This document shows positions 1 through 64,000 of a stretch of DNA of 64,000 nucleotides, piece after piece. The position numbers and the translations under genes were made by a program. The notes below the pieces were generated by a model. The model searched no databases and was not told the origin of the DNA. It saw nothing but the letters and a program-made list of their open reading frames with translations. Every line of letters begins with the position of its first letter. Within the stretch, counting starts at the first letter, position 1. The stretch is taken from contig JAKAFU010000002.1 in NCBI GenBank assembly GCA_021825865.1, positions 62,001 through 126,000 of the forward strand, read 5' to 3'. This DNA comes from a bacterium (GTDB lineage: Bacteria; SZUA-79; Acidulodesulfobacterales; Acidulodesulfobacteraceae).

Positions 1-112
1 ATAAATTATCTAATAAACAAATATTCGTTCTGCCTATAGAATTAAATATATTTAAACTTAAAAAATTTAATTTATATTTTAAATCGTTTTCAGTTTTTTC
101 TTCTTTTGACAT
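1..112 (-). CDS. Partial gene, unknown product, cut by left edge
   Basis: An open frame of 37 codons starts with ATG at 112 and runs without a stop off the left end of the window; it begins MSKEEKTENDLKYKLNFLSL. It starts about 10 bases after the stop of the TusA-like gene, on the same strand, so it is probably the last visible member of the SAM-riboswitch operon. No clear Shine-Dalgarno sequence precedes it. The N-terminus is charged and then mildly hydrophobic, too short to assign a family. Knowing the rest of it would matter because the operon lacks a visible protease to process the sulfur carrier. Confidence 0.5.
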   Translation of the reverse strand, partial: MSKEEKTENDLKYKLNFLSLNIFNSIGRTNICLLDNL

Positions 113-122
113 TATGATTTGT

Positions 123-368
123 TTATTTTTTTAAACCGTTTTTTTCGACTATTATTTCATAATCGGTATCGTTTATTTTATTTATGGAAACCACCTTGTG
201 TCCCTGTTCCTCCATAGAGCGGGGAACATTTCTTATGGCAGGTTCATAATCTACTATTATTCGCAGTATTTCGCCTTGATTTATTTTTTCTAATGCAAGT
301 TTGGATCTGACAAAAGTAAAAGGGCATATTTCGCCTTTAATATCTAATTCACTATTGTATTCAGCCAT
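123..368 (-). CDS. TusA-family sulfurtransferase
   Basis: An 81-residue protein of the TusA/SirA/YeeD fold. The conserved N-terminal persulfide motif is present as ICPFTF (Cys15-Pro16), the cysteine that in TusA relatives accepts and hands on sulfane sulfur; the more usual CPxP is here CPFT. Length matches the family (about 75-85 residues). It lies downstream of the E1-like enzyme and MoaD-NIL gene, on the same strand, so it could deliver sulfur to the carrier protein or reduce/relay persulfide. The cytoplasmic relay role is known for the family; its partner here is inference from the neighbourhood. Confidence 0.85.
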   Translation of the reverse strand: MAEYNSELDIKGEICPFTFVRSKLALEKINQGEILRIIVDYEPAIRNVPRSMEEQGHKVVSINKINDTDYEIIVEKNGLKK

Positions 369-479
369 TATAATACGTTCTCCGACAAATTTTATTTTAT
401 ATTTTTGTATATTTTTATTAAATTAAAAAATGCTCATTGCGGTTAAATAGTAAAAATAGCTCACTGTATTGCAATTACA

Positions 480-1283
480 TCAAGCTTTAAATTCGCATAA
501 TTCTTCATATTCTATCAGCTCGACTACCGTCGGATTTTCTCCGCAAAGCGGACAAGTCTTGTCTTGTCTCAGTTTCATTTCTGTAAATTTCATATCTAGG
601 GCATCGTATATTAATAATCTGCCGTTTAATGTCGTCCCAATGCCCAGTATTATTTTTATGGCTTCGTTTGCCTGTATTGCTCCGATAACACCCGGCAATA
701 CGCCCAAAACGCCGGCTTCTTGGCAGCTTGGAACTAATCCTGCCGGCGGAGGCGAAGGGAATAAACACCTGTAGCAAGGACCATTGTCGGGCAGAAACAC
801 TGTCGCCTGTCCGTCAAATCTAAAAATAGAACCGTAAACAAGGGGTTTTCCGTAAAAATGGCATGCATCGTTAATCAGATATCGTGTAGGAAAATTATCG
901 GTAGCATCTATTATTACGTCATAATCTGCAATAAGTTCCTGTATATTGTCGGAAGATATTTTTTCTTTATATGTTATAACTTTGACATCGGGGGTAATCC
1001 TTTCAATAGAATCTTTTGCCGAGTCGACTTTATATCTTCCTACGTCTTTATTACCGTGCCATATCTGTCTTTGCAAGTTTGAAAGGTCAACAGTGTCAAA
1101 ATCGGCTATGCCGAGTGTCCCTATTCCTGCAGCTCCTAGATATAAACCGCACGGAGCTCCTAAACCGCCTGCGCCTATCAAAAGGACTTTAGAGGATAAT
1201 AATTTTTCCTGACCTTCTCCGCCGACCTCAGGCAATATTATATGTCTGGCGTATCTTTTAATCTGTTCTTCCGTAAAATCCAA
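480..1283 (-). CDS. ThiF/MoeB/HesA-family E1-like adenylyltransferase
   Basis: This enzyme family adenylates the C-terminal glycine of a ubiquitin-like sulfur carrier (MoaD, ThiS) so it can be turned into a thiocarboxylate. The nucleotide-binding motif GAGGLGAP is near residue 40, the DFDTVDLSNLQRQ segment follows, IIDATDNFPTRY carries the catalytic-site aspartate region, and two CxxC pairs (CYRC and CPLC) form the structural zinc site. About 267-271 residues is normal for MoeB/ThiF without a rhodanese domain. A GTG at 1295 is possible, but GGAGG lies at that spot and is 5 bases before a TTG at 1283, which I prefer. It follows the MoaD-NIL gene by about 30-40 bases and is its likely partner. 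Confidence 0.9.
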   Translation of the reverse strand: MDFTEEQIKRYARHIILPEVGGEGQEKLLSSKVLLIGAGGLGAPCGLYLGAAGIGTLGIADFDTVDLSNLQRQIWHGNKDVGRYKVDSAKDSIERITPDVKVITYKEKISSDNIQELIADYDVIIDATDNFPTRYLINDACHFYGKPLVYGSIFRFDGQATVFLPDNGPCYRCLFPSPPPAGLVPSCQEAGVLGVLPGVIGAIQANEAIKIILGIGTTLNGRLLIYDALDMKFTEMKLRQDKTCPLCGENPTVVELIEYEELCEFKA

Positions 1284-1323
1284 AATGACCTCCACTCATA
1301 AAATAACGTAAATAAAATTTAAT

Positions 1324-1839
1324 TTATTCAATGATATCCAATACGATAGGCTCAACGCTCACGCCTTTAGATTCTAGGAATTTTATTGCTTTTTCTATAT
1401 CTGTCTGTTCACCTTCGACTTCAAGAGCAATTATACCTATATCGTTAGAAATACTGGCACTTCTGATGTTAGTTATTATATTGTAATTTTTACCTATTAA
1501 ATATATCAGCGGGTCTTTAATTACTTCCTGAGGATAATTTAAATAAAATTTTTTTTTTTCTGAAGTTCCCCCCGCAATTGCAGGTATTATAGAAATTGTA
1601 TCTCCGTCTTCTACCTTTGAATCGTTATTGTCTATAAATCTTATATCTTCGTCGTTTAAATAAACATTAACGAATCTCCTGACCTGGTCATTTTTTTCGC
1701 ATATTCTTTCTTTTATTCCGGGATAAGTTTTTTCAAGGTCGTTAATAATTTCTAAAATATTAGTTCCCGCAGCATCAACTTCCGATTTGCCTCCGGTTAA
1801 TGTTCTTAAAGGCGTCGGTATTCTAACAATTATAGCCAT
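1324..1839 (-). CDS. MoaD/ThiS-type sulfur carrier fused to a NIL domain
   Basis: Residues 1-91 form a ubiquitin-like MoaD/ThiS domain ending in IPAIAGG (Gly90-Gly91), the diglycine that E1-like enzymes adenylate. Unlike a mature MoaD, the chain continues: residues about 97-171 look like a NIL domain, the ligand-binding fold known from the C-terminus of the methionine importer ATPase MetN. The diglycine would therefore have to be exposed by proteolysis before thiocarboxylation, as is known for CysO (Mec+) and HcyS (HcyD). A good ribosome binding site (GGAGGAG) precedes the ATG. Position between the threonine-synthase-like and E1-like genes and below a SAM riboswitch suggests sulfur delivery for homocysteine; that function is inference. 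Confidence 0.85.
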   Translation of the reverse strand: MAIIVRIPTPLRTLTGGKSEVDAAGTNILEIINDLEKTYPGIKERICEKNDQVRRFVNVYLNDEDIRFIDNNDSKVEDGDTISIIPAIAGGTSEKKKFYLNYPQEVIKDPLIYLIGKNYNIITNIRSASISNDIGIIALEVEGEQTDIEKAIKFLESKGVSVEPIVLDIIE

Positions 1840-1895
1840 ATCTCCTCCAGACTATTATTAATTAAATAAATTATTTAATTTGTTTTTTTATTATT

Positions 1896-3149
1896 TCATT
1901 TTTTGTTTTTTTCTTTCTCCCGTACTTTTTTTAGGACGTCTTCAAATTCTTCCAAATTGGGCTTTATAACGGGTGCTTCGTCTAATCTGCCGTTAAGCGC
2001 CTCTAATGTCTTTAAACCGTTACCTGTAATAGCAAGTACTGTCGTTTCATTTTTATTGATATACCCCTTTTCGATAAGCTTTTTAGCAACTGCTACCGTA
2101 ACGCCTCCGGCTGTTTCTGTAAATATACCCTCGGTAGATGCCAGCAGTTTCATGCCTTCCACTATTTCATCGTCTGTAGCATCTTCACCGAATCCGCCGC
2201 TTTTATGCATTAAGTCTGCAGCATAATAACCGTCGGCAGGATTGCCTATTGCAAGAGATTTTGCAATGGTATCCGGTGTTTTTACAGGTTTAATAAATTC
2301 TCTTTTCTCTTTTACCGTCGAAGTAATCGGGTTACATCCGGTAGCCTGTGCTCCGAAAATTTTGGTATTATGCTTTTCTATTAATCCGCAGTATTCAAAT
2401 TCTTCAATTGATTTCCCGACTTTTGTAATGAGCGAACCTCCGGCCATTGGGACAACAACGTTATCCGGAGCTTTAAAACCCAATTGTTCAAGCATTTCAA
2501 AAGTAAGAGTTTTGGAACCTTCGGCATAGTAAGGTCTTAAGTTTATATTTACAAATGCCCAGTTATGCTTGCCTGCGATTTCAGTGCAAAGTCTATTTAC
2601 TTTATCATAACTTCCTTCAATTTTGACTAAATTAGTGCCGTATATTAACGTTCCGAGAACCTTGCCGGTTTCTAGATTTGAAGGAATAAACACAAAACAT
2701 TCGAAACCCGAAGCAGCGGAACATGCGGCGGTCGCATTTGCAAGATTACCGGTTGAGGCGCATGCAATTACCTTAAAACCAAATTCTTTTGCTTTGGCTA
2801 TAGCAACGGAAACGACCCTGTCTTTAAAAGAAAGGGTGGGAAAGTTGACCGCATCATTTTTTATGTATAAATGTTTAACCCCTAAAACTTTGGCAAGATT
2901 ATCCGCCTTAACTAAAGGGGTAAACCCCACATCCCTGCCTATTTCTATATCGCCTTTAATGGGAAGCAATTCCCTGTATCTCCACATATTCGGCTGCCTT
3001 GACTTAATTTTTTCGACGCTTATATTTTTTTTGATTTTATCATAATCGTAATCCACCTCTAATGGACCAAAGCAATAATCACAGACATAAAGAGCGCTGT
3101 CAGGATATTCCTTGCCGCATTCCCTGCATTTTAATCCTTTTACAAACAT
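1896..3149 (-). CDS. thrC: Threonine synthase-family PLP enzyme (possible homocysteine synthase)
   Basis: A 417-residue fold-type II PLP enzyme related to threonine synthase, which converts O-phosphohomoserine to threonine. Residues 8-26 hold an N-terminal zinc ribbon (CREC and CDYC). The PLP lysine is in LSFKDR (Lys109), the STGNLANATAA loop binds phosphate, and AGGSLITK and GNGLKTL follow. The usual NPTxSFKDRG is altered to NFPTLSFKDRVV, which hints at a divergent subfamily. It is the first gene after a SAM-I riboswitch and precedes a sulfur carrier, E1 and TusA. Threonine genes are not normally SAM-controlled, so a phosphohomoserine-to-homocysteine reaction using carrier thiocarboxylate is plausible. 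Plain threonine synthase remains the conservative call. Confidence 0.85.
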   Translation of the reverse strand: MFVKGLKCRECGKEYPDSALYVCDYCFGPLEVDYDYDKIKKNISVEKIKSRQPNMWRYRELLPIKGDIEIGRDVGFTPLVKADNLAKVLGVKHLYIKNDAVNFPTLSFKDRVVSVAIAKAKEFGFKVIACASTGNLANATAACSAASGFECFVFIPSNLETGKVLGTLIYGTNLVKIEGSYDKVNRLCTEIAGKHNWAFVNINLRPYYAEGSKTLTFEMLEQLGFKAPDNVVVPMAGGSLITKVGKSIEEFEYCGLIEKHNTKIFGAQATGCNPITSTVKEKREFIKPVKTPDTIAKSLAIGNPADGYYAADLMHKSGGFGEDATDDEIVEGMKLLASTEGIFTETAGGVTVAVAKKLIEKGYINKNETTVLAITGNGLKTLEALNGRLDEAPVIKPNLEEFEDVLKKVREKEKNKK

Positions 3150-3259
3150 TTTGTCTCCTTGTATGAATATACGTATATATGTTATTTTATTTAGCTTGGT
3201 TGATTCAGTTGCTTTAACTAAAATTATAGATTTTTATAAAATAATAAAGAAAAACAGCA

Positions 3260-3303
3260 AAAAAAAAGCCTCTTCTTCCGGTAAAATATGAAGAAAAGGC
3301 TTT
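3260..3303 (-). terminator. Riboswitch-controlled intrinsic terminator
   Basis: Read on the minus strand, GCCTTTTCTTC pairs over 11 positions (one G-T) with GAAGAAGAGGC around an 11-base loop, followed by a run of nine T. It lies directly after the SAM-I aptamer and about 110 bases before the first gene. The distal strand of the aptamer P1 helix (GAAGATAAG) can pair with the 5' arm of this hairpin, so an antiterminator is available when SAM is absent. Confidence 0.9.
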
Positions 3304-3313
3304 TAACGCTTAT

Positions 3314-3480
3314 CTTCTTATCTTCCAGGTATAATCATTGTTTAATCCGACGATGTCATTATGGCGTTATACACGTAAACGCCATATCCCTGCGGGAATT
3401 AGCACCGAAATTTAACTTTCACATTTTCGGTTGCTGCGGTTTCAAACGGGCCCGTCCCTTCACCGCTCTTGATAAGAAAT
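3314..3480 (-). promoter_or_regulatory. SAM-I (S-box) riboswitch
   Basis: On the minus strand the leader carries the hallmark S-box blocks in order: CTTATCAAGAG opening P1, GGTGAAGGGACGGGCCC, TTTGAAACC, GCAGCAACC, GGTGCTAATTCC with GCAGG, and GATAAGAAG closing P1. P1 can form at least nine pairs between about 3471-3479 and 3314-3322. SAM-I riboswitches repress methionine, cysteine and SAM genes when SAM is plentiful. Here it is followed by an intrinsic terminator and then by the threonine-synthase-like/MoaD-NIL/E1/TusA operon, which places that operon in sulfur amino acid metabolism. Confidence 0.95.
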
Positions 3481-3562
3481 ATCAAATTATTTTTTAAATT
3501 TAAAAGAGCAATAATATTAATTATTAAATTAAAATAATTAACTATCTATATATCGTTTTAAA

Positions 3563-3591
3563 ATTATATATTATAATTTAATTTATGTCAA
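3563..3591 (-). promoter_or_regulatory. Sigma70-type promoter for the SAM-riboswitch operon
   Basis: On the minus strand a TTGACA box (3591-3586) is separated by exactly 17 bases from a TATAAT box (3568-3563). Transcription would begin near 3555, about 75 bases before the aptamer. Both hexamers match the bacterial consensus perfectly, which is notable even in AT-rich DNA. Confidence 0.85.
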
Positions 3592-3703
3592 ATTATTTAT
3601 TACCTTCGCCGGCAAGAGCCGAATATTTCCGGCTGCTGTGTTAAAATTGCGTCCGTTTCCGATAAAACTTCCGATAAAACTAATAAGAAATTTTATTAAA
3701 TTA

Positions 3704-4036
3704 TTAAATTTTTTCTGCCACTACTGCAGTGCCGTAAGCAACTACTTCGCTCATTGACTGACCCTGTCCGGAATCAAACTCGTTGCTGTCAAAGCGCATC
3801 ATTGTGATAGCATTTGCGTTAAGGTTTTGCGCTTCCTGAATCATAGACTGAATTGCTTCGTCCCTTGTCTGGATTACAAGCTTGATGTATCCGTCCTGAT
3901 TTCCTCCAAACATTGCCTTTAGATTTCCGAACATATTGCCGAAGACCGTTCTTGATTTTATTGATGCCCCCTGCACCAGCCCTTTTACTTCCGTAATTTT
4001 GTAACCGGATATATTTTCAGACGTAACTACCAGCAT
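3704..4036 (-). CDS. YbjQ/UPF0145-family protein
   Basis: A 110-residue protein with the features of the YbjQ (UPF0145, heavy-metal-binding-domain) family: the start MLVVTSENISGYKI, the central GLVQGASIKSR, the segment RDEAIQSMIQEAQNLNANAI, and the closing VVAYGTAVVAEKI. Length and the whole pattern match. Members form homo-oligomeric rings in the cytoplasm and their biochemical role is not settled. It stands alone on the minus strand between the riboswitch leader and the divergent rlpA, with a GGGGGC-like purine-rich stretch before the ATG. No functional link with its neighbours can be drawn. Confidence 0.88.
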   Translation of the reverse strand: MLVVTSENISGYKITEVKGLVQGASIKSRTVFGNMFGNLKAMFGGNQDGYIKLVIQTRDEAIQSMIQEAQNLNANAITMMRFDSNEFDSGQGQSMSEVVAYGTAVVAEKI

Positions 4037-4392
4037 TTTGCCCCCTTTAATTAATTTATTTATTTTATTTATTTAATTTTTTGCTGCTTTAAATTTTAAT
4101 TTCATGAAACTACACGGCCTCTTTCATTAATCTTATTGCAGCTGTGCGTTGTTTTAGTTGTTTGCGGTATACGCGGCTCATAACCGTATATTATTAATAC
4201 AATCAATAATATATATATGATAGCACATAATGATATATAATCAATCATGAAGCAAAAAAATGTTTTTAATTAATATAGATTATGCTAATATAAAATATTA
4301 GTTTCGGCGATATTGCCAAAATCAAAATGTTTCAAAATTATAATTTTATATTTGTATCGTTGATTAATATAATATATATATGTTGATATACA
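4037..4392. other. Divergent intergenic region
   Basis: About 356 bases between the divergently transcribed YbjQ and rlpA genes. It is very AT-rich and probably holds promoters for both, but no box pair stands out clearly. I see no RNA gene, ORF or strong inverted repeat in it. Confidence 0.5.
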
Positions 4393-5187
4393 ATGTCATT
4401 AAAAAAGTTGTCGTTGCAAAGTAATCCGCTAAAAAAATTTAAAGCGGTAAAAATAGGCGCAGCGCTATTGTTTGTTATGGTTTTCGCATCATTTTTTTTA
4501 TCAGGCTGCGTTCCGTATATAATTGGAGGCTCTTATTCCCAACCTAACGCAAGCGCCGCCGCTCCTCGATATTACGCTCCGCAATTTTTGCCCCATAATA
4601 CAGAAGAAGGTATAGCGTCGTGGTATGGACCAGGATTTCAAGGAAGACCTACGGCAAGCGGGCAAATTTATAATATGTACGACTTAACCGCTGCTTCGAG
4701 AACTTTACCTCTTGATACATATGCTTATGTTACCGATTTGCGGAACGGCAGAAGCGTTGAGGTATATGTTAACGACAGAGGACCTTACTACGGTGGAAGA
4801 ATAATGGATCTTTCGTATGCCGCCGCCCGCGCCTTAAACATGCTCGGACCCGGCACAGCTCTTGTCAAAATCCAATATTTAGGACCGAATCCTTCTGCTG
4901 CAAGAATTGAACAGAACGAAATAAACGGGTTCGGAACGAAGTATCTTCCGCCTCTAACAGGGTACACGCTGCAATTTGCAGCTTATACATCCAGGGTTAA
5001 GGCTGTCAATAAAGAAAAAGAAATTGCGAAGTTAGTGCCTGGTGTGCATATTATAATAAAAACGGTGCGCAATACTGCTTATTATTGTGTGGTATTAGGA
5101 AGATTCAACAGTTTAAATAAAGCATATACTTTTGCGAAAGTTATTGCAAAGTACGGCAATGATATATATATTACCAGAAGAGGATAA
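4393..5187 (+). CDS. rlpA: RlpA-like septal lytic transglycosylase lipoprotein
   Basis: A 264-residue lipoprotein. A signal peptide with a hydrophobic core ends in the lipobox LSGC (Cys about 39). Residues about 70-165 form the double-psi beta-barrel domain, with EGIASWYGPGFQGRPTASG, the catalytic-site segment VYVNDRGPY and the RIMDLSYAAAR motif. Residues about 185-262 are a SPOR domain (YTLQFAAYTSR through the GRFNSLNKAYTF segment), which binds denuded glycan strands at the division septum. RlpA acts as a lytic transglycosylase on such glycans in the periplasm. It is followed 20 bases later by kdsB, with which it may be co-transcribed. Family length is typical. Confidence 0.92.
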   Translation: MSLKKLSLQSNPLKKFKAVKIGAALLFVMVFASFFLSGCVPYIIGGSYSQPNASAAAPRYYAPQFLPHNTEEGIASWYGPGFQGRPTASGQIYNMYDLTAASRTLPLDTYAYVTDLRNGRSVEVYVNDRGPYYGGRIMDLSYAAARALNMLGPGTALVKIQYLGPNPSAARIEQNEINGFGTKYLPPLTGYTLQFAAYTSRVKAVNKEKEIAKLVPGVHIIIKTVRNTAYYCVVLGRFNSLNKAYTFAKVIAKYGNDIYITRRG

Positions 5188-5207
5188 ATAAAAAGGAGGA
5201 AAGATAA

Positions 5208-6008
5208 ATGAAAATAGCAGCTTTAATACCCGCAAGGTTTGCTTCTACAAGATTTGAAGGAAAGCCTCTTGCAAAAATTATGGGCAAACCTATGATACAG
5301 CACGTATGGGAAGGCGTATCAAAATCTGCCGTAATATCTGAAATAATTGTCGCTACCGAAGATAAAAGAGTTTTTGATGCCGTTATCAATTTTGGAGGCA
5401 ATGCCGTTATGACTAAAGATACTCACGCATCGGGTACCGACAGAATAATTGAGGCATCTGAAAATCTTGATGCCGATATTATATTAAATATTCAGGGCGA
5501 CGAACCTTTGGTGAATAATGAAATAATAGATGCCTTGATAGAACCTTTTAAAGAAGATGAAAACATAGTTTTTACAAGCGTTAAAACACCTATTTATTCA
5601 TTTGAAGAATTTATGGATATTAATAGCGTAAAAGTTGTGACGGATAATAGCGACTATGGAATTTATTTTTCAAGAAGTCCTATACCTTTTGACAGAAACC
5701 GCTACGATTTAAAATTTAATTTAATAGATAATAATATAAGCAAATTAAAAGTTCAAGATAATAAAGAGAGCGAAAAACCGTTCGGATTTAAGCACTTAGG
5801 TTTTTATGGATATAGAAAAGATTTTCTCAGAACTTTTGGACTATTGCCATCTTCATATTTAGAACAGAAAGAAATGCTCGAACAGTTGAGAGCAATTGAA
5901 AACGGTTATAAAATTAAGGTAAAAACGGTCAGTATTTCAACAATACCTGTCGATGTACCTGCCGATATAAAAAAAGTTGAAAGTTATTTATTAAAATTAT
6001 ATAATTAA
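5208..6008 (+). CDS. kdsB: 3-deoxy-manno-octulosonate cytidylyltransferase
   Basis: KdsB makes CMP-KDO from CTP and KDO, the activated sugar used for the inner core of lipopolysaccharide, in the cytoplasm. The N-terminal nucleotide-binding motif IPARFASTRFEGKPL is intact, followed by IIVATEDKRV, the GTDRI segment and NIQGDEPLV, all diagnostic of the family. At 266 residues it is slightly longer than usual (about 245-255) because of an Asn/Lys-rich loop near residues 165-190. A strong AAAGGAGG site precedes the ATG. Its presence argues for a Gram-negative LPS-bearing cell. Confidence 0.95.
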   Translation: MKIAALIPARFASTRFEGKPLAKIMGKPMIQHVWEGVSKSAVISEIIVATEDKRVFDAVINFGGNAVMTKDTHASGTDRIIEASENLDADIILNIQGDEPLVNNEIIDALIEPFKEDENIVFTSVKTPIYSFEEFMDINSVKVVTDNSDYGIYFSRSPIPFDRNRYDLKFNLIDNNISKLKVQDNKESEKPFGFKHLGFYGYRKDFLRTFGLLPSSYLEQKEMLEQLRAIENGYKIKVKTVSISTIPVDVPADIKKVESYLLKLYN

Positions 6009-6073
6009 CATCTTATAATTAATGTTTGTTTTTCATAAAAATTAAATTTCAAAAAAAGAGGTATTAAACAGAA

Positions 6074-6283
6074 ATGAAAAAAGGAATCCATCCGGAATAT
6101 CTTGAAACAAAAGTAAGGTGTGCATGCGGAAATGAATTTGTTACCGGAAGCACCGTAAAAGAAATTCATATAGACATTTGCTCCCAGTGTCATCCGTTTT
6201 ATACCGGCAAGCAAAAATTTGTCGATAGCGCAGGCAGAATAGAAAAGTTTAATAAAAAGTATAATATAGAAAAAAAGAAATAA
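6074..6283 (+). CDS. rpmE: 50S ribosomal protein L31 (zinc-binding form)
   Basis: A 69-residue bL31. It starts MKKGIHPEY, and has the four zinc ligands Cys16, Cys18, Cys36 and Cys39 (CAC and CSQC), so it is the C+ zinc-binding form rather than the zinc-independent paralog. [18 protein letters not shown] is the typical C-terminal block. L31 bridges the large and small subunits. An AAAGAGG site precedes the ATG. It is followed by a 235-base gap holding a candidate structured RNA and then thyX. Confidence 0.96.
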
Positions 6284-6297
6284 AATAATTTTAGCTT

Positions 6298-6432
6298 ATT
6301 CGCCTGAAAGTTCCGTCTCGCGAGGTATAAACACACACCGTTTATAGGACATAAGGCGGAATGGTTTTTAAATATTGTCCGTAAGGCAATATTTTCAGCG
6401 GGAACTGCAGAGAAAGTTTGCTTAATCTTTTT
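6298..6432 (+). ncRNA. Candidate structured RNA or leader element before thyX
   Basis: The gap between rpmE and thyX has higher GC than other spacers and can fold compactly. An outer helix pairs CTG-AGTTCCG (6304-6315) with CGGGAACT-CAG (6398-6410). Inside are a small CTCGCGAG hairpin, a CCG...CGG arm around 6338-6359, and a seven-pair AATATTG/CAATATT hairpin (6371-6393). The short block TAAGGC occurs twice, once in each of the last two arms. A T8 tract follows near 6427. This looks like a multi-arm junction, but it does not match a riboswitch class that I can name, including the folate and SAM types I compared from memory. Confidence 0.35.
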
Positions 6433-6518
6433 TTTAATTGTTTTATCTTAAATTTATTCCAATTAACTTACATAATTAACAGCTGCCGATAAACCGGCTA
6501 ACAGACCGATAGCGATAG

Positions 6519-7223
6519 ATGGTTAAACTAATAAATTATACGACTAATCCTGAAATTACTGTTGCAATAGCTGCAAGGCTGTGTTACAGCGCTTCAGATA
6601 TAATAAAAATAGAGTATGATTTTAAAGAAGCTGAAAACGGTTTAGAAAAAGCGAGAAAGTTAATAAAAAAAATTAGAACTTCAGGGCATGAATCAGTGCT
6701 TGAACATGCTAATTTTACTTTTATAGTAGATAAACTTTCCAGAAGTGCTTCGCATCAATTAGTAAGGCATAGAATAGCCTCGTATTCGCAGAGAAGCCAA
6801 AGGTATGTCAAAGAAATTAATCCGCAAATAGTTATTCCTCAATCTATATCTGAAAATAAAGAACTTTTAGATAAATTCAATAACTTAGTCGGAGAAATTT
6901 ATTCTTTGTACGGGTTTTTTTTAGAAAGCGGCATTCCCGCCGAAGATGCAAGATATATTTTGCCTAATGCCGCACAAACACAATTAAGTTTTACTATGAA
7001 TGCACGAGAACTGCTGCATTTTTTTAAATTAAGAGGATGCGAAAGAGCACAATGGGAAATAAGAAATCTTGCCAAAGAAATTTTTAAACTTGTTTATCCG
7101 ATAGCTCCGTCTATTTTCCATAACGCAGGACCATCATGCGTTAGAAGCGGCTGCTCAGAAGGAGAGTTTAGCTGCGGCAGACCTTTAGAAATTAAAAAAG
7201 AATGGATGAAGGGTTTAGCATAA
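6519..7223 (+). CDS. thyX: Flavin-dependent thymidylate synthase
   Basis: ThyX methylates dUMP to dTMP with methylenetetrahydrofolate as carbon donor and FAD/NAD(P)H as reductant, giving tetrahydrofolate rather than dihydrofolate. The ThyX signature RHRxxSxxxxSxR is present as RHRIASYSQRSQRY from Arg83. HESVLEHANFTF upstream and the C-terminal LRGCERAQWEIR block also match. At 234 residues the length is normal. Its TAA stop overlaps the ATG of prfA (TAATG), so the two genes are translationally coupled. Confidence 0.96.
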   Translation: MVKLINYTTNPEITVAIAARLCYSASDIIKIEYDFKEAENGLEKARKLIKKIRTSGHESVLEHANFTFIVDKLSRSASHQLVRHRIASYSQRSQRYVKEINPQIVIPQSISENKELLDKFNNLVGEIYSLYGFFLESGIPAEDARYILPNAAQTQLSFTMNARELLHFFKLRGCERAQWEIRNLAKEIFKLVYPIAPSIFHNAGPSCVRSGCSEGEFSCGRPLEIKKEWMKGLA

Positions 7224-8362
7224 TGGAAGATTTAATCGAACAGAATAATTATAAAAATGACAATGAACCGCCTTTTATAAAACTTGAAGATGCTATAGTG
7301 CAAAAGTGCGAAGAACTTAAGGAAGAAGCGAAAAATCTTAATGAAAATATTCAAGAAATCAGCAAAGACGGTTTTAATGAATCAGCCAAAGAACCTATCA
7401 AAAGATATAACGCAATCAAAAGGGTCACCGATACTTTCGATGAATACAATAAAATACTTTCTGACATAGAAGAACTTCAAAGGCTTAAAAAAAAAGAATC
7501 TGATAACGAACTTTTAGCCATGGAGATACAGGAGATTATCGAGCTGCAGGCTAAAGCAGCTAAAGCTTCAGAAGCAGTAAAAGAATATTTTTACCCTAAA
7601 GATGCCGATGCCGACAAGGATATACTTTTGGAGATAAGAGCGGCAACAGGCGGGGAAGAAGCTGCGCTTTTTGCTCTGGATTTATATAAAATGTATAACA
7701 AATATGCGATAATAAAAAATTTCAATTTTGAACTTATTTCTTCAAGCTATTCCGCATCCGGAGGGCTCAAAGAAGCTGTGATATCAGTAAAAGGCAAAGA
7801 TGTTTTCAGACTTTTAAAATACGAAAGCGGCGTGCACAGGGTACAAAGAATTCCTGCAACAGAGACTCAGGGAAGGGTGCATACTTCAGCCGCTACAATC
7901 GCAGTTATGCTGGAGCCGGAAGAGATAGACCTTAAGATAGCCTCCGAAGATTTAAGGATAGATGTTTACAGGTCAACCGGACATGGCGGGCAGAGCGTCA
8001 ACACGACAGATTCTGCGGTCAGGATAACGCACTTGCCTACTAATCTTGTTGTCACGTGTCAGGATGAAAAATCGCAGCATAAAAATAAGGCTAAAGCTTT
8101 AAGAATATTAAGGTCGCGATTATTAAGCAGGTTAGAAGCCGACAAAAAATCTATTGAAGCTAAAAATAGAAAAAATATGGTAGGAAGCGGAGACAGAAGC
8201 GAAAAAATAAGAACATATAATTTTTCACAGGGCAGAATAACAGACCATAGGGCTGGAATAACACTTCATAAACTTAATTATATTATGGAAGGAAATCTTG
8301 ATGAACTGTTAATTCCTCTGTCAAAATATTTTGAGTCGCAAAAATCTTTTGAAATCAAATAA
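7223..8362 (+). CDS. prfA: Peptide chain release factor 1
   Basis: RF1 recognises UAA and UAG stop codons and triggers peptide release. The catalytic GGQ motif is in STGHGGQSVNTTDSAVR, the codon-recognition loop is further N-terminal, and CQDEKSQHKNKAKAL and the C-terminal RITDHRAG segment are typical of RF1. I chose the ATG at 7223 (379 residues), which overlaps the thyX stop as TAATG; an in-frame ATG seven codons earlier is possible. The protein is about 20 residues longer than usual, from a charged N-terminal extension. Its methyltransferase PrmC is encoded next and overlaps it. Confidence 0.95.
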   Translation: MEDLIEQNNYKNDNEPPFIKLEDAIVQKCEELKEEAKNLNENIQEISKDGFNESAKEPIKRYNAIKRVTDTFDEYNKILSDIEELQRLKKKESDNELLAMEIQEIIELQAKAAKASEAVKEYFYPKDADADKDILLEIRAATGGEEAALFALDLYKMYNKYAIIKNFNFELISSSYSASGGLKEAVISVKGKDVFRLLKYESGVHRVQRIPATETQGRVHTSAATIAVMLEPEEIDLKIASEDLRIDVYRSTGHGGQSVNTTDSAVRITHLPTNLVVTCQDEKSQHKNKAKALRILRSRLLSRLEADKKSIEAKNRKNMVGSGDRSEKIRTYNFSQGRITDHRAGITLHKLNYIMEGNLDELLIPLSKYFESQKSFEIK

Positions 8363-9470
8363 TTTTAGTATTTTTGAAACAATTAAAGCCGGTTCTGAAT
8401 ATTTAAAAGAAAACAATAACGAAATTCTTGATTGTTTTAAAGAGTCTTTGCTTCTTATGAGTTATGCTTTAAACGTTTCTGTTGAAAGAATTATTGTAAA
8501 CTATGAAGATAAAATAACTGAAGATAAGCTGAATATTTTTAACGGCTATATCGAAAGAAGGGCTAAAAAAGAACCTTTTGCATATATAATTAACAATAAA
8601 GAATTTTATTCTATAGATTTTTTTGTGGATAAAAATGTTCTGATACCGAGACCTGATACCGAAATTTTAGTTGATGAAAGTTTAAAAGAAATTTATAGAT
8701 TAAATGAAATAAATAATAAAAAAATAAACAGCGGCAATTTTTATAGCCGCTATAACTGCAATGAGCCGGATATAAAAAATAATATAGCCAAAAACATCAG
8801 CGTTATAGATATCGGCACAGGTTCAGGCGCTATTGCGGTATCAATAGCTAAGAACTGCAAATATTCAAATATTGAAATATTTGCCGCCGATAACAGTTAT
8901 AAAGCTTTAAATATTGCAAAAAAAAATGCAGTATTAAATAATGTAGAAAATAAAATTAAATTAACGTATTTTAATATTTTAAATCCAAATATATGCTGGT
9001 ATAATGAATCTAGTAAAAAATACGGTACCGATTTTTATAGTTTTGATATTATGATATCAAATCCGCCTTATATAATATCGTCTGATGTCGGTTTTCTCAG
9101 CGATGAAGTTAAAAATTACGAACCGTGCGCAGCCCTTGACGGAGGCATTGACGGGCTTAAATTTTACAGGAAAATATTTGAATTGTTTTCGTCGGCAATA
9201 GAAAATTCGGTTAATAGTAATATAAGAACTAAAGAATTTTGTTTATTATTAGAAATAGATTACAGATATAAAGAAGAAATAAAAAAAATTTATGAATTGA
9301 CATTTTACGGTAAAGATAATAAATATAATAATAGCAGCAAAGATTATAAATATAAAATAAGTACAAAAGGTAATAAAAACAATCCAATCAATATAACAAT
9401 CAATTTTATAAAAGATCTGTCTGGAAAAGAAAGGGTGGCAAAGATTAATTATGGAAAAAATGATAATTGA
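8331..9470 (+). CDS. prmC: Release factor glutamine N5-methyltransferase
   Basis: PrmC (HemK) methylates the glutamine of the GGQ motif in release factors. The SAM-binding loop is DIGTGSGAIA at 160-169 and the catalytic motif SNPPYI lies at 243-248, with AADNSYKAL and the SDEVKNYEP segment as family landmarks. At 379 residues it is about 90 longer than normal: Asn/Lys-rich insertions occupy about 125-154, 225-240 and 325-360. The start at 8331 is a TTG that overlaps prfA by 32 bases; a second TTG at 8349 is an alternative, and neither has a good ribosome binding site. It overlaps murA by 20 bases. Confidence 0.92.
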   Translation: MSRKNLLKSNNFSIFETIKAGSEYLKENNNEILDCFKESLLLMSYALNVSVERIIVNYEDKITEDKLNIFNGYIERRAKKEPFAYIINNKEFYSIDFFVDKNVLIPRPDTEILVDESLKEIYRLNEINNKKINSGNFYSRYNCNEPDIKNNIAKNISVIDIGTGSGAIAVSIAKNCKYSNIEIFAADNSYKALNIAKKNAVLNNVENKIKLTYFNILNPNICWYNESSKKYGTDFYSFDIMISNPPYIISSDVGFLSDEVKNYEPCAALDGGIDGLKFYRKIFELFSSAIENSVNSNIRTKEFCLLLEIDYRYKEEIKKIYELTFYGKDNKYNNSSKDYKYKISTKGNKNNPINITINFIKDLSGKERVAKINYGKNDN

Positions 9471-10779
9471 AGGCGGTATCCCTTTAAGGGGCGAAGTATC
9501 TATAAGCGGTTCGAAGAACGCTGCGTTACCTATTATTGCATCATCCATTATGTTTGACGATTCCGACAATGAACTGTATAATGTTCCAAATCTTCAGGAT
9601 ATAGCTACTATCAAGAAACTTCTTATCAGTCTTAATGCCGAGGTAAAAGATTCGGATGACGGAAAATTATCTATAAATACCTCGACCATTAACAACTTTG
9701 ATGCGCCTTATGACCTTGTGAAAACCATGAGAGCTTCAGTTCTTGTTTTGGGACCGCTGCTTGCTAAATACAAAAAAGCCAGAGTGTCGCTTCCGGGCGG
9801 GTGTGCCATTGGAGCGAGACCCATTGATTTCCATCTTCAGGCGCTCAGAGCTCTCGGTGCAACTATTACGATGGAACATGGATATGTTGAGGCCACGGCT
9901 GCAAAACTTAAAGGCGCTGAAATTATTTTTCCGATACCTTCTGTTACGGGAACGGAAAATATTATTATGGCTGCGACACTTGCGGAAGGCACTACGGTTA
10001 TAAAAAATGCCGCAAGAGAGCCTGAGATAGACGATTTAATTCTTGCTTTATGCAATGGCGGGGCAAATATTAAAAGGGTCGAACCGTCCATGATAGTTAT
10101 CAAAGGAGTTAAAAAACTGAATAAATTAAGTCATTATATTGTTTCGGATAGAATTGAAGCGGGTACCTATATGGTTGCTTCGGCTATGACGCAAGGCGAT
10201 ATTATAGTTAAGAACGTTAATCTGAATCATATGAGCGCAATTGTAGATAAATTAACCGAAGCAGGGGTAAAAATTAACGTTGTTTCAACTTCTTCCATAA
10301 GGGTAAAAGGTCCTAAAACGATTAAAAGCGTTGATATTTCAACAGCTCCTTTTCCTTATTTTCCCACGGATATGCAGGCTCAAATGATGGCGCTTATGTC
10401 TATTGCAGGAGGATTATGCGTTATAACTGAAAATATTTTTGAAAATAGATTTATGCACGTAGCTGAGCTAAGAAGGCTTGGAGCCGATATAAAAGTGTGC
10501 GGTAATTTTGCTATAGTAAAAGGAACAAGCGCTTTGTCGGGAACTGAAGTTATGGCGACGGATTTGAGAGCAAGCGCATCATTAGTTCTGGCAGGGCTGG
10601 CTTCGTCCAAGGATTATACCTCTATATCCAGAATATATCATTTAGACAGAGGATATGAAGCCATGGAAAAAAAATTATCCGGTTTAGGCGCCATTATTTC
10701 AAGAATAGATGATTCAAACACGGCGGATTACAACGATGAATACTTATCAAATCAATCAATAGCATCGGGAATTAAATAA
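9451..10779 (+). CDS. murA: UDP-N-acetylglucosamine 1-carboxyvinyltransferase
   Basis: MurA adds enolpyruvate from PEP to UDP-GlcNAc, the first committed step of peptidoglycan synthesis, in the cytoplasm. GSKNAALPI at 20-28 is the N-terminal substrate motif and LPGGCAIGARP holds the active-site cysteine, Cys118, which is the residue alkylated by fosfomycin in the family. FPTDMQAQMMAL and DRGYEAMEKKL are present. At 442 residues it is slightly longer than the usual 417-420 because of a short acidic C-terminal tail. The stop codon abuts the hisG start exactly, so it reads into the histidine operon. Confidence 0.96.
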   Translation: MEKMIIEGGIPLRGEVSISGSKNAALPIIASSIMFDDSDNELYNVPNLQDIATIKKLLISLNAEVKDSDDGKLSINTSTINNFDAPYDLVKTMRASVLVLGPLLAKYKKARVSLPGGCAIGARPIDFHLQALRALGATITMEHGYVEATAAKLKGAEIIFPIPSVTGTENIIMAATLAEGTTVIKNAAREPEIDDLILALCNGGANIKRVEPSMIVIKGVKKLNKLSHYIVSDRIEAGTYMVASAMTQGDIIVKNVNLNHMSAIVDKLTEAGVKINVVSTSSIRVKGPKTIKSVDISTAPFPYFPTDMQAQMMALMSIAGGLCVITENIFENRFMHVAELRRLGADIKVCGNFAIVKGTSALSGTEVMATDLRASASLVLAGLASSKDYTSISRIYHLDRGYEAMEKKLSGLGAIISRIDDSNTADYNDEYLSNQSIASGIK

Positions 10780-11514
10780 ATGAAAGAAAAAGTGAGGATT
10801 GCTATTCCGAAAGGACGTGTGCTTGAAAGCGCCCTTGATTTATTAAGAAAATCAGGGTTTATTAAACATTCCGATGAAGATTATAATTCTCGAAAATTAA
10901 TATTTAATTATGAAGACGATAATGCAAAATTATTAATAGTCAAACCATGGGATGTTCCTACGTTTGTTGAGTATGGTGCGGCGGATATCGGTGTAGCAGG
11001 TAAAGACATTTTGCTTGAGAAATTTAAAAATGTTTACGAACCTCTTGATTTGGGCATTGGTAAATGCAAGATAGCAGTTGCTGTGCATAGGTCAATAAAT
11101 TTTGGCAATATTGCCGGCGAAGATGCAATTTTAGAAAAATCTGACAAAAATGAAAAAATCGCTATCAACGGTAATGAAGTAAATAATATTCGAACTGCGT
11201 TATATCTGTCAAATAATATAAGAGTGGCAACAAAATATGTAAACATAACAAAAGATTTTTTCAAAAAAAAAGGTATAAGCGTTCAGATAGTCAAACTGTA
11301 TGGAAATATTGAACTGGCTCCTTTAACCGGACTTTGCGAGGTTATAGTGGACCTTGTATCTACGGGTGAAACTCTGAGGCAAAACAATCTTTTGCTTATT
11401 GAAGAAATAGCCCTTATAACATCCCGTTTAATCGTCAACAGGGCAAGCTTAAAGACAAATCCTAAAGAAATACATAATATTATAATGAGAATAAATCAAA
11501 ATATAAAAGCATAA
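10780..11514 (+). CDS. hisG: ATP phosphoribosyltransferase, short form
   Basis: HisG condenses ATP and PRPP, the first and feedback-regulated step of histidine synthesis. IAIPKGRVLESAL at the N-terminus, KPWDVPTFVEYGAADIGVAGKD, and the PRPP motif LVSTGETLRQNN are all present. It ends after about 244 residues with no C-terminal regulatory ACT-like domain, so it is the short form that needs the HisZ subunit for activity and histidine inhibition in characterised bacteria. It is longer than the usual 205-215 because of an insertion near residues 112-135. It begins immediately at the murA stop. No hisZ is seen in this window. Confidence 0.94.
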   Translation: MKEKVRIAIPKGRVLESALDLLRKSGFIKHSDEDYNSRKLIFNYEDDNAKLLIVKPWDVPTFVEYGAADIGVAGKDILLEKFKNVYEPLDLGIGKCKIAVAVHRSINFGNIAGEDAILEKSDKNEKIAINGNEVNNIRTALYLSNNIRVATKYVNITKDFFKKKGISVQIVKLYGNIELAPLTGLCEVIVDLVSTGETLRQNNLLLIEEIALITSRLIVNRASLKTNPKEIHNIIMRINQNIKA

Positions 11515-11569
11515 AATATAAAGAAATATAAAACTTTGAGAATATTATATATTATATATAAAATATAAA

Positions 11570-12955
11570 ATGAAATTTTTTGACGCCAAAAAGGATAATT
11601 TTAAATCATTTATTTTTGAAAGAAGGAAACTTCAATTAAGTTTTAGCGTGAATATTCAGCATGATTTAGAAATTATGCGTAACAAAATTATAGAAGAAAA
11701 GGATAATGCGCTATCTTTTTATACGGCAAAATTTGACAATGTACAAATAGACCCGGCTGAATTTGCAATAAATGAAAAAGATAAAAAAAATGCGGTAGAT
11801 TTTTTATCCGCCGATGAACGAAAAATATTAGAAAAAACAATCAAAAGAGTTTTTGACTATCACTCAAAGCAAAAAATAAAAACATGGTTTTCTTTTGACA
11901 ATGGAGAAAACACTGAAGAATACGAAGATAATTTTAAAGAGCGTGTTAAATATAATCGCAATGCTGATAAAATAAATGAAGATATTTCCACTCCGGGAAT
12001 TATTACAGGGCAATTGATTGCGCCGCTGCAACGGGTCGGAATATATGTTCCGGGAGGGAAGGCAAGCTACCCTTCTTCGGTTATTATGAACGCTATACCT
12101 GCAAAAGCTGCAGGAGTCAAAGAATTGTTCATGGTGACGCCTCCTTCCGACAAATTAAACAATTATGTTATAGCTGCCGCCGTTTTATGCGGCGTAGATA
12201 AAATATACAGGATAGGAGGACCGCAGGCGATATTTGCGCTGGCTTATGGAACTGAAACTATCAGTGCGGTTGATAAAATTGTAGGACCCGGCAATATATA
12301 TGTTGCAACAGCCAAAAAAATGGTTTACGGAGATGTAGATATAGATATGATAGCCGGTCCAAGCGAAATTACAGTGATATGCGATGAATTTGCCAATCCG
12401 GACAGAGCGGCGATTGATTTGATGTCGCAGGCAGAGCATGATGAAATGGCTGTTTCTACGCTTATCACAAATTCTTTTGATTTGATAGAAAATGTTAAAA
12501 AATCTTTAGAAAAACTGATACCAAAAGAAGATAGAAAAAAAATTATAGAGAAATCTTTATCCTCCAACGGTTCTTTGGTTTTAACCGGTTCTGTAAACGA
12601 ATCTATCGGTATTGCTAATGATTTAGCGCCTGAACATTTAGAATTATATATAAAAGAACCGTTTGAAAAATTATTTTTAATAAAAAATGCGGGCGCTGTA
12701 TTTCTTGGAGAAAATACTCCTGAAGCAATAGGCGATTACATTGCGGGACCAAGCCATGTTTTGCCGACCGGAGGAACTGCAAGATTCTTTTCGCCGCTTG
12801 ATACTATATCGTTTCTAAAAAGAACAAGCGTTATTTTTTCAACCGAAGGTTTTTTAAATAAAAATGCAAAAGATATAAAGTTTTTTTCCGATATTGAAGG
12901 GTTGGGAGCTCACGGCAATTCGGTGCTTATGCGCACGCGCCGGCAAAATGATTAG
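11570..12955 (+). CDS. hisD: Histidinol dehydrogenase
   Basis: HisD oxidises histidinol to histidine in two NAD-dependent steps through histidinal, using a zinc site. RVGIYVPGGKASYPSSV, the signature VDKIVGPGNIYVATAK, IDMIAGPSEI, SQAEHDEMA and LAPEHLELY are all in place and include the metal and base histidines. At 461 residues it is about 30 longer than usual, mainly from Lys/Asp/Asn-rich N-terminal loops around 90-135. It is 55 bases after hisG and 61 before hisC, in the same direction. Confidence 0.96.
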   Translation: MKFFDAKKDNFKSFIFERRKLQLSFSVNIQHDLEIMRNKIIEEKDNALSFYTAKFDNVQIDPAEFAINEKDKKNAVDFLSADERKILEKTIKRVFDYHSKQKIKTWFSFDNGENTEEYEDNFKERVKYNRNADKINEDISTPGIITGQLIAPLQRVGIYVPGGKASYPSSVIMNAIPAKAAGVKELFMVTPPSDKLNNYVIAAAVLCGVDKIYRIGGPQAIFALAYGTETISAVDKIVGPGNIYVATAKKMVYGDVDIDMIAGPSEITVICDEFANPDRAAIDLMSQAEHDEMAVSTLITNSFDLIENVKKSLEKLIPKEDRKKIIEKSLSSNGSLVLTGSVNESIGIANDLAPEHLELYIKEPFEKLFLIKNAGAVFLGENTPEAIGDYIAGPSHVLPTGGTARFFSPLDTISFLKRTSVIFSTEGFLNKNAKDIKFFSDIEGLGAHGNSVLMRTRRQND

Positions 12956-13016
12956 CATTGTATTATACTGCACGTAAATATTATATTAATTTTTAAAAAC
13001 GAGCATTGATTATTGT

Positions 13017-14153
13017 ATGAAAATAGATAATTTCATTAAAGAAAGCGTAATTAATCTCAAACCGTATATCCCGATTGAAATTGAACAGGACTCCAATTTA
13101 CTGAAATTAGATGCCAATGAGTCTAACTATACTTTAAATAAAAGTTTAAAAAAAAAGTACGCCGATTTTATTAAAGGAACACTTATCAATTTATATCCCG
13201 ATTCGGGTAATAAAAGGCTAATCAGATTGCTGGAAAATCATTATAGCGCAAACTCCGATAATTTTATTTTTGGAAACGGTTCTGATGAACTTATTTCTAT
13301 AATTTTGGCAAGTTTAAAAAAAGATATTATCGTCAATATTCCTTATCCTACATTTTCTATGTATGAAATTATTGCAAAATACAATGATCTAAAAGTTAAT
13401 AATATTAATCTGCTTGAAGATTTTTTTGAATTGCCGCCCGATATACTTAATCAAGGCGCAGCATCTCCTGCTTGTGAAAAACGCTCAAATTGCTATGACG
13501 ATGAAAAAATAGAAAATGGCGGTAGGCAGAAAAATATTTATTTTTTCGCCTATCCTAACAATCCTACGGGAAATCATTTCAGCAGCGATATACTGCTCAA
13601 TCTTCTTGACGGCAAAAATAATATTGTCGTTATAGATGAAGCATATTTAATGTTTTCAGATAAAGAATCGTTTATTAAATATTTAAATAAATACGAAAAT
13701 TTAATAGTATTGAAAACATTTTCTAAAATAGGATTGGCAGGATTAAGATTCGGGATGCTTTTTGCAGGAGATAAATTAATAAACGAGTTTAAAAAAATTA
13801 AACTTCCGTATAACATAAACTCATTGACGCTTGCTTCTATAGAGTTCTTTTTAAATAATTATAGATTTTTTGAAAAAAATGTTCATAAAACCGTTGTTCA
13901 ACGCGATACATTATTTTTAAAACTAAAAAAGCTAAATTTTATTAATGTTTATAAATCAGATGCTAATTTTATTTTTTTTGGTTTAATCGATGAAAATATT
14001 AAATCTGCATTTGACGCTTTTCTAAAAAAACATAATATAGCTATAAGAAATTTTACAGGACGGTTTGAAAATTTTTACAGAATAACGGTAGGTCTTCCAT
14101 CAGAAAATGATAAAATAATTGAATATTTCAAAGAATTCGACTCGACAAAATAA
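13017..14153 (+). CDS. hisC: Histidinol-phosphate aminotransferase
   Basis: A fold-type I PLP aminotransferase that moves the amino group from glutamate to imidazole-acetol phosphate. LDANESNY is the family start block, FAYPNNPTGN binds the cofactor ring, VIDEAYLMF follows, and the PLP lysine is in LKTFSKIGLAGLRFG. The C-terminal arginine segment FYRITVGLPSEND matches HisC. Length 378 is slightly above normal; a Cys/Asn/Glu-rich loop near residues 140-178 is the extra piece. It sits between hisD and hisB in the histidine operon. Confidence 0.94.
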   Translation: MKIDNFIKESVINLKPYIPIEIEQDSNLLKLDANESNYTLNKSLKKKYADFIKGTLINLYPDSGNKRLIRLLENHYSANSDNFIFGNGSDELISIILASLKKDIIVNIPYPTFSMYEIIAKYNDLKVNNINLLEDFFELPPDILNQGAASPACEKRSNCYDDEKIENGGRQKNIYFFAYPNNPTGNHFSSDILLNLLDGKNNIVVIDEAYLMFSDKESFIKYLNKYENLIVLKTFSKIGLAGLRFGMLFAGDKLINEFKKIKLPYNINSLTLASIEFFLNNYRFFEKNVHKTVVQRDTLFLKLKKLNFINVYKSDANFIFFGLIDENIKSAFDAFLKKHNIAIRNFTGRFENFYRITVGLPSENDKIIEYFKEFDSTK

Positions 14154-14185
14154 TTACTGTTAAATAACTAAAGTATATAGTTAAA

Positions 14186-15100
14186 ATGACTAAAGACGAG
14201 CAATTAAAAAATAAAGAGTTAAGAAAAGACAGGTTTCAAAGAAAGACTAAAGAAACAGATATAGAGCTATATTTAAATATTGACGGGAATGGTGAATATA
14301 TTATAGATACCGGCATTCCATTTTTTAATCATATGCTGGAACAGCTGGCGAAACATTCCAATTTTGATGTTAATCTGCATGCGAAAGGCGACACGGAAAT
14401 AGATTTGCATCATTTAATAGAAGATACCGGAATTGTTATAGGGCAGGCTCTCAATAAACTTGCCGGAGAAAAGAAAGGCATAAAAAGGTACGGATTTGCC
14501 TCGGTTCCTATGGATGAGGCGTTAGTGCAGACTACTGTTGATTTTAGCGGCAGGGCTTATTTTATTTATCATTATTATAATAATGATAATAATAAAAGCG
14601 CTTGCGGCAATTATAATATAAAAAGTAAAAAAGCGCAGTTATCTATATATAATAATAACGGTTTTGATGATTTATCAAACGGATTTAATATATTTAAAAG
14701 AAAAAGCACGGAAAGACTTATAGATAAATTTATTAATAGACAAAACATGTCCGATGTAAACTCTAAGCATTCAGCACAAAAAACAAATTCAATTAATAAT
14801 TCCGTTCCTATGCAATCTGCAAAATCAATTAACGGCAGCAAAAAATTTAAAATAGGGTCATTTGATTTAGAATTGGTGTATAATGAATTAGTTGCGGAGA
14901 TTTTTTTCTATGATTATATAAATATATTTTTTGAGGCTCTATGTAAAAACGCTCTAATCAATCTGCATATTAATGTTATGTACGGCAGCAATTATCATCA
15001 TATAACGGAAGCAGTTTTTAAATCTTGCGCCGTAAGTATTTCTGATGCATTAAGCAAGACAGGAAGGAATAATATTCTTTCGACGAAAGGAATAATTTAA
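14186..15100 (+). CDS. hisB: Imidazoleglycerol-phosphate dehydratase with large insertion
   Basis: HisB dehydrates imidazoleglycerol phosphate using a dinuclear manganese site. FFNHMLEQLAKHSNFD and LHHLIEDTGIVIGQAL supply half of the His/Glu ligands and YGSNYHHITEAVFK the other half. The enzyme is normally about 195 residues; this one has 304. An Asn/Ser/Lys-rich stretch from about 131 to 221 interrupts it between SGRAYFIYHY and IGSFDLELVYNE, which are normally close together. The frame stays open across the insertion, so the gene looks functional. There is no N-terminal HAD phosphatase domain, so histidinol-phosphate phosphatase must be encoded elsewhere. Confidence 0.93.
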   Translation: MTKDEQLKNKELRKDRFQRKTKETDIELYLNIDGNGEYIIDTGIPFFNHMLEQLAKHSNFDVNLHAKGDTEIDLHHLIEDTGIVIGQALNKLAGEKKGIKRYGFASVPMDEALVQTTVDFSGRAYFIYHYYNNDNNKSACGNYNIKSKKAQLSIYNNNGFDDLSNGFNIFKRKSTERLIDKFINRQNMSDVNSKHSAQKTNSINNSVPMQSAKSINGSKKFKIGSFDLELVYNELVAEIFFYDYINIFFEALCKNALINLHINVMYGSNYHHITEAVFKSCAVSISDALSKTGRNNILSTKGII

Positions 15101-15115
15101 TTAAAAAATTATATT

Positions 15116-16228
15116 ATGTATTTAATATTAAAAGATAAGTTAAAAGACAGACTAAGATTAAAAACTTATTCTTTTTTTTATATTTTTCAGTATTTAGCGA
15201 ATAATTTTTATTTACGTGCGGTATTGCTGCTGTTTTTCTCTTTAAACGGCATTTTATTATTTACAAACATTAAAAACGCCTGTGCCGGCGGCCGCAATTT
15301 AACTAAAATAACGTCCGTTTACGTTAACTATCAAAATAACACCCTTAATGTTTATACAATCGGAAAACCGTTTTATAAAGGATACTTATTTAAAAAAGGA
15401 CAGAATAATTTTTTTATTATAGCATTTGGACATGCTGTTCTTTACGGAAATGCCGGCAGGAGAAGCATTCCTTTCGGAGACATTGATAATATTTTGTTCG
15501 CTCAATTTGCTGTAAATCCTTATGTCGTTCATATTGTAGCTAAAGAGAAATTGTTTGAAAGACTGCCTATAAAAACTATTTTCATCGGCAATAACAAGTA
15601 TGATACCGTTGTTTACGGAACCGGCAAAATAGAAACATTCAGCAATGCAGTCCCGCAGCTTAAAAAATATAATCGGCAGAAACCAGTATTTAATGTTTTC
15701 ATTGATGCCGGTCATGGAGGAAGCGATCCGGGAGGGGTAGGGCCGATGGGTTTGCCTGAAGCTTTTGTTAATTTAAGCATTGCTTTAAAACTTCAAAAAC
15801 TATTAAACGCACAGGGTATAAAAACCGAGATAGACAGGACTTTCAACGTTAACGTCAGCTTGCAGCAGCGTGTAAATGAGGCCAATAACAGCGGAGCCAA
15901 TCTTTTTATAGGTCTATATTGTAATTCAGCGGTTGTGCCGTATCTATACGGAACCACTACTTACTATTTTCACAAAAATTCGTACCCTTTTGCAAAATTT
16001 TTAAATCATTATGTGTCTAAACATTTAAAACTTAAAAATGACGGCACCGTAATGGACGATTTATATGTAATAAGATTTACAAGAATGCCCGCGGTATTAA
16101 TAGAATATGCTTATATATCCAATCCCTTAGAGGAGCATCTGCTTGCTTCTGCAACATTCAGACAATTAATTGCGGATGCTATTTCAAACGCAATATATAA
16201 ATATTATATAGCAGATAAAAGATATTAA
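15116..16228 (+). CDS. N-acetylmuramoyl-L-alanine amidase-like protein, altered zinc site
   Basis: An exported amidase_3-family protein. A hydrophobic segment at about 30-52 acts as signal or anchor, residues about 65-155 resemble an AMIN domain, and the amidase fold begins with VFIDAGHGGSDPG. Zinc ligands His200 and Glu215 are visible, and the catalytic glutamate Glu340 is in VLIEYAYISNP. The second zinc histidine, normally in a SIHANA-type motif, is missing: here the segment is FIGLYCNSA, with Tyr268 in place of His. This protein may therefore bind zinc differently or be a non-catalytic regulator. It is inserted in the histidine operon, 16 bases after hisB and 12 before hisH. Confidence 0.82.
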   Translation: MYLILKDKLKDRLRLKTYSFFYIFQYLANNFYLRAVLLLFFSLNGILLFTNIKNACAGGRNLTKITSVYVNYQNNTLNVYTIGKPFYKGYLFKKGQNNFFIIAFGHAVLYGNAGRRSIPFGDIDNILFAQFAVNPYVVHIVAKEKLFERLPIKTIFIGNNKYDTVVYGTGKIETFSNAVPQLKKYNRQKPVFNVFIDAGHGGSDPGGVGPMGLPEAFVNLSIALKLQKLLNAQGIKTEIDRTFNVNVSLQQRVNEANNSGANLFIGLYCNSAVVPYLYGTTTYYFHKNSYPFAKFLNHYVSKHLKLKNDGTVMDDLYVIRFTRMPAVLIEYAYISNPLEEHLLASATFRQLIADAISNAIYKYYIADKRY

Positions 16229-16239
16229 TTAATTAATAT

Positions 16240-16875
16240 ATGAATATGATAAGTAAAGCTCTTAAAATAGTTATTGTAGATTATGGCATGGGCAATCTTA
16301 ATAATGTAAAAAATTCATTTAATAAAATAGGTTTTGATTCCACTATTACCCATGATTTTCATGAAATAGAAAAGGCTACGCATCTCGTGCTCCCCGGAGT
16401 AGGAGGATTTAAAGATGCAATGAAAGAACTTAAGAATAAAGATTTAATACAGCCTATTAAAGATGCGGTATCAAATCATAATTTTGTTTCATTTCTTGGA
16501 ATATGTCTGGGCATGCAGCTTTTATTTGAACATTCTGAAGAATTTGGAAATGCTGAAGGACTTGGGATATTAAAAGGCAAAGTGATTAAATTTGATAGTG
16601 ATATCGTTCCGATAATTCCGCATGTCGGCTGGAATGATATTAATATAAAAAAAAATAGAATAAAAGAATTTCAAAATATAGAAAATAATAGTTTTTTTTA
16701 TTTTTTGCATTCTTATTATTGCAAACCTGATGATGATACTATTACCGCTGCTTCTTGTTCCTATTATGAAACATTTACGGCATGCGTAAAAAAGGATAAT
16801 ATTTTTGCATGTCAATTTCATCCTGAAAAGAGTCATGATGCCGGATTGGCATTGTTAAAAAATTTTGTGTCTTAA
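16240..16875 (+). CDS. hisH: Imidazole glycerol phosphate synthase, glutaminase subunit
   Basis: HisH hydrolyses glutamine and channels ammonia to HisF. The class I amidotransferase nucleophile is Cys89 in LGICLGMQLLF, and the His-Glu pair is in CQFHPEKSHD near the C-terminus. IVDYGMGNLNNV and VLPGVGGFKDAM are family blocks. Length 211 is normal. It follows the amidase gene by 12 bases and precedes hisA by 127 bases of AT-rich spacer. Confidence 0.95.
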   Translation: MNMISKALKIVIVDYGMGNLNNVKNSFNKIGFDSTITHDFHEIEKATHLVLPGVGGFKDAMKELKNKDLIQPIKDAVSNHNFVSFLGICLGMQLLFEHSEEFGNAEGLGILKGKVIKFDSDIVPIIPHVGWNDINIKKNRIKEFQNIENNSFFYFLHSYYCKPDDDTITAASCSYYETFTACVKKDNIFACQFHPEKSHDAGLALLKNFVS

Positions 16876-17002
16876 TTTTTACAAGCTGATTAGATTAGCT
16901 ATCTTTAACATAAAACTTTCATCACCAAACTATATACAACTATATAGAATATAAATTATATATAAAAAACTATAAAAATTAGATAAAAGTATAAAAACGA
17001 AT

Positions 17003-17806
17003 ATGATTATTATACCGGCTGTAGATATTTTGGGCTCAGAATGCGTAAGGCTTACAAAGGGAAATTATAAAGATAAAAAAAATTATAAATTGACGCCGCT
17101 GGAAGCTGCGTTAAATTGGCAGAGTCAAGGCGCTAAAAGGCTTCATGTGGTTGATCTTGACGGCGCAAAATCAGGAAATCCGGAAAATTTCAATATAATT
17201 AGCGATATTATCAAATCTGTTAATATTCCTGTTGAAATCGGCGGAGGAATAAGGGACGACGAAACAATAGAAAATTATTTTAATTCAGGTGCTTCGTATG
17301 TTATTCTCGGGTCTATTCTTTTTAAAAATATCAACGGGATTTTAAAATCTCTTGAAAAATATAAGGGGAAAATAATTGCAGGTCTTGATTTGTTTAATAA
17401 AAAAATTGCGTTATCCGGCTGGACGGAAAAAATAGAGGTAGATTTTTATGATGCCGTGGATAATCTGTATAATAATTATGGCGTTAATCAGTTTATTTTT
17501 ACCGATATCAACAGAGACGGAATGCTCAAAGGACCGAATATTGATTTTATAAAAGAATGTTCGTCTATATGCAAGGATGCACAGAAAATAAGCAATAATA
17601 CAGTCAGCAGTCTATGCAATGCTGATAATAATGACGATAGCGCCATTAATAATATTAAGTTTATAGCTTCAGGAGGAGTATCCTGCATTGGCGACGTTAG
17701 ACTGCTGAGGGATTTATATTTAGATAACATGCTCGGTATAATAGCAGGAAAGGCGCTATACGACAATAGGCTTAATTTAGAAGAAGCTATTAAAACGCTG
17801 CAATAG
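17003..17806 (+). CDS. hisA: ProFAR isomerase HisA
   Basis: HisA is a beta/alpha-barrel that isomerises ProFAR to PRFAR. The catalytic aspartates are in IIPAVDILG (Asp8) and FTDINRDGMLKGPN; VEIGGGIRDDETI and the ASGGVSCIGDVR phosphate-binding loop are present. The family is about 240-245 residues; this one has 267 because of an Asn/Ser-rich insertion near 192-215. HisF follows 29 bases later, as is usual for the order hisH-hisA-hisF. Confidence 0.94.
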   Translation: MIIIPAVDILGSECVRLTKGNYKDKKNYKLTPLEAALNWQSQGAKRLHVVDLDGAKSGNPENFNIISDIIKSVNIPVEIGGGIRDDETIENYFNSGASYVILGSILFKNINGILKSLEKYKGKIIAGLDLFNKKIALSGWTEKIEVDFYDAVDNLYNNYGVNQFIFTDINRDGMLKGPNIDFIKECSSICKDAQKISNNTVSSLCNADNNDDSAINNIKFIASGGVSCIGDVRLLRDLYLDNMLGIIAGKALYDNRLNLEEAIKTLQ

Positions 17807-17835
17807 ATAAATAATTATTATAATCATAAACTAAA

Positions 17836-18591
17836 ATGTTAGCAAAAAGAATTATTCCGTGTCTTGATATTAAAGACAATAAAGTTGTAAAAGGTATAAA
17901 TTTCGAATCTGTCAAATCGGCAGGCGACCCCGTCGAACTTGCAGTCTCTTACAATGACGACCTTGCCGATGAGTTGATGTTTCTTGATATTACAGCCTCG
18001 TTTGAGAAGAGAAAAACATTGATAGAATTAGTAAAAGAGATTTCAAAAAACATTTTTATTCCATTTAGTGTTGGCGGCGGCATATCGGACATAAATGACA
18101 TAAGGAATCTTTTAAACAGCGGAGCCGATAAAATATCCATTAACACTTCGGCAGTTTTAAATCCGGATTTAATTGATGAAGCTGCTAAAAAGTTTGGCTC
18201 TTCTACAATAATAATTGCCTTAGATGTAAAAAATATAGACGGCAGATATTGCGTTTTTACGCATGGAGGCAGGAAAAATACGAACATTGATGCAATAGTC
18301 TGGTCAAAAGAAGTCTATAATAGAGGCGCAGGGGAGATTTTGCTTACAAGCATGGATATGGACGGTACCAAGAAAGGCTATGATATAAAACTTACGAATC
18401 TTGTAGCCCAAAATGTTAAAATTCCGGTAATAGCATCCGGCGGAGCAAGCTGTGCCGAAGATTTTGAAAATGTTTTTAATGAAGGACTTGCGAGCGCCGC
18501 TCTCGCCGCATCAATTTTCCATTATAAAGAAACTAATATTACTGCTATCAAAAACTATCTTAGAACAAAAGGTATAGATGTAAGAATTTAA
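17836..18591 (+). CDS. hisF: Imidazole glycerol phosphate synthase, cyclase subunit
   Basis: HisF uses ammonia from HisH to turn PRFAR into imidazoleglycerol phosphate and AICAR. The barrel aspartates are in IIPCLDIKDNKVVKG (Asp11) and LTSMDMDGTKKGYD. PFSVGGGISDINDI and ASGGASCAEDF are the phosphate loops. At 251 residues the length is standard and there is no insertion, unlike several neighbours. Confidence 0.96.
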   Translation: MLAKRIIPCLDIKDNKVVKGINFESVKSAGDPVELAVSYNDDLADELMFLDITASFEKRKTLIELVKEISKNIFIPFSVGGGISDINDIRNLLNSGADKISINTSAVLNPDLIDEAAKKFGSSTIIIALDVKNIDGRYCVFTHGGRKNTNIDAIVWSKEVYNRGAGEILLTSMDMDGTKKGYDIKLTNLVAQNVKIPVIASGGASCAEDFENVFNEGLASAALAASIFHYKETNITAIKNYLRTKGIDVRI

Positions 18592-18681
18592 ACAAATGAT
18601 GTGTGATTTGTTTGACAGCATATAGCCGACTGATAGTTCAATTAAATACTTAAATTAAATATTGAAATTAACTCAATTAAT

Positions 18682-19455
18682 ATGATTAGCGAAAAAAACG
18701 ATTTTATTCATTCTATTGATTTTTCAAAATTAGACGGACTTGTACCTGCCGTTGTTCAGGATTATTATTCAAAAGAGGTTCTTATGCTTGCATTTATGGA
18801 CGATGAAGCGCTTAATAAAACATTAGAAACAGGTTATGCCCATTACTATTCCCGTTCGCGTAAACAATTATGGAAAAAAGGCGAAACTTCAGGACATATT
18901 CAAAAAGTGCAGGAAATATTCTATGATTGCGATAACGACTCCATTCTTTTGAAAATTATACAAATAGGCGATGCATGCCATACGGGACATAAGACATGTT
19001 TTTTTTCAAAATTAGATAATAGCCTAATCAATTGCGGTAATATTAAGGTTGAAAATATACAGAATAAAATCAGTAAAGATTCGGACGCAACGCATAAAAA
19101 TGCAGAAAGCGCAGAAGATATAGAATTTGACGAAAAAATTTTTTATTCTTTAAAATTAATATTTGATTTGATTAAAAGCAGGAAAACATCAGATCCTGAA
19201 AAATCATATGTTGCAAAGCTTGTAAATTCAGGTTTAGAGAAAATAGGCAAAAAATTACAGGAAGAATCTCTCGAATTAATTATCGCAGGTTTTAGCAAAG
19301 AAAAGCATGATGCTATTTATGAAGCTGCCGATTTACTTTTTTTTTATATGGTACTTCTGGTTTATTTAGATATTGATATAAAAAGTATAATACTAGAATT
19401 AAAAAAAAGAGAAGGCATATCGGGCATTGACGAGAAAAATTCCAGAAATATATAA
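18682..19455 (+). CDS. hisI: Bifunctional phosphoribosyl-AMP cyclohydrolase / phosphoribosyl-ATP pyrophosphatase
   Basis: The HisIE fusion carries out steps two and three of histidine synthesis. The HisI half (residues about 15-115) has [20 protein letters not shown] and the zinc segment DCDNDS...[13 protein letters not shown]. The HisE half (about 148-250) has [19 protein letters not shown] and [14 protein letters not shown], with the acidic residues of the MazG-like fold. The 257-residue length is about 40 above a minimal fusion because of a charged linker at about 118-145. It is the last gene of the histidine cluster; the next gene has its own promoter. Confidence 0.95.
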
Positions 19456-19502
19456 ACATTAAAGAATATTTGCATGTTTTACATACGTATTAAAGATTGT
19501 AG

Positions 19503-19530
19503 TTGACAAATACCTATTAATTGTTAGATA
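19503..19530 (+). promoter_or_regulatory. Promoter for rpsU
   Basis: TTGACA at 19503-19508 is followed 16 bases later by TAGATA (19525-19530). Transcription would start near 19537, downstream of the ATT/TTG codons at 19521, which means translation of S21 must begin later, at the TTG at 19593 that follows AGGAGG. Confidence 0.65.
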
Positions 19531-19592
19531 CTATAAACAGAACTAAAATATATAATGAAGAGTGCTCTTATAAAAAGGAGGCGAGTCTACTT

Positions 19593-19787
19593 TTGTCAAT
19601 CGTAAAAATAAAGGACAATGAATCATTTGAAAGTGCATTAAGACGTTTTAAAAAATCTTGCGAAAGAGCAGGAATCCTTTCTGAAATCAGAAAAAGAGAA
19701 CATTACGAAAAGCCAAGCGTTAAAAAAAAGAAAAAAGCTGCGGCGGCAAGAAAGCGAAATTCTAAAAAAAATCGCTATAATTATTAA
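19593..19787 (+). CDS. rpsU: 30S ribosomal protein S21
   Basis: A 64-residue bS21, starting at the TTG at 19593 with an AGGAGG site at 19576-19581. The frame is open further upstream to 19521, but the promoter at 19503-19530 and the ribosome binding site make that longer version unlikely. [40 protein letters not shown] and the basic [12 protein letters not shown] tail are diagnostic. S21 helps base-pair the mRNA Shine-Dalgarno region. It heads the block S21-(CvpA)-DnaG-RpoD, the classical macromolecular synthesis arrangement. Confidence 0.93.
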
Positions 19788-19850
19788 TTTATCTGATTTA
19801 TAATTTTGATAAAAATGATATCCATTGGTTTTGTATATTATAATAATTAT

Positions 19851-19899
19851 ATACTATATAAATTTGTATCAATTTTTATTATATAAATTTATATAGTAT
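19851..19899. repeat. Perfect 15-base inverted repeat between rpsU and cvpA
   Basis: ATACTATATAAATTT (19851-19865) is the exact reverse complement of AAATTTATATAGTAT (19885-19899), with a 19-base loop. The arms are wholly A/T apart from one pair and no T tract follows, so it may be a weak terminator, an mRNA stability hairpin between rpsU and cvpA, or a regulator site. Confidence 0.45.
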
Positions 19900-19931
19900 T
19901 TTAATTATTGTTTTTATATTATTAATTACTT

Positions 19932-20428
19932 ATGTATATAAATATTATAATTTTGATTATAATGCTTGCCGCAATGGTTCGCGGTTTTTTCAGAGGATTT
20001 GTTAAAGAGGTTTTATCGTTAATCGGATTAGTTGCGGCTATTTTTGCGGGACACTATGCAGTCGAAAATTTCAGTAAATTTCATCTTGCCTATTTTAATT
20101 TTATTAATAATATCAAAAATTACGAGGTAAAGGAGATTGTAATATTTGTTTCTGTTTTTATTATTGTAAGTTTAGTGTTTGCCGTAATTTCTTTTTTGAT
20201 TACCAAGCTGCTTGATATATTGATGCTTGGTTTTGTTAATAAAATAGGCGGTTTTTTTTTGCAGGAATCAAAATTTTTATAATACTTAGCCTCGTTATAT
20301 TTTTTCTTTTTTCATTGCCGTTAGTTAAAAATAATTACAGTTCCTTAAAAAAGCCAAAAAGCTATGCGCTGCTGCCATATTTTTATAGCGCAGGAAATGT
20401 TATAACTTCATATCTAAAGCATATATAA
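19932..20428 (+). CDS. cvpA: CvpA-family membrane protein, frameshifted in a T tract
   Basis: CvpA is a small inner-membrane protein with four predicted helices. The first frame (19932-20282) gives MVRGFFRGFVKEVLSLIGLV and VNKIGGFF, then goes out of frame after a run of nine T at 20252-20260. In the next frame the expected CvpA continuation follows at once: AGIKIFIILSLVIFF and a hydrophilic tail ending at 20428. One more T would restore a single protein of about 165 residues, the normal length. This may be a sequencing error, a real mutation, or polymerase slippage on the T tract. It is followed 27 bases later by dnaG. Confidence 0.8.
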
Positions 20429-20455
20429 ATCTCATTATTTTCTTAAACCCCGCAT

Positions 20456-22909
20456 ATGAGCTCAGATATACAGACAATATTAGATTCTGTTAATATTTAC
20501 GACGAAGTTTCCGCTTTTGTTAAATTAAAAAAAGTAGGTAAACGCTATTCAGGATTGTGTCCGTTTCATTCTGAAAAGACACCGTCATTTAATATCGACG
20601 CAGAAAAAGGTCTTTTTTATTGTTTTGGCTGCGGCAAGGGCGGAAATGTAATTAATTTTTTGATGGATATTAAAGGAGAATCTTTTTTAGAGACGATAAA
20701 TTATCTTAAAGAAAAATATAATATTGCTTCGGTTGACGGTTGGACGCAAAACAATTTTAAACAATATAATAATATTAGTTATCACAAAAATAACAACCAA
20801 GATAACCAAGAATTTTCCGAAAAAGCAGAAATAAAAAAAATATTAAAATTAACACTGAATTATTATTATGAAAATTTATTTATCTACAAAAAAACCGGCG
20901 TCAATGCTTTGAATTATTTACAATCAAGGGGTATAAGCGAAGAAATTGCAAAAGAATTTATGCTTGGGTATGCGCCTTTTAGCAAAGGACTTTCTAAATT
21001 ACTTGCAGAAAACAAACTCCAATTAGATATTGCGGTAAATATAGGTTTGCTTTATAAAAACGGCAGTAATTATGCCGATAGGTTTAGCAATAAACTTATA
21101 ATACCTATTTTTGACCAATTTAATGAGCCTGTCGCTTTTGCCTCAAGAATTATAAACATAAGCGGCAAAAATAATATTGAAGACGGACCTAAATATGTTA
21201 ATACCAATAATTCTTTAGTTTTTAACAAAAACAAAACATTATTCGGGCTCAATAAATCTTTAAATTATATAAAAGATTTAAATTATGTAATTGTTGTAGA
21301 AGGCTATTTTGATATGATATCGCTTTATAGCGGCGGCATTAAAAACATTATCGCAACTATGGGGACTGCATTATCTAAAAATCACATATTATCATTAGCA
21401 AGACTTTGCGATAATATAGTTTTGCTTTATGACGGCGACGAAGCAGGATTAAATGCTATAAACAGAGGGATGGAATTATTCAAAGAATTTATGGATAATT
21501 CTGAGAAAAATATTTATGCCGTCTCGCTGAAAAACAATGAAGACCCGGATAGTTTTATGCAAAAATTCGGCGCAGATAAATTAAAAATTTATCTAGACCG
21601 CAATAAGAAGAGGATTATTGAATTTGTAATCGATTATTATATAAATAAATATTTAACGCCTGCTAACAGCGGACAAGTTAAACGCAATAATAATACGGCG
21701 GGCGGACAAGAAGGCGATATTAAGGAAGAGCAAGGCCAAGAGATAGATGCATGCAATACAAAGCAAAATTATGAATTAAATTTTGATGATAATAATAATG
21801 ATATTAAATTTAATAAAGAAATTATTTTAAAAAAGAAGATTTATATTATAGACAATATAATTTCTTTTTTGAATATAGACAATATAATTTTATTTTCATA
21901 TTATATTAACCTGATAGCAGGCAAACTCGGGCTGAATGAAAAATTGGTAAGGGAATACGCAAACAATAAATTATCAAATTATGCAAATAATAAAAAAATG
22001 CAGTATAATAATAGATATACAGGCGAGCATGTGGATCGCCGTGCGGATGTTAGTTTTTATAGTAACGGCAGATATCTGCCGGGCAGCGGGAATAGCATAG
22101 CTAATTATAGAAACACTGCCGACTATGATAATATAAATATTATCAAACCCGGCAGTATTGCCGGCAATAGAATCGGTAATAATCTTCAATTTGCAGAAAA
22201 TAGCGGGAGTACCGGATGCGGCGAAACGGAATATGATTTATTAGAATATAATTCTGGAGAAACATTAATAGACCAAAGTAATAAAATAGAAATAATGATA
22301 CTTTCCGCAATCTTTAGAAAATTTATGTTGACAAAACTTATTAACGAGAATATACTAAAAGAATTTTCCACTAAAGATATAGTTATTATAATTAAAGAGA
22401 TAAAATACCTTCTATCTAATGATGTTTCAGTGAAGGCTCCTGATAGTTTAAATCTTTCAGAAAATAAGCTGCTTCAAGGAAGTTCTAGGGAATCAGCTGC
22501 ACAGTTTTCCGTTCAGGCTGACATCGATGAAGTATTTAAGAAAACGCAAAATCCTCAAAAATGGAGAATGTTATTTTATGAATGTCAATTTGCAAAAGAC
22601 GATATAAATGGGAACATAAAAATCGCAGGCGGTTATGTAAGCGATACATCTTATAATCATGGAAATAGCGACAGGGTCGATAAAAGTACTTTGGCAGATT
22701 TTGAAGATTCTGTAAAAGTAACGGAAAAAAATTTTATAAGATTGATTGTCAGGCGCAAAATTAATAATGTACTTATTTTAAAATCTAATTTAATAAAAGA
22801 TTTAAATAACGGCTCATTGAGCACTGAAGATTGGAATAAAAAATCTGAAGAGTTGCTTGCGGTTAAAAATTTGATAGAAAAATTACATAAAAAAATGAAT
22901 TCGTTATAA
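20456..22909 (+). CDS. dnaG: DNA primase
   Basis: DnaG makes RNA primers for replication. The N-terminal zinc-binding domain has Cys35, His38, Cys56 and Cys59 (CPFHSEKTPSF and FYCFGCGKGGN). The RNA polymerase core follows with GYAPFSKG and DRFSNKLIIPI, and the TOPRIM metal residues are in VVEGYFDMISLY and LLYDGDEAG. The family is about 580-650 residues; this protein has 817. The excess is in Asn/Gly/Asp-rich stretches at about 400-445 and 515-610 in the C-terminal half, where the helicase-binding domain normally lies. It precedes rpoD as in many bacteria. Confidence 0.95.
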   Translation: MSSDIQTILDSVNIYDEVSAFVKLKKVGKRYSGLCPFHSEKTPSFNIDAEKGLFYCFGCGKGGNVINFLMDIKGESFLETINYLKEKYNIASVDGWTQNNFKQYNNISYHKNNNQDNQEFSEKAEIKKILKLTLNYYYENLFIYKKTGVNALNYLQSRGISEEIAKEFMLGYAPFSKGLSKLLAENKLQLDIAVNIGLLYKNGSNYADRFSNKLIIPIFDQFNEPVAFASRIINISGKNNIEDGPKYVNTNNSLVFNKNKTLFGLNKSLNYIKDLNYVIVVEGYFDMISLYSGGIKNIIATMGTALSKNHILSLARLCDNIVLLYDGDEAGLNAINRGMELFKEFMDNSEKNIYAVSLKNNEDPDSFMQKFGADKLKIYLDRNKKRIIEFVIDYYINKYLTPANSGQVKRNNNTAGGQEGDIKEEQGQEIDACNTKQNYELNFDDNNNDIKFNKEIILKKKIYIIDNIISFLNIDNIILFSYYINLIAGKLGLNEKLVREYANNKLSNYANNKKMQYNNRYTGEHVDRRADVSFYSNGRYLPGSGNSIANYRNTADYDNINIIKPGSIAGNRIGNNLQFAENSGSTGCGETEYDLLEYNSGETLIDQSNKIEIMILSAIFRKFMLTKLINENILKEFSTKDIVIIIKEIKYLLSNDVSVKAPDSLNLSENKLLQGSSRESAAQFSVQADIDEVFKKTQNPQKWRMLFYECQFAKDDINGNIKIAGGYVSDTSYNHGNSDRVDKSTLADFEDSVKVTEKNFIRLIVRRKINNVLILKSNLIKDLNNGSLSTEDWNKKSEELLAVKNLIEKLHKKMNSL
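22328..22356 (+). promoter_or_regulatory. Candidate promoter inside dnaG, directed at rpoD
   Basis: TTGACA (22328-22333), a 17-base spacer and TATACT (22351-22356) lie inside the coding sequence of dnaG, about 640 bases before rpoD. Internal rpoD promoters within dnaG are known in Escherichia coli. In DNA this AT-rich a chance match is possible, so this is a candidate only. Confidence 0.4.
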
Positions 22910-22994
22910 CTTGCTAATTTACTTTATTAAGATATTGTTATATAATTATATATAGTATAATATATGTGTTTGCCTATAAAAATAAAATAATTTT

Positions 22995-25073
22995 ATGAAA
23001 AAAAATATCGAAATTCTAAAGAAAGATAAAAGCAAATCAAATAAAAATTCTAATAATAACATTAAAGACTCCGGCAAAAGTATAAACAATGCTATTAACG
23101 GCGGTAATATGAGCACTATTCCGAATAAAAAAGATAACGAAGCAAATAAAAAATCAGATTTAACCTTCAGCGATTTAAATGACGAATTAGATGAGCCGGT
23201 TAAAAATAAGAAAAAAGAATTGGACGATCAGATATATAAGAAAACTTTAGATAAAGCGAGGGAAAACGGCGGACATATTTCTTATGATGAGCTGAATGAA
23301 ATTTTTCCTGCCGATATTATTTCTCCCGACCAGCTAGACGATTTAATGAATATGCTCGGCGAAAGGGACGTAGATTTTATAAGCGATTCATCAAACAACA
23401 GCTATTCGCTAAAATTAAAACACGACAAGCATCTCCTTGACGGTACTTTTATAGAAGAAACGGAAGAAGAGGAGGAAGAGGATGTTTCCCTGAAAACGAA
23501 TGATCCTGTGAGGATGTATCTGAGAGAAATGGGGTCGGTTTCGCTTCTGACAAGGGAAAGAGAGATAGAAATTGCAAAAACTATAGAAGAAGGCGAAGAA
23601 GAAATTCTGTCATCGGTTTTAAATTCAGATCTCATGATAAATAGGGTTATCTCCCTTGTAGATAAGTTAAATGTTAATAAAAATATTATAACCGATATTG
23701 TATCTGATTTTGACGATGAAGAATTTCCAAGCGATAAAGATATAGAAAAATCGGTTGGCAGGGTGGTAGGAATTATAGAAAAAATAAAAGACACAATAGG
23801 TTTCAATAAACTCATTAAAAATAATTCAGAAGATTTAAGCGCTTGTGAACCAAAAAATATAAAATTAAAAAATAATAAACAAAAAAATACTCTGATTGCT
23901 GCTGATGATTACAACAGTAATATTGCAGGATATATAGAAAAAGACGATAGAGTCGGCAGCGATGAAAAAGAAGAGTATAAAAACGATGCAGACAGTTTTG
24001 AAAAATCTTTTAGCGTAAGACATACTAATTTAAGTCCCGAAGTTGCAAAAAAAGTCATTGGATTATTGAAAGAACTGCATCTTAAAAAAAAGCAAACCGA
24101 TAAAGTTATAACAAAATTAAAAAATTTAAATTTAAAGGTTGCAAATTATACTGAAAATTATGTAAAATTAGAGAAAGAATTAATAGAATTAAATAACGAA
24201 AAATTCAAAGATTTAAAAAGGGTTGAAAGTATTTCCAAACTTGTTGCAGAATCGAAAAATAAAATTGAAAGAATAGAGGATGAAGTCGGTGTTGATAGGA
24301 ATTCTTTAAAAAAAATTGTAGATGCGATAAAAATAGGCGAAGAAAAGTCTAAAGTTGCTAAAACTGAGTTGGTTGAAGCTAATCTGAGGCTGGTAGTCTC
24401 TATTGCGAAAAAATATTCCAATAGAGGGTTGCAGTTTCTCGATCTTATCCAAGAAGGTAATATTGGGTTAATGAAAGCTGTTGAAAAGTTTCAATATCAA
24501 CGCGGATATAAATTTTCAACTTATGCTACATGGTGGATAAGACAGGCTATAACAAGGGCTATTGCGGATCAGGCGAGAACTATAAGAATTCCGGTACATA
24601 TGATTGAAACTATAAATAAATTGATTAGAACATCCAGAGGTTTGGTACAAGAAATAGGCAGAGAACCCACTCCTGAGGAAATAGCCGAAAGAATGGATCT
24701 TCCTATCGATAAAGTTAGAAAAGTTCTTAAAATAGCTAAGGAGCCTATTTCTTTAGAAACCCCCATAGGAGAGGAAGAAGACAGTCATTTGGGAGATTTT
24801 ATTGAGGATAAAACTGCTATTTTGCCATTAGAAGCAGCTATTTCAACGGACCTTGGCGAGCAAACTACAAAAGTTCTCGGGACATTGACTGAAAGAGAAG
24901 AAAAGGTTTTAAGAATGCGATTCGGCATAGGTATAAAGTCCGACCATACATTGGAAGAAGTAGGACAAGAATTTGGCGTTACAAGAGAAAGAATCAGACA
25001 AATTGAGGCTAAAGCTTTGAGAAAGCTCAGGCATCCGAGCAGGTCAAAGAGATTAAAAAGTTTTGTGAAATAA
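22995..25073 (+). CDS. rpoD: RNA polymerase primary sigma factor
   Basis: A 692-residue sigma70. Region 1.1 is around residues 70-130, region 1.2 is [17 protein letters not shown], and the AT-rich-type non-conserved region (about 230-440) is long and charged. Region 2 contains [21 protein letters not shown] and the DNA-melting and -10 recognition block [16 protein letters not shown]. Regions 3 and 4 follow with [12 protein letters not shown] and the helix-turn-helix [20 protein letters not shown] that reads the -35 box. This conservation agrees with the TTGACA/TATAAT boxes seen in the window. A tRNA gene begins 15 bases after its stop. Confidence 0.97.
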
Positions 25074-25088
25074 TATGCAATACGATAC

Positions 25089-25164
25089 GGGCCTATAGCT
25101 CAGCTGGTAGAGCCGCCGGCTCATAACCGGAAGGTCCCTGGTTCGAACCCGGGTGGGCCCACCA
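25089..25164 (+). tRNA. tRNA with CAT anticodon (Met or lysidine-type Ile)
   Basis: The 76-base cloverleaf has acceptor GGGCCTA/TGGGCCC (one G-T pair), D arm GCTC..GAGC, anticodon loop CTCATAA, variable AGGTC, T arm CCTGG-TTCGAAC-CCGGG and an encoded CCA. The G1-C72 pair excludes an initiator. The anticodon CAT fits elongator Met or Ile2 modified by TilS; the acceptor and D arm look somewhat isoleucine-like, so identity is left open. It lies between rpoD and the Nif3-like gene. Confidence 0.93.
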
Positions 25165-25178
25165 TTATTATTATAATA

Positions 25179-26315
25179 ATGACCTTTTTGATAAAAGAAA
25201 TTATTGAAAAATTAGAAAATTTAGTCCCGTTGGGTCTTCAGGAAAAATGGGATAATTCAGGCTATCAGCTAAAATTGGCTGATGAACCTGCAGCTGGGGT
25301 TTTAATATCTTTAGAACTATCTCCCGAAGCAGTTTCATTAGCCGTTAATAATAAGTGCAATCTTCTCATAACACACCATCCTTTTTTCTTTAATCCTATA
25401 AAATCACCTTTATATTCAATAGATATAAATTCGACTGACGCCGCAATTGTCAAAACCCTATTAAATAATAAAATTTGTGTGTATTCTATGCATACAAATT
25501 TTGATTCTTCTTTGTATTCAATGAGCAGATTTATAGCTCAAAAAATTAATCTTACTTCATTGTTTTCCATATATCCGGCTAAAAAAAAACTTTATAAATT
25601 ATCGGTATTTGTTCCTAAAGGTTATATTTATGACGTAAGGAAAGCTTTATTTAAATATGCGAACCCTGTAATAGGACATTATGAAGATTGTTCATTTGAA
25701 ACAAAAGGCAAGGGTTCTTTTAAACCTGTTTCAGGATCTAATCCGTTTATAGGGGAATCCGATAAAACAAGTTTTGTAGACGAATCAAAAATTGAGGTAA
25801 TAATTGCAGAAAATAATTTAGACAAAACTATTGAAGAAATGAAAAAAGTTCATCCCTATGAGGAGGTTGCTTATGACGTATATCCGCTAGCCGGCTATGG
25901 CGGAGCCGATACCGCAGGCTTGGGAGTTATAGGCAAATTTAACGAAAATGAAACAGAAGTGACTTTGCAAGATTTAATTACAAAAGTAAAAAATATAACA
26001 AATTCAGATTATATAAATTATACAGGAAATCTTAAAAAAGTTATAAAAAAAGTTGCAATAATTTCAGGGAGCGGTTTTTCTTATATAAATGAAGTTATAA
26101 ATAAAGGAGCGGACGCATTTATCTCTTCAGAATGCTCCTATCATGACGCTATAAAGGCTTGCAATAATAATCTGTGCCTGATTGATATTCCGCATTTTGA
26201 TTCTGAAAAATCTTTTAACGCAATATTAAAAGAAATATTAGAACGTTATTTTGAAATTAAAATATTAACAAATAATATTGATTTTAACCCTATCTTAAAT
26301 TTTAAAGGAGACTAA
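25179..26315 (+). CDS. Nif3-like dinuclear metal centre protein
   Basis: A 378-residue member of the NIF3/YqfO/YbgI family (often annotated GTP cyclohydrolase I type 2 homolog). The metal-binding motif LLITHHPFFFNPIKS is near residue 65, MHTNFD follows, and the second metal half is SSECSYHDAIKA with DIPHFDSEK near the C-terminus. As in YqfO, an inserted ferredoxin-like domain occupies about residues 130-240, including KKVHPYEEVAYDVYPL. Members form hexameric toroids; the physiological substrate is uncertain. It precedes a C4 zinc-ribbon gene by two bases, an association seen in many bacteria. Confidence 0.92.
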   Translation: MTFLIKEIIEKLENLVPLGLQEKWDNSGYQLKLADEPAAGVLISLELSPEAVSLAVNNKCNLLITHHPFFFNPIKSPLYSIDINSTDAAIVKTLLNNKICVYSMHTNFDSSLYSMSRFIAQKINLTSLFSIYPAKKKLYKLSVFVPKGYIYDVRKALFKYANPVIGHYEDCSFETKGKGSFKPVSGSNPFIGESDKTSFVDESKIEVIIAENNLDKTIEEMKKVHPYEEVAYDVYPLAGYGGADTAGLGVIGKFNENETEVTLQDLITKVKNITNSDYINYTGNLKKVIKKVAIISGSGFSYINEVINKGADAFISSECSYHDAIKACNNNLCLIDIPHFDSEKSFNAILKEILERYFEIKILTNNIDFNPILNFKGD

Positions 26316-26317
26316 AT

Positions 26318-27109
26318 TTGAACGAACAAATTGCTTATATAATTGACATCCAGGATATTGACATGAATATCAAGAAAATTGAAGATGATGAAGCAAAAAA
26401 CATTCATGAAATAAATGAATCGGCTGAAGGCGTAAAAAGCCAAAACGAAAAATTGGAAAGGCTAAAAAATGAATTATCGGAATTACAAAAAAAAATTAAT
26501 TTATGCGAATTAAATGTTGAGTCATATAGTGAAAAGATTGAAAAATACACTGAAGCTCAAAAACAAATCAAAACAAATAAAGAATACAATGCAATGCAAA
26601 AATCGGTTAAAGATAATGAAGCATTAAAGAGTTTAGAAGAAGAAGAAATTATAAAAACGATGAGCGCGCAGGAAGAAATTAAATCGGCAATAAAAACAAC
26701 GGAAGAAGATATCAAACGTTTATCGGACATTATATCAAATAAAAAAGCCGAAGTAGAATCAGATAAGGTTAAATATTGCGACATAAAGAAAAATCTATCG
26801 GATAAAAGAAAAGGGCTTGAAAAGATATTGAAAGTTGAATTTCTAAATATTTACGAAGCAATAAAAAATAATAATAAATTTCCCGCCGTTATACCTGTCA
26901 ATAACAATCGCGCCTGCACCGGATGTTTCAGAATATTACCTCCCCAGCAGTTTAATGAACTCCTATCAGGAGAAATATTTATGCAGTGTCCGATTTGCTC
27001 AAGAATACTTTATTATAAACAGGAAATGCCAGAAATCAATAGCGGCATAGCAAATAATACAGAAAAAAATAAAACCAAAACAAATAAAAAAACAAAGATT
27101 AAAGCTTAA
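26318..27109 (+). CDS. Coiled-coil C4-type zinc ribbon protein
   Basis: A 263-residue protein beginning at a TTG with an AAAGGAG site 7-8 bases before it. Residues about 10-180 form a long antiparallel coiled coil rich in Lys/Glu, and the C-terminus carries a four-cysteine ribbon (CTGC and CPIC near residues 203-229) with the family segment LPPQQFNEL. This is the DUF164/zinc-ribbon family usually found next to the Nif3-like gene. A disordered Lys/Asn/Thr tail ends it. In related proteins an ribosome-associated translational role has been suggested; I cannot confirm that here. Confidence 0.88.
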   Translation: MNEQIAYIIDIQDIDMNIKKIEDDEAKNIHEINESAEGVKSQNEKLERLKNELSELQKKINLCELNVESYSEKIEKYTEAQKQIKTNKEYNAMQKSVKDNEALKSLEEEEIIKTMSAQEEIKSAIKTTEEDIKRLSDIISNKKAEVESDKVKYCDIKKNLSDKRKGLEKILKVEFLNIYEAIKNNNKFPAVIPVNNNRACTGCFRILPPQQFNELLSGEIFMQCPICSRILYYKQEMPEINSGIANNTEKNKTKTNKKTKIKA

Positions 27110-27118
27110 ATACTTTAT

Positions 27119-27147
27119 TTGACTATTTTTTTTAAAATTGATAAAAT
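27119..27147 (+). promoter_or_regulatory. Promoter for RNase P RNA
   Basis: TTGACT at 27119-27124, a 17-base spacer and TAAAAT at 27142-27147 lie right before the RNA. A start near 27154 coincides with the first base of the predicted P1 helix, which supports both calls. Confidence 0.75.
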
Positions 27148-27153
27148 CAAACT

Positions 27154-27645
27154 GTTCAGGCAGAATTAATAATCGCGGAATTAAATTATTATAATTTAAT
27201 TTTGAGGAAAGTCCGGGCTTCACAGAGCATGGCGCCGTTTTAAAACGGTGGAGGCAACTTCAAGGAAAGCGCAACAGAAAATATACCGCCGCATTAAAAA
27301 AATAATAATTAGTAAGCAGAGAAATAAATAAAGTCAATATAAATATTTATCAAATGCTAGACCAATTTGACGAAGTATAAATGAATTTGACGAACTATAA
27401 TTTCTTTCTTATTAATTTATTTTTGCAGTTATCATTTTTGTATATTTATATTGCGGTAAGGGTGAAATAGTGAGGTAAGAGCTCACTCTGATATGCGGCA
27501 ACGCGTACGGTGGCAAGCCCCGCCAGAAGAAAGAACAAATAGGGAAACTTTAAGGCTGCTCGTCTTGCATAGTTTTCGGGTTGTTCGCTTAGATAAATGA
27601 TTATTCCGATTAACAGAACCCGGCTTATGATTTTGCCTGACTTTA
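27154..27645 (+). ncRNA. rnpB: RNase P RNA
   Basis: The catalytic RNA that trims tRNA 5' leaders. Conserved blocks appear in order: GAGGAAAGTCCGGGC at about 27202, ACAGAAAATATACCGCC, GGTAAGGGTGAAA at about 27456, GAGGTAAGAGCTCACT, GTGGCAAGCCCCGCC and the closing AGAACCCGGCTTATGA. P1 is formed by TCAGGCA (27156-27162) with TGCCTGA (27634-27640). About 490 bases is longer than the usual 350-400; the excess is an AT-rich region of about 165 bases between the ATACCGCCGCA and TATTGCGGTAAGG strands, the position of P12. It lies between the zinc-ribbon gene and lepA. Confidence 0.96.
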
Positions 27646-27719
27646 TTATATTGCCAAACTAAAGTAGTTTTATACGGTGTTATCAGCATATAACTTAATT
27701 TAATTAATAAAACTAATTA

Positions 27720-29525
27720 ATGAAAATAGAAAACATTAGAAATTTTTCGATAATAGCGCATATAGACCACGGTAAATCAACATTGGCAGACAGACTGTTA
27801 GAATTTACCGGAACTATAAATGACCGTGAAAAAGTTTCGCAATTTCTTGATAATATGGAACTTGAACGCGAAAGAGGCATAACGATAAAAGCTCAAACCG
27901 TGAGGCTTAAATATAATTTTGAAGGTAAACCTTATATATTAAATTTAATTGATACCCCCGGACATGTTGATTTTTCCTATGAGGTTTCAAAATCTTTAGC
28001 AGCTTGTGAAGGCGCATTGCTTATAGTCGACGCATCTCAGGGGGTTGAAGCGCAAACCCTGGCGAATGTTTATATTGCTTCCGATATGAATCTCAATATT
28101 ATTCCCGTAATTAATAAAATAGATTTGCCGAGTGCAGATATTGAAAAAACTAAGCAGGAAATAGAAGAAATAGTTGGATTGGATGCAAACTGCGCTATTC
28201 TTGCGAGCGCCAAAGAAGGAATAGGCATAAAAGAAATTCTTGACGACATTGTCATGAAAATTCCTCCTCCAGAGGGAGACCCTGAAGCACCGCTTAAAGC
28301 TTTAATTTTTGATTCATGGTTTGATTCTTACCAGGGAGTTGTTGCTCTTGTCAGAGTATTTAACGGCAGCGTAAAGGCGGGAGATGATATTTTGCTTATG
28401 AGTTCAGGTAAATCTTATGAAGTCCAGAAAGTAGGGGTTTATTCCCCGCATATGCAAGTACTGCAGCAGTTGAGCGCAGGAGATGTAGGCTGCATTATCG
28501 CAAACATAAAAGATTCCAGCAGATTTAAAATAGGAGATACCGTAACTTTAGTATCCAATCCTACCGATAACCCGCTTGTCGGGTTTAAAGAACCTAAACC
28601 GATGGTATTTGCAGGAATTTATCCGATAGATTCGGATGATTACCAGGAACTCAAGGATTCAATAGAAAAACTAAAGCTTAACGATTCATCTTTTACTTAT
28701 GAGCCTGAAACTTCTTTAGCTTTAGGATTTGGTTTCAGGTGCGGTTTTCTTGGGCTGCTTCATATGGAAATTATTGTAGAGAGATTAGAAAGAGAGTACG
28801 ATTTGAGTTTAATCACGACATCGCCTACGGTGCTTTATAAAATTATAACGAATAAAGGAGAAGTAAAGGAGGCTTTAAATCCTGCAAAATTTCCATCCTC
28901 AAAGGAGATTCCTATGCAGGAAGTAAATTATATTGAAGAGCCGTTTATACATGCAAATATATATGTTCCTACAGAATATCTCGGCAAGATAATGAACCTC
29001 TGCGTCGAAAAAAGGGGAGTTCAGATAGAGCTTAAATATATTACCAAGCAGAGAGTATTGCTTATATATGAATTGCCTCTTTCTGAAATTGTTCTTGATT
29101 TTTACGATCAGTTAAAGTCGCTATCCAAAGGTTATGCTTCTTTTGATTATGACACTTCAGGATACAGGCAGTCGGATATGCTCAAACTTGAAATACTTGT
29201 CAATAAAGAGCCTGTTGATGCGCTTTCCGTTATTACACATAAAGATAAAGCATTTATAAGAGGCCGTAATATAGTTGAAAAGTTAAAAACCCTGATTCCT
29301 AGGCAAATGTTTGAGGTTGTTATCCAGGCGCAAATAGGTTCTAAAATTATAGCAAGAGAAGAAATAAAGGCGCTGAGAAAGAATGTTCTTGCCAAATGCT
29401 ACGGCGGAGATATTACAAGAAAAAGAAAATTGCTTGAAAAACAAAAAGAAGGCAAAAAAAAGATGAAAAATATCGGTTCTGTTGAAATACCGCAGGAGGC
29501 TTTTTTATCTGTTCTTAAAGTATAG
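27720..29525 (+). CDS. lepA: Elongation factor 4
   Basis: LepA (EF4) is a ribosome-associated translational GTPase. G1 is AHIDHGKST, the G2 region is [13 protein letters not shown]3 is DTPGHVD and G4 is NKIDLP. The C-terminal LepA-specific domain is present ([15 protein letters not shown] and the [12 protein letters not shown] end). At 601 residues the length is exactly typical. No insertions interrupt it, in contrast to many genes here. It follows rnpB by about 75 bases. Confidence 0.97.
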
Positions 29526-29907
29526 ACGAAATAGAATAAAATATAATATAAAATAAAAAATAGAAAAAATTAGCTAAAATATAACATTCTGGTATATATG
29601 TCGTAAAATAATGCAAATAAAAATAATTGACTAATATTTTGTTTGTTTATCAGTTCATCCAAAACTAAGCAATAATACTTCCGCTTCTTAAGGCTGGAGC
29701 AGTTCACATATTTCTATATATCGATTTGTTGTTTAAATTTATAGACAGAGTGATTTTTTTTGTATATAATAAGTTCGTTTGCAATTTAATACTTACATTA
29801 TAATACATTATAAGAATAGATATGAAAATAAGTTATTATTAACCATGCAAATGTTTTATATTCTATATATAAAAAAATAATTAATATTAATTGGCAAAAA
29901 TTAAATT
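29526..29907. other. AT-rich intergenic region before lepB
   Basis: About 380 bases with no ORF of note. It presumably holds the lepA 3' end and lepB promoter; TATAAT occurs at 29799, with only a poorly spaced TTTGCA upstream. I see no RNA gene or strong hairpin. Confidence 0.5.
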
Positions 29908-30549
29908 ATGAGCAATAGAAAACTTGGAGATTATTTTAAGGCAATAATAATAGCCATATTAATAGCATTATTTGTAAGAACTTTCGTTATTCAGGCATTT
30001 AAAATTCCCTCAGGGTCAATGGAACCTACTCTTATACCCGGCGACCATATACTTGTCAATAAATTTATATGGGGAATACACATACCGTTTACTAAACACA
30101 TCATTAATGTATCGCACCCGAAAACCGGTCAGGTGATAGTTTTTAAATTTCCATACGCAAAGAAATATAATCTTCACCCCGGAATTGACTTTATCAAAAG
30201 AGTGGTAGGCACCCCCGGAGATAAAATTCAAATTATAGATAATCATGTTTATATTAATAATCATTTGTATAATTGTAAATATGCACATTGGACATCAAAA
30301 AAAATTCTGCCGGCATATAACTCTCCAAGGGATAATTACGGTCCGATAACAGTTCCTAAGAATGATTTGTTTGTTATGGGGGATAATAGAGACAATAGTT
30401 TTGATTCAAGATATTGGGGGTTTGTTCCATATAAAGATGTTATAGGCGAAGCATTTATAATATATTTTTCCTGGAATCCTAAAAATCATTTTGATATATA
30501 TTGGCATAGATTTTTTAAAACAATACCCGATTGTCCGTTTAAAGGCTAA
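29908..30549 (+). CDS. lepB: Signal peptidase I
   Basis: Signal peptidase I removes signal peptides from exported preproteins at the periplasmic face of the inner membrane. One N-terminal membrane helix (about residues 8-28) is followed by the nucleophile Ser36 in PSGSMEPTLIPGD and the general base Lys97 in FIKRVVGTPGD. The box MGDNRDNSFDSRYWG and VIGEAFIIYFSW complete the fold. At 213 residues it is a standard single-anchor form. It is preceded and followed by AT-rich spacers and may be monocistronic. Confidence 0.96.
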   Translation: MSNRKLGDYFKAIIIAILIALFVRTFVIQAFKIPSGSMEPTLIPGDHILVNKFIWGIHIPFTKHIINVSHPKTGQVIVFKFPYAKKYNLHPGIDFIKRVVGTPGDKIQIIDNHVYINNHLYNCKYAHWTSKKILPAYNSPRDNYGPITVPKNDLFVMGDNRDNSFDSRYWGFVPYKDVIGEAFIIYFSWNPKNHFDIYWHRFFKTIPDCPFKG

Positions 30550-30560
30550 AAAAGCAATCG

Positions 30561-30673
30561 TTATGCTAATCTGCCGTAATATTTTTATTTATATTTTGAG
30601 CTAATATTACTTAAAAATTAAATTAATTTAATATAATTTTATTTAAAATCTTAATATTTTTGAGTTAGCATAA
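30561..30673. repeat. Nested inverted repeats between lepB and pyrR
   Basis: TTATGCTAA (30561-30569) is mirrored exactly by TTAGCATAA (30665-30673), and inside lies GTAATATT...AATATTAC. A long AT-rich leader with nested arms ahead of pyrR could be an attenuator or the lepB terminator, but I do not see a recognisable PyrR-binding loop. Confidence 0.35.
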
Positions 30674-30703
30674 AAATTTATTATTAGTTTTAATCGATAA
30701 AAA

Positions 30704-31225
30704 TTGAATGGAATAATTTTTAAAAATGATGAAGTAAATGAGCTCATTGACGGTCTTGCGGCTAAGATTGCCGGATTTCAATTAGATTTCGGCAATTTGA
30801 TTATCGTCGGTATTAAAGAGGGCGGCGTTGCAGCGTCTAATATCATTCATGAAAAAGTAAAACATATAACCGGTTTTAATTGTCTTTTAGGGTATGTTGA
30901 TATAACATTATACAGAGACGATTCTTTTGAGGTAAAAAAAACCGTAAAATCAACGGAGCTGCCTTTTAATATCAACGGCAAAGATATACTGCTCGTAGAT
31001 GATGTAATATGCAGCGGAAGGACTGTAAGAGCCGCTATTGAAGATTTGATATGTTTTGGAAGGCCTAAGAGCATTAAATTGGCGGTCTTAATCGATAGGG
31101 GAGGCAGAGAGATTCCGATTTGCCCGGATTTTACAGGAAAAAAAATTAAAATACCAAATAAATATGACGTAAGAGTTGAATTAGAGGGTAAAAATAAATT
31201 TATCGAAAAGTTGTTAAAAGTGTAA
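30704..31225 (+). CDS. pyrR: PyrR bifunctional regulator / uracil phosphoribosyltransferase
   Basis: PyrR senses UMP and in characterised bacteria binds pyr mRNA to promote termination; it also has UPRTase activity. The PRPP-binding motif ILLVDDVICSGRTVRAAI is intact, and VGIKEGGVAASN and DITLYRDD match the family. Length 173 is normal. It starts at a TTG at 30704, without a strong ribosome binding site. It leads the pyrimidine cluster pyrR-pyrB-pyrC-carA-carB, so the cluster is probably under its control, although no clear anti-antiterminator loop is visible upstream. Confidence 0.93.
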   Translation: MNGIIFKNDEVNELIDGLAAKIAGFQLDFGNLIIVGIKEGGVAASNIIHEKVKHITGFNCLLGYVDITLYRDDSFEVKKTVKSTELPFNINGKDILLVDDVICSGRTVRAAIEDLICFGRPKSIKLAVLIDRGGREIPICPDFTGKKIKIPNKYDVRVELEGKNKFIEKLLKV

Positions 31226-31300
31226 TATTTTATTTATAAATTATTTGCCGGATAATATTGTCGTTATATATTATATTTTTCTAATAATGTAAAGAAAGCT

Positions 31301-32227
31301 ATGGACTACGCTAAAAAAGACCTTATCTCCATTAATGACCTCAGTAAATCCGATATTCTTTATTTTATCGATACGGCAAAAGAATTCAAAAAAATTTCAT
31401 TGCAGGATATTAAAAAAGTCCCGACAATGAGAGGCAAAACTATTCTTAATCTTTTTTTCGAACCTTCAACAAGAACAAAAACTTCATTTGAGATTGCCCA
31501 AAAAAGACTTAGCGCCGATACAATCAATCTTTCTATCAGCCAAAGTTCTGTCGTCAAAGGAGAAAGCCTGAGCGATACTATCTTAAATTTGCAAGCTATG
31601 AAAGCCGATGCTTTTGTTATAAGGCATTATGAGTCAGGAGCGCCGTTTTTTATTTCTAATATTACAAATGCTTCAGTTATTAATGCGGGTGACGGAATAA
31701 ATGAACATCCGACTCAGTGCCTTTTAGATATTATGACTATTTTTGAACATAAAAAAGAAATTAAATCTTTAAAAATTGCCATTATAGGAGATATAGTTCA
31801 TTCAAGAGTTGCCAGATCCGACATAGCAGGTTTGTCTAAATTAGGCGCAGAAATTTATCTTTACGGACCTCAAACTTTAATGCCCAGATTCATTAATTCC
31901 GATAATATAAAAATAGCCGGCAGTATGGATAATGCCGTTAAAGAAGCTGATGTTATAATAATGCTGAGGGTGCAAAAAGAAAGAACCGCTTTTTATTTTA
32001 TTCCTTCAATAGAAGAATATAGAAATTATTTTAAACTAACCGGCGAAATTTTAAAATTAGCTTCAAAAGATGTTCTTATTTTACATCCAGGTCCGGTAAA
32101 TAGGGATGTTGAAATTTCAGGTTCAATTATAAATAGCGGCAAAACGGCTATTTTTGAACAGGTAGAAAACGGAATTGCAATAAGAATGGCATGTTTATAT
32201 ATATTATTGGGCGGCAGGCATTCATAA
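31301..32227 (+). CDS. pyrB: Aspartate carbamoyltransferase catalytic subunit
   Basis: PyrB joins carbamoyl phosphate and aspartate, the first committed pyrimidine step. The carbamoyl-phosphate site FFEPSTRTKTSFE is present, as are GDGINEHPTQCLLDIMTI, VHSRVARSD and the aspartate-binding segment MLRVQKER followed by LHPGPVNRDVEI. The length, 308 residues, is normal for the catalytic chain. No PyrI regulatory subunit is encoded beside it. It lies 75 bases after pyrR and 61 before pyrC. Confidence 0.96.
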   Translation: MDYAKKDLISINDLSKSDILYFIDTAKEFKKISLQDIKKVPTMRGKTILNLFFEPSTRTKTSFEIAQKRLSADTINLSISQSSVVKGESLSDTILNLQAMKADAFVIRHYESGAPFFISNITNASVINAGDGINEHPTQCLLDIMTIFEHKKEIKSLKIAIIGDIVHSRVARSDIAGLSKLGAEIYLYGPQTLMPRFINSDNIKIAGSMDNAVKEADVIIMLRVQKERTAFYFIPSIEEYRNYFKLTGEILKLASKDVLILHPGPVNRDVEISGSIINSGKTAIFEQVENGIAIRMACLYILLGGRHS

Positions 32228-32288
32228 TTTCAGGATTATTAAATAAATATCGGTTAAATATAATAACTAATAGCTATACGTAAAATTT

Positions 32289-33566
32289 ATGAAAAAATTA
32301 TTAATTAAAAATGGAATCGTCGTAGACCCTTTCACGGATACGCAGGTTAAAAGAGATATTTATATTGAAAACGGGCTGATAAAAGACGTTAAAAATGAAA
32401 CTGCCGGCGCAAAGGATATAAATATTATCAATGCCGATAATTTATTTGTTTTGCCCGGGTTAATCGATATGCACGTTCATCTGAGAGAACCGGGTTTTGA
32501 ATATAAAGAAACGATTAAAACAGGTATGGAAGCGGCTATCGCAGGCGGCTTTACCTCTATCTGCTGCATGCCCAATTCTAATCCTGTAAATGATTGTAAA
32601 GAGGTGAATTCGTTTATTATTAACAAGGCAAAATCTTTTGATTTATGCAATGTTTTCACGATAGGGGCGATATCCCGCGGCAATGAAGGTTTAAATCTTG
32701 CAAATATCGGAGATTTAAAAAATTCAGGAGCGGTAGCGATAAGTGATGACGGTATGCCTGTGGAAGACAGTTCTTTAATGGCCAGAGCTCTTTTATACGC
32801 AAAGACATTTGGTATGCCTGTTATATCGCATAGCGAAGATATTAAACTGAGAGGAAAAGGGGTAATGAATGAAGGAATTATTTCTCATACATTGGGTCTC
32901 AACGGGATTCCATCCGTTGCTGAAGAGATAGCTATTTTCAGAGACATAAAATTAGCTGAGTACTTTGGCGCTTCGCTTCATATTGCTCACGTTTCTACAA
33001 AAGGCTCCGTTGAATTAATTAAAATGGCAAAAAATAACGGAATAAATATAACATTTGAAACTTGTCCGCACTACTTTTCTATTACCGAAGAATCCTTATT
33101 GTCATACAATACAAATGCAAAAATGAATCCTCCGCTAAGACCGCAGGAAGACGTTAATGCAATTAAAAATGCTCTAAGAGAAGGTTTGTTTGATGTTATA
33201 GCTTCAGACCATGCACCTCATTCGGAAGACGAGAAAAACACGACATTAGACGAAGCGCCTTTCGGTATAATAGGATTAGAGACATCACTTGCTTTGACTT
33301 TGGGACTGTATCACGAAAAGTACTTATCCATGATTGATATCGCAAATCTAATGTCTTATAATCCGGCAAAAATATTAAAACTGCAAAATAGAGGCGCAAT
33401 TATAAACGGAAATGCAGGCGATATTACAATAATTAATCCTGAAAAAGAATGGACATATAAAAAAGAAAATATAAAATCACTGAGTAAAAATTCTCCTTTT
33501 ATTAATAAAAGCTTTAAAGGGGCTGCAATGTATGCTATAATAAACGGAAAGATTTTTAAATTATAA
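32289..33566 (+). CDS. pyrC: Dihydroorotase
   Basis: A type I dihydroorotase (amidohydrolase fold) that cyclises carbamoyl aspartate. The metal ligands are in GLIDMHVHLREPGFE, a later lysine region in the central barrel, the histidines in HSEDIKLRGKG and HIAHVSTKGS, and the catalytic aspartate in IASDHAPHS. At 425 residues it matches the Bacillus-type enzyme. Together with PyrB it often forms a complex in bacteria lacking PyrI, which is inference here. Confidence 0.95.
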   Translation: MKKLLIKNGIVVDPFTDTQVKRDIYIENGLIKDVKNETAGAKDINIINADNLFVLPGLIDMHVHLREPGFEYKETIKTGMEAAIAGGFTSICCMPNSNPVNDCKEVNSFIINKAKSFDLCNVFTIGAISRGNEGLNLANIGDLKNSGAVAISDDGMPVEDSSLMARALLYAKTFGMPVISHSEDIKLRGKGVMNEGIISHTLGLNGIPSVAEEIAIFRDIKLAEYFGASLHIAHVSTKGSVELIKMAKNNGINITFETCPHYFSITEESLLSYNTNAKMNPPLRPQEDVNAIKNALREGLFDVIASDHAPHSEDEKNTTLDEAPFGIIGLETSLALTLGLYHEKYLSMIDIANLMSYNPAKILKLQNRGAIINGNAGDITIINPEKEWTYKKENIKSLSKNSPFINKSFKGAAMYAIINGKIFKL

Positions 33567-33669
33567 AAAAAGACCGCATTATAATATCTAAGTTAATTTT
33601 CATAATAGTTATAATTATTATGGAACCAATATAACCGATACGTTAAATATTTAAAATACCAAAACTGCC

Positions 33670-34821
33670 ATGACATCTAATGCAAAGATTGCAGATAATG
33701 ATAATACAGGTAAAGAAAAAGCCGTCATAATGCTGGAGGACGGAACATCGTTTGAAGGTTTTTATGAAGGCAAACCGATTGAATCCGGCGGTGAATTAGT
33801 ATTTAATACCGCAATGAATGGCTATCAGGAGCTTATCACCGATCCGTCATACAATGGGCAGATAGTCATTATGACATATCCTATGCTCGGGAATTACGGC
33901 ATAAATAATGAAGATTCCGAATCTGAAAAAGTATGGCTTTCTGCATATGTTGCAAAAAATATTGTTTCTAAATACTCTCATTATACTGCCGTAAAGAGTT
34001 TAACCGATTTTCTTAATGAAAATAATATCCCTGTTATAACAGGCGTGGATACGCGCGCATTAGCTATTTATCTTAGGGAAAAAGGTTCGACTAACGGATA
34101 TATAGCCTTAAAATCAAAAGGCATTAATTACATAAAAGAAAAGGTAAAAAATGTGCCCAGGATGGAAGGTTTAAACTTAGCGTCTAATGTTTCTGCAACC
34201 AAATTATATAAAAAATATGCAGAAAAACCTGAGTTCGACGTTACAATAATAGATTACGGTATTAAATACAGCACTATAGAATGCCTTAACGCTCTTAATG
34301 CAAATGTAACGGTAGTTCCGTACGATAGTTCAAAAGAATATGTGCTTGCTACTAATCCTGACGGAATACTTCTGTCTAACGGTCCCGGAGACCCAAAAGC
34401 TCTTGCAGATGAAATAAAAATAATAAGAGAACTCATTGGAAAAAAACCTATTTTTGGAATTTGTCTCGGACATCAATTGCTTGCTCTTTCGTTAGGATTT
34501 AATACTTATAAACTTAAATTTGGACACCATGGCGTTAATCATCCAGTGAAAAATATTAAAACTTCTAAAATAGAAATTACTTCGCAAAATCATGGTTTTT
34601 GCGTAGATATAAAAGACAGCCGTTCAAATGAAAATTTTAAAGATACTGAAATAACACATATAAGTTTAAACGATGGCACGGTCGAAGGCATTAAAAATGA
34701 ATCGTTAAATATATTTTCCGTTCAATATCATCCTGAAAGCTCACCCGGTCCGAATGATTCAAAATACTTATTTGAAGATTTTAAAAAATTATGTCTGAAA
34801 AACAAAATAGAAAATAATTAA
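33670..34821 (+). CDS. carA: Carbamoyl-phosphate synthase small subunit
   Basis: The glutaminase subunit supplying ammonia to CarB. The N-terminal CarA domain has VFNTAMNGYQELITDPSY and GVDTRALAIYLREKG, and the amidotransferase domain has the nucleophile in FGICLGHQLLAL and the His/Glu pair in VQYHPESSPGP. Length 383 is typical. It is followed 10 bases later by a radical SAM gene rather than directly by carB. Confidence 0.96.
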   Translation: MTSNAKIADNDNTGKEKAVIMLEDGTSFEGFYEGKPIESGGELVFNTAMNGYQELITDPSYNGQIVIMTYPMLGNYGINNEDSESEKVWLSAYVAKNIVSKYSHYTAVKSLTDFLNENNIPVITGVDTRALAIYLREKGSTNGYIALKSKGINYIKEKVKNVPRMEGLNLASNVSATKLYKKYAEKPEFDVTIIDYGIKYSTIECLNALNANVTVVPYDSSKEYVLATNPDGILLSNGPGDPKALADEIKIIRELIGKKPIFGICLGHQLLALSLGFNTYKLKFGHHGVNHPVKNIKTSKIEITSQNHGFCVDIKDSRSNENFKDTEITHISLNDGTVEGIKNESLNIFSVQYHPESSPGPNDSKYLFEDFKKLCLKNKIENN

Positions 34822-34831
34822 TATACCAAAA

Positions 34832-35737
34832 ATGATAAAAAAAGATTTTTTATATAAAATAAAATATCTTTATAAAATTGCTGAAAACTGCTCGTTATGT
34901 CCAAGATATTGCAATGCCAAAAGATTTCAGGCAGAAAAAGGTTTGTGCGGCGCAAAAGATAAATTGCGTATTGCAAGTTTTAATATACACAAAGGTGAAG
35001 AACCTTGTATTTCAGGAAAAAACGGTTCAGGCACGATTTTTTTTTCAGGTTGCTCTTTAAAATGTAAATTCTGTCAGAATTATCCGATAAGCAGATTTTA
35101 TAACGGAAAAGACTATACCGTGTTAGAATTAAGCGATATAATGCTGGGACTTCAAAAAAGAGGAGCGCACAATATTAATCTGGTAACTTCAACGCATTTT
35201 ATGCCGTTTATTGCAGATGCTTTATGCATTGCGAAAGATAAAGGCCTTATGATACCTGTTATTTACAACAGTTCCGGATACGAAACGGAAGAACTGATAG
35301 AAATATTAGACGGCATTATAGATATATATCTTCCGGATATAAAATATTCTAATAATAGGATTGCGCTTAAATATTCCGGAGCGGATAACTATGTTGAAGT
35401 CAACAGAAAAGCTTTAAAAAAAATATATAAACAAGCGGGAGAATTGCAGATTGATTTTAACGGTATCGCTATAAAAGGAATGCTTGTCAGGCATTTAGTT
35501 TTGCCGGAAGGTCTTTCAGGGTATCAAGAATCTTTTAAATTCATTGCTGAAGAGCTGTCGGAAAATATTCCCGTAAGTCTTATGAGTCAATATTTTCCGG
35601 CTTATAAAGCTTTTAATGATAATGTTGTAAATAGGAAAATAACCGCAGAAGAATATATTGAAGCCATTGATTGTTTGTCTAATGCCGGTTTATACGGTTA
35701 TTATCAAACAGATCTAATAAATGATTTAGCTATGTAG
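34832..35737 (+). CDS. Radical SAM protein, PflA-like activating-enzyme family
   Basis: A 301-residue radical SAM enzyme. The iron-sulfur motif CSLKCKFC places Cys74, Cys78 and Cys81 on the SAM-binding cluster. An N-terminal cysteine group (CSLCPRYC and LCGA, Cys20, 23, 27, 39) probably binds a second cluster, as in the family related to pyruvate-formate-lyase activase that is annotated as a putative activating enzyme or YydG/MMP-like protein. DIYLPDIKYSNN and RHLVLPEGLSGY are typical of it. Its substrate is unknown. It sits between carA and carB in the same direction, which may be simple operon filling. Confidence 0.85.
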   Translation: MIKKDFLYKIKYLYKIAENCSLCPRYCNAKRFQAEKGLCGAKDKLRIASFNIHKGEEPCISGKNGSGTIFFSGCSLKCKFCQNYPISRFYNGKDYTVLELSDIMLGLQKRGAHNINLVTSTHFMPFIADALCIAKDKGLMIPVIYNSSGYETEELIEILDGIIDIYLPDIKYSNNRIALKYSGADNYVEVNRKALKKIYKQAGELQIDFNGIAIKGMLVRHLVLPEGLSGYQESFKFIAEELSENIPVSLMSQYFPAYKAFNDNVVNRKITAEEYIEAIDCLSNAGLYGYYQTDLINDLAM

Positions 35738-35764
35738 TTTAATGATTAATAGAAGGTATCTATT

Positions 35765-38700
35765 ATGCCAAAACGAACAGATATAAAAAAAATTATGATT
35801 ATAGGTTCAGGACCCATAATCATAGGACAGGCAGCAGAGTTTGACTATTCAGGAACACAGGGAGCAAAGGCGCTTGCGGAAGAAGGATACGAAGCAATAT
35901 TAGTAAATTCTAATCCTGCTACGATTATGACAGATCCCGAGTACGCTTATAAAACTTATATAGAACCGCTTACTGCAGATTTTTTGGAAAAAATTATTGA
36001 AAAGGAAAGACCCGATAGTATTATTCCAACTCTCGGAGGGCAAACCGCCCTTAATTTAACTATTGAATTATATGAGAGAAAAATTATAGATAAATTTGGC
36101 ATCAAAATACTTGGAGCAAGCATAGATGCTATAAAAAAAGCTGAAGACAGAGAATATTTTAAGAAAAGTATGGAAAAGATTGGAGTCCCTGTATTGCATG
36201 GCGGTTTTGCGCATGATATAGAAGAAGCATCCGCAGTTCTAAAACAGATAGGATTTCCGGTAATAATACGTCCTTCCTTTACCCTTGGCGGAACAGGCGG
36301 CGGCATTGCCTATAATATTGAAGAATTTAAAGAATATGCTCAGAGGGGTATTAATGCAAGTCCTACAAATGAGATTCTGATAGAGAAATCAATTATAGGT
36401 TTTAAAGAAGTTGAACTTGAGGTGATGACCGATAAAAATAAGAATACGATTATAATCTGTTCGATTGAAAATTTTGACCCTATGGGCATTCATACCGGAG
36501 ATTCGATTACAATCGCCCCTGTTCAAACATTAAATAATAAAGACTTGCAAAAAATAAGAGACTGGACAATAAAAATAATGAGCGAAATTGGCGTAGAAAC
36601 CGGAGGAGCCAATGTGCAATTCGCGTTGGACCCTAATTCTGACGACGCTTATGTGATAGAAATGAATCCGAGGGTTTCAAGAAGTTCAAGTTTAGCTTCT
36701 AAAGCAACAGGTTTTGCAATTGCTAAAATAGCGGCAAAATTGGCTGTAGGATATACTCTTGACGAACTGCCTAACGATATAACAAAAAAAACCATGGCAT
36801 GTTTTGAACCTGCTATAGATTATGTCGTTACTAAAATCCCGCGTTTTACTTTTGAAAAATTTCCGCAGACGGATTCTTCTTTAACAACCCATATGAAATC
36901 TGTCGGTGAGGTCATGGCTATAGGCAGAACTTTTTGCGAATCTCTTCAAAAGGCGGCCAGGTCATTGGAGAACGGATATTATGGGATTGAATCATTATAC
37001 GGTCTTGATCTGCTATATGATTGTCAAAATAAGTCTGAATTAATTTTTCATTCAATAAATGATGCCGAAAATATAGCCATTCAAGGTAAGACTGTTTTAA
37101 AGGCGTCAGAATCGGCAGATAAATGTTTAGATGTAAAAAACATAATAATAGGGCTTTCCAGCGTAAAGGAAGAAATAAAAACTCTAATTAAAAATGCGGA
37201 TTACAGAAGACTTTTATTAATAACTGATTCTCTAAGGGCAGGTTTCACTGTTGAAGAGGTTTATGAATTTTCGAAAATCAACAGATGGTTTCTTGAACAA
37301 ATCCAACAGATTGTAGATTTTGAAAAAAAATTGTTTCTGTGCAATGTTTTTAATTCAGCAAAGACAGATGAATTTCATAGCGGCTCAGATAAAGAACTGC
37401 AAGATGCGGAAACGGTTTTAAGAGAGGCAAAACAATTAGGTTTTTCTAATATGATTATTGCTAAATTAACCGCCGTCGATAAAAACGGCAGCCATATTAA
37501 ACCTGAAGAGTATCTGAGAAAAAACAGTAATGCATTGAAAACTATTAAAGAGCAGGAAAAATACTTAGAAAAGTTATTGGATAAATTTAAAATATGTCCG
37601 GTTTATAAAAAAGTAGATACGTGCGGTGCAGAATTTGAAGCCGCTACCCCATACATGTATTCTTCTTATGATAAATCTAATGAAATTACTGCACTTGAAG
37701 GCAAAAAAGCCATTATTCTGGGAAGCGGACCCAACAGGATAGGACAAGGAATAGAATTTGACTATTGCTGTGTACACAGTGCTTTTGCTTTAAAAGAGAT
37801 AGGACATAAACCGATAATGGTTAATTGTAATCCCGAAACGGTGTCTACCGACTATGACACGTCTTCCAGATTGTATTTTGAGCCGCTCACGGCGGAAGAC
37901 GTGCTTAATATTGCTAAATTAGAAGAAAATCCTCCAATTATACTGCAATTTGGCGGACAGACACCTCTTAAACTTGCAGGAGAATTTGAAAGCAGAAAAT
38001 TTAATATTCTTGGAACGCCCTATAAATATATAGATATAGCTGAAGATAGGGAAAAATTTAAAGATATTATCCAAAAAATGGGACTTTTCCAGGCAGAAAG
38101 CGCAATGGCTTTTAATGAAGAAGAAGTTTATACAAACTCTATTTCAATAGGGTTTCCGGTTCTCTTAAGACCTTCTTATGTTTTAGGAGGAAGGGCAATG
38201 GAAATTATTTATAACGAAAGTTCATTAGATAAATATATTAAAAAAATATTTGCTCAAGATATTTCTTTTCCGATATTAATAGATAAGTTTTTAGAAGATG
38301 CTATTGAGATGGATGTGGATGCGTTATGCGACGGGGAAGATATTTATATAGCCGGAATTATGGAACATATTGAAGAAGCAGGAGTCCATTCCGGAGACAG
38401 CGCATGCTCTATGCCTGCATTTTCCTTGAACAATGACATAATAGAACAGATAAAAGAAATAACAAAAAGGCTCTGTTTAGAGTTTCATATAATAGGATTA
38501 GTAAATATACAGTTCGCTATAAAATGCGATAAAATATACATAATAGAAGTTAATCCGAGGGCTTCGCGCACAGTTCCTTTTGTCAGCAAAGCTACGGGAA
38601 TACCGGTTGCAAAATATGCTACGCTTGTAATGTTTGGCAAAAAATTAAAAGATATGGGATTAAAAGGATGCTTTAATATTGATTATTATTGCGTAAAAGA

Positions 38701-39250
38701 AGCCGTGTTTCCTTTTACAAAGTTTTCAAACGTGGACCCTATGCTTGGACCTGAAATGCGCTCTACAGGAGAAGTTATGGGGATAGATAAAAGTTTTGGC
38801 ATAGCATATGCGAAATCGCAGATAGCTTCCGGACAGAATATTCCGAAAAAAGGCAATATTTTAATAAGCGTAAAAGATGAAGATAAGAAATATTTAGAAG
38901 AACTCTGCACACAATTAATAGGAATGGGTTTCAGTATTATAGCAACCAAAGGCACTTCGGAATATTTGGATAAATTAAATATTAAAAATTTTAAAATAAA
39001 TAAAGTTAAGGAAGGAAGACCTCATATCATAGATGCGCTAAAAAATAAAGAAATTAATATGATTTTTAATACACCGAGAGGTATGAAGTCGCTTGAAGAT
39101 TCTTATGCTATAAGAAGAAGCGCAATTGAGTTTGCCATACCTTATTATACTACGATGAGGGGCGCATTTGCCGCTTCTTCGGCTATAAAATCGCTTAAAG
39201 AAGAAAAACTGTCTGTTAAACCTATTCAGGATTATTATAAAAGCATATAA
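35765..39250 (+). CDS. carB: Carbamoyl-phosphate synthase large subunit
   Basis: CarB makes carbamoyl phosphate from ammonia, bicarbonate and two ATP. Two ATP-grasp halves are visible: the first starts at [19 protein letters not shown] with [15 protein letters not shown] and [17 protein letters not shown]; the second begins at [19 protein letters not shown] with [14 protein letters not shown] and [17 protein letters not shown]. The C-terminal MGS-like regulatory domain follows (KGTSEYL). The 1161 residues exceed the usual 1070-1080; extra Lys/Asp/Asn-rich pieces lie between the halves at about 530-640. It is the last pyr gene in the run. Confidence 0.97.
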
Positions 39251-39378
39251 AAAAATCCAACAGGTATGTATCAAAACGGTAAAGTGAATATAACCAAAAA
39301 AACAATGAAAATTTATTATTAATTATTTATATATATATTTTAAATGACTGTAAGGTTACTTGTGGAGGTGAACTTTAA

Positions 39379-39864
39379 TTGAGCATTAACAATGATTCTT
39401 GTCCTATTACTAAAGAAGGTTATGACAAAATGGTCAAAGACCTTAAAAGATTAAAATCTGTCGAAAGACCGGCAAATATATTAGCGATTGAGGAAGCCCG
39501 GGCACATGGCGATTTGTCTGAAAATGCGGAGTATAGCGCTGCTAAAGAAAAGCAAAGTTTTCTGGAAGGTAAAATTATAGAGCTTGAGGATAAAATAGCA
39601 AGGGCTCAAATAATAGATATATCAAAAATATGCGAAGAAAAAATTGTTTTTGGCGCAAAAATAAAACTTATGGATCTGGATATAGGCACGGAAGTTTCGT
39701 ACCAGATAGTAGGCGATACGGAATCAGATATAAGCAAAGGTAAAATTTCAATATCTTCACCTATCGCAAAAGCGTTAATAGGAAAACGTGTTGGAGATGA
39801 AGTAACCATAAATGTTCCTAAAGGCAAACGGGAGTTTGAAGTTCTTGACATTGTTTACGGTTAA
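39379..39864 (+). CDS. greA: Transcription elongation factor GreA
   Basis: GreA rescues backtracked RNA polymerase by stimulating transcript cleavage. The N-terminal coiled coil carries the acidic tip (IEEARAHGDLSENAEYSAAKE), and the C-terminal FKBP-like domain has SPIAKALIGKRVGDEV. Length 161 is normal. The start is a TTG at 39379 behind a strong GGAGGTG site. It follows carB by about 130 bases and precedes the Nfu-type gene. Confidence 0.95.
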   Translation: MSINNDSCPITKEGYDKMVKDLKRLKSVERPANILAIEEARAHGDLSENAEYSAAKEKQSFLEGKIIELEDKIARAQIIDISKICEEKIVFGAKIKLMDLDIGTEVSYQIVGDTESDISKGKISISSPIAKALIGKRVGDEVTINVPKGKREFEVLDIVYG

Positions 39865-39940
39865 TGATACACTAAAGCATAATGTGTATAGTGAATAGCG
39901 ATATTTAAATAATTATAAATTATAATAATAGGGAGGATTA

Positions 39941-40171
39941 ATGGCTATAGATAAAATAGCAGTAGAAAAAGTATTAGATGAAATTAGGCCGTCTCTTCAG
40001 TTCGACGGTGGAGATGTAGAATTAGTTAATATATTAGATGACGGTACGGTTAATGTCAGACTTCAAGGCGCGTGCGCAGGATGTATGGGTTCAATGATGA
40101 CTCTGAAAGGCGGCATAGAAAGAGTGTTGAAAGAGAGAATACCGGAAGTTAAAGAAGTTAATGCAGTTTAA
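39941..40171 (+). CDS. NifU C-terminal domain (Nfu) iron-sulfur scaffold
   Basis: A 76-residue single-domain Nfu protein. The cluster-binding CxxC is Cys45-Cys48 in LQGACAGCMGSMMTLKGGIE, and LQFDGGDVELV is the second family block. Proteins of this type carry or deliver 4Fe-4S clusters. A GGGAGG site precedes the ATG. It lies between greA and the bidirectional terminator at 40236-40296. The free-standing short form is common in anaerobes. Confidence 0.93.
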   Translation: MAIDKIAVEKVLDEIRPSLQFDGGDVELVNILDDGTVNVRLQGACAGCMGSMMTLKGGIERVLKERIPEVKEVNAV

Positions 40172-40235
40172 TTTAGTAATAAGCAATAAGTATAAAATAG
40201 GCATAACATAAAAAGACTTATATATTAATAATGTT

Positions 40236-40296
40236 AAAACGGTAAGGTGACGCACAATCGGTTAACAAAAACCGAAACATCGCTTTACCGTTTTTA
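40236..40296. terminator. Bidirectional terminator between nfu and alr
   Basis: AAAACGGTAAG at 40236 pairs with CTTTACCGTTTTT ending at about 40295, with a smaller CGGTT...AACCG hairpin inside. T tracts lie on both sides (T5 on the plus strand, T4 on the minus strand), fitting the convergent genes nfu (plus) and alr (minus). Confidence 0.7.
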
Positions 40297-40346
40297 ATTT
40301 TTGCTTTGCAGTTTTTTAATTTTATTGTTTGCCGATATATTGTATT

Positions 40347-41543
40347 TTATTGTGTGTTTGTGTATATCCGCCTATTTGATTTTCCTACGTTCAGGCATAT
40401 TTCGTAAGGTATTGTGCCCGCATAACCGGCAATTTCTTCAACGGTTATTTTTTTACTTTCGCTTTCGCCGAGGATAATTACTTCGCTTTCTAATGATGCG
40501 TCTTTGATTTCCGTCATATCGACTATTGTCATATTCATAGTTATGACGCCGAGCATATCGGCATATTGGTTATTTATTATGACCCGTCCTTTATTAGACA
40601 GCATTCTTGGTATGCCGTTGTCGTAACCGGCATTAACAACACCTATGAGCATATCGCGAGGGGCCTGAAATGTTTTACCGTAAGAAACAAAACAGCCCTT
40701 CTTTATTTGTTTAATTTGAATAATACCTGTTTTTAGCGTCATTAACGGTTTTAGGTCTGAATTTTCTGCATCGTGTTTTTGTTTATTATCGGAAGAAAGC
40801 TCGGCTGTATTCTTATATTTAAGCCGCTGATTTATGGGATTTATTCCGTATAAAGATATTCCCGGTCTGACAGAATTTGAAAAATCGTCTTTTATTTCGG
40901 TGCTAAAAATAGAAGAGCTTGCGCTTATATGAGTATATAGCGGCGTTAACTTTCTTGTATATATTTCTTTTAAAATGTTTTTATAATTATTCAGTTGAAA
41001 TTTTGTATAATCTATATCTGATTCAGCAGAAGAAAAATGACTGAAAATACCTTCAAATTCTAAAAAATTGTCATTTTTTCTAATCTCTTCAATATAATCC
41101 AACGCTTTATATAATTCGTCATCCTTAAATCCAAGTCTATTCATTCCTGAATCGTATTTCAGATGCACAAGAACTTTCTTGCGGGCAGTTTTTGCAGCTG
41201 CATAAACCGCCTTGAGATAATTTAAATCATATACACAAACAGAAATATCCATTGCGGCGGCAGCCGGAATATTTTTTTCATTGACACCCGAGAGCATTAG
41301 AACCTTTGGATTGTTTAATTTGCTTTTTAGCAGGATAGCATCCTCTAATTTAATTACTCCAAAAAAATTAATTCCTTCCTTCTCCAGGACCAGCGCAACT
41401 TCCAGTAAACCGTGTCCGTAAGCGTCAGATTTTATGATTGCTATTATTGTTTTATTTCTATTAAATTCTAATAATTTTAATTGTTGAATATTATTAGATA
41501 AATTTTTTAAATTTATTTCCAGGATTGCTTCTTTTATATCCAT
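40347..41543 (-). CDS. alr: Alanine racemase
   Basis: A fold-type III PLP enzyme that interconverts L- and D-alanine for peptidoglycan. The PLP lysine is Lys38 in AIIKSDAYGHGL, with the SGMNRLGFKD and RPGISLYGINP segments binding cofactor and substrate. The second-domain tyrosine and arginine lie in the C-terminal half, near GYDNGIPRMLS and LGVITMNMTIVDMT. The 398-residue chain is slightly long because of a Ser/Asn/Lys-rich loop near 243-262. It is convergent with the greA-nfu block. Confidence 0.94.
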   Translation of the reverse strand: MDIKEAILEINLKNLSNNIQQLKLLEFNRNKTIIAIIKSDAYGHGLLEVALVLEKEGINFFGVIKLEDAILLKSKLNNPKVLMLSGVNEKNIPAAAAMDISVCVYDLNYLKAVYAAAKTARKKVLVHLKYDSGMNRLGFKDDELYKALDYIEEIRKNDNFLEFEGIFSHFSSAESDIDYTKFQLNNYKNILKEIYTRKLTPLYTHISASSSIFSTEIKDDFSNSVRPGISLYGINPINQRLKYKNTAELSSDNKQKHDAENSDLKPLMTLKTGIIQIKQIKKGCFVSYGKTFQAPRDMLIGVVNAGYDNGIPRMLSNKGRVIINNQYADMLGVITMNMTIVDMTEIKDASLESEVIILGESESKKITVEEIAGYAGTIPYEICLNVGKSNRRIYTNTQ

Positions 41544-41752
41544 CGCATTTTAACGTTAAAAAAATAATATTAATTGATGTATTGAAGAATATTTTAAATT
41601 TTTATGTTTTGCCTATTTATAAACGTTATGTTTTATGCTATACTTAACATGGTTTATTATATTGTTATATCATTGTAATTATAAAATATAATCATAAATA
41701 ATGATAGACTTAGTTTTTGTATTTTATCATAACAAAAAAATCAGGAGTTAAG

Positions 41753-43153
41753 ATGCAGGTTAACGATATAGATTTCAATAAAATCTTTAAAATTATAGGA
41801 ACGTCGGAAGATGATTTTATTGATATATTCTTTGAATCCAATATATCAAATTTTCTTTCAAATGAGAATAAAAAATTAGAAAAAGCCATATCAGGAGTTT
41901 CCGGAGGCGCCGGATTAAGGCTTATTTCAGAAAAAAAATCATATTATGCATTTACGAATAATATTGATGAGCAAAATTTATTAGAAATAGGCAAAAATTT
42001 AAACAGAATAGCAAAAACTAATAGAACAAATAATAATTTCAATAAGTTAGATTTGAATTTTAAAGAATCTAAAGCAAAAATAGATATCCCTGTTTTAAAA
42101 GAAGTATTAAATGTTTCTATGAATGAAAAAATAAAAAAAATAGACGATGCAGTAAAATTTTCATGGGGATACGATAAAAGAATTTTGCAGGCTAATGTTT
42201 TATACAAAGATTATAAACAAGATGTTATTATAGTAAATTCCGAAGGAAATATTGCTAAAGACAGCAGAGAAATTATTACTTTTTTTGTAAATGTCGTAGC
42301 GTCTAACGGCAAAAAAACAGAAATGGGTTACGAACCTGCTTCGGCATTCATGGGATTTGAATTTTTCGATACGGTAGACCCTGTTGAAATTGCAAGAAAA
42401 GCATGCAGCAGAGCAATAACTTTGCTTGATGCGCCTTTTGCTCCTTCTGGAACGATGCCGGTCGTACTGTCAAGCGAAGCAGGCGGAACCATGATACATG
42501 AAGCAATAGGACATGGTTTGGAAGCTGATATAGCAGGCGGCGGTTTAAGCGTATACTCCAATAAAATCGGTAAAGAAGTTGCTTCAAAATTGGTTACCGT
42601 CATTGACGATTCTTCATTAATAGGAAAAAGAGGCTCATACAGATTTGACGATGAAGGTACCGTGTCAAATAAAAATATATTAGTCGAAAACGGTATATTA
42701 AAGAAGTATATGTCTGACCGTTTGTCTAATATTAAATACGGATATGAATTGACCGGCAACGGCAGAAGGGAGTCTTACGAACACCAGCCTATAGTCAGGA
42801 TGTCAAATACAATGATAGCAAAGGGTAAAAGTACGCCCGAAGATATAATTAAAACTGTAGATAAAGGACTGTTTGTCAAAAAAATGGGAGGCGGTCAGGT
42901 AAATACCGTTACAGGTGATTTTGTATTTGAAGTAATGGAAGGATATATTTTAAAAAATGGCGCAGTCTGCGAAGCCGTAAGCGGCGCAACTTTAATGGGT
43001 AATGGACCTGAAATATTAAACAACATAGATATGATCGGAAACGATATGGGTTACAGCGTGGGCACCTGCGGCAAAGACGGGCAAGGAGCGCCCGTGTCCG
43101 ACGGACAGCCTACCTTAAGGATACCTTCTATAGTTGTCGGCGGCAAAAGTTAA
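41753..43153 (+). CDS. tldD: TldD-family metalloprotease
   Basis: TldD with its partner TldE/PmbA is a heterodimeric protease acting on unfolded peptides, for example in microcin and PqqA-like maturation. The zinc motif HEAIGH is in GTMIHEAIGHGLEADIAGG and the remaining family blocks YEHQPIVRMSNT and GNGPEIL are present. I use the ATG at 41753, which has an AGGAG site 5-6 bases before it, rather than the in-frame codon at 41717. At about 466 residues it is normal for TldD. No tldE/pmbA gene is adjacent. Confidence 0.93.
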   Translation: MQVNDIDFNKIFKIIGTSEDDFIDIFFESNISNFLSNENKKLEKAISGVSGGAGLRLISEKKSYYAFTNNIDEQNLLEIGKNLNRIAKTNRTNNNFNKLDLNFKESKAKIDIPVLKEVLNVSMNEKIKKIDDAVKFSWGYDKRILQANVLYKDYKQDVIIVNSEGNIAKDSREIITFFVNVVASNGKKTEMGYEPASAFMGFEFFDTVDPVEIARKACSRAITLLDAPFAPSGTMPVVLSSEAGGTMIHEAIGHGLEADIAGGGLSVYSNKIGKEVASKLVTVIDDSSLIGKRGSYRFDDEGTVSNKNILVENGILKKYMSDRLSNIKYGYELTGNGRRESYEHQPIVRMSNTMIAKGKSTPEDIIKTVDKGLFVKKMGGGQVNTVTGDFVFEVMEGYILKNGAVCEAVSGATLMGNGPEILNNIDMIGNDMGYSVGTCGKDGQGAPVSDGQPTLRIPSIVVGGKS

Positions 43154-43225
43154 GAATGGACAATATATTTTAAAATTCATAAAATAAATATTATAGCATA
43201 GTATAATAAAACAAAATTATTAACG

Positions 43226-44647
43226 ATGGAAAGAATAAAAGATTGGAAGTCATATCAACATACTTTAAACAGAAGCAAAAGAAAAAATTCTAATATTTTA
43301 AGGCCGTTATACATTTTTATATTTATCATTGCATTTTTAGTTATTTCAATAGGCGGTATAAAATTATTCTTTTTTGTAAAAAATTATTATGCAAAATCAG
43401 TATTAAACAAACAGCAGACATTTTTAGGCACAGGAATAAGGCCTATCAAATTTGACGGCGCCGGTAATAATAAGAAAATAAAAACGTTATCGGCATCTTC
43501 AAGCACAAATGGCTCAACCGTACTCGGAAAAAACTATTTTAACAGTCATAATTTTTCTATTAAATCATTGCAAAAATATTTTGCAACCCATTCTCCAAAA
43601 TTTAACACTGTTAAAAACGGGCATTACGTGCAAAAGCTCGGGGAATATACAATAGTCTATACGCTCGACCCTGTTGTACAAAATGAGGCAAAAAAGGTAT
43701 TAACGGAATACAGTGTGCCATTCGGAGCTGTTGCGGCAGTCAATCCTGAAACAGGCGCAGTTCTTGGATTATATTCATATGCAAGTAATAAATCTAAAAA
43801 ATCCGAAATTTCCGGTTTAAAAGCTTACAGACCGGGTTCGCTCGCAAAAATTGTCACGGCATCGGCAGCAATTGAATCTAAAGGATTTTATCCCGGCTTC
43901 AACGTGTGTTATAACGGAGGATTATATGGAACAAATAAAAATTACTGGATTCAGAATATAAATACGGGAAATAATAGAATATCTTTCAGATTGGCTTTTG
44001 CGAAATCATGCGATATTGCTTTCGGTAAAATTGCCGGATATTATGTGGGACAAAAATTATTGCAAAAATATTTTGATAAATATTATTTTAACCGCAAGAT
44101 ACCTTTTATTTTAAATTTACAAGGCAGTACCTCAAAAGTGCCTTCTGCTTCGGAATTTTATAATCTGGAATTGACGGGTGCAGGTTTTAAAAACGCCAGA
44201 GTTACCCCTGTTCTTGCTGCACTGATGTCGGCAGCCGTGATTAACGGCGGAAAAATGCTTGACCCGTATATTATTAAAGAAGTAATAAACTCTAAAGGTC
44301 ATATAGTATATAAACATAAAGGCGTAAGGGTTTTAGATAATCCTATTACTCCTTCAACCGCTGCTATTTTAAAAGAACTAATGATCAGCACTGTAACAAA
44401 AGGGATAGGCAGGTATGATTTTTATAATAGTTACAATCAATATATGCTTCCGGGTATTATAACCGGAGGAAAGACGGGGACTATATCAGGGAATCATCCT
44501 ACCGGCTTATACCAGTGGTTTACGGGTTTTGGAGAAACGAAGAACAAAAAAATAGCAGTTTCTGCTTTAGTTGTCGAAAAACCGGTATGGAGAATCGAAG
44601 GCGGCGGAGTTTCAGAAAAAATTATTTATTCATATTTCTTTAAATAA
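43226..44647 (+). CDS. Penicillin-binding transpeptidase-like protein
   Basis: A 473-residue membrane-anchored protein with one N-terminal helix (about 28-52) and a penicillin-binding transpeptidase domain from about residue 140. The catalytic serine Ser205 is in PGSLAK, the third motif is KTG at 426-428 (TGGKTGTISG), and the second motif is SCD at 261-263 where SxN is usual. That Asp substitution may change beta-lactam reactivity or indicate a specialised enzyme. Residues 55-110 are Ser/Asn/Lys-rich spacer. No glycosyltransferase domain is present. It is followed by a large radical SAM gene. Confidence 0.82.
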   Translation: MERIKDWKSYQHTLNRSKRKNSNILRPLYIFIFIIAFLVISIGGIKLFFFVKNYYAKSVLNKQQTFLGTGIRPIKFDGAGNNKKIKTLSASSSTNGSTVLGKNYFNSHNFSIKSLQKYFATHSPKFNTVKNGHYVQKLGEYTIVYTLDPVVQNEAKKVLTEYSVPFGAVAAVNPETGAVLGLYSYASNKSKKSEISGLKAYRPGSLAKIVTASAAIESKGFYPGFNVCYNGGLYGTNKNYWIQNINTGNNRISFRLAFAKSCDIAFGKIAGYYVGQKLLQKYFDKYYFNRKIPFILNLQGSTSKVPSASEFYNLELTGAGFKNARVTPVLAALMSAAVINGGKMLDPYIIKEVINSKGHIVYKHKGVRVLDNPITPSTAAILKELMISTVTKGIGRYDFYNSYNQYMLPGIITGGKTGTISGNHPTGLYQWFTGFGETKNKKIAVSALVVEKPVWRIEGGGVSEKIIYSYFFK

Positions 44648-44770
44648 TGAAAAAAACTGAAATGCAGCATTTTCAAGCTGAATAATGAAAAAAAACTGCA
44701 ATACGGCATTCGTCGTATGCTGCTTGCTTTGCATATTGAGAAATAATAAATATTTATGGGTATATAAAAT

Positions 44771-47332
44771 TTGCGAAAAAATAAGCGACTTGCCTTTTAT
44801 GTTGATTATGAACGTTTTAAGTCAAAAGAAGCCCCGCCGATATTATTTTTTATAGCATATCTGAGGAATATAGGATTTTCCGTAGACTTTTTTATAAGCG
44901 AAGATGATTTATTTAAATCGCTTAAAAAAGCTGAAAAGACCGGCAATGTTAATGTTCATGATATAAAAAACAGACAAAATACAGATAATAAAAATTATTT
45001 ACGGAAATACGATGCGTGTCTGTTGTCTCTGATGAGTGCCGACAGTTTGAGAAATATACTTCAAACGGCTATTAAAATTAAAAATATAGACCCTTTCATC
45101 GTTAATATACTTGGAGGAACCGGTGTTTACGGCTATATTAAAGAACTTATTAATGCCGAGGGGATAGATATTGTTATAGAAGGGGACGCCGAAAAAACAC
45201 TTCCCGCTATCTTAGATTCAATAAAAACATATGAGCAATATGATAAACAGAGTAAATCACAAATAAATTCAGAAGTCTTTAAATCAGAAGTCTTTAAGAA
45301 ATTTCCTGAGAATACAAAATCCAATATTAAAAAAGACGAAGCTTATTTTTGCACAGAGAAGCACATGGAACTTTTATTTAAAAATAGGGGCAGCTTTTCT
45401 TCGCCTGTGGTGCAGATACCGGATGAAATTTTTTTTGAAAGAACCGTATCCGTATCCGCAGTCAATTCATTAAATTACGGCAGCTGCAATTCCAGCTATA
45501 TTGAAGCGGAGATAAAGGATTCGGTCTGCAAGGATGACGGTAATTCATTCAGTTTTAAATGCAGCGTACCTGTATCGGATGCTGCCGTGAAGCTTAATGA
45601 CGGCACTATACGGTATTTTGAAAGAATAAACCGCGGCGGCAGCGCTTTTCTGAAATTTTATAATCAGTATAAAGATTTAATATCCGAGGCTGAATTTGAA
45701 AATTTAATGATGCCGCATCCGACTGAAGAAGAAATAAATGAGCAATATACTTCATATCCGTGGGATATCTATGATTATTATAAATTTGAGTCAATCGGAA
45801 TTTATGCGCAGAGAGGCTGCAGCTGGGGAAGGTGTTCATATTGCAGTATAGTAAATTATAATTACAGGAAATTGAATGTACAATTTATATTGCAGGTATT
45901 AAACGAAGCAAAAAATCACAATGTTTTCGGCGTAAGTTTTGATGATGACCTTTTTGTGCAAAATAAAAAATGGATTAATTACCTTCTTGATTCAATTATT
46001 TTACATAATATAGACAAAAGGTTCAGCTTTACCGCTATGGTAAAAGTTGAGCACGTTCACGATATAGCCCTTCTTAATAAGCTTAAAAAAGCTAATTTTT
46101 CAAAAATACAAATAGGGGTTGAAAGCTTTTTGCCGGAAAAAGTAAGTTTTTTTAGAAAAACAAAAGCAGGAAAAGAGGCGATTTATATAAAAAAAGCAAA
46201 AGAGATTATAGCATACAGTGCTTCAATAGGTTTAATACCATCTTCTTTTATAATTCTAACAACGCCGGAAAAAAAATTTGGATTATTTGATATAATTAAT
46301 GAAATTGGCGAAATTATAGATATATTGATAAATGTTTACGGAAAGTATAAGATTATGCCTATTTTTGGGTATAACGACTTTATTACGGCTTACCCCAATG
46401 CTCCGCTGTTAAAAGAACATATATATTCAAACTTCACGGTAGCGATTTCAGGCTATATTTCTAAAAAAAATATAGATACGGATATTAATGACACAGATAC
46501 CGTCAGCGAAGGCAGTATAAATATTGAAAATATTAGAAATGACAATGCGGCTAATGACAATTTAGACAAACAAGCCTCAGCCGTGAAAAACCAGTGCGGT
46601 AAAAATGAAATAAATCTGCTGAATTTAAAAACTATCAAAATTCCTTATATGTATAAATTTTATAATTTTCGCGTGACGCATTTTATAGATGCGCTTTTTA
46701 GAAGTTATAGCGAAAAAAATGCAGACGCTGATATTTCTTGCAGAATAAGTGACGATACAGATTCATCTCATATCACATCCGGAGGCGTTCTTGCCGATTC
46801 AAATTCAAATATTTCCGATAATATTATTAATAATAATCAGAATAAAAAAGATAATAACAATAAAAAAGCAGATAAACTAAAGAAAAAACCGGAGGAATAC
46901 ATTAGACAGGAACAGGAATCTGAAGAAAATATAATGTTTTTGCACACAGAGAAAATTTTAAATTCTTTAGATAATACATTTGATATGTACGGAACGCCGT
47001 TGTTTGTGCTTTATGAAATATTAGACGAGTTAGAATCAAATATAAAAGAAAATATATACAGCGAAGATTTAATTAAAAAAATATTTAAAGAATATTTTAA
47101 TTATAATAATGATAATAGTTTAAGCAATTATATGCTAAACTTTAAAAAATTAATCGCAGCAAATAAAATTGAACCGGATAAAGCGCTTAATGTTTTCAAA
47201 TATTTTTTTAAAGGCGTAGATTATATCAAAGAAAACCAGGAAAAACAGAAAGACAGAGGAAAAGAAATTATAAAAATTCTTGACGGAAGACTTGAATATA
47301 TTAAAAAGCAGTATGCTCTCAACAATCAGTAA
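44771..47332 (+). CDS. Large B12-binding-type radical SAM protein
   Basis: An 853-residue protein starting at a TTG. Residues about 20-150 resemble a cobalamin-binding-type Rossmann domain (ILGGTGVYGYIKELI, VIEGDAEKTLPAILD) but without an evident DxHxxG cobalamin histidine. The radical SAM core follows with RGCSWGRCSYCS, in which Cys350, Cys355 and Cys358 form a CX4CX2C motif instead of CX3CX2C. GVSFDDDLFV and IQIGVESFLPEKVSFFRK are typical radical SAM blocks. The C-terminal third is rich in Asn, Lys and Asp, with a segment of about 80 low-complexity residues near 675-715. Substrate unknown; the neighbours do not suggest one. Confidence 0.78.
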   Translation: MRKNKRLAFYVDYERFKSKEAPPILFFIAYLRNIGFSVDFFISEDDLFKSLKKAEKTGNVNVHDIKNRQNTDNKNYLRKYDACLLSLMSADSLRNILQTAIKIKNIDPFIVNILGGTGVYGYIKELINAEGIDIVIEGDAEKTLPAILDSIKTYEQYDKQSKSQINSEVFKSEVFKKFPENTKSNIKKDEAYFCTEKHMELLFKNRGSFSSPVVQIPDEIFFERTVSVSAVNSLNYGSCNSSYIEAEIKDSVCKDDGNSFSFKCSVPVSDAAVKLNDGTIRYFERINRGGSAFLKFYNQYKDLISEAEFENLMMPHPTEEEINEQYTSYPWDIYDYYKFESIGIYAQRGCSWGRCSYCSIVNYNYRKLNVQFILQVLNEAKNHNVFGVSFDDDLFVQNKKWINYLLDSIILHNIDKRFSFTAMVKVEHVHDIALLNKLKKANFSKIQIGVESFLPEKVSFFRKTKAGKEAIYIKKAKEIIAYSASIGLIPSSFIILTTPEKKFGLFDIINEIGEIIDILINVYGKYKIMPIFGYNDFITAYPNAPLLKEHIYSNFTVAISGYISKKNIDTDINDTDTVSEGSINIENIRNDNAANDNLDKQASAVKNQCGKNEINLLNLKTIKIPYMYKFYNFRVTHFIDALFRSYSEKNADADISCRISDDTDSSHITSGGVLADSNSNISDNIINNNQNKKDNNNKKADKLKKKPEEYIRQEQESEENIMFLHTEKILNSLDNTFDMYGTPLFVLYEILDELESNIKENIYSEDLIKKIFKEYFNYNNDNSLSNYMLNFKKLIAANKIEPDKALNVFKYFFKGVDYIKENQEKQKDRGKEIIKILDGRLEYIKKQYALNNQ

Positions 47333-47468
47333 GCAGCCTGTCATAAATGGCAAACTATGCAGCCATAAAATAAATATAAATATTAATAATTAATAAATAA
47401 AATTAATACAATTTAAACATAATCTTCATAATTTTGTAATATACGGATGATATACTTAAGTTAAGCAG

Positions 47469-47500
47469 TTTTATCTTATTATAGTTATAATAAGATAAAA
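47469..47500. repeat. Perfect 14-base hairpin before comM
   Basis: TTTTATCTTATTAT (47469-47482) and ATAATAAGATAAAA (47487-47500) are exact inverse copies around a 4-base loop. A-tracts and T-tracts on both sides make it able to act as a weak terminator on either strand. It separates the radical SAM gene from comM. Confidence 0.5.
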
Positions 47501-47561
47501 ATTAATACAATCGGTAATTTTTGAACTTTACCGAGATATATTTAACTTAAATATTCTAATT

Positions 47562-49265
47562 ATGATTACAAAATTATACAGCGCTACATTTTTTGGAATA
47601 GATGCGATTATTGTGGATGTCGAGGTATTTATTACAACCGGAATACCGGGGGTAATGATTGTCGGTTTACCTGATGCATCAACTAAAGAATCTAAAGATA
47701 GGGTTAAGGCGGCAATAAAAAATTCAGGTTTTGAATATCCTGCAAGAAAAATAACGATAAACCTTGCCCCTGCCGATATTAGAAAATCAGGACCTATTTT
47801 TGACCTTCCGTTAGCGTTAGGGCTATTGATATCGGCAAGATTGCTGACCCCCGTGATTAATCTGGAAGATTACATAATAGCCGGAGAACTTTCTCTTAAC
47901 GGAAACATTAATAAAATTGATGGAGTAATAGCTTTAAGCATGTTAGCAAAAAAATTAAATAAAAAAATTATTGTTCCGTATGAAAATTTAAACGAAACAA
48001 AATATTTAGGTGTAGAATACTATTGTTTTAATACGTTAAGCGAGGTTTGCGATTTTATAACCGGTGCAGATAAAAGGGATAACCTATCCGTCGGCGATAA
48101 TAGCAGCAGCGATGAATCGTTAAAGTTAATCAGCAAACTTCAAACATCCGCCGAAGCAATAAACGGACATGATTTATTTTACGATAAAAACGGCGGCAGC
48201 ACTAACGCCGAATGTGATTGCGGGTGCAGACCGCCTGATGATTGCGGCGCGGCAGTCATTAATAGCCTTAATGGTAATAAGACAGCCGATAAAAATAATT
48301 ACTACCCCGATTTTTCTAACATAAAAGGTCACACGACTGTTAAAAGAGCAATGGAGATAGCCGTTGCCGGGCATCATAACATTCTTATAATAGGACCTCC
48401 TGGCAGCGGCAAAACGATGATTGCTCAAGGCGCAGCAGGAATATTACCGCCGCTGTCCCTTGAAGAAGCCATAGAACTGACTAATATTTACAGTTTTTCC
48501 CACAAAAAAATTAATATAGATAACGGTTTGATAACCTCAAGACCTTTTATGCCCGTTCATTATTCCGTTACAATACCGGCATTAATAGGCGGCGGAGCGA
48601 ACCCTATACCTGGAGATGTCAGTCTTGCTCATAACGGTGTGTTATTTATAGATGAGTTTTCGGAAATGAATAAAAAAACATTGGATAGTTTGAGGCAGCC
48701 GATGGAAGATAAGATAATACATATATCGAGGAATAGATTTTCAGTGTCTTTTCCATGTGATTTCATGCTTATCGCAGCAATGAATCCGTGCCCCTGCGGT
48801 TATTTAGGAGACCATACGCATGAGTGCAGATGTTCATCCGCCGATATTTATAAATTTTACAACAAATTGTCGGGACCTATAATAGACAGATTTGATATTT
48901 TTGCAGAAGTATATTCCGAAAGTTTAAATATTATTTCAAATAATATATCCGAAGAAAGCTCCGAAGAGGTTAGGGACAGAATTAATAAAGCGGTTCAATT
49001 GCAGAATAGAAGATTTGAAAATATGAATAAAAAATTTAATGCTTCAATAACAAGCTCAGAAATAGATAAATTTATAAATATATCGGATGAAACTCTTAGT
49101 TTTTATAAGTCTGCCGCTGAAAGTTTGAAATTATCTTCAAGAGGATATTTCAGAATTTTAAAAGTAGCCAGAACTATTGCCGATATTGACGACAAAGAAA
49201 ACGTTGATGAGCCGTCAATACTTGAAGCGCTAAATTATAGAAATACAAAATTTTTAGGTGTATAA
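47562..49265 (+). CDS. comM: ComM/YifB Mg-chelatase-like AAA ATPase with Cys-rich insertion
   Basis: ComM is a hexameric helicase-like ATPase that helps branch migration during natural transformation. The N-terminal Lon-substrate-like domain (SATFFGIDAIIVDVE, VGLPDASTKESKDRVKAAI) is followed by an AAA domain with Walker A GPPGSGKT at about 278-285 and the Walker B-like NGVLFIDEFSEM. The C-terminal YifB domain has IDRFDIFAEV. A Ser/Asn/Asp-rich insertion at about 169-247 lies between domains and contains a CDCGC...C cluster (Cys218, 220, 222, 228) that could bind metal. At 567 residues it is about 60 longer than usual. Confidence 0.92.
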   Translation: MITKLYSATFFGIDAIIVDVEVFITTGIPGVMIVGLPDASTKESKDRVKAAIKNSGFEYPARKITINLAPADIRKSGPIFDLPLALGLLISARLLTPVINLEDYIIAGELSLNGNINKIDGVIALSMLAKKLNKKIIVPYENLNETKYLGVEYYCFNTLSEVCDFITGADKRDNLSVGDNSSSDESLKLISKLQTSAEAINGHDLFYDKNGGSTNAECDCGCRPPDDCGAAVINSLNGNKTADKNNYYPDFSNIKGHTTVKRAMEIAVAGHHNILIIGPPGSGKTMIAQGAAGILPPLSLEEAIELTNIYSFSHKKINIDNGLITSRPFMPVHYSVTIPALIGGGANPIPGDVSLAHNGVLFIDEFSEMNKKTLDSLRQPMEDKIIHISRNRFSVSFPCDFMLIAAMNPCPCGYLGDHTHECRCSSADIYKFYNKLSGPIIDRFDIFAEVYSESLNIISNNISEESSEEVRDRINKAVQLQNRRFENMNKKFNASITSSEIDKFINISDETLSFYKSAAESLKLSSRGYFRILKVARTIADIDDKENVDEPSILEALNYRNTKFLGV

Positions 49266-49357
49266 TATCGATATTATGCAGATAAATAATAAGAAGTTTC
49301 AATTAATTTATTGTCTTTGCAATATAAAAAAATAATAAAGGCAAATAACCGCTAACT

Positions 49358-49579
49358 ATGTTTAATGTAACTACAATAATAATTGAATCGAGCATATATA
49401 TTTTTGTCAGTATAATAATAGGCATTATTTTGCGGGGAGAAGATTTTAAAAAATTTAAAAGACTTATTTTATTAGCTTATTTAATTATTGGCATAGCCGT
49501 CTATTCTGTTTTATATTTCGTAATACTGTCTGCCGCCGCAATAATATTCGCTTTATATATTTTTAAAATTTTAGAATAA
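49358..49579 (+). CDS. Small hydrophobic membrane protein, unknown
   Basis: A 73-residue protein with two predicted membrane helices: one at about 8-26 (an Ile-rich stretch), then a short basic loop EDFKKFKRL, and a second at about 38-70. I do not recognise a family. The start ATG is preceded by no clear ribosome binding site. It is followed by convergent pilus genes. The length and topology resemble a small inner-membrane accessory, and it may simply be orphaned. Confidence 0.55.
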   Translation: MFNVTTIIIESSIYIFVSIIIGIILRGEDFKKFKRLILLAYLIIGIAVYSVLYFVILSAAAIIFALYIFKILE

Positions 49580-49644
49580 CGACTGCGGGGCATAAGACCT
49601 TTATGTTATCCTTTATTTCTTAACTTAGGCTAGTATAATGTTAA

Positions 49645-50460
49645 TTAATATATGTATATTTTTTTAATTTTAGCATCCTTAGCTACGGTAATGGAGTTTT
49701 TTCCTATTTTTAGAACCTGATAGCCGTAAAGACGGCAGCCTGATTGAATGATAAAATCAGATTTGCCGATAGATATATCCGCAGATTTATTTGACACGCC
49801 GATTAATCTTATTGCGTTGTTATCGCTGTTATGTTTGTTATTCCTGTTAAAATATTTAGAAAGCTCATTTGTCTTCTGTTCTAAAGGATTTACATGCTGC
49901 CGAAGCGGCAGACCGAATATGCCTGCGTCAAAATTATTCGGCATTGTGTGAATATTTGACGCTGAGGCGGTATTTTTGCCTTCTTTTATAAGCGCGAGCT
50001 CATGTTGTAATTTTTCAATTTCTATTTTTTTATTAAGCCTATATATAACGGAAGAATAGCTCCCAGTCTTAATTGTCGTATTATTTGCATATTTTGTTTT
50101 TTTTATTTTAGAATTTACTTTTACTTTTACTTTTTTTAGTTTAGCAGTTTTTGTTGTCGTAAGTTTATTGAAAGCAGGGGATTTTCTTAAAGTTGCCGGC
50201 AGCAGCAGCGGTTTTGCTTTATAAATAGGTTTAAGCGCAAAACTTGACTTTTTTAGATGAAAGTTAAGGGCGGAATGAGGCAATACAATATGGTGTTCCC
50301 CGTTAATGTCGGCTATATATACATAAATAATCAAACCTGATATCGCCATTAATATGAGACCTTGCAGAGCATATTTTTTGCCGGATTTATTTTTAGCATG
50401 TTGCGAACTGTCATTTTCTTCAGTATTTTTTTCAGTTGTTACTTTTTTAAACCACTTCAT
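49645..50460 (-). CDS. PilP-like type IVb pilus assembly protein
   Basis: A 271-residue single-pass protein. A membrane helix lies at about 32-50, after a charged cytoplasmic start, and the periplasmic part is Lys/Thr-rich with a coiled-coil-like RLNKKIEIEKLQHELALIKE. The C-terminus (about 215-271) has the beta-strand pattern IRLIGVSNKSADISIG...GYQVLKIGKNSITVA, which is the HR-like domain shape of PilP (R64) and GspC. It sits last in the minus-strand pilus cluster. The family call is by domain pattern and context rather than a specific motif. Confidence 0.65.
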   Translation of the reverse strand: MKWFKKVTTEKNTEENDSSQHAKNKSGKKYALQGLILMAISGLIIYVYIADINGEHHIVLPHSALNFHLKKSSFALKPIYKAKPLLLPATLRKSPAFNKLTTTKTAKLKKVKVKVNSKIKKTKYANNTTIKTGSYSSVIYRLNKKIEIEKLQHELALIKEGKNTASASNIHTMPNNFDAGIFGLPLRQHVNPLEQKTNELSKYFNRNNKHNSDNNAIRLIGVSNKSADISIGKSDFIIQSGCRLYGYQVLKIGKNSITVAKDAKIKKIYIY

Positions 50461-50493
50461 AATAAATTACCCTCCTATTTAATTTAATGCAGC

Positions 50494-50880
50494 TTAATAT
50501 AATAATTTTATACTGCTATTTGAAACACTCTGAATAAGGACGTATTTCGGCAAATATTTTATGAGCCGGTAGCCGGCGGTTAAAATCACAATGTTATTTT
50601 TCAGGAATTTATATTTAATCCCCTGTTTTTTTAAAAAATTCAAAAGATGGAATATAATACTTTTTTTTGCGGTATCAAAGTTAATGCTATTTTGTCCGTT
50701 TCTCCTCAGCAGATTTTTCTTTATTGATAAAATTTTTTTTCTTGCAGCGGTAATTTTAATTTTTAGCATTTTAACATTTTGTTTTGTCTGTATATATGTT
50801 TTATAAACGGGCAAAAGTTTTAAAAATATTATAAATAAAATAGCAGCGATGAGCATGCCGTTTACAAATTTATAGGCCAT
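50494..50880 (-). CDS. Small pilus inner-membrane protein (GspM/PilO-like)
   Basis: A 128-residue protein with one N-terminal membrane helix (about 7-25), a coiled-coil-like basic segment IKITAARKKILSIKKNLL, and a compact C-terminal alpha/beta piece. This layout (TM, coiled coil, ferredoxin-like) is that of PilO/GspM assembly-platform proteins, shortened. No diagnostic motif is visible, so the assignment rests on topology and its place between the 349-residue GspL-like gene and PilP-like gene. Confidence 0.5.
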   Translation of the reverse strand: MAYKFVNGMLIAAILFIIFLKLLPVYKTYIQTKQNVKMLKIKITAARKKILSIKKNLLRRNGQNSINFDTAKKSIIFHLLNFLKKQGIKYKFLKNNIVILTAGYRLIKYLPKYVLIQSVSNSSIKLLY

Positions 50881-50961
50881 AATATTTTCCTCAATATTTT
50901 TTTGGAATTAAATATTAATAATTATATTTTTGCAGCGTAAATATTCTTTTCTTATCAAGAA

Positions 50962-52011
50962 TTATATTTTTTCTCTGCCAATCAGCCACTTAGATGAAGC
51001 TGCAAATATTATCTTATTTTGTTGTATTTTATATGTAAAATTAATTGGTGCGGCATATTTCTTCTCATAATTTCTTTTAAAATCAGATAAAATATTTTGA
51101 AAATTTAGCGGATTATTTTCAATATAAAAATTAAAATTAACATTATAACCATAGTTAATTTCAGAAATATTTAAGTTCAAAATATGGCAATCCAATGGTT
51201 TTATGATGTATAAACGCTTAATTTTTTTATAAAGATTAATCCGTTTCAGTAATTTTAAGTACAAAATTCTATTATTTTCTAAAGAAATTGTTTGCAATTT
51301 TGATAAAGTCTGATGTTTTCTATAATCAACTATTTTTAAATTATTAGCCATATAATTAAGATAAATAAATAATAAAACCAAACTTATAAATATTGCGGCG
51401 AATATTTTTGTTAACAGAAAATCAAATTTAAATTTTTCTTTGTTAAATTTTTTTCTTGAAATTATGTAATCTTGATTTTCGCAGGAAAGAAGAGCAAACA
51501 GATCTACTTTTTTAAATGTTTTAAATAAATCTTTAAATTTTTCCGTATTTGAATATAGATGTGTTCTGCCTTCGGTCAGCATCTGATTTATAAAAGGAAG
51601 TGTTAAATTTTTGTCAACATCCAGTACATTTTTTCCGTCGAATATTCTTATTTTATTTTCATAATTTTCAATTAAAACCGATTCTGCATTTATGTTAAGA
51701 TTTTTGTTTATAATATAAGAATATAATGTTACATTTTTCTGGCAATATGCGGAGATATCGGGAACTTCATATATGTAATAACGATTGCCTCTGTTGAGAT
51801 ATAAAATCTGTATGCCTGAAGATTTTATATATTTTTTCAGCAAAGATTTATTATTAAAATCAAATATCTTAGGTTCTATGTCTTTTGAAATTAAAAACAA
51901 TTCCCCGTCTTCTTGTTCCGGCAATCCTTTAGTAAATCCGGAAGCCATTAATTTTTCGTCTAATATAATAGATTCATTTCTGTCTATATCGTATATTATT
52001 TTATATCGCAT
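50962..52011 (-). CDS. Pilus assembly platform protein (GspL/PilO-type)
   Basis: A 349-residue bitopic protein. The N-terminal 200 residues are a cytoplasmic domain, a helix lies at about 205-222 (FAAIFISLVLLFIYLN), and the C-terminal 120 residues are periplasmic. That topology is that of GspL and of the R64 PilO/PilM-N system, which couple the ATPase to the pseudopilus. The sequence has weak conservation and I see no actin-like nucleotide motif. It abuts the GspF gene exactly (its ATG follows the stop) and so is translationally coupled. Confidence 0.55.
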   Translation of the reverse strand: MRYKIIYDIDRNESIILDEKLMASGFTKGLPEQEDGELFLISKDIEPKIFDFNNKSLLKKYIKSSGIQILYLNRGNRYYIYEVPDISAYCQKNVTLYSYIINKNLNINAESVLIENYENKIRIFDGKNVLDVDKNLTLPFINQMLTEGRTHLYSNTEKFKDLFKTFKKVDLFALLSCENQDYIISRKKFNKEKFKFDFLLTKIFAAIFISLVLLFIYLNYMANNLKIVDYRKHQTLSKLQTISLENNRILYLKLLKRINLYKKIKRLYIIKPLDCHILNLNISEINYGYNVNFNFYIENNPLNFQNILSDFKRNYEKKYAAPINFTYKIQQNKIIFAASSKWLIGREKI

Positions 52012-53274
52012 TTATTTGACTCCGTTTGTTAAAGAACCTATTAAAGGCAGATACAAATTTAAAAAGAAAAATATTATGAATCCGGCTGCTAAAAATAAAA
52101 TTGTATAAGTTATAAAATTTGCAAAAAAATTAATTTTATCATCAGATAGTTGCTTATATCTGTCTTTTAATCCATCGAATGTATCATCTATTTTGCCGGT
52201 TTTCTCGCCTGCTGTTATATAAGCGGCTACAAGCGGATTAATATCCAATCTTTGCAGGCTGTGCGATAAAGATTGGCCAGATTCAAGTTCATGTATTAAC
52301 AGCTCTATATTTTTTTTCCAGTATAAATTTTTAGTATTTTCTTTAACGATGCAGAATGATTCGATTAAGGTAATCCCTCCTTTTGTAAGGACATACAGCT
52401 GATAAAATAAAATAGAAAGATAGCTTGAGTTTATAACTTCCGATAAAATGGGAAGCTTTGAGATAATTTCATAGGTTTTAGATTTCAAACCTTTATAATC
52501 TATAAAAAATAAAGTAAAAAACCCCAGCAATAATCCTGAAAATGCTAAAAATATAGCAGGGATATACGGTTTAATATTAACCATTAATGTTAAAATAAGA
52601 GGGGGCTGTATTTTCGCGTTTTCAATGAAGCTGTTGAATCTTGGTGCGACATAGTATATGAATATAAAAATTGCTATGAGCATTAATAAAATTAATAGCG
52701 AAGGATAAATTGCAGCATTAATTAATTTTTTTTTATACGAATATACACTTTTATAATAAATAGATACCTCTTTAAATCCTTTTTTAATATCGCCGTTTTT
52801 TTCTGCAGCACCTAAAATTGCAACAACTTCCTCCGGAAAGCCGAGCGCGGGGTCTTTGAAAATATCCGTAAGATTTTTACCGTGTTCAGTTTCTGATAAT
52901 AACTTAGAAATTAGAATGCTTATAGATTTATATTTATAATTCTTAAAAATTCTGTTTATATATTTATAAAAGTCTTCATAATTCGTCTTTTTTGTATTAT
53001 ACGAATAGACTTTGCGCATATTATTTAAAGAGGATAATAAACTGCTGAAGCCCGCATAAAACGAAAGTTCTTCAAATAAAGAACCCATGTCGTCGGTTTT
53101 TATTTTTTTTGCAAGCGGAACAGACATAAATATATATTTCAAGTCCGGAAATATATATTTTACGATGAGGCCGTCATTCAACAGTTTAGTTTTTGCCTGC
53201 ATCCATGAAGAGCTTTCTATGTACAGATAGCTTGTTTTTCCTTCTCTGTTTAAAACTATGCCGATATATTTCAT
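52012..53274 (-). CDS. GspF/PilC-type inner-membrane platform protein
   Basis: A 420-residue polytopic protein of the type II secretion/type IV pilus platform family, which anchors the ATPase at the inner membrane. Two GspF repeats are visible: the first around SFYAGFSSLLSSL and KNGDIKKGFKEVSIYYKSV, the second around LFYQLYVLTKGGITLIESF and AAYITAGEKTGKIDDTFDGLKDRY. Hydrophobic helices lie at about 190-212, 235-260 and 390-410. The usual EExAxTLPxG-like tags are missing, consistent with a type IVb PilR. It lies two bases after the ATPase gene in the transcription direction. Confidence 0.85.
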   Translation of the reverse strand: MKYIGIVLNREGKTSYLYIESSSWMQAKTKLLNDGLIVKYIFPDLKYIFMSVPLAKKIKTDDMGSLFEELSFYAGFSSLLSSLNNMRKVYSYNTKKTNYEDFYKYINRIFKNYKYKSISILISKLLSETEHGKNLTDIFKDPALGFPEEVVAILGAAEKNGDIKKGFKEVSIYYKSVYSYKKKLINAAIYPSLLILLMLIAIFIFIYYVAPRFNSFIENAKIQPPLILTLMVNIKPYIPAIFLAFSGLLLGFFTLFFIDYKGLKSKTYEIISKLPILSEVINSSYLSILFYQLYVLTKGGITLIESFCIVKENTKNLYWKKNIELLIHELESGQSLSHSLQRLDINPLVAAYITAGEKTGKIDDTFDGLKDRYKQLSDDKINFFANFITYTILFLAAGFIIFFFLNLYLPLIGSLTNGVK

Positions 53275-53276
53275 AT

Positions 53277-54959
53277 TTAATAACCTATTTTATAGTATTG
53301 GCTAATATCTATTGAGCCGCTAATTAATAGTTCATAAGCTTTCTGCTTCAGCGTTCTATAATTTATAGACCGCTCTATATTAAAAATAGAATTTTCTTTC
53401 AACAGCGAAAGACGTATGCCGTCCGTAACATCGATTATCTCTATAACGGCTTTTCTCTGTATGAATCCGGTACCGCCGCATGTTTTACATTGTTTATGCC
53501 CTTTATCGTACACTTTAAAATCAGAATTTACAGCCTCGCTTTTTCTGAGCGCTCCCATTATCAAATTATCCTTTATGTATCTTTCGGGATAATCTCTAAT
53601 ATTTTTATATTCCTTGCATTCATGGCATAATTCGTTATAAAGTTTTTGGCTCATGAGAATTCTTACGGAATCTAATAAAATATTTTTGTCTATACCCAGA
53701 TTTTCAAGCCGCCTAACTATCCCTAAGGAAGAATTTGCATGAACGGTCGCAAAAACAAGATGCCCAGTTTCAGCCGCTATAATAGCCTGTTTTGCTACTT
53801 CTTTATCCCTTATCTCGCCGATTACGATGACGTTTGGTGCGCTTCTCAGGATGCTTTTAATTGATTTTTCATATGTTATAATATCGTTAATTTCTCCCTG
53901 CGCTATGTTTGAATTGGATAAATTAATTTCTACAGGGTCTTCTATCGTATAAATATACCTGTCCATTTGTTCGGCTATCATTTTAATTATGGCAAAAACC
54001 GTAGTGGATTTGCCTGCCGATGTAGGTCCGGAGATTAAAACTAACCCTGAATTGTAAAGCATTATCTTACTCATCAGCTCAACTGTTGCACTGTCAAAAC
54101 CTAAATCTGTGAGATTTAAAAGTCTTTTATTCAATCCTAAAAGTCTTAGTGTTATTTTATGTTGATTTTCCGTTAAATTTTTAACCCTTTCAGGATAAAA
54201 TTCCGTTCTGATTTGAATCTGTCCTATTTCGAACATCATGCTTAGCGTATCTTTAGGGTTAGTATTGTTTGTGAATCCGCCTTTATTTTTTATAATATTT
54301 TTTAGTTGATTAAAAAATGTTAAGCTAATCGGATTTAATTTTTCCAAATTACCGTTTATTACCATGTGACAGAATACAGTCTCACGGTCTATAGGATTAA
54401 GGTGTATATCGGAAGCGCCTTTGGAAGCAGCCATATCTATTAAATTTTTTAAATATTTTTCCGGATCCGTCTGTTCTTCTATCAAATAGCCTAAATTTTT
54501 TAGAATAAATTCGGATGTTGCAATATATATCTTTGTTATATTTGTCAACGCAGATAAATCTTTATAAATATTGGTACTGAATATATTAACTATTAACAAT
54601 ATAATTTGCGGCGGGTTAGGCGATGTATTTGATTTATTTAACGAATCAATTTTTTTAAGTACAAGACAGTTGTTTACGGTGCAATATTCTTTCGATAAAA
54701 AATCAAATGAAACGGCAAAATCGTCAGGCATAGCTTGTATGTAGTCTATCCCCAGCTGTTTGGATACGGCTTTTATAATAATATCTTCGTTAAGGTATCT
54801 CAAATCGGTTATTATCTGCCCAAGCAATTTTTGAGATTTTGATTGTATTAAAATGGCTTCGTTGAGCTGTTTTTCATTAAGATACCCGTCATTTATTAAT
54901 ATTTCGCCGAGTTTAGCGGGGCATTGTCTGCGTGTTAAATCGTTCGTTAAATCGTTCAT
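53277..54959 (-). CDS. GspE/PilB-type secretion ATPase
   Basis: The motor that powers pilin polymerisation. An N-terminal MshEN/GspE-N domain (LGEILINDGYLNEKQLNEAI) is followed by the ASDIHLNPIDRE entry to the catalytic domain, Walker A GPTSAGKSTT at 311-320, the Asp box region, Walker B VIVIGEIRDKEVA and the His box TGHLVFATVHANSS. Four zinc-binding cysteines are in CHECKEY and CKTCGG. At 560 residues it is in range for PilB/PilQ. It precedes the platform gene; no retraction ATPase (PilT) is seen in the cluster. Confidence 0.94.
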   Translation of the reverse strand: MNDLTNDLTRRQCPAKLGEILINDGYLNEKQLNEAILIQSKSQKLLGQIITDLRYLNEDIIIKAVSKQLGIDYIQAMPDDFAVSFDFLSKEYCTVNNCLVLKKIDSLNKSNTSPNPPQIILLIVNIFSTNIYKDLSALTNITKIYIATSEFILKNLGYLIEEQTDPEKYLKNLIDMAASKGASDIHLNPIDRETVFCHMVINGNLEKLNPISLTFFNQLKNIIKNKGGFTNNTNPKDTLSMMFEIGQIQIRTEFYPERVKNLTENQHKITLRLLGLNKRLLNLTDLGFDSATVELMSKIMLYNSGLVLISGPTSAGKSTTVFAIIKMIAEQMDRYIYTIEDPVEINLSNSNIAQGEINDIITYEKSIKSILRSAPNVIVIGEIRDKEVAKQAIIAAETGHLVFATVHANSSLGIVRRLENLGIDKNILLDSVRILMSQKLYNELCHECKEYKNIRDYPERYIKDNLIMGALRKSEAVNSDFKVYDKGHKQCKTCGGTGFIQRKAVIEIIDVTDGIRLSLLKENSIFNIERSINYRTLKQKAYELLISGSIDISQYYKIGY

Positions 54960-55076
54960 AGTAATGACACCTTAAATAAATATGAAAATTTTTGATAATA
55001 TTATTGTATTTATATATCGCCTATCCTTTTATCGTTTTCTTTTGAACATTTCTATATATTTCTATATATTTTCTAA

Positions 55077-55661
55077 TTAAACCTTAAAATATAAAGTTAA
55101 AGTTCCTACTTCATTAGATGTTGCGGCTGACATGTCATCCGGCGTTAAAGCGCTGCCGTTGAATATTATGCCGCTTCCTAATCCGGAATCGCTGTTGTCA
55201 ACTGAATTAAATAAATCCTGAGCTATTTTGTAAGCATCGTTTTCAGGCACAAGTCCAAAATTTATTGTGTAAACATTTGAAATATCTGAGTCCTGTTCCA
55301 CAGTTATCGCACCGTTCCACGGGTCGCAATGGTATATTGAAGCCGCGTTTGAAGGACAGGCGGCACCTGTCGTAAATCCTGCAGATGCCGTCCATGATTT
55401 TCCCAGCACTCCGCTATTTATCATACTTGTTATAGATACATTTGAGATATTTCCTTGATTTTGACTCATATAATTTAACACTGAGGCTTTCATTGAGCTT
55501 ATTTGATTTATTGTTGCCGTTACTCTGGATATACCCATATATTTGGAATAGATATATAAGCCGCCGGATGTGAGTATTGATATAATTATCATAGCCACTA
55601 TAAGTTCCATCATGGTAAAGCCGCTATTGCCGTATGACAGTCTATTTTGAAAATCTTTCAT
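55077..55661 (-). CDS. Type IV prepilin
   Basis: A 194-residue prepilin. The leader ends in NSG and cleavage would be before FTMMELIVAM, with Glu at position +5 as required for assembly, followed by a hydrophobic helix IIISILTSGGLYIYSKY. The C-terminal domain has an ACPSN...YHCDP cysteine pair that could form the disulfide-bounded loop. The leader is 16-18 residues, longer than a typical type IVa leader, so this looks like the type IVb pattern. GGAGG precedes the ATG. A second prepilin with the same N-terminal style is at 58710-59276. Confidence 0.92.
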   Translation of the reverse strand: MKDFQNRLSYGNSGFTMMELIVAMIIISILTSGGLYIYSKYMGISRVTATINQISSMKASVLNYMSQNQGNISNVSITSMINSGVLGKSWTASAGFTTGAACPSNAASIYHCDPWNGAITVEQDSDISNVYTINFGLVPENDAYKIAQDLFNSVDNSDSGLGSGIIFNGSALTPDDMSAATSNEVGTLTLYFKV

Positions 55662-55748
55662 AACGCCTCCGTTTTAAATATTATTTAATATATGAGTTAA
55701 TAATTTTCATTCTCGAAAAATGTAAATATAAATTTAACAATATATTGT

Positions 55749-55856
55749 GTTTATCCTGCAGTATTAACTAACTAATAACTAAGAATTTTGCTTCAAACGC
55801 GTCTTTTAGGACTTTTTCGTAAGTTTATCCTGCAATATGAACTAACTAAGAATTTT
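55749..55856. repeat. Imperfect direct repeat between pilin and secretin genes
   Basis: The segment GTTTATCCTGCAGTATTAAC...AAGAATTTT (55749-55789) recurs in slightly shortened form at 55823-55856 (GTTTATCCTGCAATATGAAC). The intergenic gap is 254 bases and the promoter of the prepilin should lie in it, so these could be binding sites of a regulator. No named element matches. Confidence 0.45.
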
Positions 55857-55915
55857 CTTAATTGCATATGAATATAAATCAAATAATATACCGCGGTTAT
55901 TTTTAAATGATGTTC

Positions 55916-57418
55916 TTATTTAATAATTTTAGGTTTCAGCAATATATAAATTTCCTTTTTTGTTTTTGTATTGTTAATTCCGCTAAATAAGTAACCTATC
56001 ACCGGAATATCGTCTAATATCGGAACGCCGTATTTATCGGTGGTCGCCGAATCTGTAGTGAGCCCTCCTAAGAGCACTGATGTATCTGATTTTACTGCAA
56101 AAGTATCAATCATTGTTTTCGTGTTTATGTTCGGAACGCTAAAATTATTACCGTTAGAACTAAAAGAAGAATATCCGTCTATATTATTGTCCACTACGGC
56201 TATAGTTGCATAAACTTTATTATTTTTTACTAACGGTGTAAAAGAAATAGATAATCCGGTCTGCGCTTCCGATATTTGCGGATATGACAGTGTTGAATTC
56301 GAAAGACCTAATGATTCTACCTGTACACCTGATTCGTAAGGTATAACGCTTCCTGAAGATATAACCCTTGTTTGGCCGTTTAAAACCGATAACACTGCCG
56401 CATTAACAAGTTTAACTTTTCCATAGGTCTGCAGTGCATTAATAACCGCCTGATTTGAGTTGCTGCCCGTGAACGATAAATAATCCCCTGAATTATTTAA
56501 GCCTGACTGAGCGCCCGAGTTTAATGAAAAATTTATATTAGATATTCCGAGTGTATTGCTGCGCATGACATTCTTAAACAATTCATTCATATTTATGCCG
56601 AACTGATATTGGTTATTGAGCTGAATTTCTAATATTTTGACTGTCAGAACAATCTTTTTTGTCGATAATTTTTTAAGCTGTTTAACTAATAAACCGACTT
56701 GCCTGATTCTTTTTTTGGTTGCGTGAACCGTTAAAAGACCGTAATTTGGAATAATATTATAATAAGACTTTTTTGAGTTTTTAAAGATATTTTTCAGATT
56801 AGCCGTAAGTACATTATAAAATGATTTAGAGGAGGTACGCATTGTATCCGACATCATTCCTGCCGGATTTGTCGAAGTTTGGCTGCCGATAAGAGAATTT
56901 GCAGAAGACGGAGTTTCTGACGAAACGCTGTTTGTTGAAGAGGCGGTTTGTGAATTGCCGGATGCGGTTGAAGTTGAAATGGAGCCGACCGAAAAATCAA
57001 CTTTATTTGTGAGAGCTGTTATAGAAAATCTGTAAGTTTTATTAGTATAAGCATGAACCGTTATTTTTTTTAAATGTTTACTGTAATGATATACGTAGTT
57101 ATGTAAAATTATTGAAAGGATTTTGTATAAAGGCTCATTATTAAAAACCAACGTCATTTTTCTATGCGTGTTGATATTTTTGGAATAATTGAAATTGATA
57201 TGGGTATCCAATGAAAGCATGTAAAAAATAGAACCTAATGATAATCTGCCTTTCAAGGATATCTTTTTTTGTAAGGCATACGGTATTTTTTTTATTTTAC
57301 GGATATCCGGTGCCGGTTTAGCATATTTTATTTTTATTGCAGGCAAGCTTATAGCTGCAGAATTTCTGACAGTAAATGCGAAAAATAGCAAAATTATCGT
57401 TAATATTTTAATAAACAT
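55916..57418 (-). CDS. Type IV pilus / type II secretion secretin
   Basis: The outer-membrane channel of the pilus, 500 residues, with an N-terminal Sec signal (hydrophobic segment to about 22). The secretin domain has the family blocks SLGLSNSTLSYPQ, the VRNGQTRV-like LNGQTRVISSG, and TDKYGVPILDDIPVIGYLF near the C-terminus. The N-terminal N0-like and short N-domains (about 55-130 and 210-270) flank a Ser/Thr-rich low-complexity linker (about 150-195). Unlike the lipoprotein secretin PilN of R64 there is no lipobox. Its neighbour encodes the lytic transglycosylase. Confidence 0.9.
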   Translation of the reverse strand: MFIKILTIILLFFAFTVRNSAAISLPAIKIKYAKPAPDIRKIKKIPYALQKKISLKGRLSLGSIFYMLSLDTHINFNYSKNINTHRKMTLVFNNEPLYKILSIILHNYVYHYSKHLKKITVHAYTNKTYRFSITALTNKVDFSVGSISTSTASGNSQTASSTNSVSSETPSSANSLIGSQTSTNPAGMMSDTMRTSSKSFYNVLTANLKNIFKNSKKSYYNIIPNYGLLTVHATKKRIRQVGLLVKQLKKLSTKKIVLTVKILEIQLNNQYQFGINMNELFKNVMRSNTLGISNINFSLNSGAQSGLNNSGDYLSFTGSNSNQAVINALQTYGKVKLVNAAVLSVLNGQTRVISSGSVIPYESGVQVESLGLSNSTLSYPQISEAQTGLSISFTPLVKNNKVYATIAVVDNNIDGYSSFSSNGNNFSVPNINTKTMIDTFAVKSDTSVLLGGLTTDSATTDKYGVPILDDIPVIGYLFSGINNTKTKKEIYILLKPKIIK

Positions 57419-57445
57419 GGGCAGCTTAGACCGAGTTAAATAATT

Positions 57446-57931
57446 TTATTTTGATAAAATTTGATAGTATCCGGCTACTTTCTTAATATATTTATATGTC
57501 GAATAGGGCACTCCCCCATTTGGTCCGGCGTTATAACACGCCAGTGCCAAGGCAATATTTTCATTTTTCAAATTTAAGCAGTATCTTAAATAATAAACGC
57601 CGCCTATTATATTTTGCAACGGATTATAAGGATTAATACCAATACTTTTTGCCGTCCGGGGCATTAGCTGCATAAGTCCAATCGCGCCTCCGTCTGATAA
57701 TGCATTTATATTAAAATCAGACTCTTCTTTTATTATTGATAAGACTAATGCGCTCGGAACGTTAAAATCTTTTGAAGCTACAAATATAGTTTTTGCTATC
57801 GTTTTATAAGAATAGCCGTAACTGTTTGGAATGTTAGCAATAAAAATAAGTATATTTAAGCAGAACCATACAAATATGCTTACAAATATACTAGTGCTTA
57901 ATATTGCAAGAGCCGTTAAAAATTTAACCAT
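57446..57931 (-). CDS. Pilus-associated lytic transglycosylase
   Basis: A 161-residue soluble lytic transglycosylase of the Slt/MltE-like fold. A hydrophobic N-terminal segment (about 5-35) directs export, and the catalytic glutamate is in SIIKEESDFN, followed by GGAIGLMQLMPRTAKSIGINPYNPLQNI and the closing ALACYNAGPN. Such enzymes open peptidoglycan for passage of the pilus and correspond to PilT of the R64 thin pilus. It overlaps the lipoprotein gene by 16 bases at its 5' end. Confidence 0.9.
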   Translation of the reverse strand: MVKFLTALAILSTSIFVSIFVWFCLNILIFIANIPNSYGYSYKTIAKTIFVASKDFNVPSALVLSIIKEESDFNINALSDGGAIGLMQLMPRTAKSIGINPYNPLQNIIGGVYYLRYCLNLKNENIALALACYNAGPNGGVPYSTYKYIKKVAGYYQILSK

Positions 57932-58653
57932 AAAATAATTCCTTTTTTGTATCTTTCGGCGACTGTTAAGTTTTTAATAGTTTCCCATTTTTTTATTTTG
58001 AATGAATTACCGGCGTTAGAATACTTGAAATTCAAATTTATAAATCTTGGATTACCATCATTATTTAAACTTATAAAGACTATTTCATAGCCGTTTAAAT
58101 ATTTGAATCCGCGAATAATTATCGCTAAATGGTTAGAAATAATCTTTTTATCCATTATTATTTTTTTCTTAGTATTTATTTTCAGATAAATAGTATTGCT
58201 TCTTTCCGTGAGTGTATATGGTTTTAATTGGACTGTCTGCAATGCCGGTTGTATTTCGACAGGCTTATTTTGTTTTAAATTAATTCTATTTATTTTTTTA
58301 TTATTTAATTTTATAGCATCTAATTTTTTGCTATGTTTTAATTTTATAGCCATCGATTTTTTATTTATTTTAGTAATACCGAGCATATTTTTTGGTATAT
58401 ATAATGTTTTACGTTTTTTGTGTTTAATATTGTTAATTATATTTGCGGTAGTTAAGGGCGGAATACTAAGAATTGCAAACATTTCGCCGTTCAATTTATT
58501 TGCTTGAGTTTTAGTCAAATGTTTATTAATTGCGTTATTATTGTAAGCACATCCGGATGCCGTTATAATAATAAATAAAATACCGGCAAACATTATTAGA
58601 AAATCAATATGCTTAAAATTAACGATTGAATTTTTTATTTTTTTTAATTCCAT
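57916..58653 (-). CDS. Pilus cluster lipoprotein, unknown family
   Basis: A 245-residue lipoprotein. The signal helix ends in TASGC, giving an acylated cysteine near residue 35. The mature part is very rich in Lys, Asn and Ile with a repetitive basic segment of about residues 85-135. The C-terminal 100 residues form a beta-rich domain (YLKINTKKKIIMDKK, GFKYLNGYEIVFISLNNDG) and end with a hydrophobic ILWLNF. Position in the pilus cluster is like that of PilL/TcpQ- or pilotin-like proteins, but I do not recognise the fold. Confidence 0.6.
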   Translation of the reverse strand: MELKKIKNSIVNFKHIDFLIMFAGILFIIITASGCAYNNNAINKHLTKTQANKLNGEMFAILSIPPLTTANIINNIKHKKRKTLYIPKNMLGITKINKKSMAIKLKHSKKLDAIKLNNKKINRINLKQNKPVEIQPALQTVQLKPYTLTERSNTIYLKINTKKKIIMDKKIISNHLAIIIRGFKYLNGYEIVFISLNNDGNPRFINLNFKYSNAGNSFKIKKWETIKNLTVAERYKKGIILWLNF

Positions 58654-58709
58654 AATCTGTTTAATATTTAAAAGGTTTTACAATATAACTATTTCTATAA
58701 GAATATCTT

Positions 58710-59276
58710 CTAATCAAACCCAAAAAATATTTCAGACTGCGAAGAAGAAGACAATAAATTATTATTATCAGGCACTACCGAAGAACATCTATATTGCGGC
58801 AAATTATAGCCATTACCGTCGAAGCCTATTGAACTTATAGAATTTTCTAATGCCCTGCAGATATTTAAAGCCTGTAAATTAGTGATAGACTGCGAATATA
58901 TTCCTATTGCATAGCTGCCTGAAACACCCCAGATATTTTGACCTATAAAGTACTTTTTGATTAACCCGTTGTTATTTAATGGGTATGCCCAATTTCCGTT
59001 TGTATTCCATGATGAAGGCATTAATTTATCGATTTGCATTTCTGAAGGCTCTATTGTTTTGTAGCTCCCGCCGTTGATTTCGGCGTAAGAATTTGCGGCA
59101 GCTTCTAACGTTGTAATATTTTTTATGGCTGCCGTTATTTTTGACGATGAGATTAAACCTGAATAAACATAGAGTCCGCCGGATGTTAAAATTGCAACAA
59201 TAAGCATAGCAAGAATTAGTTCAACTAAAGTAAATCCGCTGTCGTTCATATTTAAATTTATATTTGTATTTGGCAT
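58710..59276 (-). CDS. Second type IV prepilin
   Basis: A 188-residue prepilin. The leader ends in DSG and cleavage precedes FTLVELILAM, with Glu at +5, then the helix LIVAILTSGGLYVYSGL. Its leader and helix are close to the other prepilin at 55077-55661, so the two are probably major and minor subunits or duplicates. The C-terminal domain has a cysteine pair (ICRALEN and YRCSSVV). It is the first gene of the cluster in the transcription direction. Confidence 0.92.
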   Translation of the reverse strand: MPNTNINLNMNDSGFTLVELILAMLIVAILTSGGLYVYSGLISSSKITAAIKNITTLEAAANSYAEINGGSYKTIEPSEMQIDKLMPSSWNTNGNWAYPLNNNGLIKKYFIGQNIWGVSGSYAIGIYSQSITNLQALNICRALENSISSIGFDGNGYNLPQYRCSSVVPDNNNLLSSSSQSEIFFGFD

Positions 59277-59547
59277 ATAAGATTATTGTCTGTTTAAAAA
59301 TTATTGTAAAAACAATTAATAAATTTTTGTAAGGTATAAAATAAAAAAAGTTAAATTTTATTTTTGATTATTTTTATTTTTTTAATTTATTTATTAAAAA
59401 TCATTTTACAATTTTATTTTTACAGTTTTATGAAACAAATAATGCAAAATTATTAAACTTTCGTTAACAATTTGTTTCAATATTGGCTAAAATCATGTAA
59501 TATCAATAAGTTATTTTGCATGGGATGAATAAGATGCAGATATTTTA
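59277..59547. other. AT-rich region upstream of the pilus cluster
   Basis: About 270 bases between the first prepilin and the tRNA-Arg promoter. It should hold the pilus promoter on the minus strand. I see no good -10/-35 or -24/-12 pair and no gene; the sequence is dominated by T and A runs. Confidence 0.4.
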
Positions 59548-59576
59548 TTGACAATAAATAATTTTAATAGTAAAAT
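59548..59576 (+). promoter_or_regulatory. Promoter of tRNA-Arg
   Basis: TTGACA at 59548-59553, a 17-base spacer and TAAAAT at 59571-59576 precede the tRNA by about 30 bases. The spacing and closeness to a stable RNA gene support it. Confidence 0.75.
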
Positions 59577-59607
59577 ACTATAATATTTATATTAGAAACA
59601 ACGATGT

Positions 59608-59684
59608 GCGTTCATAGCTCAGATGGATAGAGCAACAGCCTTCTAAGCTGTGGGTCGCAGGTTCGAATCCTGCTGGACGCACCA
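59608..59684 (+). tRNA. tRNA-Arg (TCT)
   Basis: A 77-base cloverleaf: acceptor GCGTTCA/TGGACGC with two G-T-type pairs, D arm GCTC..GAGC, anticodon loop CTTCTAA (TCT), T arm GCAGG-TTCGAAT-CCTGC and an encoded CCA. The gene separates the pilus cluster from a region of toxin-antitoxin and CRISPR elements. The tRNA 3' end may be an integration site, but I found no matching direct repeat downstream. Confidence 0.94.
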
Positions 59685-59746
59685 TTTAAAACCGCAGTAA
59701 ATAAGCACTCCTATCAATTTTTTTCTTGACACCTATATGAATTAAA

Positions 59747-59997
59747 ATGTAAAAATTTTCCTATAAAAATAAACACTGCATTATTTTGAAACTGCAAAAA
59801 ATATTTTTTTAGATGAAAACCGTGTTGAAATTATCGCTCTATATCCTATAGAAAATAGATATATTACTATAGGAAAACTTAACGGAAAATTATGGACGGT
59901 CATTTTTACAATAAAGGGAGACGCCATAAGAATTATTTCGGCAAGACGTTCTAAAAAAAAAGAGGTAAACTTATATGAAGAAAAATATTTTAGCTAA
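59747..59997 (+). pseudogene. Decayed BrnT-family toxin
   Basis: Frame one starts at an ATG at 59747 with a stop codon directly after it, and reads KFSYKNKHCIIF; then the frame shifts and 59788-59997 gives ETAKNIFLDENRVEIIALYP, ENRYITIG, LWTVIFTIKGD and IRIISARRSKKKE. The whole is the BrnT (DUF497) RNase-toxin pattern (KHGIxFExAK, RxxxIG, RIISxRR). One missing T in ATTATTTTGAA and the early stop break it. A TTGACA at 59726 could be its old promoter. The following 59-codon ORF starts inside its 3' end. Confidence 0.75.
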
Positions 59998-60154
59998 ATC
60001 AGCAAAAGAATTCAACCGTTGTTTCGATGAAGGCGATGCGGTCAAAAAGCTCGGCTTTGCCTGGGATAAGGACCGTAAGGGCTGGAAAAAGGAAGTAAGC
60101 GCGGAAGAGCTGAATAAGGTTAAAGAACTTAAAGTAGAATATGATATGATATGA
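59975..60154 (+). CDS. Small protein, possible DUF5710-like
   Basis: A 59-codon frame beginning MKKNILAKSAKEF and containing DEGDAVKKLGFAWDKDRKGW, which resembles the DUF5710-type short motif (Ala-x-x-Leu-Gly-x-x-Trp-Asp...Trp). It overlaps the end of the decayed brnT by 23 bases and is 9 bases before the AbiEi-like gene, so it may be a leftover antitoxin-like or accessory gene. It is not a BrnA ribbon-helix-helix. The call is tentative. Confidence 0.45.
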   Translation: MKKNILAKSAKEFNRCFDEGDAVKKLGFAWDKDRKGWKKEVSAEELNKVKELKVEYDMI

Positions 60155-60163
60155 TATAACATT

Positions 60164-60490
60164 ATGGAAAATAAAGAAATACTTTTTAAAACTGCTAAAG
60201 ATTTAAACCTTTTCTGGTCATATTCTAAAGATATTGCTCTTGCGGATATTCCGGAAGAGCTTCTTATAGAAAAAATCTTATTATACGGGGATATAAAAGA
60301 CTTAATATTATTATTTCAGGCATATCCGTATAACTCAATATATAAGGTTTGGACGGAAGAGCTTTTGCCGGATAAAAGATACAAAGAGGCAAATTATTTT
60401 TTGGCTAAATTCTTCTTTAAAACCGATATAAATAGCATAACAGCAGAAACAAAAATGGATAAATTAATTAAAATGATGAAAACAGCATAA
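60164..60490 (+). CDS. DUF6922-like antitoxin partner of AbiEii
   Basis: A 108-residue protein, LNLFWSYSKDIALADIPEELL and KILLYGDIKDLILLFQAYP, matching the compact DUF6922-type proteins that pair with AbiEii-family nucleotidyltransferase toxins. It has no winged-helix AbiEi domain visible at full length. It ends two bases before the toxin gene, and both are on the plus strand, so they form a two-gene module. Antitoxin function is inference from this pairing. Confidence 0.65.
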   Translation: MENKEILFKTAKDLNLFWSYSKDIALADIPEELLIEKILLYGDIKDLILLFQAYPYNSIYKVWTEELLPDKRYKEANYFLAKFFFKTDINSITAETKMDKLIKMMKTA

Positions 60491-60492
60491 TT

Positions 60493-61260
60493 ATGAACGA
60501 AAAATTATTGGAAAATTTACTGCCGAACACAAGAGACGTCTTTAATAAACTCTCTACGGCAAAATTAGATTTTTTAGATAATTTTGTTTTGGTAGGCGGA
60601 AGCGCTTTAGCTATAAGACTCGGACACAGACAGAGCGAAGACCTCGATTTTTTTACGCATAAAGACTGGTTCGATAAAAACAATATATTGTCTCTTTCTA
60701 ATTTATTTAAAGATTATGAAATATTATTGAACGGTAAAGAACAAATCGATTTATTATGCGATAAGGTTAAAGTTTCTTTTATGAACGCATCATCCAATTC
60801 GTCACGGCGTTTTTTATCTCCTTCAGGCTCCGCCGAAGAAAATAAAATAGGCGGAATTAATATAGCAGCGATAGATAAACTTTCGGCAATGAAAGTCCAC
60901 GTCCTTTTTTTAAGGTCGGTATTCAGGGATTATTACGATAATTACGTTTTGTCTAAATACCATATAGGATTAGAAAATATGTATAATAACGCCGCTAAAT
61001 ATATCCCCGGCATGTCTTTTAGACTATTTAGCACTGCGTTAACTTACACTAATGATATTAAAGACGAAAATATCGATTATTTACAGCCGAAATATAAAGT
61101 TACTAAAGCGGAAATACAGGCTTATTTCGAAAATGAGATTAATAAATATATCAAGAAAGAGCTTGTAAAATCTAAAAATCAGTCTATCACACCTCAGCCT
61201 GACGCTTTTTCCAAGGATATTCAAAACAGGCTTGGCAAAGGCAAGGGCTGGGAGAGGTAG
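60493..61260 (+). CDS. AbiEii/AbiGii-family nucleotidyltransferase toxin
   Basis: A 255-residue nucleotidyltransferase of the AbiEii (DUF1814) family, known as the toxin of AbiE phage-abortive type IV systems; some relatives block tRNA by nucleotide addition. The motif GGSALAIRLGHRQSEDLDFF provides the GS(x)10DxD catalytic pattern, and DKLSAMKVHVLFLRSVFRDYYD has the lysine and aspartate segments of the family. The C-terminal part is a basic, helical tail. It follows the DUF6922-like gene immediately. Confidence 0.85.
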   Translation: MNEKLLENLLPNTRDVFNKLSTAKLDFLDNFVLVGGSALAIRLGHRQSEDLDFFTHKDWFDKNNILSLSNLFKDYEILLNGKEQIDLLCDKVKVSFMNASSNSSRRFLSPSGSAEENKIGGINIAAIDKLSAMKVHVLFLRSVFRDYYDNYVLSKYHIGLENMYNNAAKYIPGMSFRLFSTALTYTNDIKDENIDYLQPKYKVTKAEIQAYFENEINKYIKKELVKSKNQSITPQPDAFSKDIQNRLGKGKGWER

Positions 61261-61499
61261 TCGGTCTTTAGCCTTCAGTCTTATTAATAAAAAAGCCAGC
61301 ACGAGCGGGCTTTCCGGTCTTTGGTCTTTTGTTTTAGGTATTAATTCCCTGTTATAAATCTCCAAATATAATTCTTTGCAAGGTGCTGCTTTAAATTTCC
61401 CATAATTCCGGCAGTGAGTTCCATTTCTTTTAAATTTATAATAGACTGTCTTTCTAATTTTAATTTGCGCATTTCTTTCATGATACCTGAATATTCAAT
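61261..61499. other. Intergenic region with one short minus-strand ORF
   Basis: A 46-codon minus-strand frame (about 61339-61482 region, MKEMRKLKLERQSIINLKEM at the start) is the only ORF of note. I do not recognise it. It lies next to a lone CRISPR repeat, so it could be the end of a decayed gene. Otherwise I see nothing. Confidence 0.3.
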
Positions 61500-61529
61500 G
61501 TTTCAATTCCATATTTGTGCGATTAAAAG
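61500..61529. CRISPR. Lone CRISPR repeat
   Basis: One 30-base unit identical to the array consensus (GTTTCAATTCC at the start, GCGATTAAAAG at the end) except T for G at one central position (ATATTTGTGC for ATATTGGTGC). It is about 780 bases from the next remnant and nearly 2 kb from the main array, with no second copy beside it. It is probably a fossil of a former array end or a recombination product. Confidence 0.85.
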
Positions 61530-61624
61530 ATTTGTGTTAGTCGGCTCATCCTTACTGCCATTATAATCTTGCCTAATAATTTTATTATATAAAAATTATG
61601 CTATAATACGCACAAAGTTTCGTT

Positions 61625-61897
61625 ATGAAAACTTTAAATGAAATAGAAAATATTCTTGAAAATCATAAAAAAGAACTTGCGGAAAAATATCATATTTCCG
61701 AAATCGGTATATTCGGCTCTTACGTCAGAAACGAGCAGAATGAAAAAAGCGATGTAGATATATTAGTAGAGTTTAATGAGCCTATAGGTCTCTTTAAATA
61801 TACGGAATTTGAAAATTATCTATCAGATTTAATTGGGAAAAAAGTTGATATAACATCAAAAAAATATTTAAAACCTGTTGTTTGTCAAGAGATTTGA
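61625..61897 (+). CDS. MNT-type nucleotidyltransferase, probably truncated
   Basis: A 90-residue minimal nucleotidyltransferase (MntA-type antitoxin family). The core motif GSYVRNEQNEKSDVDILVEF has the GSx9DxD pattern. Family members usually continue for several more residues (a KEVIYV-type end); here the chain stops at VVCQEI because the stop codon lies inside a repeated ATTTGACCCCC (61892-61902). No HEPN partner follows on this strand. It is therefore probably a truncated leftover of a MNT/HEPN module. Confidence 0.75.
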   Translation: MKTLNEIENILENHKKELAEKYHISEIGIFGSYVRNEQNEKSDVDILVEFNEPIGLFKYTEFENYLSDLIGKKVDITSKKYLKPVVCQEI

Positions 61898-61925
61898 CCC
61901 CCATCCGCATTTAAATTTGACCCCC
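61892..61925. repeat. ATTTGACCCCC direct repeat pair
   Basis: ATTTGACCCCC occurs at 61892-61902 and again at 61915-61925. The first copy supplies the stop codon of the MNT gene. Such TTTGACCCCC motifs are seen near the ends of some transposable elements, so this may be a scar; the element itself is not visible here. Confidence 0.5.
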
Positions 61926-62280
61926 TCTTTTCCCTCTTGAACAAAAGTAATTTCTCACATCTTTTTTTAAATCTCACGTGCTAATGTCAACACCGATTTA
62001 AAATTCCCTAAAACGCCGAACGAAAAGCGCGTATAATGCCGAACGAAAAAATCCGCTTTTCACCGATTATAAATTTAATTTTATGCATTTTTATGCATTT
62101 ATTAAATTTCCAGTAAATCCACATAGCAAGTTGCATTTATTTTAACCCAGCCTTACTGCTTTAATCTAATCACCTCCTTTTATTTACTTAATTTATACGC
62201 TTTACAACCCCCTTTTTTATAATAAATCTAAAACCTTAAAGCGTGCAATTTACACCAAGGCACTTTATTTATTTTTTTAT
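61926..62280. other. Gene-free region with short repeats
   Basis: About 355 bases without a credible gene. It holds two copies of GCCGAACGAAAA about 26 bases apart near 62009-62045, and on the minus strand a textbook AAGGAGGTGATT near 62170 with no good ORF behind it, which looks like the remains of a deleted gene. Confidence 0.4.
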
Positions 62281-62440
62281 GTTCCAATCCATATTGGTGC
62301 GATTAAAAGTAATGCCCATTCTTTTAACTTCGTTAGGATAATTTTGTTTTAATTCCATATTGGTGCGATTAAAAGAATTGCATGGAAAGCTTAGCAGCGA
62401 CAGATTAATTGTTTCAATTCCATATTGGTGTGATTAAAAG
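62281..62440. CRISPR. Three-repeat CRISPR remnant
   Basis: Repeats at 62281-62309 (one base short and one change), 62346-62375 (TTTT variant) and 62411-62440 (one change, GTGTGATT), all of the same 30-base family as the main array. Spacers are 36 and 35 bases. All three repeats have diverged, which fits a leader-distal or abandoned array part. No cas gene is adjacent. Confidence 0.9.
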
Positions 62441-62662
62441 TTTTTTATCTGTTGTCTTACCTGTTTCTTACCTAAGCTACGGGATTATAATTTTCCTGTT
62501 GAAGTCGAATGAATTAATAATATTCGTTATATATAAATATTGACGTTAGAACCAAAATTTTAGCCTTTATTGTTTGTAATTATTGTTTTCAATTTCTTTT
62601 TCTTTAATGATTTTAAATGTTAAAATTTCAATTTGATTTATAAAGTTTTCGGCTTTATCAAG

Positions 62663-62995
62663 CTATTCTTTTACTTCTTCATTAGCGAACTTGTATACTT
62701 TATAATCTCCTTCCTGCCGTTTATCAAATATTTCAACGTAAAAATCCTTTAATTTTCTGCTAACTAAACCTTTATTTGCAATTTCTCTATTAAAATTAGA
62801 CAACATTCCCGAGTGCTTTGATGTCGATAATTCAAACAAGCTCATAAGTCCTGCAACGGAATAAAAAACAGAATAATAAATCCTATTAACGGCACCTGTA
62901 AAATAATTATTGCTATATAACAACTTGGCTTCAGCAAGCGTATCTCTTGATTTTTCTAATTGAAAGTTTGCGTAATCTTTTATTTCCTGCTTCAT
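62663..62995 (-). CDS. HEPN-domain (UPF0332) toxin-like protein
   Basis: A 110-residue helical HEPN protein of the UPF0332 type: the Tyr-rich VNRIYYSVFYSVAGLMSLF block, SKHSGMLSNF, and FDKRQEGDYKVYKF, which is the family's C-terminal signature with an invariant Arg and Asp-Tyr. HEPN proteins of this kind are RNase-like toxins or their relatives. The gene is the second of a minus-strand pair with the MNT gene at 62992-63336, overlapping it by four bases (ATGA-type). It lies between two CRISPR arrays. Confidence 0.87.
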   Translation of the reverse strand: MKQEIKDYANFQLEKSRDTLAEAKLLYSNNYFTGAVNRIYYSVFYSVAGLMSLFELSTSKHSGMLSNFNREIANKGLVSRKLKDFYVEIFDKRQEGDYKVYKFANEEVKE

Positions 62996-63336
62996 AAACT
63001 AATTCCTTCTTTGTTTATGCTGTTTCTGATAAAATAATTAAGATTATTATTAAGCCATTCGTTTTTATTTTCTATTAAAGTTTCAAAAACAACATCGTCG
63101 TATGTGGAATAAATATCGGATATATTGCTTATTATGTTTTTTTCTACTTTAGAATTTACCTCTGCTCCAAGAAGTATTAATATATCTACATCTGAATCTT
63201 TATTGTAGTCTCCTCTTGCTTTAGAACCAAACAAAATTATCTCTGCATCCGGATATAATTGCAATACCCTTTTTTTAAGTTCTGCAATAGCTTTAATTTC
63301 GGTATCTTTTAGATTCAGTGTTTTTATAGTTTTCAT
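62992..63336 (-). CDS. MNT-type nucleotidyltransferase antitoxin
   Basis: A 114-residue nucleotidyltransferase with the motif FGSKARGDYNKDSDVDILIL, the GSx9DxD pattern of MntA. It precedes the HEPN gene and overlaps it by four bases, forming a classical MNT/HEPN toxin-antitoxin operon. In characterised systems the nucleotidyltransferase neutralises HEPN by adding AMP to a tyrosine. A TATAAT box lies about 35 bases upstream on the minus strand. This pair is intact, unlike the one at 61625. Confidence 0.9.
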   Translation of the reverse strand: MKTIKTLNLKDTEIKAIAELKKRVLQLYPDAEIILFGSKARGDYNKDSDVDILILLGAEVNSKVEKNIISNISDIYSTYDDVVFETLIENKNEWLNNNLNYFIRNSINKEGISL

Positions 63337-63489
63337 TGCTTTAATATATTTTAAGAAAACATTACTTTATTTTTATTATATCACAAACCTTTATCTTATC
63401 TAATATATAATAAATATATGGCAACTCGCCTTACTCCCCTAATTCTAACTTTTTGATTTGGGGCAGTGTATAATCTGAATGAGATATTG

Positions 63490-64000
63490 GTTTCAATTCC
63501 ATATTGGTGCGATTAAAAGCACAGCACACGAAGTGGGCACGGTATCGGCGAATGTCGTTTCAATTCCATATTGGTGCGATTAAAAGCTTATCTTGTATAT
63601 ATTTTGTGTAGTCTGTTGCTAATGTTTCAATTCCATATTGGTGCGATTAAAAGGGCAAGTAGCATAATGGCAATGCACCTGACTGTTAATGTTTCAATTC
63701 CATATTGGTGCGATTAAAAGGAAATTAGCAAAGTTATATGAAAAGATAACAAACCAAGTTCAATTCCATATTGGTGCGATTAAAAGTAAATAATCTTGCA
63801 TTAAATAATTATAAGAAGGATTGTTTCAATTCCATATTGGTGCGATTAACAGAAAGAAGACGAGCGCATTTATATCCATAATAACGGAAGTTTCAATTCC
63901 ATATTGGTGCGATTAAAAGATACTTCTATTTGACTTTGTGGCGTGATTATTAAATGTTTCAATTCCATATTGGTGCGATTAAAAGAATATCTTGTATATC
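63490..64000. CRISPR. CRISPR array, eight repeats, running off the window
   Basis: Eight 30-base repeats start at 63490, 63557, 63624, 63691, 63758 (one base short), 63823 (ending AACAG), 63890 and 63956; spacers are 36-37 bases. The repeat begins GTTTCAATTCC and ends GCGATTAAAAG. On the minus strand it ends in ATTGAAAC, the usual 3' end of type I/III repeats, so transcription may run right to left with the leader beyond the right edge. A partial eighth spacer reaches 64000. No cas gene is visible in the window. Confidence 0.97.

Follow-up and report, generated by a model that had tools for sequence, protein, structure and literature searches.

In the MetM/MetO system of Hasebe et al. 2024, MetO is reportedly a thiocarboxylated carrier encoded downstream. 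MetM is described, in the passages of PMC12172450 that concern it, as a threonine-synthase-like homocysteine synthase acting on O-phosphohomoserine, with a SAM riboswitch upstream of S. albulus metM; according to the same passages, a cyanobacterial ThrC with 51.6% identity to MetM is mainly a threonine synthase. Processing at an internal di-glycine has a proven precedent in MoaX, which is cut after its internal Gly-Gly (PMC4326299), and the relevant sections of Iyer et al. 2006 (PMC1779556) proposed JAB cleavage of fused ThiS/MoaD proteins and associated E1 proteins lacking a rhodanese domain with SirA/TusA. The NIL domain of a methanogen DUF39-family system binds methionine (PMC12068725). Aquifex aeolicus was counted among the organisms without a known homocysteine route (Price et al. 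2018).

Here we analyzed a 64,000-nucleotide stretch of contig JAKAFU010000002.1 (hereafter the window), from a bacterium of the Acidulodesulfobacteraceae, which contains a gene for a ThiS/MoaD-type carrier fused to a NIL domain. We put at roughly 0.7 the probability that this protein is the carrier of a SAM-controlled homocysteine operon of the MetM/MetO type, probably feeding cysteine synthesis too. The operon would then be a variant of the methionine pathway reported in 2024, marked by a methionine-related riboswitch and concealed by routine annotation as threonine synthase, MoaD and MoeB.

A carrier·NIL fusion in an operon headed by a SAM-I riboswitch

A preliminary description of this DNA recognized a carrier with an internal Gly90-Gly91 followed by a NIL domain, and the open reading frame, Pfam, Foldseek and homologues all agree with it. 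Pfam ThiS covers residues 5-91 (E 8e-16) and Pfam NIL residues 100-163 (E 7e-12), both exceeding the gathering cut-off. An AlphaFold2 model contains two domains (mean pLDDT 76.5, with low confidence at 87-92); in Foldseek its first half matched the CysO structures 4n6e, 3dwg and 3dwm, and its second half matched MetN NIL domains. The closest solved structures to the carrier domain are 4n6e_B and 3dwg_C, both CysO, and homology to CysO is also detected by phmmer (E 3.5e-21 to 3dwg). Whereas a CysO-type carrier terminates at Gly-Gly, here NIL sits behind it.

We surveyed 30 genomes of the window's GTDB phylum, representing six genera and including the named relative Ca. Acididesulfobacter. Full-length homologues of the fusion (residues 1-171, no stop) are present in 28 of them, across all six genera, so the gene is neither a frameshift nor an assembly artefact. 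Of the two remaining genomes, one has just a 3' piece covering residues 84-171 and the other gave no match; a second copy of the fusion occurs in one genome. No match among the plasmid records searched spans both halves, and we found no NIL-carrier fusion in open-licence papers.

On the minus strand the order is promoter, SAM-I riboswitch, terminator-like hairpin, ThrC2, carrier·NIL, E1, TusA and CysM, with a JAMM gene nearby (Table 1). The riboswitch lies 231 nt ahead of ThrC2, the first gene of the operon. The hairpin was found by folding and is not among the matches of a terminator scan with a loop limit of 8. Ten related loci were scanned, and each has a SAM-I riboswitch ahead of ThrC2, as do loci L151 and L152; a SAM riboswitch also precedes the Nonomuraea homologue, where the downstream carrier ends in AVAGG; none was found ahead of ThrC2 in the Aquificota loci scanned. 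It is the riboswitch together with the threonine-synthase paralogue, both absent from the preliminary description, that assigns the operon to homocysteine synthesis. Elsewhere the window carries a class A RNase P RNA (27157-27643) and two tRNA genes (25089-25161 and 59608-59681).

Table 1 Features of the operon, in window coordinates
Feature	Position	Strand	Evidence or remark
Consensus sigma-70 promoter, TTGACA-17-TATAAT	3563..3591	-	Sole 12/12 site listed, 11 kb scanned
SAM-I riboswitch aptamer RF00162	3381..3478	-	57.2 bits (gathering 44.4), E 1.3e-11
Terminator-like hairpin and T tract, between aptamer and ThrC2	3259..3304	-	RNAfold -22.9 kcal/mol over 81 nt
417-aa threonine-synthase paralogue (ThrC2) with N-terminal CxxC...CxxC; predicted homocysteine synthase of MetM type	1896..3149	-	
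171-aa fusion of a MetO/CysO-like sulfur carrier and a NIL domain	1324..1839	-	ATG-started ORF, Pfam, alignment, homologues
ThiS/MoaD (CysO-like) carrier domain, residues 1-91	1567..1839	-	Pfam ThiS and closest solved structures
GGG GGA, encoding Gly90-Gly91, where cleavage and thiocarboxylation are predicted	1567..1572	-	Sequence; alignment-invariant
NIL half, residues 95-171 (Pfam match 100-163)	1327..1557	-	Pfam; stand-alone gene in Aquificota
MoeB/UbaA-like E1 adenylyltransferase without rhodanese domain	480..1295	-	
TusA/SirA-type sulfurtransferase, likely persulfide donor	123..368	-	Pfam TusA E 5e-21
cysM-like gene (O-acetyl/O-phosphoserine sulfhydrylase), 5' part	1..112	-	Continues to G000:C16:61156

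ThrC2 and a predicted route to homocysteine

Against the nearest solved threonine synthase, ThrC2 scores 184 bits, compared with 489 bits for the genome's other ThrC. The comparison with MetM/MetO was made through a syntenic homologue from Nonomuraea, used as a stand-in for S. albulus MetM and MetO. ThrC2 and the Nonomuraea protein form one 100/100 clade (nine rows) apart from canonical ThrC, and both carry the motifs SFKDRV, RP[YF]Y[AS]EGSKT and ETAGG in place of those of ThrC; the Arg of the ThrC motif NPYRIEGQKT is Tyr in ThrC2. The canonical ThrC is encoded elsewhere in the genome, between homoserine dehydrogenase (hom) and a TIGR02535 protein, and we therefore rejected the operon gene as the sole threonine synthase. 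This hom-thrC-TIGR02535 cluster (L087:3606-7609, on G000:C66; also in L088-L090) fits TIGR02535, a proposed homoserine kinase/phosphoglycerate mutase family, as homoserine kinase. Resemblance to MetM does not by itself settle the reaction of ThrC2, because the MetM-like cyanobacterial ThrC works mainly as a threonine synthase.

The gene content of the phylum bears on the same question. A methionine-synthase-type homocysteine methyltransferase is present in 29 of the 30 genomes. DUF39 (PF01837) is found in none of the 30, and neither is a true PF01053 (MetB/C/Y/Z-type) enzyme: the best match reaches 37 bits, versus 411-420 bits for true full-length members. The match in the window's own genome (34 bits) is a class-V aminotransferase, and on the basis of score and this re-annotation we rejected the phylum's PF01053 matches as real MetB/C/Y.

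We then compared 121 Aquificota genomes, defining a known route as DUF39 or PF01053. DUF39 is present in 22 and PF01053 in seven, with no genome holding both, so that a known route is present in 29 genomes and lacking in 92. Strong matches were defined after viewing the gaps in the scores (carrier, E < ~1e-29; JAMM, E < ~1e-20; ThrC2, 472-868 bits, taking the best whole or long-fragment piece, versus at most 247 for ThrC). Carrier, ThrC2 and JAMM are each absent, at this strength, from all 29 genomes with a known route. Among the 92 without one, the carrier occurs in 84, ThrC2 in 87 and JAMM in 86; all three occur together in 77, and every genome has at least one. Fisher p values for this co-occurrence are about 5e-21 or lower, but they overstate independence because the genomes are related, the pattern is clade-structured and independent events are far fewer. 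By comparative genomics, a homocysteine route can be assigned in this way to the whole phylum and to most of the 121 Aquificota genomes.

Could the carrier instead serve mainly cysteine synthesis, in the manner of CysO-CysM-Mec+, with ThrC2 as a second threonine synthase and NIL incidental? Its closest structures are those of CysO, CysM and JAMM belong to the same gene set, and cysE and cysM have been reported in these genomes (PMC6776010). We nevertheless consider this unlikely: the operon is headed by a SAM riboswitch, a canonical ThrC sits with hom at another site, ThrC2 occurs in no Aquificota genome with another homocysteine route, and a carrier serving mainly cysteine synthesis would leave the phylum with methionine synthase but without a known route to homocysteine.

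The internal di-glycine and the JAMM gene

An internal di-glycine implies processing. The preliminary description had inferred a processing protease, reported that no JAMM-type gene was visible, and suggested that the gene truncated at the left edge might supply one. No JAMM is indeed encoded inside the window, and the left-edge gene is ruled out as a source, being the cysteine-synthase-like cysM. A search of the genome, however, found a single JAMM (G000:C16:55400-55708), which shares the minus strand with the carrier and lies 6.3 kb outside the window on its left side. Its ORF bears the metal-binding motif HxHx7SxxD, HSHPNHPAVPSNTD (Prok-JAB E 8e-18). JAMM is present in 27 of the 30 phylum genomes (single in 26, two copies in one), and in most of these it is found close to the carrier, in keeping with the inferred protease; the distance is 2-3 kb in most genera. 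It is directly 3' of cysM in loci L024, L151 and L152. In the window's genus JAMM is not adjacent to cysM: between them lie a block of TPP riboswitch, thiG and CofH-family radical SAM gene (L029:10289-13072, on G000:C16, left of the window) and further genes. No clear JAMM was found in three phylum genomes and six carrier-bearing Aquificota genomes, all of draft quality. The JAMM just outside the window could plausibly cut the NIL tail off the carrier.

The Aquificota provide a comparison for this tail. There, carrier and NIL have a gene each, and the two often adjoin after ThrC2; NIL directly follows ThrC2 and carrier in nine loci (L096-L104) and in three more (L117-L119). In L096-L104, NIL is in the carrier's frame with one stop between, and the window's fusion accordingly looks, from the gene arrangement, like such a pair joined through stop loss. 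In the Aquificota, 27 of 30 carriers run on for 1-7 residues past Gly-Gly and three stop at it, so trimming appears to be normal for the carrier family, and this usual tail is the best sequence argument for removal of NIL. Two further arrangements were seen in the Aquificota: a carrier-like domain inside open frames of 546-907 aa (G037, G041, G043, G058, G060, G062, G070, G140 and G142), and ThrC2, carrier and NIL genes followed by an exopolyphosphatase-family-like gene (L141-L148; one checked, L141).

It is quite unlikely, in our judgment, that the fusion is never cleaved and, with a vestigial di-glycine, scaffolds ThrC2 or senses methionine for it. NIL is a ligand-binding type of domain, known in MetN and DUF39-linked proteins, and the fusion is kept throughout the phylum, as that idea would have it. 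Yet IIPAIA and, after it, G90 and G91 are identical throughout an 18-row alignment, in contrast to the variable residues 92-93; E1, TusA and JAMM are all retained; split carriers are known in Aquificota; and the carrier profile finds no other carrier in the phylum genomes, save the one second copy of the fusion. Very improbable is a third idea, that slippage on the A-run right behind the Gly-Gly codons (11 A at window 1546-1556, minus strand; 10-12 long in many relatives) yields a carrier ending near Gly-Gly with no protease: both shifted frames of the window sequence soon reach a stop, but the products would keep a tail past Gly-Gly, and we rejected slippage as a general mechanism because the run is not conserved, being interrupted by AAG or AGA codons in ten loci (L004, L005, L017, L020, L021, L023, L024, L025, L049 and L057).

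The NIL half had been likened to that of MetN. The likeness stands for the fold, as seen by Foldseek, although MetN's four-residue YAGG segment is missing; in sequence, a NIL-ferredoxin protein beside a DUF39-type gene (L028) is nearer (45%, tblastn E 4e-15), and the best MetN NIL reaches E 0.025. Methionine sensing by the carrier itself, which the preliminary description raised as possible, may or may not apply here, given the MetN-like fold and the missing segment. We rejected a MetN remnant, since there is no ATPase part and the DUF39-linked NIL is closer. Most likely the NIL half serves homocysteine synthesis as a subunit in its own right, accessory or regulatory, the regulatory part being suggested by association.

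Proposed pathway and comparison with known systems

In the homocysteine pathway we propose, the fusion would be translated as one chain, which JAMM would cut after Gly91 to give a carrier ending in Gly-Gly and free NIL in equal amounts. E1 would adenylate the exposed glycine, and sulfur delivered by TusA would convert it to a thiocarboxylate. ThrC2 would then swap the phosphate of O-phosphohomoserine for the carrier's sulfur, giving homocysteine; in parallel, CysM would act analogously on a serine ester, and one carrier may serve both enzymes. JAMM would free the product from the carrier. The genome's methionine synthase would make methionine, and SAM would turn the operon off through the riboswitch.

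This pathway would link the NIL domain to homocysteine synthesis beyond the DUF39 system, and it predicts a polyprotein carrier processed by JAMM. A wider proposal we hold only tentatively, as somewhat less probable than not: that NIL is a control subunit common to two unrelated homocysteine systems (DUF39 and MetM/MetO), that this phylum supplies it 1:1 with the carrier as a JAMM-cut polyprotein in which release of NIL and activation of the carrier are one event, and that ThrC2, carrier, NIL and JAMM make up the route undiscovered for Aquifex in 2018.

Among described systems, the HcyS/HcyD/MetY route of the Wolinella type differs in its PF01053-type homocysteine synthase (MetY), for which the phylum has only matches of up to 37 bits. 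The DUF39 and NIL/ferredoxin route (PMC5764234, PMC12068725) similarly ties NIL to homocysteine formation and contains the nearer relative of the window's NIL, but the phylum lacks a DUF39 gene and the window's NIL has no ferredoxin part. MoaX of M. tuberculosis (PMC4326299) is likewise a MoaD-type carrier with an internal Gly-Gly, cut after the second glycine; its partner, however, is MoaE, its protease is unidentified and its pathway is that of molybdopterin. Classes 4c and 4e of Iyer et al. 2006 combine ThiS/MoaD, E1, JAB and cysteine synthase, or a rhodanese-less E1 with SirA/TusA, while a NIL fusion, a threonine-synthase paralogue and a SAM riboswitch are not mentioned in the sections of PMC1779556 on these classes. 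The mycobacterial CysO-CysM-Mec+ system resembles the locus in carrier sequence and fold, in its CysM-type enzyme and in its JAMM peptidase; the window differs in its internal Gly-Gly and NIL, its threonine-synthase paralogue and its SAM riboswitch, and in having an E1 without rhodanese and TusA instead. Relative to the MetM/MetO route (Hasebe et al. 2024, doi 10.1128/aem.01247-24, as presented in PMC12172450), the window adds NIL past the Gly-Gly and, in the operon, E1, TusA, CysM and a nearby JAMM. It shares with that route a threonine-synthase-like enzyme followed by a Gly-Gly carrier and a SAM riboswitch ahead, and ThrC2 has its clade and motifs in common with the MetM/MetO-like Nonomuraea homologue.

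Follow-up and report, generated by a model that had tools for sequence, protein, structure and literature searches.

A probable class 1 cobalamin-dependent radical SAM enzyme with a CX4CX2C cluster motif from a sparsely distributed subfamily

The gene at positions 44771..47332 (+) of the window, the whole 64-kb stretch of DNA analysed here from the 1.9-Mb genome of an acidophilic sulfur bacterium, almost certainly encodes a class 1 cobalamin-dependent radical SAM enzyme of the architecture known from OxsB, TsrM and TokK. Methyl transfer to carbon is, on balance, the favoured reaction. The family is best read as a lineage-restricted, sparsely spread new subfamily of a known class, and the surprise is smaller than first appeared. 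The cysteine spacing, the missing histidine and the low complexity that had made the protein look odd are all real, but each proved to be mostly ordinary and to have precedents. With it, the B12 radical SAM enzymes gain a sparsely spread, uncharacterised subfamily; the finding alone opens no new reaction or system.

Gene and domain organisation

The open reading frame comprises 853 codons with a TTG start, as described in the first-pass annotation, and all of the features given below lie on the same (+) strand. An N-terminal cobalamin-type Rossmann domain (residues ~1-150, 44771..45220), delimited using the Pfam B12-binding profile, fold search and dN/dS, is followed by a linker (residues ~151-329, 45221..45757) that was assigned from low complexity and alignment and contains a variable stretch at residues 159-190. 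The radical SAM core (residues ~330-560, 45758..46450) was defined by the Pfam Radical_SAM profile, invariant alignment columns and dN/dS. It carries the cluster motif CSWGRCSYC (45818..45844), in which Cys 350, 355 and 358 are spaced CX4CX2C as originally noted, and the motifs YPWD, QRGC, DDxFVQ and GVES are invariant in the alignment. Two low-complexity inserts are situated at residues ~562-615 (46454..46615) and ~645-720 (46703..46930), the former missing and the latter largely missing in insert-poor orthologs. The C-terminal helical domain (residues ~720-853, 46928..47329) was recognised from helices present in both structure models and from the match to OxsB.

Both Pfam profiles matched the window protein below their cut-offs, Radical_SAM over residues 346-497 at 26.5 bits (cut-off 29.5) and B12-binding at 22 bits (cut-off 32.1). 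The B12-binding cut-off was passed by an ortholog from a congener (G006), with its neighbours in frame. Two low-complexity regions had been counted initially; these are present, but the protein has more than two (~159-190, 563-607 and 659-716). Low complexity was rejected as a novelty, since at least one such stretch was found in 23 of the 26 scored window proteins of at least 300 amino acids, among which this protein ranks eighth. Low-complexity stretches also occur in primase-like and sigma-factor-like proteins of the window.

Predicted structure and comparison with known enzymes

The AlphaFold model of the window protein was poor (pLDDT 56.9), its best Foldseek matches being TsrM (8.8e-7) and OxsB (2.3e-5). 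A model of an insert-poor ortholog of 723 amino acids (L041:8416-10587), built from a 20-row alignment, attained a pLDDT of 75.6 and a pTM of 0.73. OxsB was the best Foldseek match of this model (E 4.0e-11), followed by TsrM, TokK and AprD4. Comparison with OxsB in VIA-align yielded a Z score of 19.4 over 417 aligned residues at 4.3 A, the alignment reaching residue 716 of 723 and covering all three domains. Z scores of 18.5 for AprD4, 18.2 for MgmA, 17.9 for both TokK and CysS and 17.3 for TsrM were obtained, against a background of approximately 14 for MiaB-like proteins and of approximately 10 and below for the first single-domain matches and unrelated folds. The Cys loop is of low confidence in both models (residues 347-366 of the window protein, 313-325 of the ortholog), so that neither gives a readable geometry for this longer loop. 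Sequence searches returned no solved structure at E up to 1, and the matches in the viral structure library (E up to 0.001) were all to generic radical SAM proteins of phages.

The sequence and the predicted fold together demonstrate a cobalamin-type Rossmann domain, a CX4CX2C radical SAM barrel and a C-terminal helical domain. The Rossmann domain, three-Cys barrel and C-terminal helices that characterise class 1 cobalamin-dependent radical SAM enzymes are all present in the predicted fold, in the same order as in OxsB, TsrM, TokK and CysS. In support of the large B12-type radical SAM protein originally proposed, profile search, fold match and a relative from another phylum that scores above both Pfam cut-offs (described below) are in agreement. 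The window protein nevertheless differs from OxsB, TsrM, TokK and CysS in its low fold-alignment identity to them (9-15%), its CX4CX2C spacing in place of the usual CX3CX2C, its large linker and its low-complexity inserts.

The cobalamin-like domain had been remarked upon for lacking the usual histidine, and DxHxxG is indeed absent from all 14 rows of the family alignment. According to a review (PMC13331322), class 1 enzymes with solved structures dispense with a His ligand to cobalamin; in OxsB, TsrM and TokK, an Asn, Arg or Trp of the loop after strand 3 is located at or under the cobalt. The window protein would likewise have no His under the cobalt; the missing residue is thus to be expected, and it was rejected as a novelty.

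No equivalog cut-off was reached in the NCBIfam search of the window protein, in which the best scores were below 40 bits and the protein fell into no well-characterised family with a known reaction. The best match was the hopanoid C-3 methylase HpnR (TIGR04367), confined to the radical SAM core and scoring 36.8 bits against a cut-off of 650. BchE (TIGR02026) scored 34.1 bits against 481.35, and rSAM_ocin_1 (TIGR03975), a family of RiPP maturation radical SAM C-methyltransferases with differently spaced cysteines, 32.4 bits against 281.85. NF033070, used as the test for AprD4-like proteins, was absent among the nine NCBIfam matches.

Conservation and distribution of the family

Orthologs were detected by profile search in 14 of 30 genomes of the phylum, comprising all seven of the genus and seven of the 23 elsewhere. 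Thirteen of the 15 phylum copies were aligned; a second copy in G023 and that of G024, a fragment at a contig end that falls short of the motif, were left out. For one aligned copy (G016) a stop was reported inside the matched stretch, although its 742-residue reading frame is open. The Cys triplet is invariant in the 13 aligned copies and in the relative from outside the phylum, and CX4CX2C thus replaces the canonical CX3CX2C spacing in 14 of 14 rows. The second G023 copy also matches the pattern RGCxWGxCx[FY]C.

NG86 estimates of dN/dS against five congeners ranged from 0.06 to 0.10 over the radical SAM core (residues 330-560) and from 0.06 to 0.17 over the B12 domain (residues 1-150). Values were approximately 0.31-0.41 in the linker (residues 160-290), 0.36-1.26 where defined in the insert at ~562-615 and 0.36-0.90 in that at ~645-720. 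The low ratios in the two catalytic domains and the higher ratios in the inserts indicate that the domains are held while the inserts drift. Judged from these ratios, which exclude chance, the conserved reading frame is a real enzyme. Orthologs of 709-726 amino acids lack most of the inserts in the alignment, and the inserts are probably dispensable; an ortholog of this compact size is well suited to biochemistry.

CobS scored above its cut-off in 27 of the 30 phylum genomes, and 13 of the 14 carriers of the gene (all but G024) are among these. Its presence was taken as a putative supply of cofactor and counted in favour of cobalamin use. CobS does not track the gene itself, since the 27 genomes include both carriers and non-carriers.

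In a sample of 386 genomes drawn from many families, the sole close relative outside the phylum was found in a single genome (G382; E 1.3e-29), where it forms an open reading frame of 618 amino acids (L086:8562-10418) scoring 120.6 bits. This relative passes both Pfam cut-offs (B12-binding 41.3 bits against 32.1), shares the domain order and has the CX4CX2C, YPWD and DDLFVQ motifs, but differs in belonging to another phylum and in having no large inserts. An LGG match within it is an early chance match and not its strand-4 loop. TIGR03975 is its best NCBIfam match, at 52.5 bits far below the cut-off of 281.85. Within its order the relative is present in one of 35 genomes, and within its phylum a strong match was obtained in one of 95, plus three weak generic ones. 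When another 388 genomes, chosen around G382, were sampled, only weak barrel matches were obtained beyond G382 itself and G011, a member of the window's phylum. A tree inferred from 51 radical SAM cores, in which the placement of single long branches is unsure, unites the 13 phylum members and the G382 relative in one clade (support 100/99).

The scan of genome contigs used patterns that were too specific, all 12 loci belonging to the same group, and is uninformative on wider spread. No relative was found in the scan of viral contigs or in plasmid searches, the latter returning only one generic CX3CX2C protein from Bradyrhizobium, and a mobile or viral origin was rejected on these grounds. In the literature collection searched, no paper was found that pairs the name of the order with radical SAM.

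Gene neighbourhood

In the window the gene lies downstream of a gene with a penicillin-binding-protein transpeptidase domain (pbp; 43226..44647, +; PF00905, E 1.5e-35) and upstream of a comM-like gene (47562..49265, +), in agreement with the neighbours first named; a tldD-like gene precedes pbp (41717..43153, +). The order tldD-pbp-radical SAM-comM is kept in all seven genomes of the genus, and in two of them (G002 and G006), although not in the window, pbp and the radical SAM gene share 14 bases. In other genera the gene lies next to relA/spoT and a Tll0287-like sensor, a JAB-domain/cysteine/MoeB-like cluster or a DsrE-like reading frame, the last recognised by eye. In the second arrangement (G016, L037:10104-14580), genes for a JAB-domain protease and for cysteine-synthase-like, MoeB-like and ThiS-like proteins lead into the radical SAM gene; the JAB-domain gene, 11 bases upstream, is supported by a profile and the other three were named by eye. 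The description of the gene as standing alone holds only in part, given the order kept in the genus and the overlap with pbp in two congeners. As no neighbour is common to all genera, the enzyme is likely to work in these bacteria without a dedicated partner encoded alongside it. TldD was rejected as a specific partner, the PmbA/TldD domain being present in all 30 phylum genomes.

Within the 64-kb window no cobalamin riboswitch was found at the gathering score, and inspection by eye of the gaps on either side of the gene in the window gave no convincing small precursor-peptide reading frame. A SAM riboswitch (RF00162, 57.2 bits) is located at 3381-3478 (-), upstream of threonine-synthase-like, ThiS/NIL-like and MoeB-like genes at 480-3149 (named by eye).

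The G382 relative follows a radical SAM/SPASM protein whose top NCBIfam matches, below cut-off, are to RiPP maturases (TIGR04463, 120 bits against 525), and is itself followed by a reading frame of 134 amino acids that matches the start of TIGR03975 at 27.4 bits. The SPASM neighbour hints weakly at a peptide as the substrate; it is the sole such hint and comes from a different organism. The surrounding region (L086:5583-11449) is a radical SAM module flanked by two partial tatD copies of 534 bases that are 93% identical. It contains a 73-residue reading frame ending near ICECC, the SPASM radical SAM gene, the CX4CX2C B12 radical SAM gene and a truncated B12 reading frame, and is possibly mobile. 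The 73-residue frame lies directly upstream of the SPASM gene, has no family match and could encode a precursor peptide.

Proposed reaction and alternative explanations

In the proposed mechanism, the three Cys residues would ligate a [4Fe-4S] cluster. Cleavage of one SAM by this cluster would produce a 5'-deoxyadenosyl radical, which would abstract hydrogen from the substrate at an unreactive carbon. Methylcobalamin would then donate its methyl group and be re-methylated by a second SAM. No histidine of the protein would coordinate the cobalt, beneath which the invariant stretch Leu-Met-Ser (residues 87-89), located after strand 3, is predicted to lie; the loop after this strand reads LSLMS or MSLMS in the 13 phylum members.

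C-methylation is considered the likeliest reaction because methylation is, according to PMC11659888, the commonest reaction of the class. By analogy with OxsB, a member of the same class that is not a methyltransferase according to PMC13331322, methylation is not certain, and a non-methylating cobalamin-dependent enzyme, catalysing a rearrangement of the OxsB type, a ring contraction or a reaction of the BchE type, is an unlikely alternative but the weightiest of those considered. Foldseek and VIA-align both rank OxsB first, with a match that covers all three domains, and BchE is among the NCBIfam matches. However, fold rank does not separate reactions, OxsB, MgmA, TokK, CysS and TsrM lying within approximately 2 Z of one another, and the prevalence of methylation in the class likewise speaks against this alternative. 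Less probable again is that the Rossmann domain is a relic without cobalamin binding and the protein an ordinary radical SAM enzyme, for instance a dehydratase or an epimerase. The sub-threshold B12-binding score of the window protein is consistent with a relic, as is the position of AprD4, a radical SAM dehydratase that is not known to use cobalamin, as the second entry type in VIA-align. Purifying selection on the B12 domain is, however, about as strong as on the core, and the B12-binding cut-off is passed by both the G382 relative and the G006 ortholog. In view of the matches to AprD4, which is not known to use cobalamin, and to OxsB, which is no methyltransferase, a fold of the B12 type is proof of neither the use of cobalamin nor a methylation reaction.

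The conserved gene order in the genus and the overlap seen in two congeners might also point to a pair formed by pbp and the radical SAM gene that works on cell-wall or membrane material. This is very improbable, given that the neighbours differ outside the genus, that this pbp was not found in the sequence stretches examined there and that the adjoining comM and tldD are housekeeping genes. C-methylation by a class 1 enzyme remains the preferred reading. There is a slim chance that the 13 phylum members and the G382 relative constitute a separate branch directed at peptides or proteins, in which CX4CX2C would be a cluster loop that evolved repeatedly and not a chance insertion. In acidophilic sulfur bacteria such an enzyme would, on its own and with no gene cluster dedicated to it, methylate a carbon of a cellular protein or rearrange that protein in the manner of OxsB.

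Occurrence of the CX4CX2C spacing

The pattern RGCxWGxCx[FY]C was matched in 24 of the 386 genomes, of which 13 belong to the window's phylum and 11 lie outside it. Following the search for CX4CX2C relatives suggested in the first-pass annotation, 16 further B12-type proteins with this spacing, two of which are near-identical orthologs, were taken from these and other matches. In the tree, 14 of these proteins group in one clade (99/96), and the remaining two fall singly among CX3CX2C proteins, apart from the family of the window protein. The CX4CX2C proteins seen have the loop signature C-x-[WY]-[GSA]-[KRHQ]-C-x-[FY]-C, which is biased towards W and G because the set came partly from a pattern demanding these residues; the variants SWSR, YYGR and DYAQ came from other searches or from neighbouring genes.

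GenD1, the gentamicin C-4'' methyltransferase, is likened to the window protein by description as a B12-type radical SAM protein with CX4CX2C, but is an actinobacterial enzyme of an antibiotic pathway. Its Cx4Cx2C motif and its cobalamin/radical SAM C-methylation, demonstrated for gentamicin biosynthesis, are reported in PMC4340712. Judging by titles, the papers found in the literature collection for CX4CX2C with radical SAM concern no such B12 enzyme beyond GenD1. On the sequences compared, the spacing appears unusual but not unique, occurring in several branches of the B12-type radical SAM tree, so that searches or annotation insisting on CX3CX2C would miss such proteins.

Two congeners (G001 and G006; L112:3259-5193 and L113:1973-3916) also encode another CX4CX2C B12-type radical SAM protein, which is distinct from the one described here and falls in a different clade; its genes adjoin a glycosyltransferase-family-2-like reading frame. 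Two adjacent CX4CX2C B12-type radical SAM genes, encoding approximately 600 amino acids each, are present in G034 (L111:7944-11666), and two further genomes of the same family (G182 and G321) also contain several matches to the CX4CX2C pattern.
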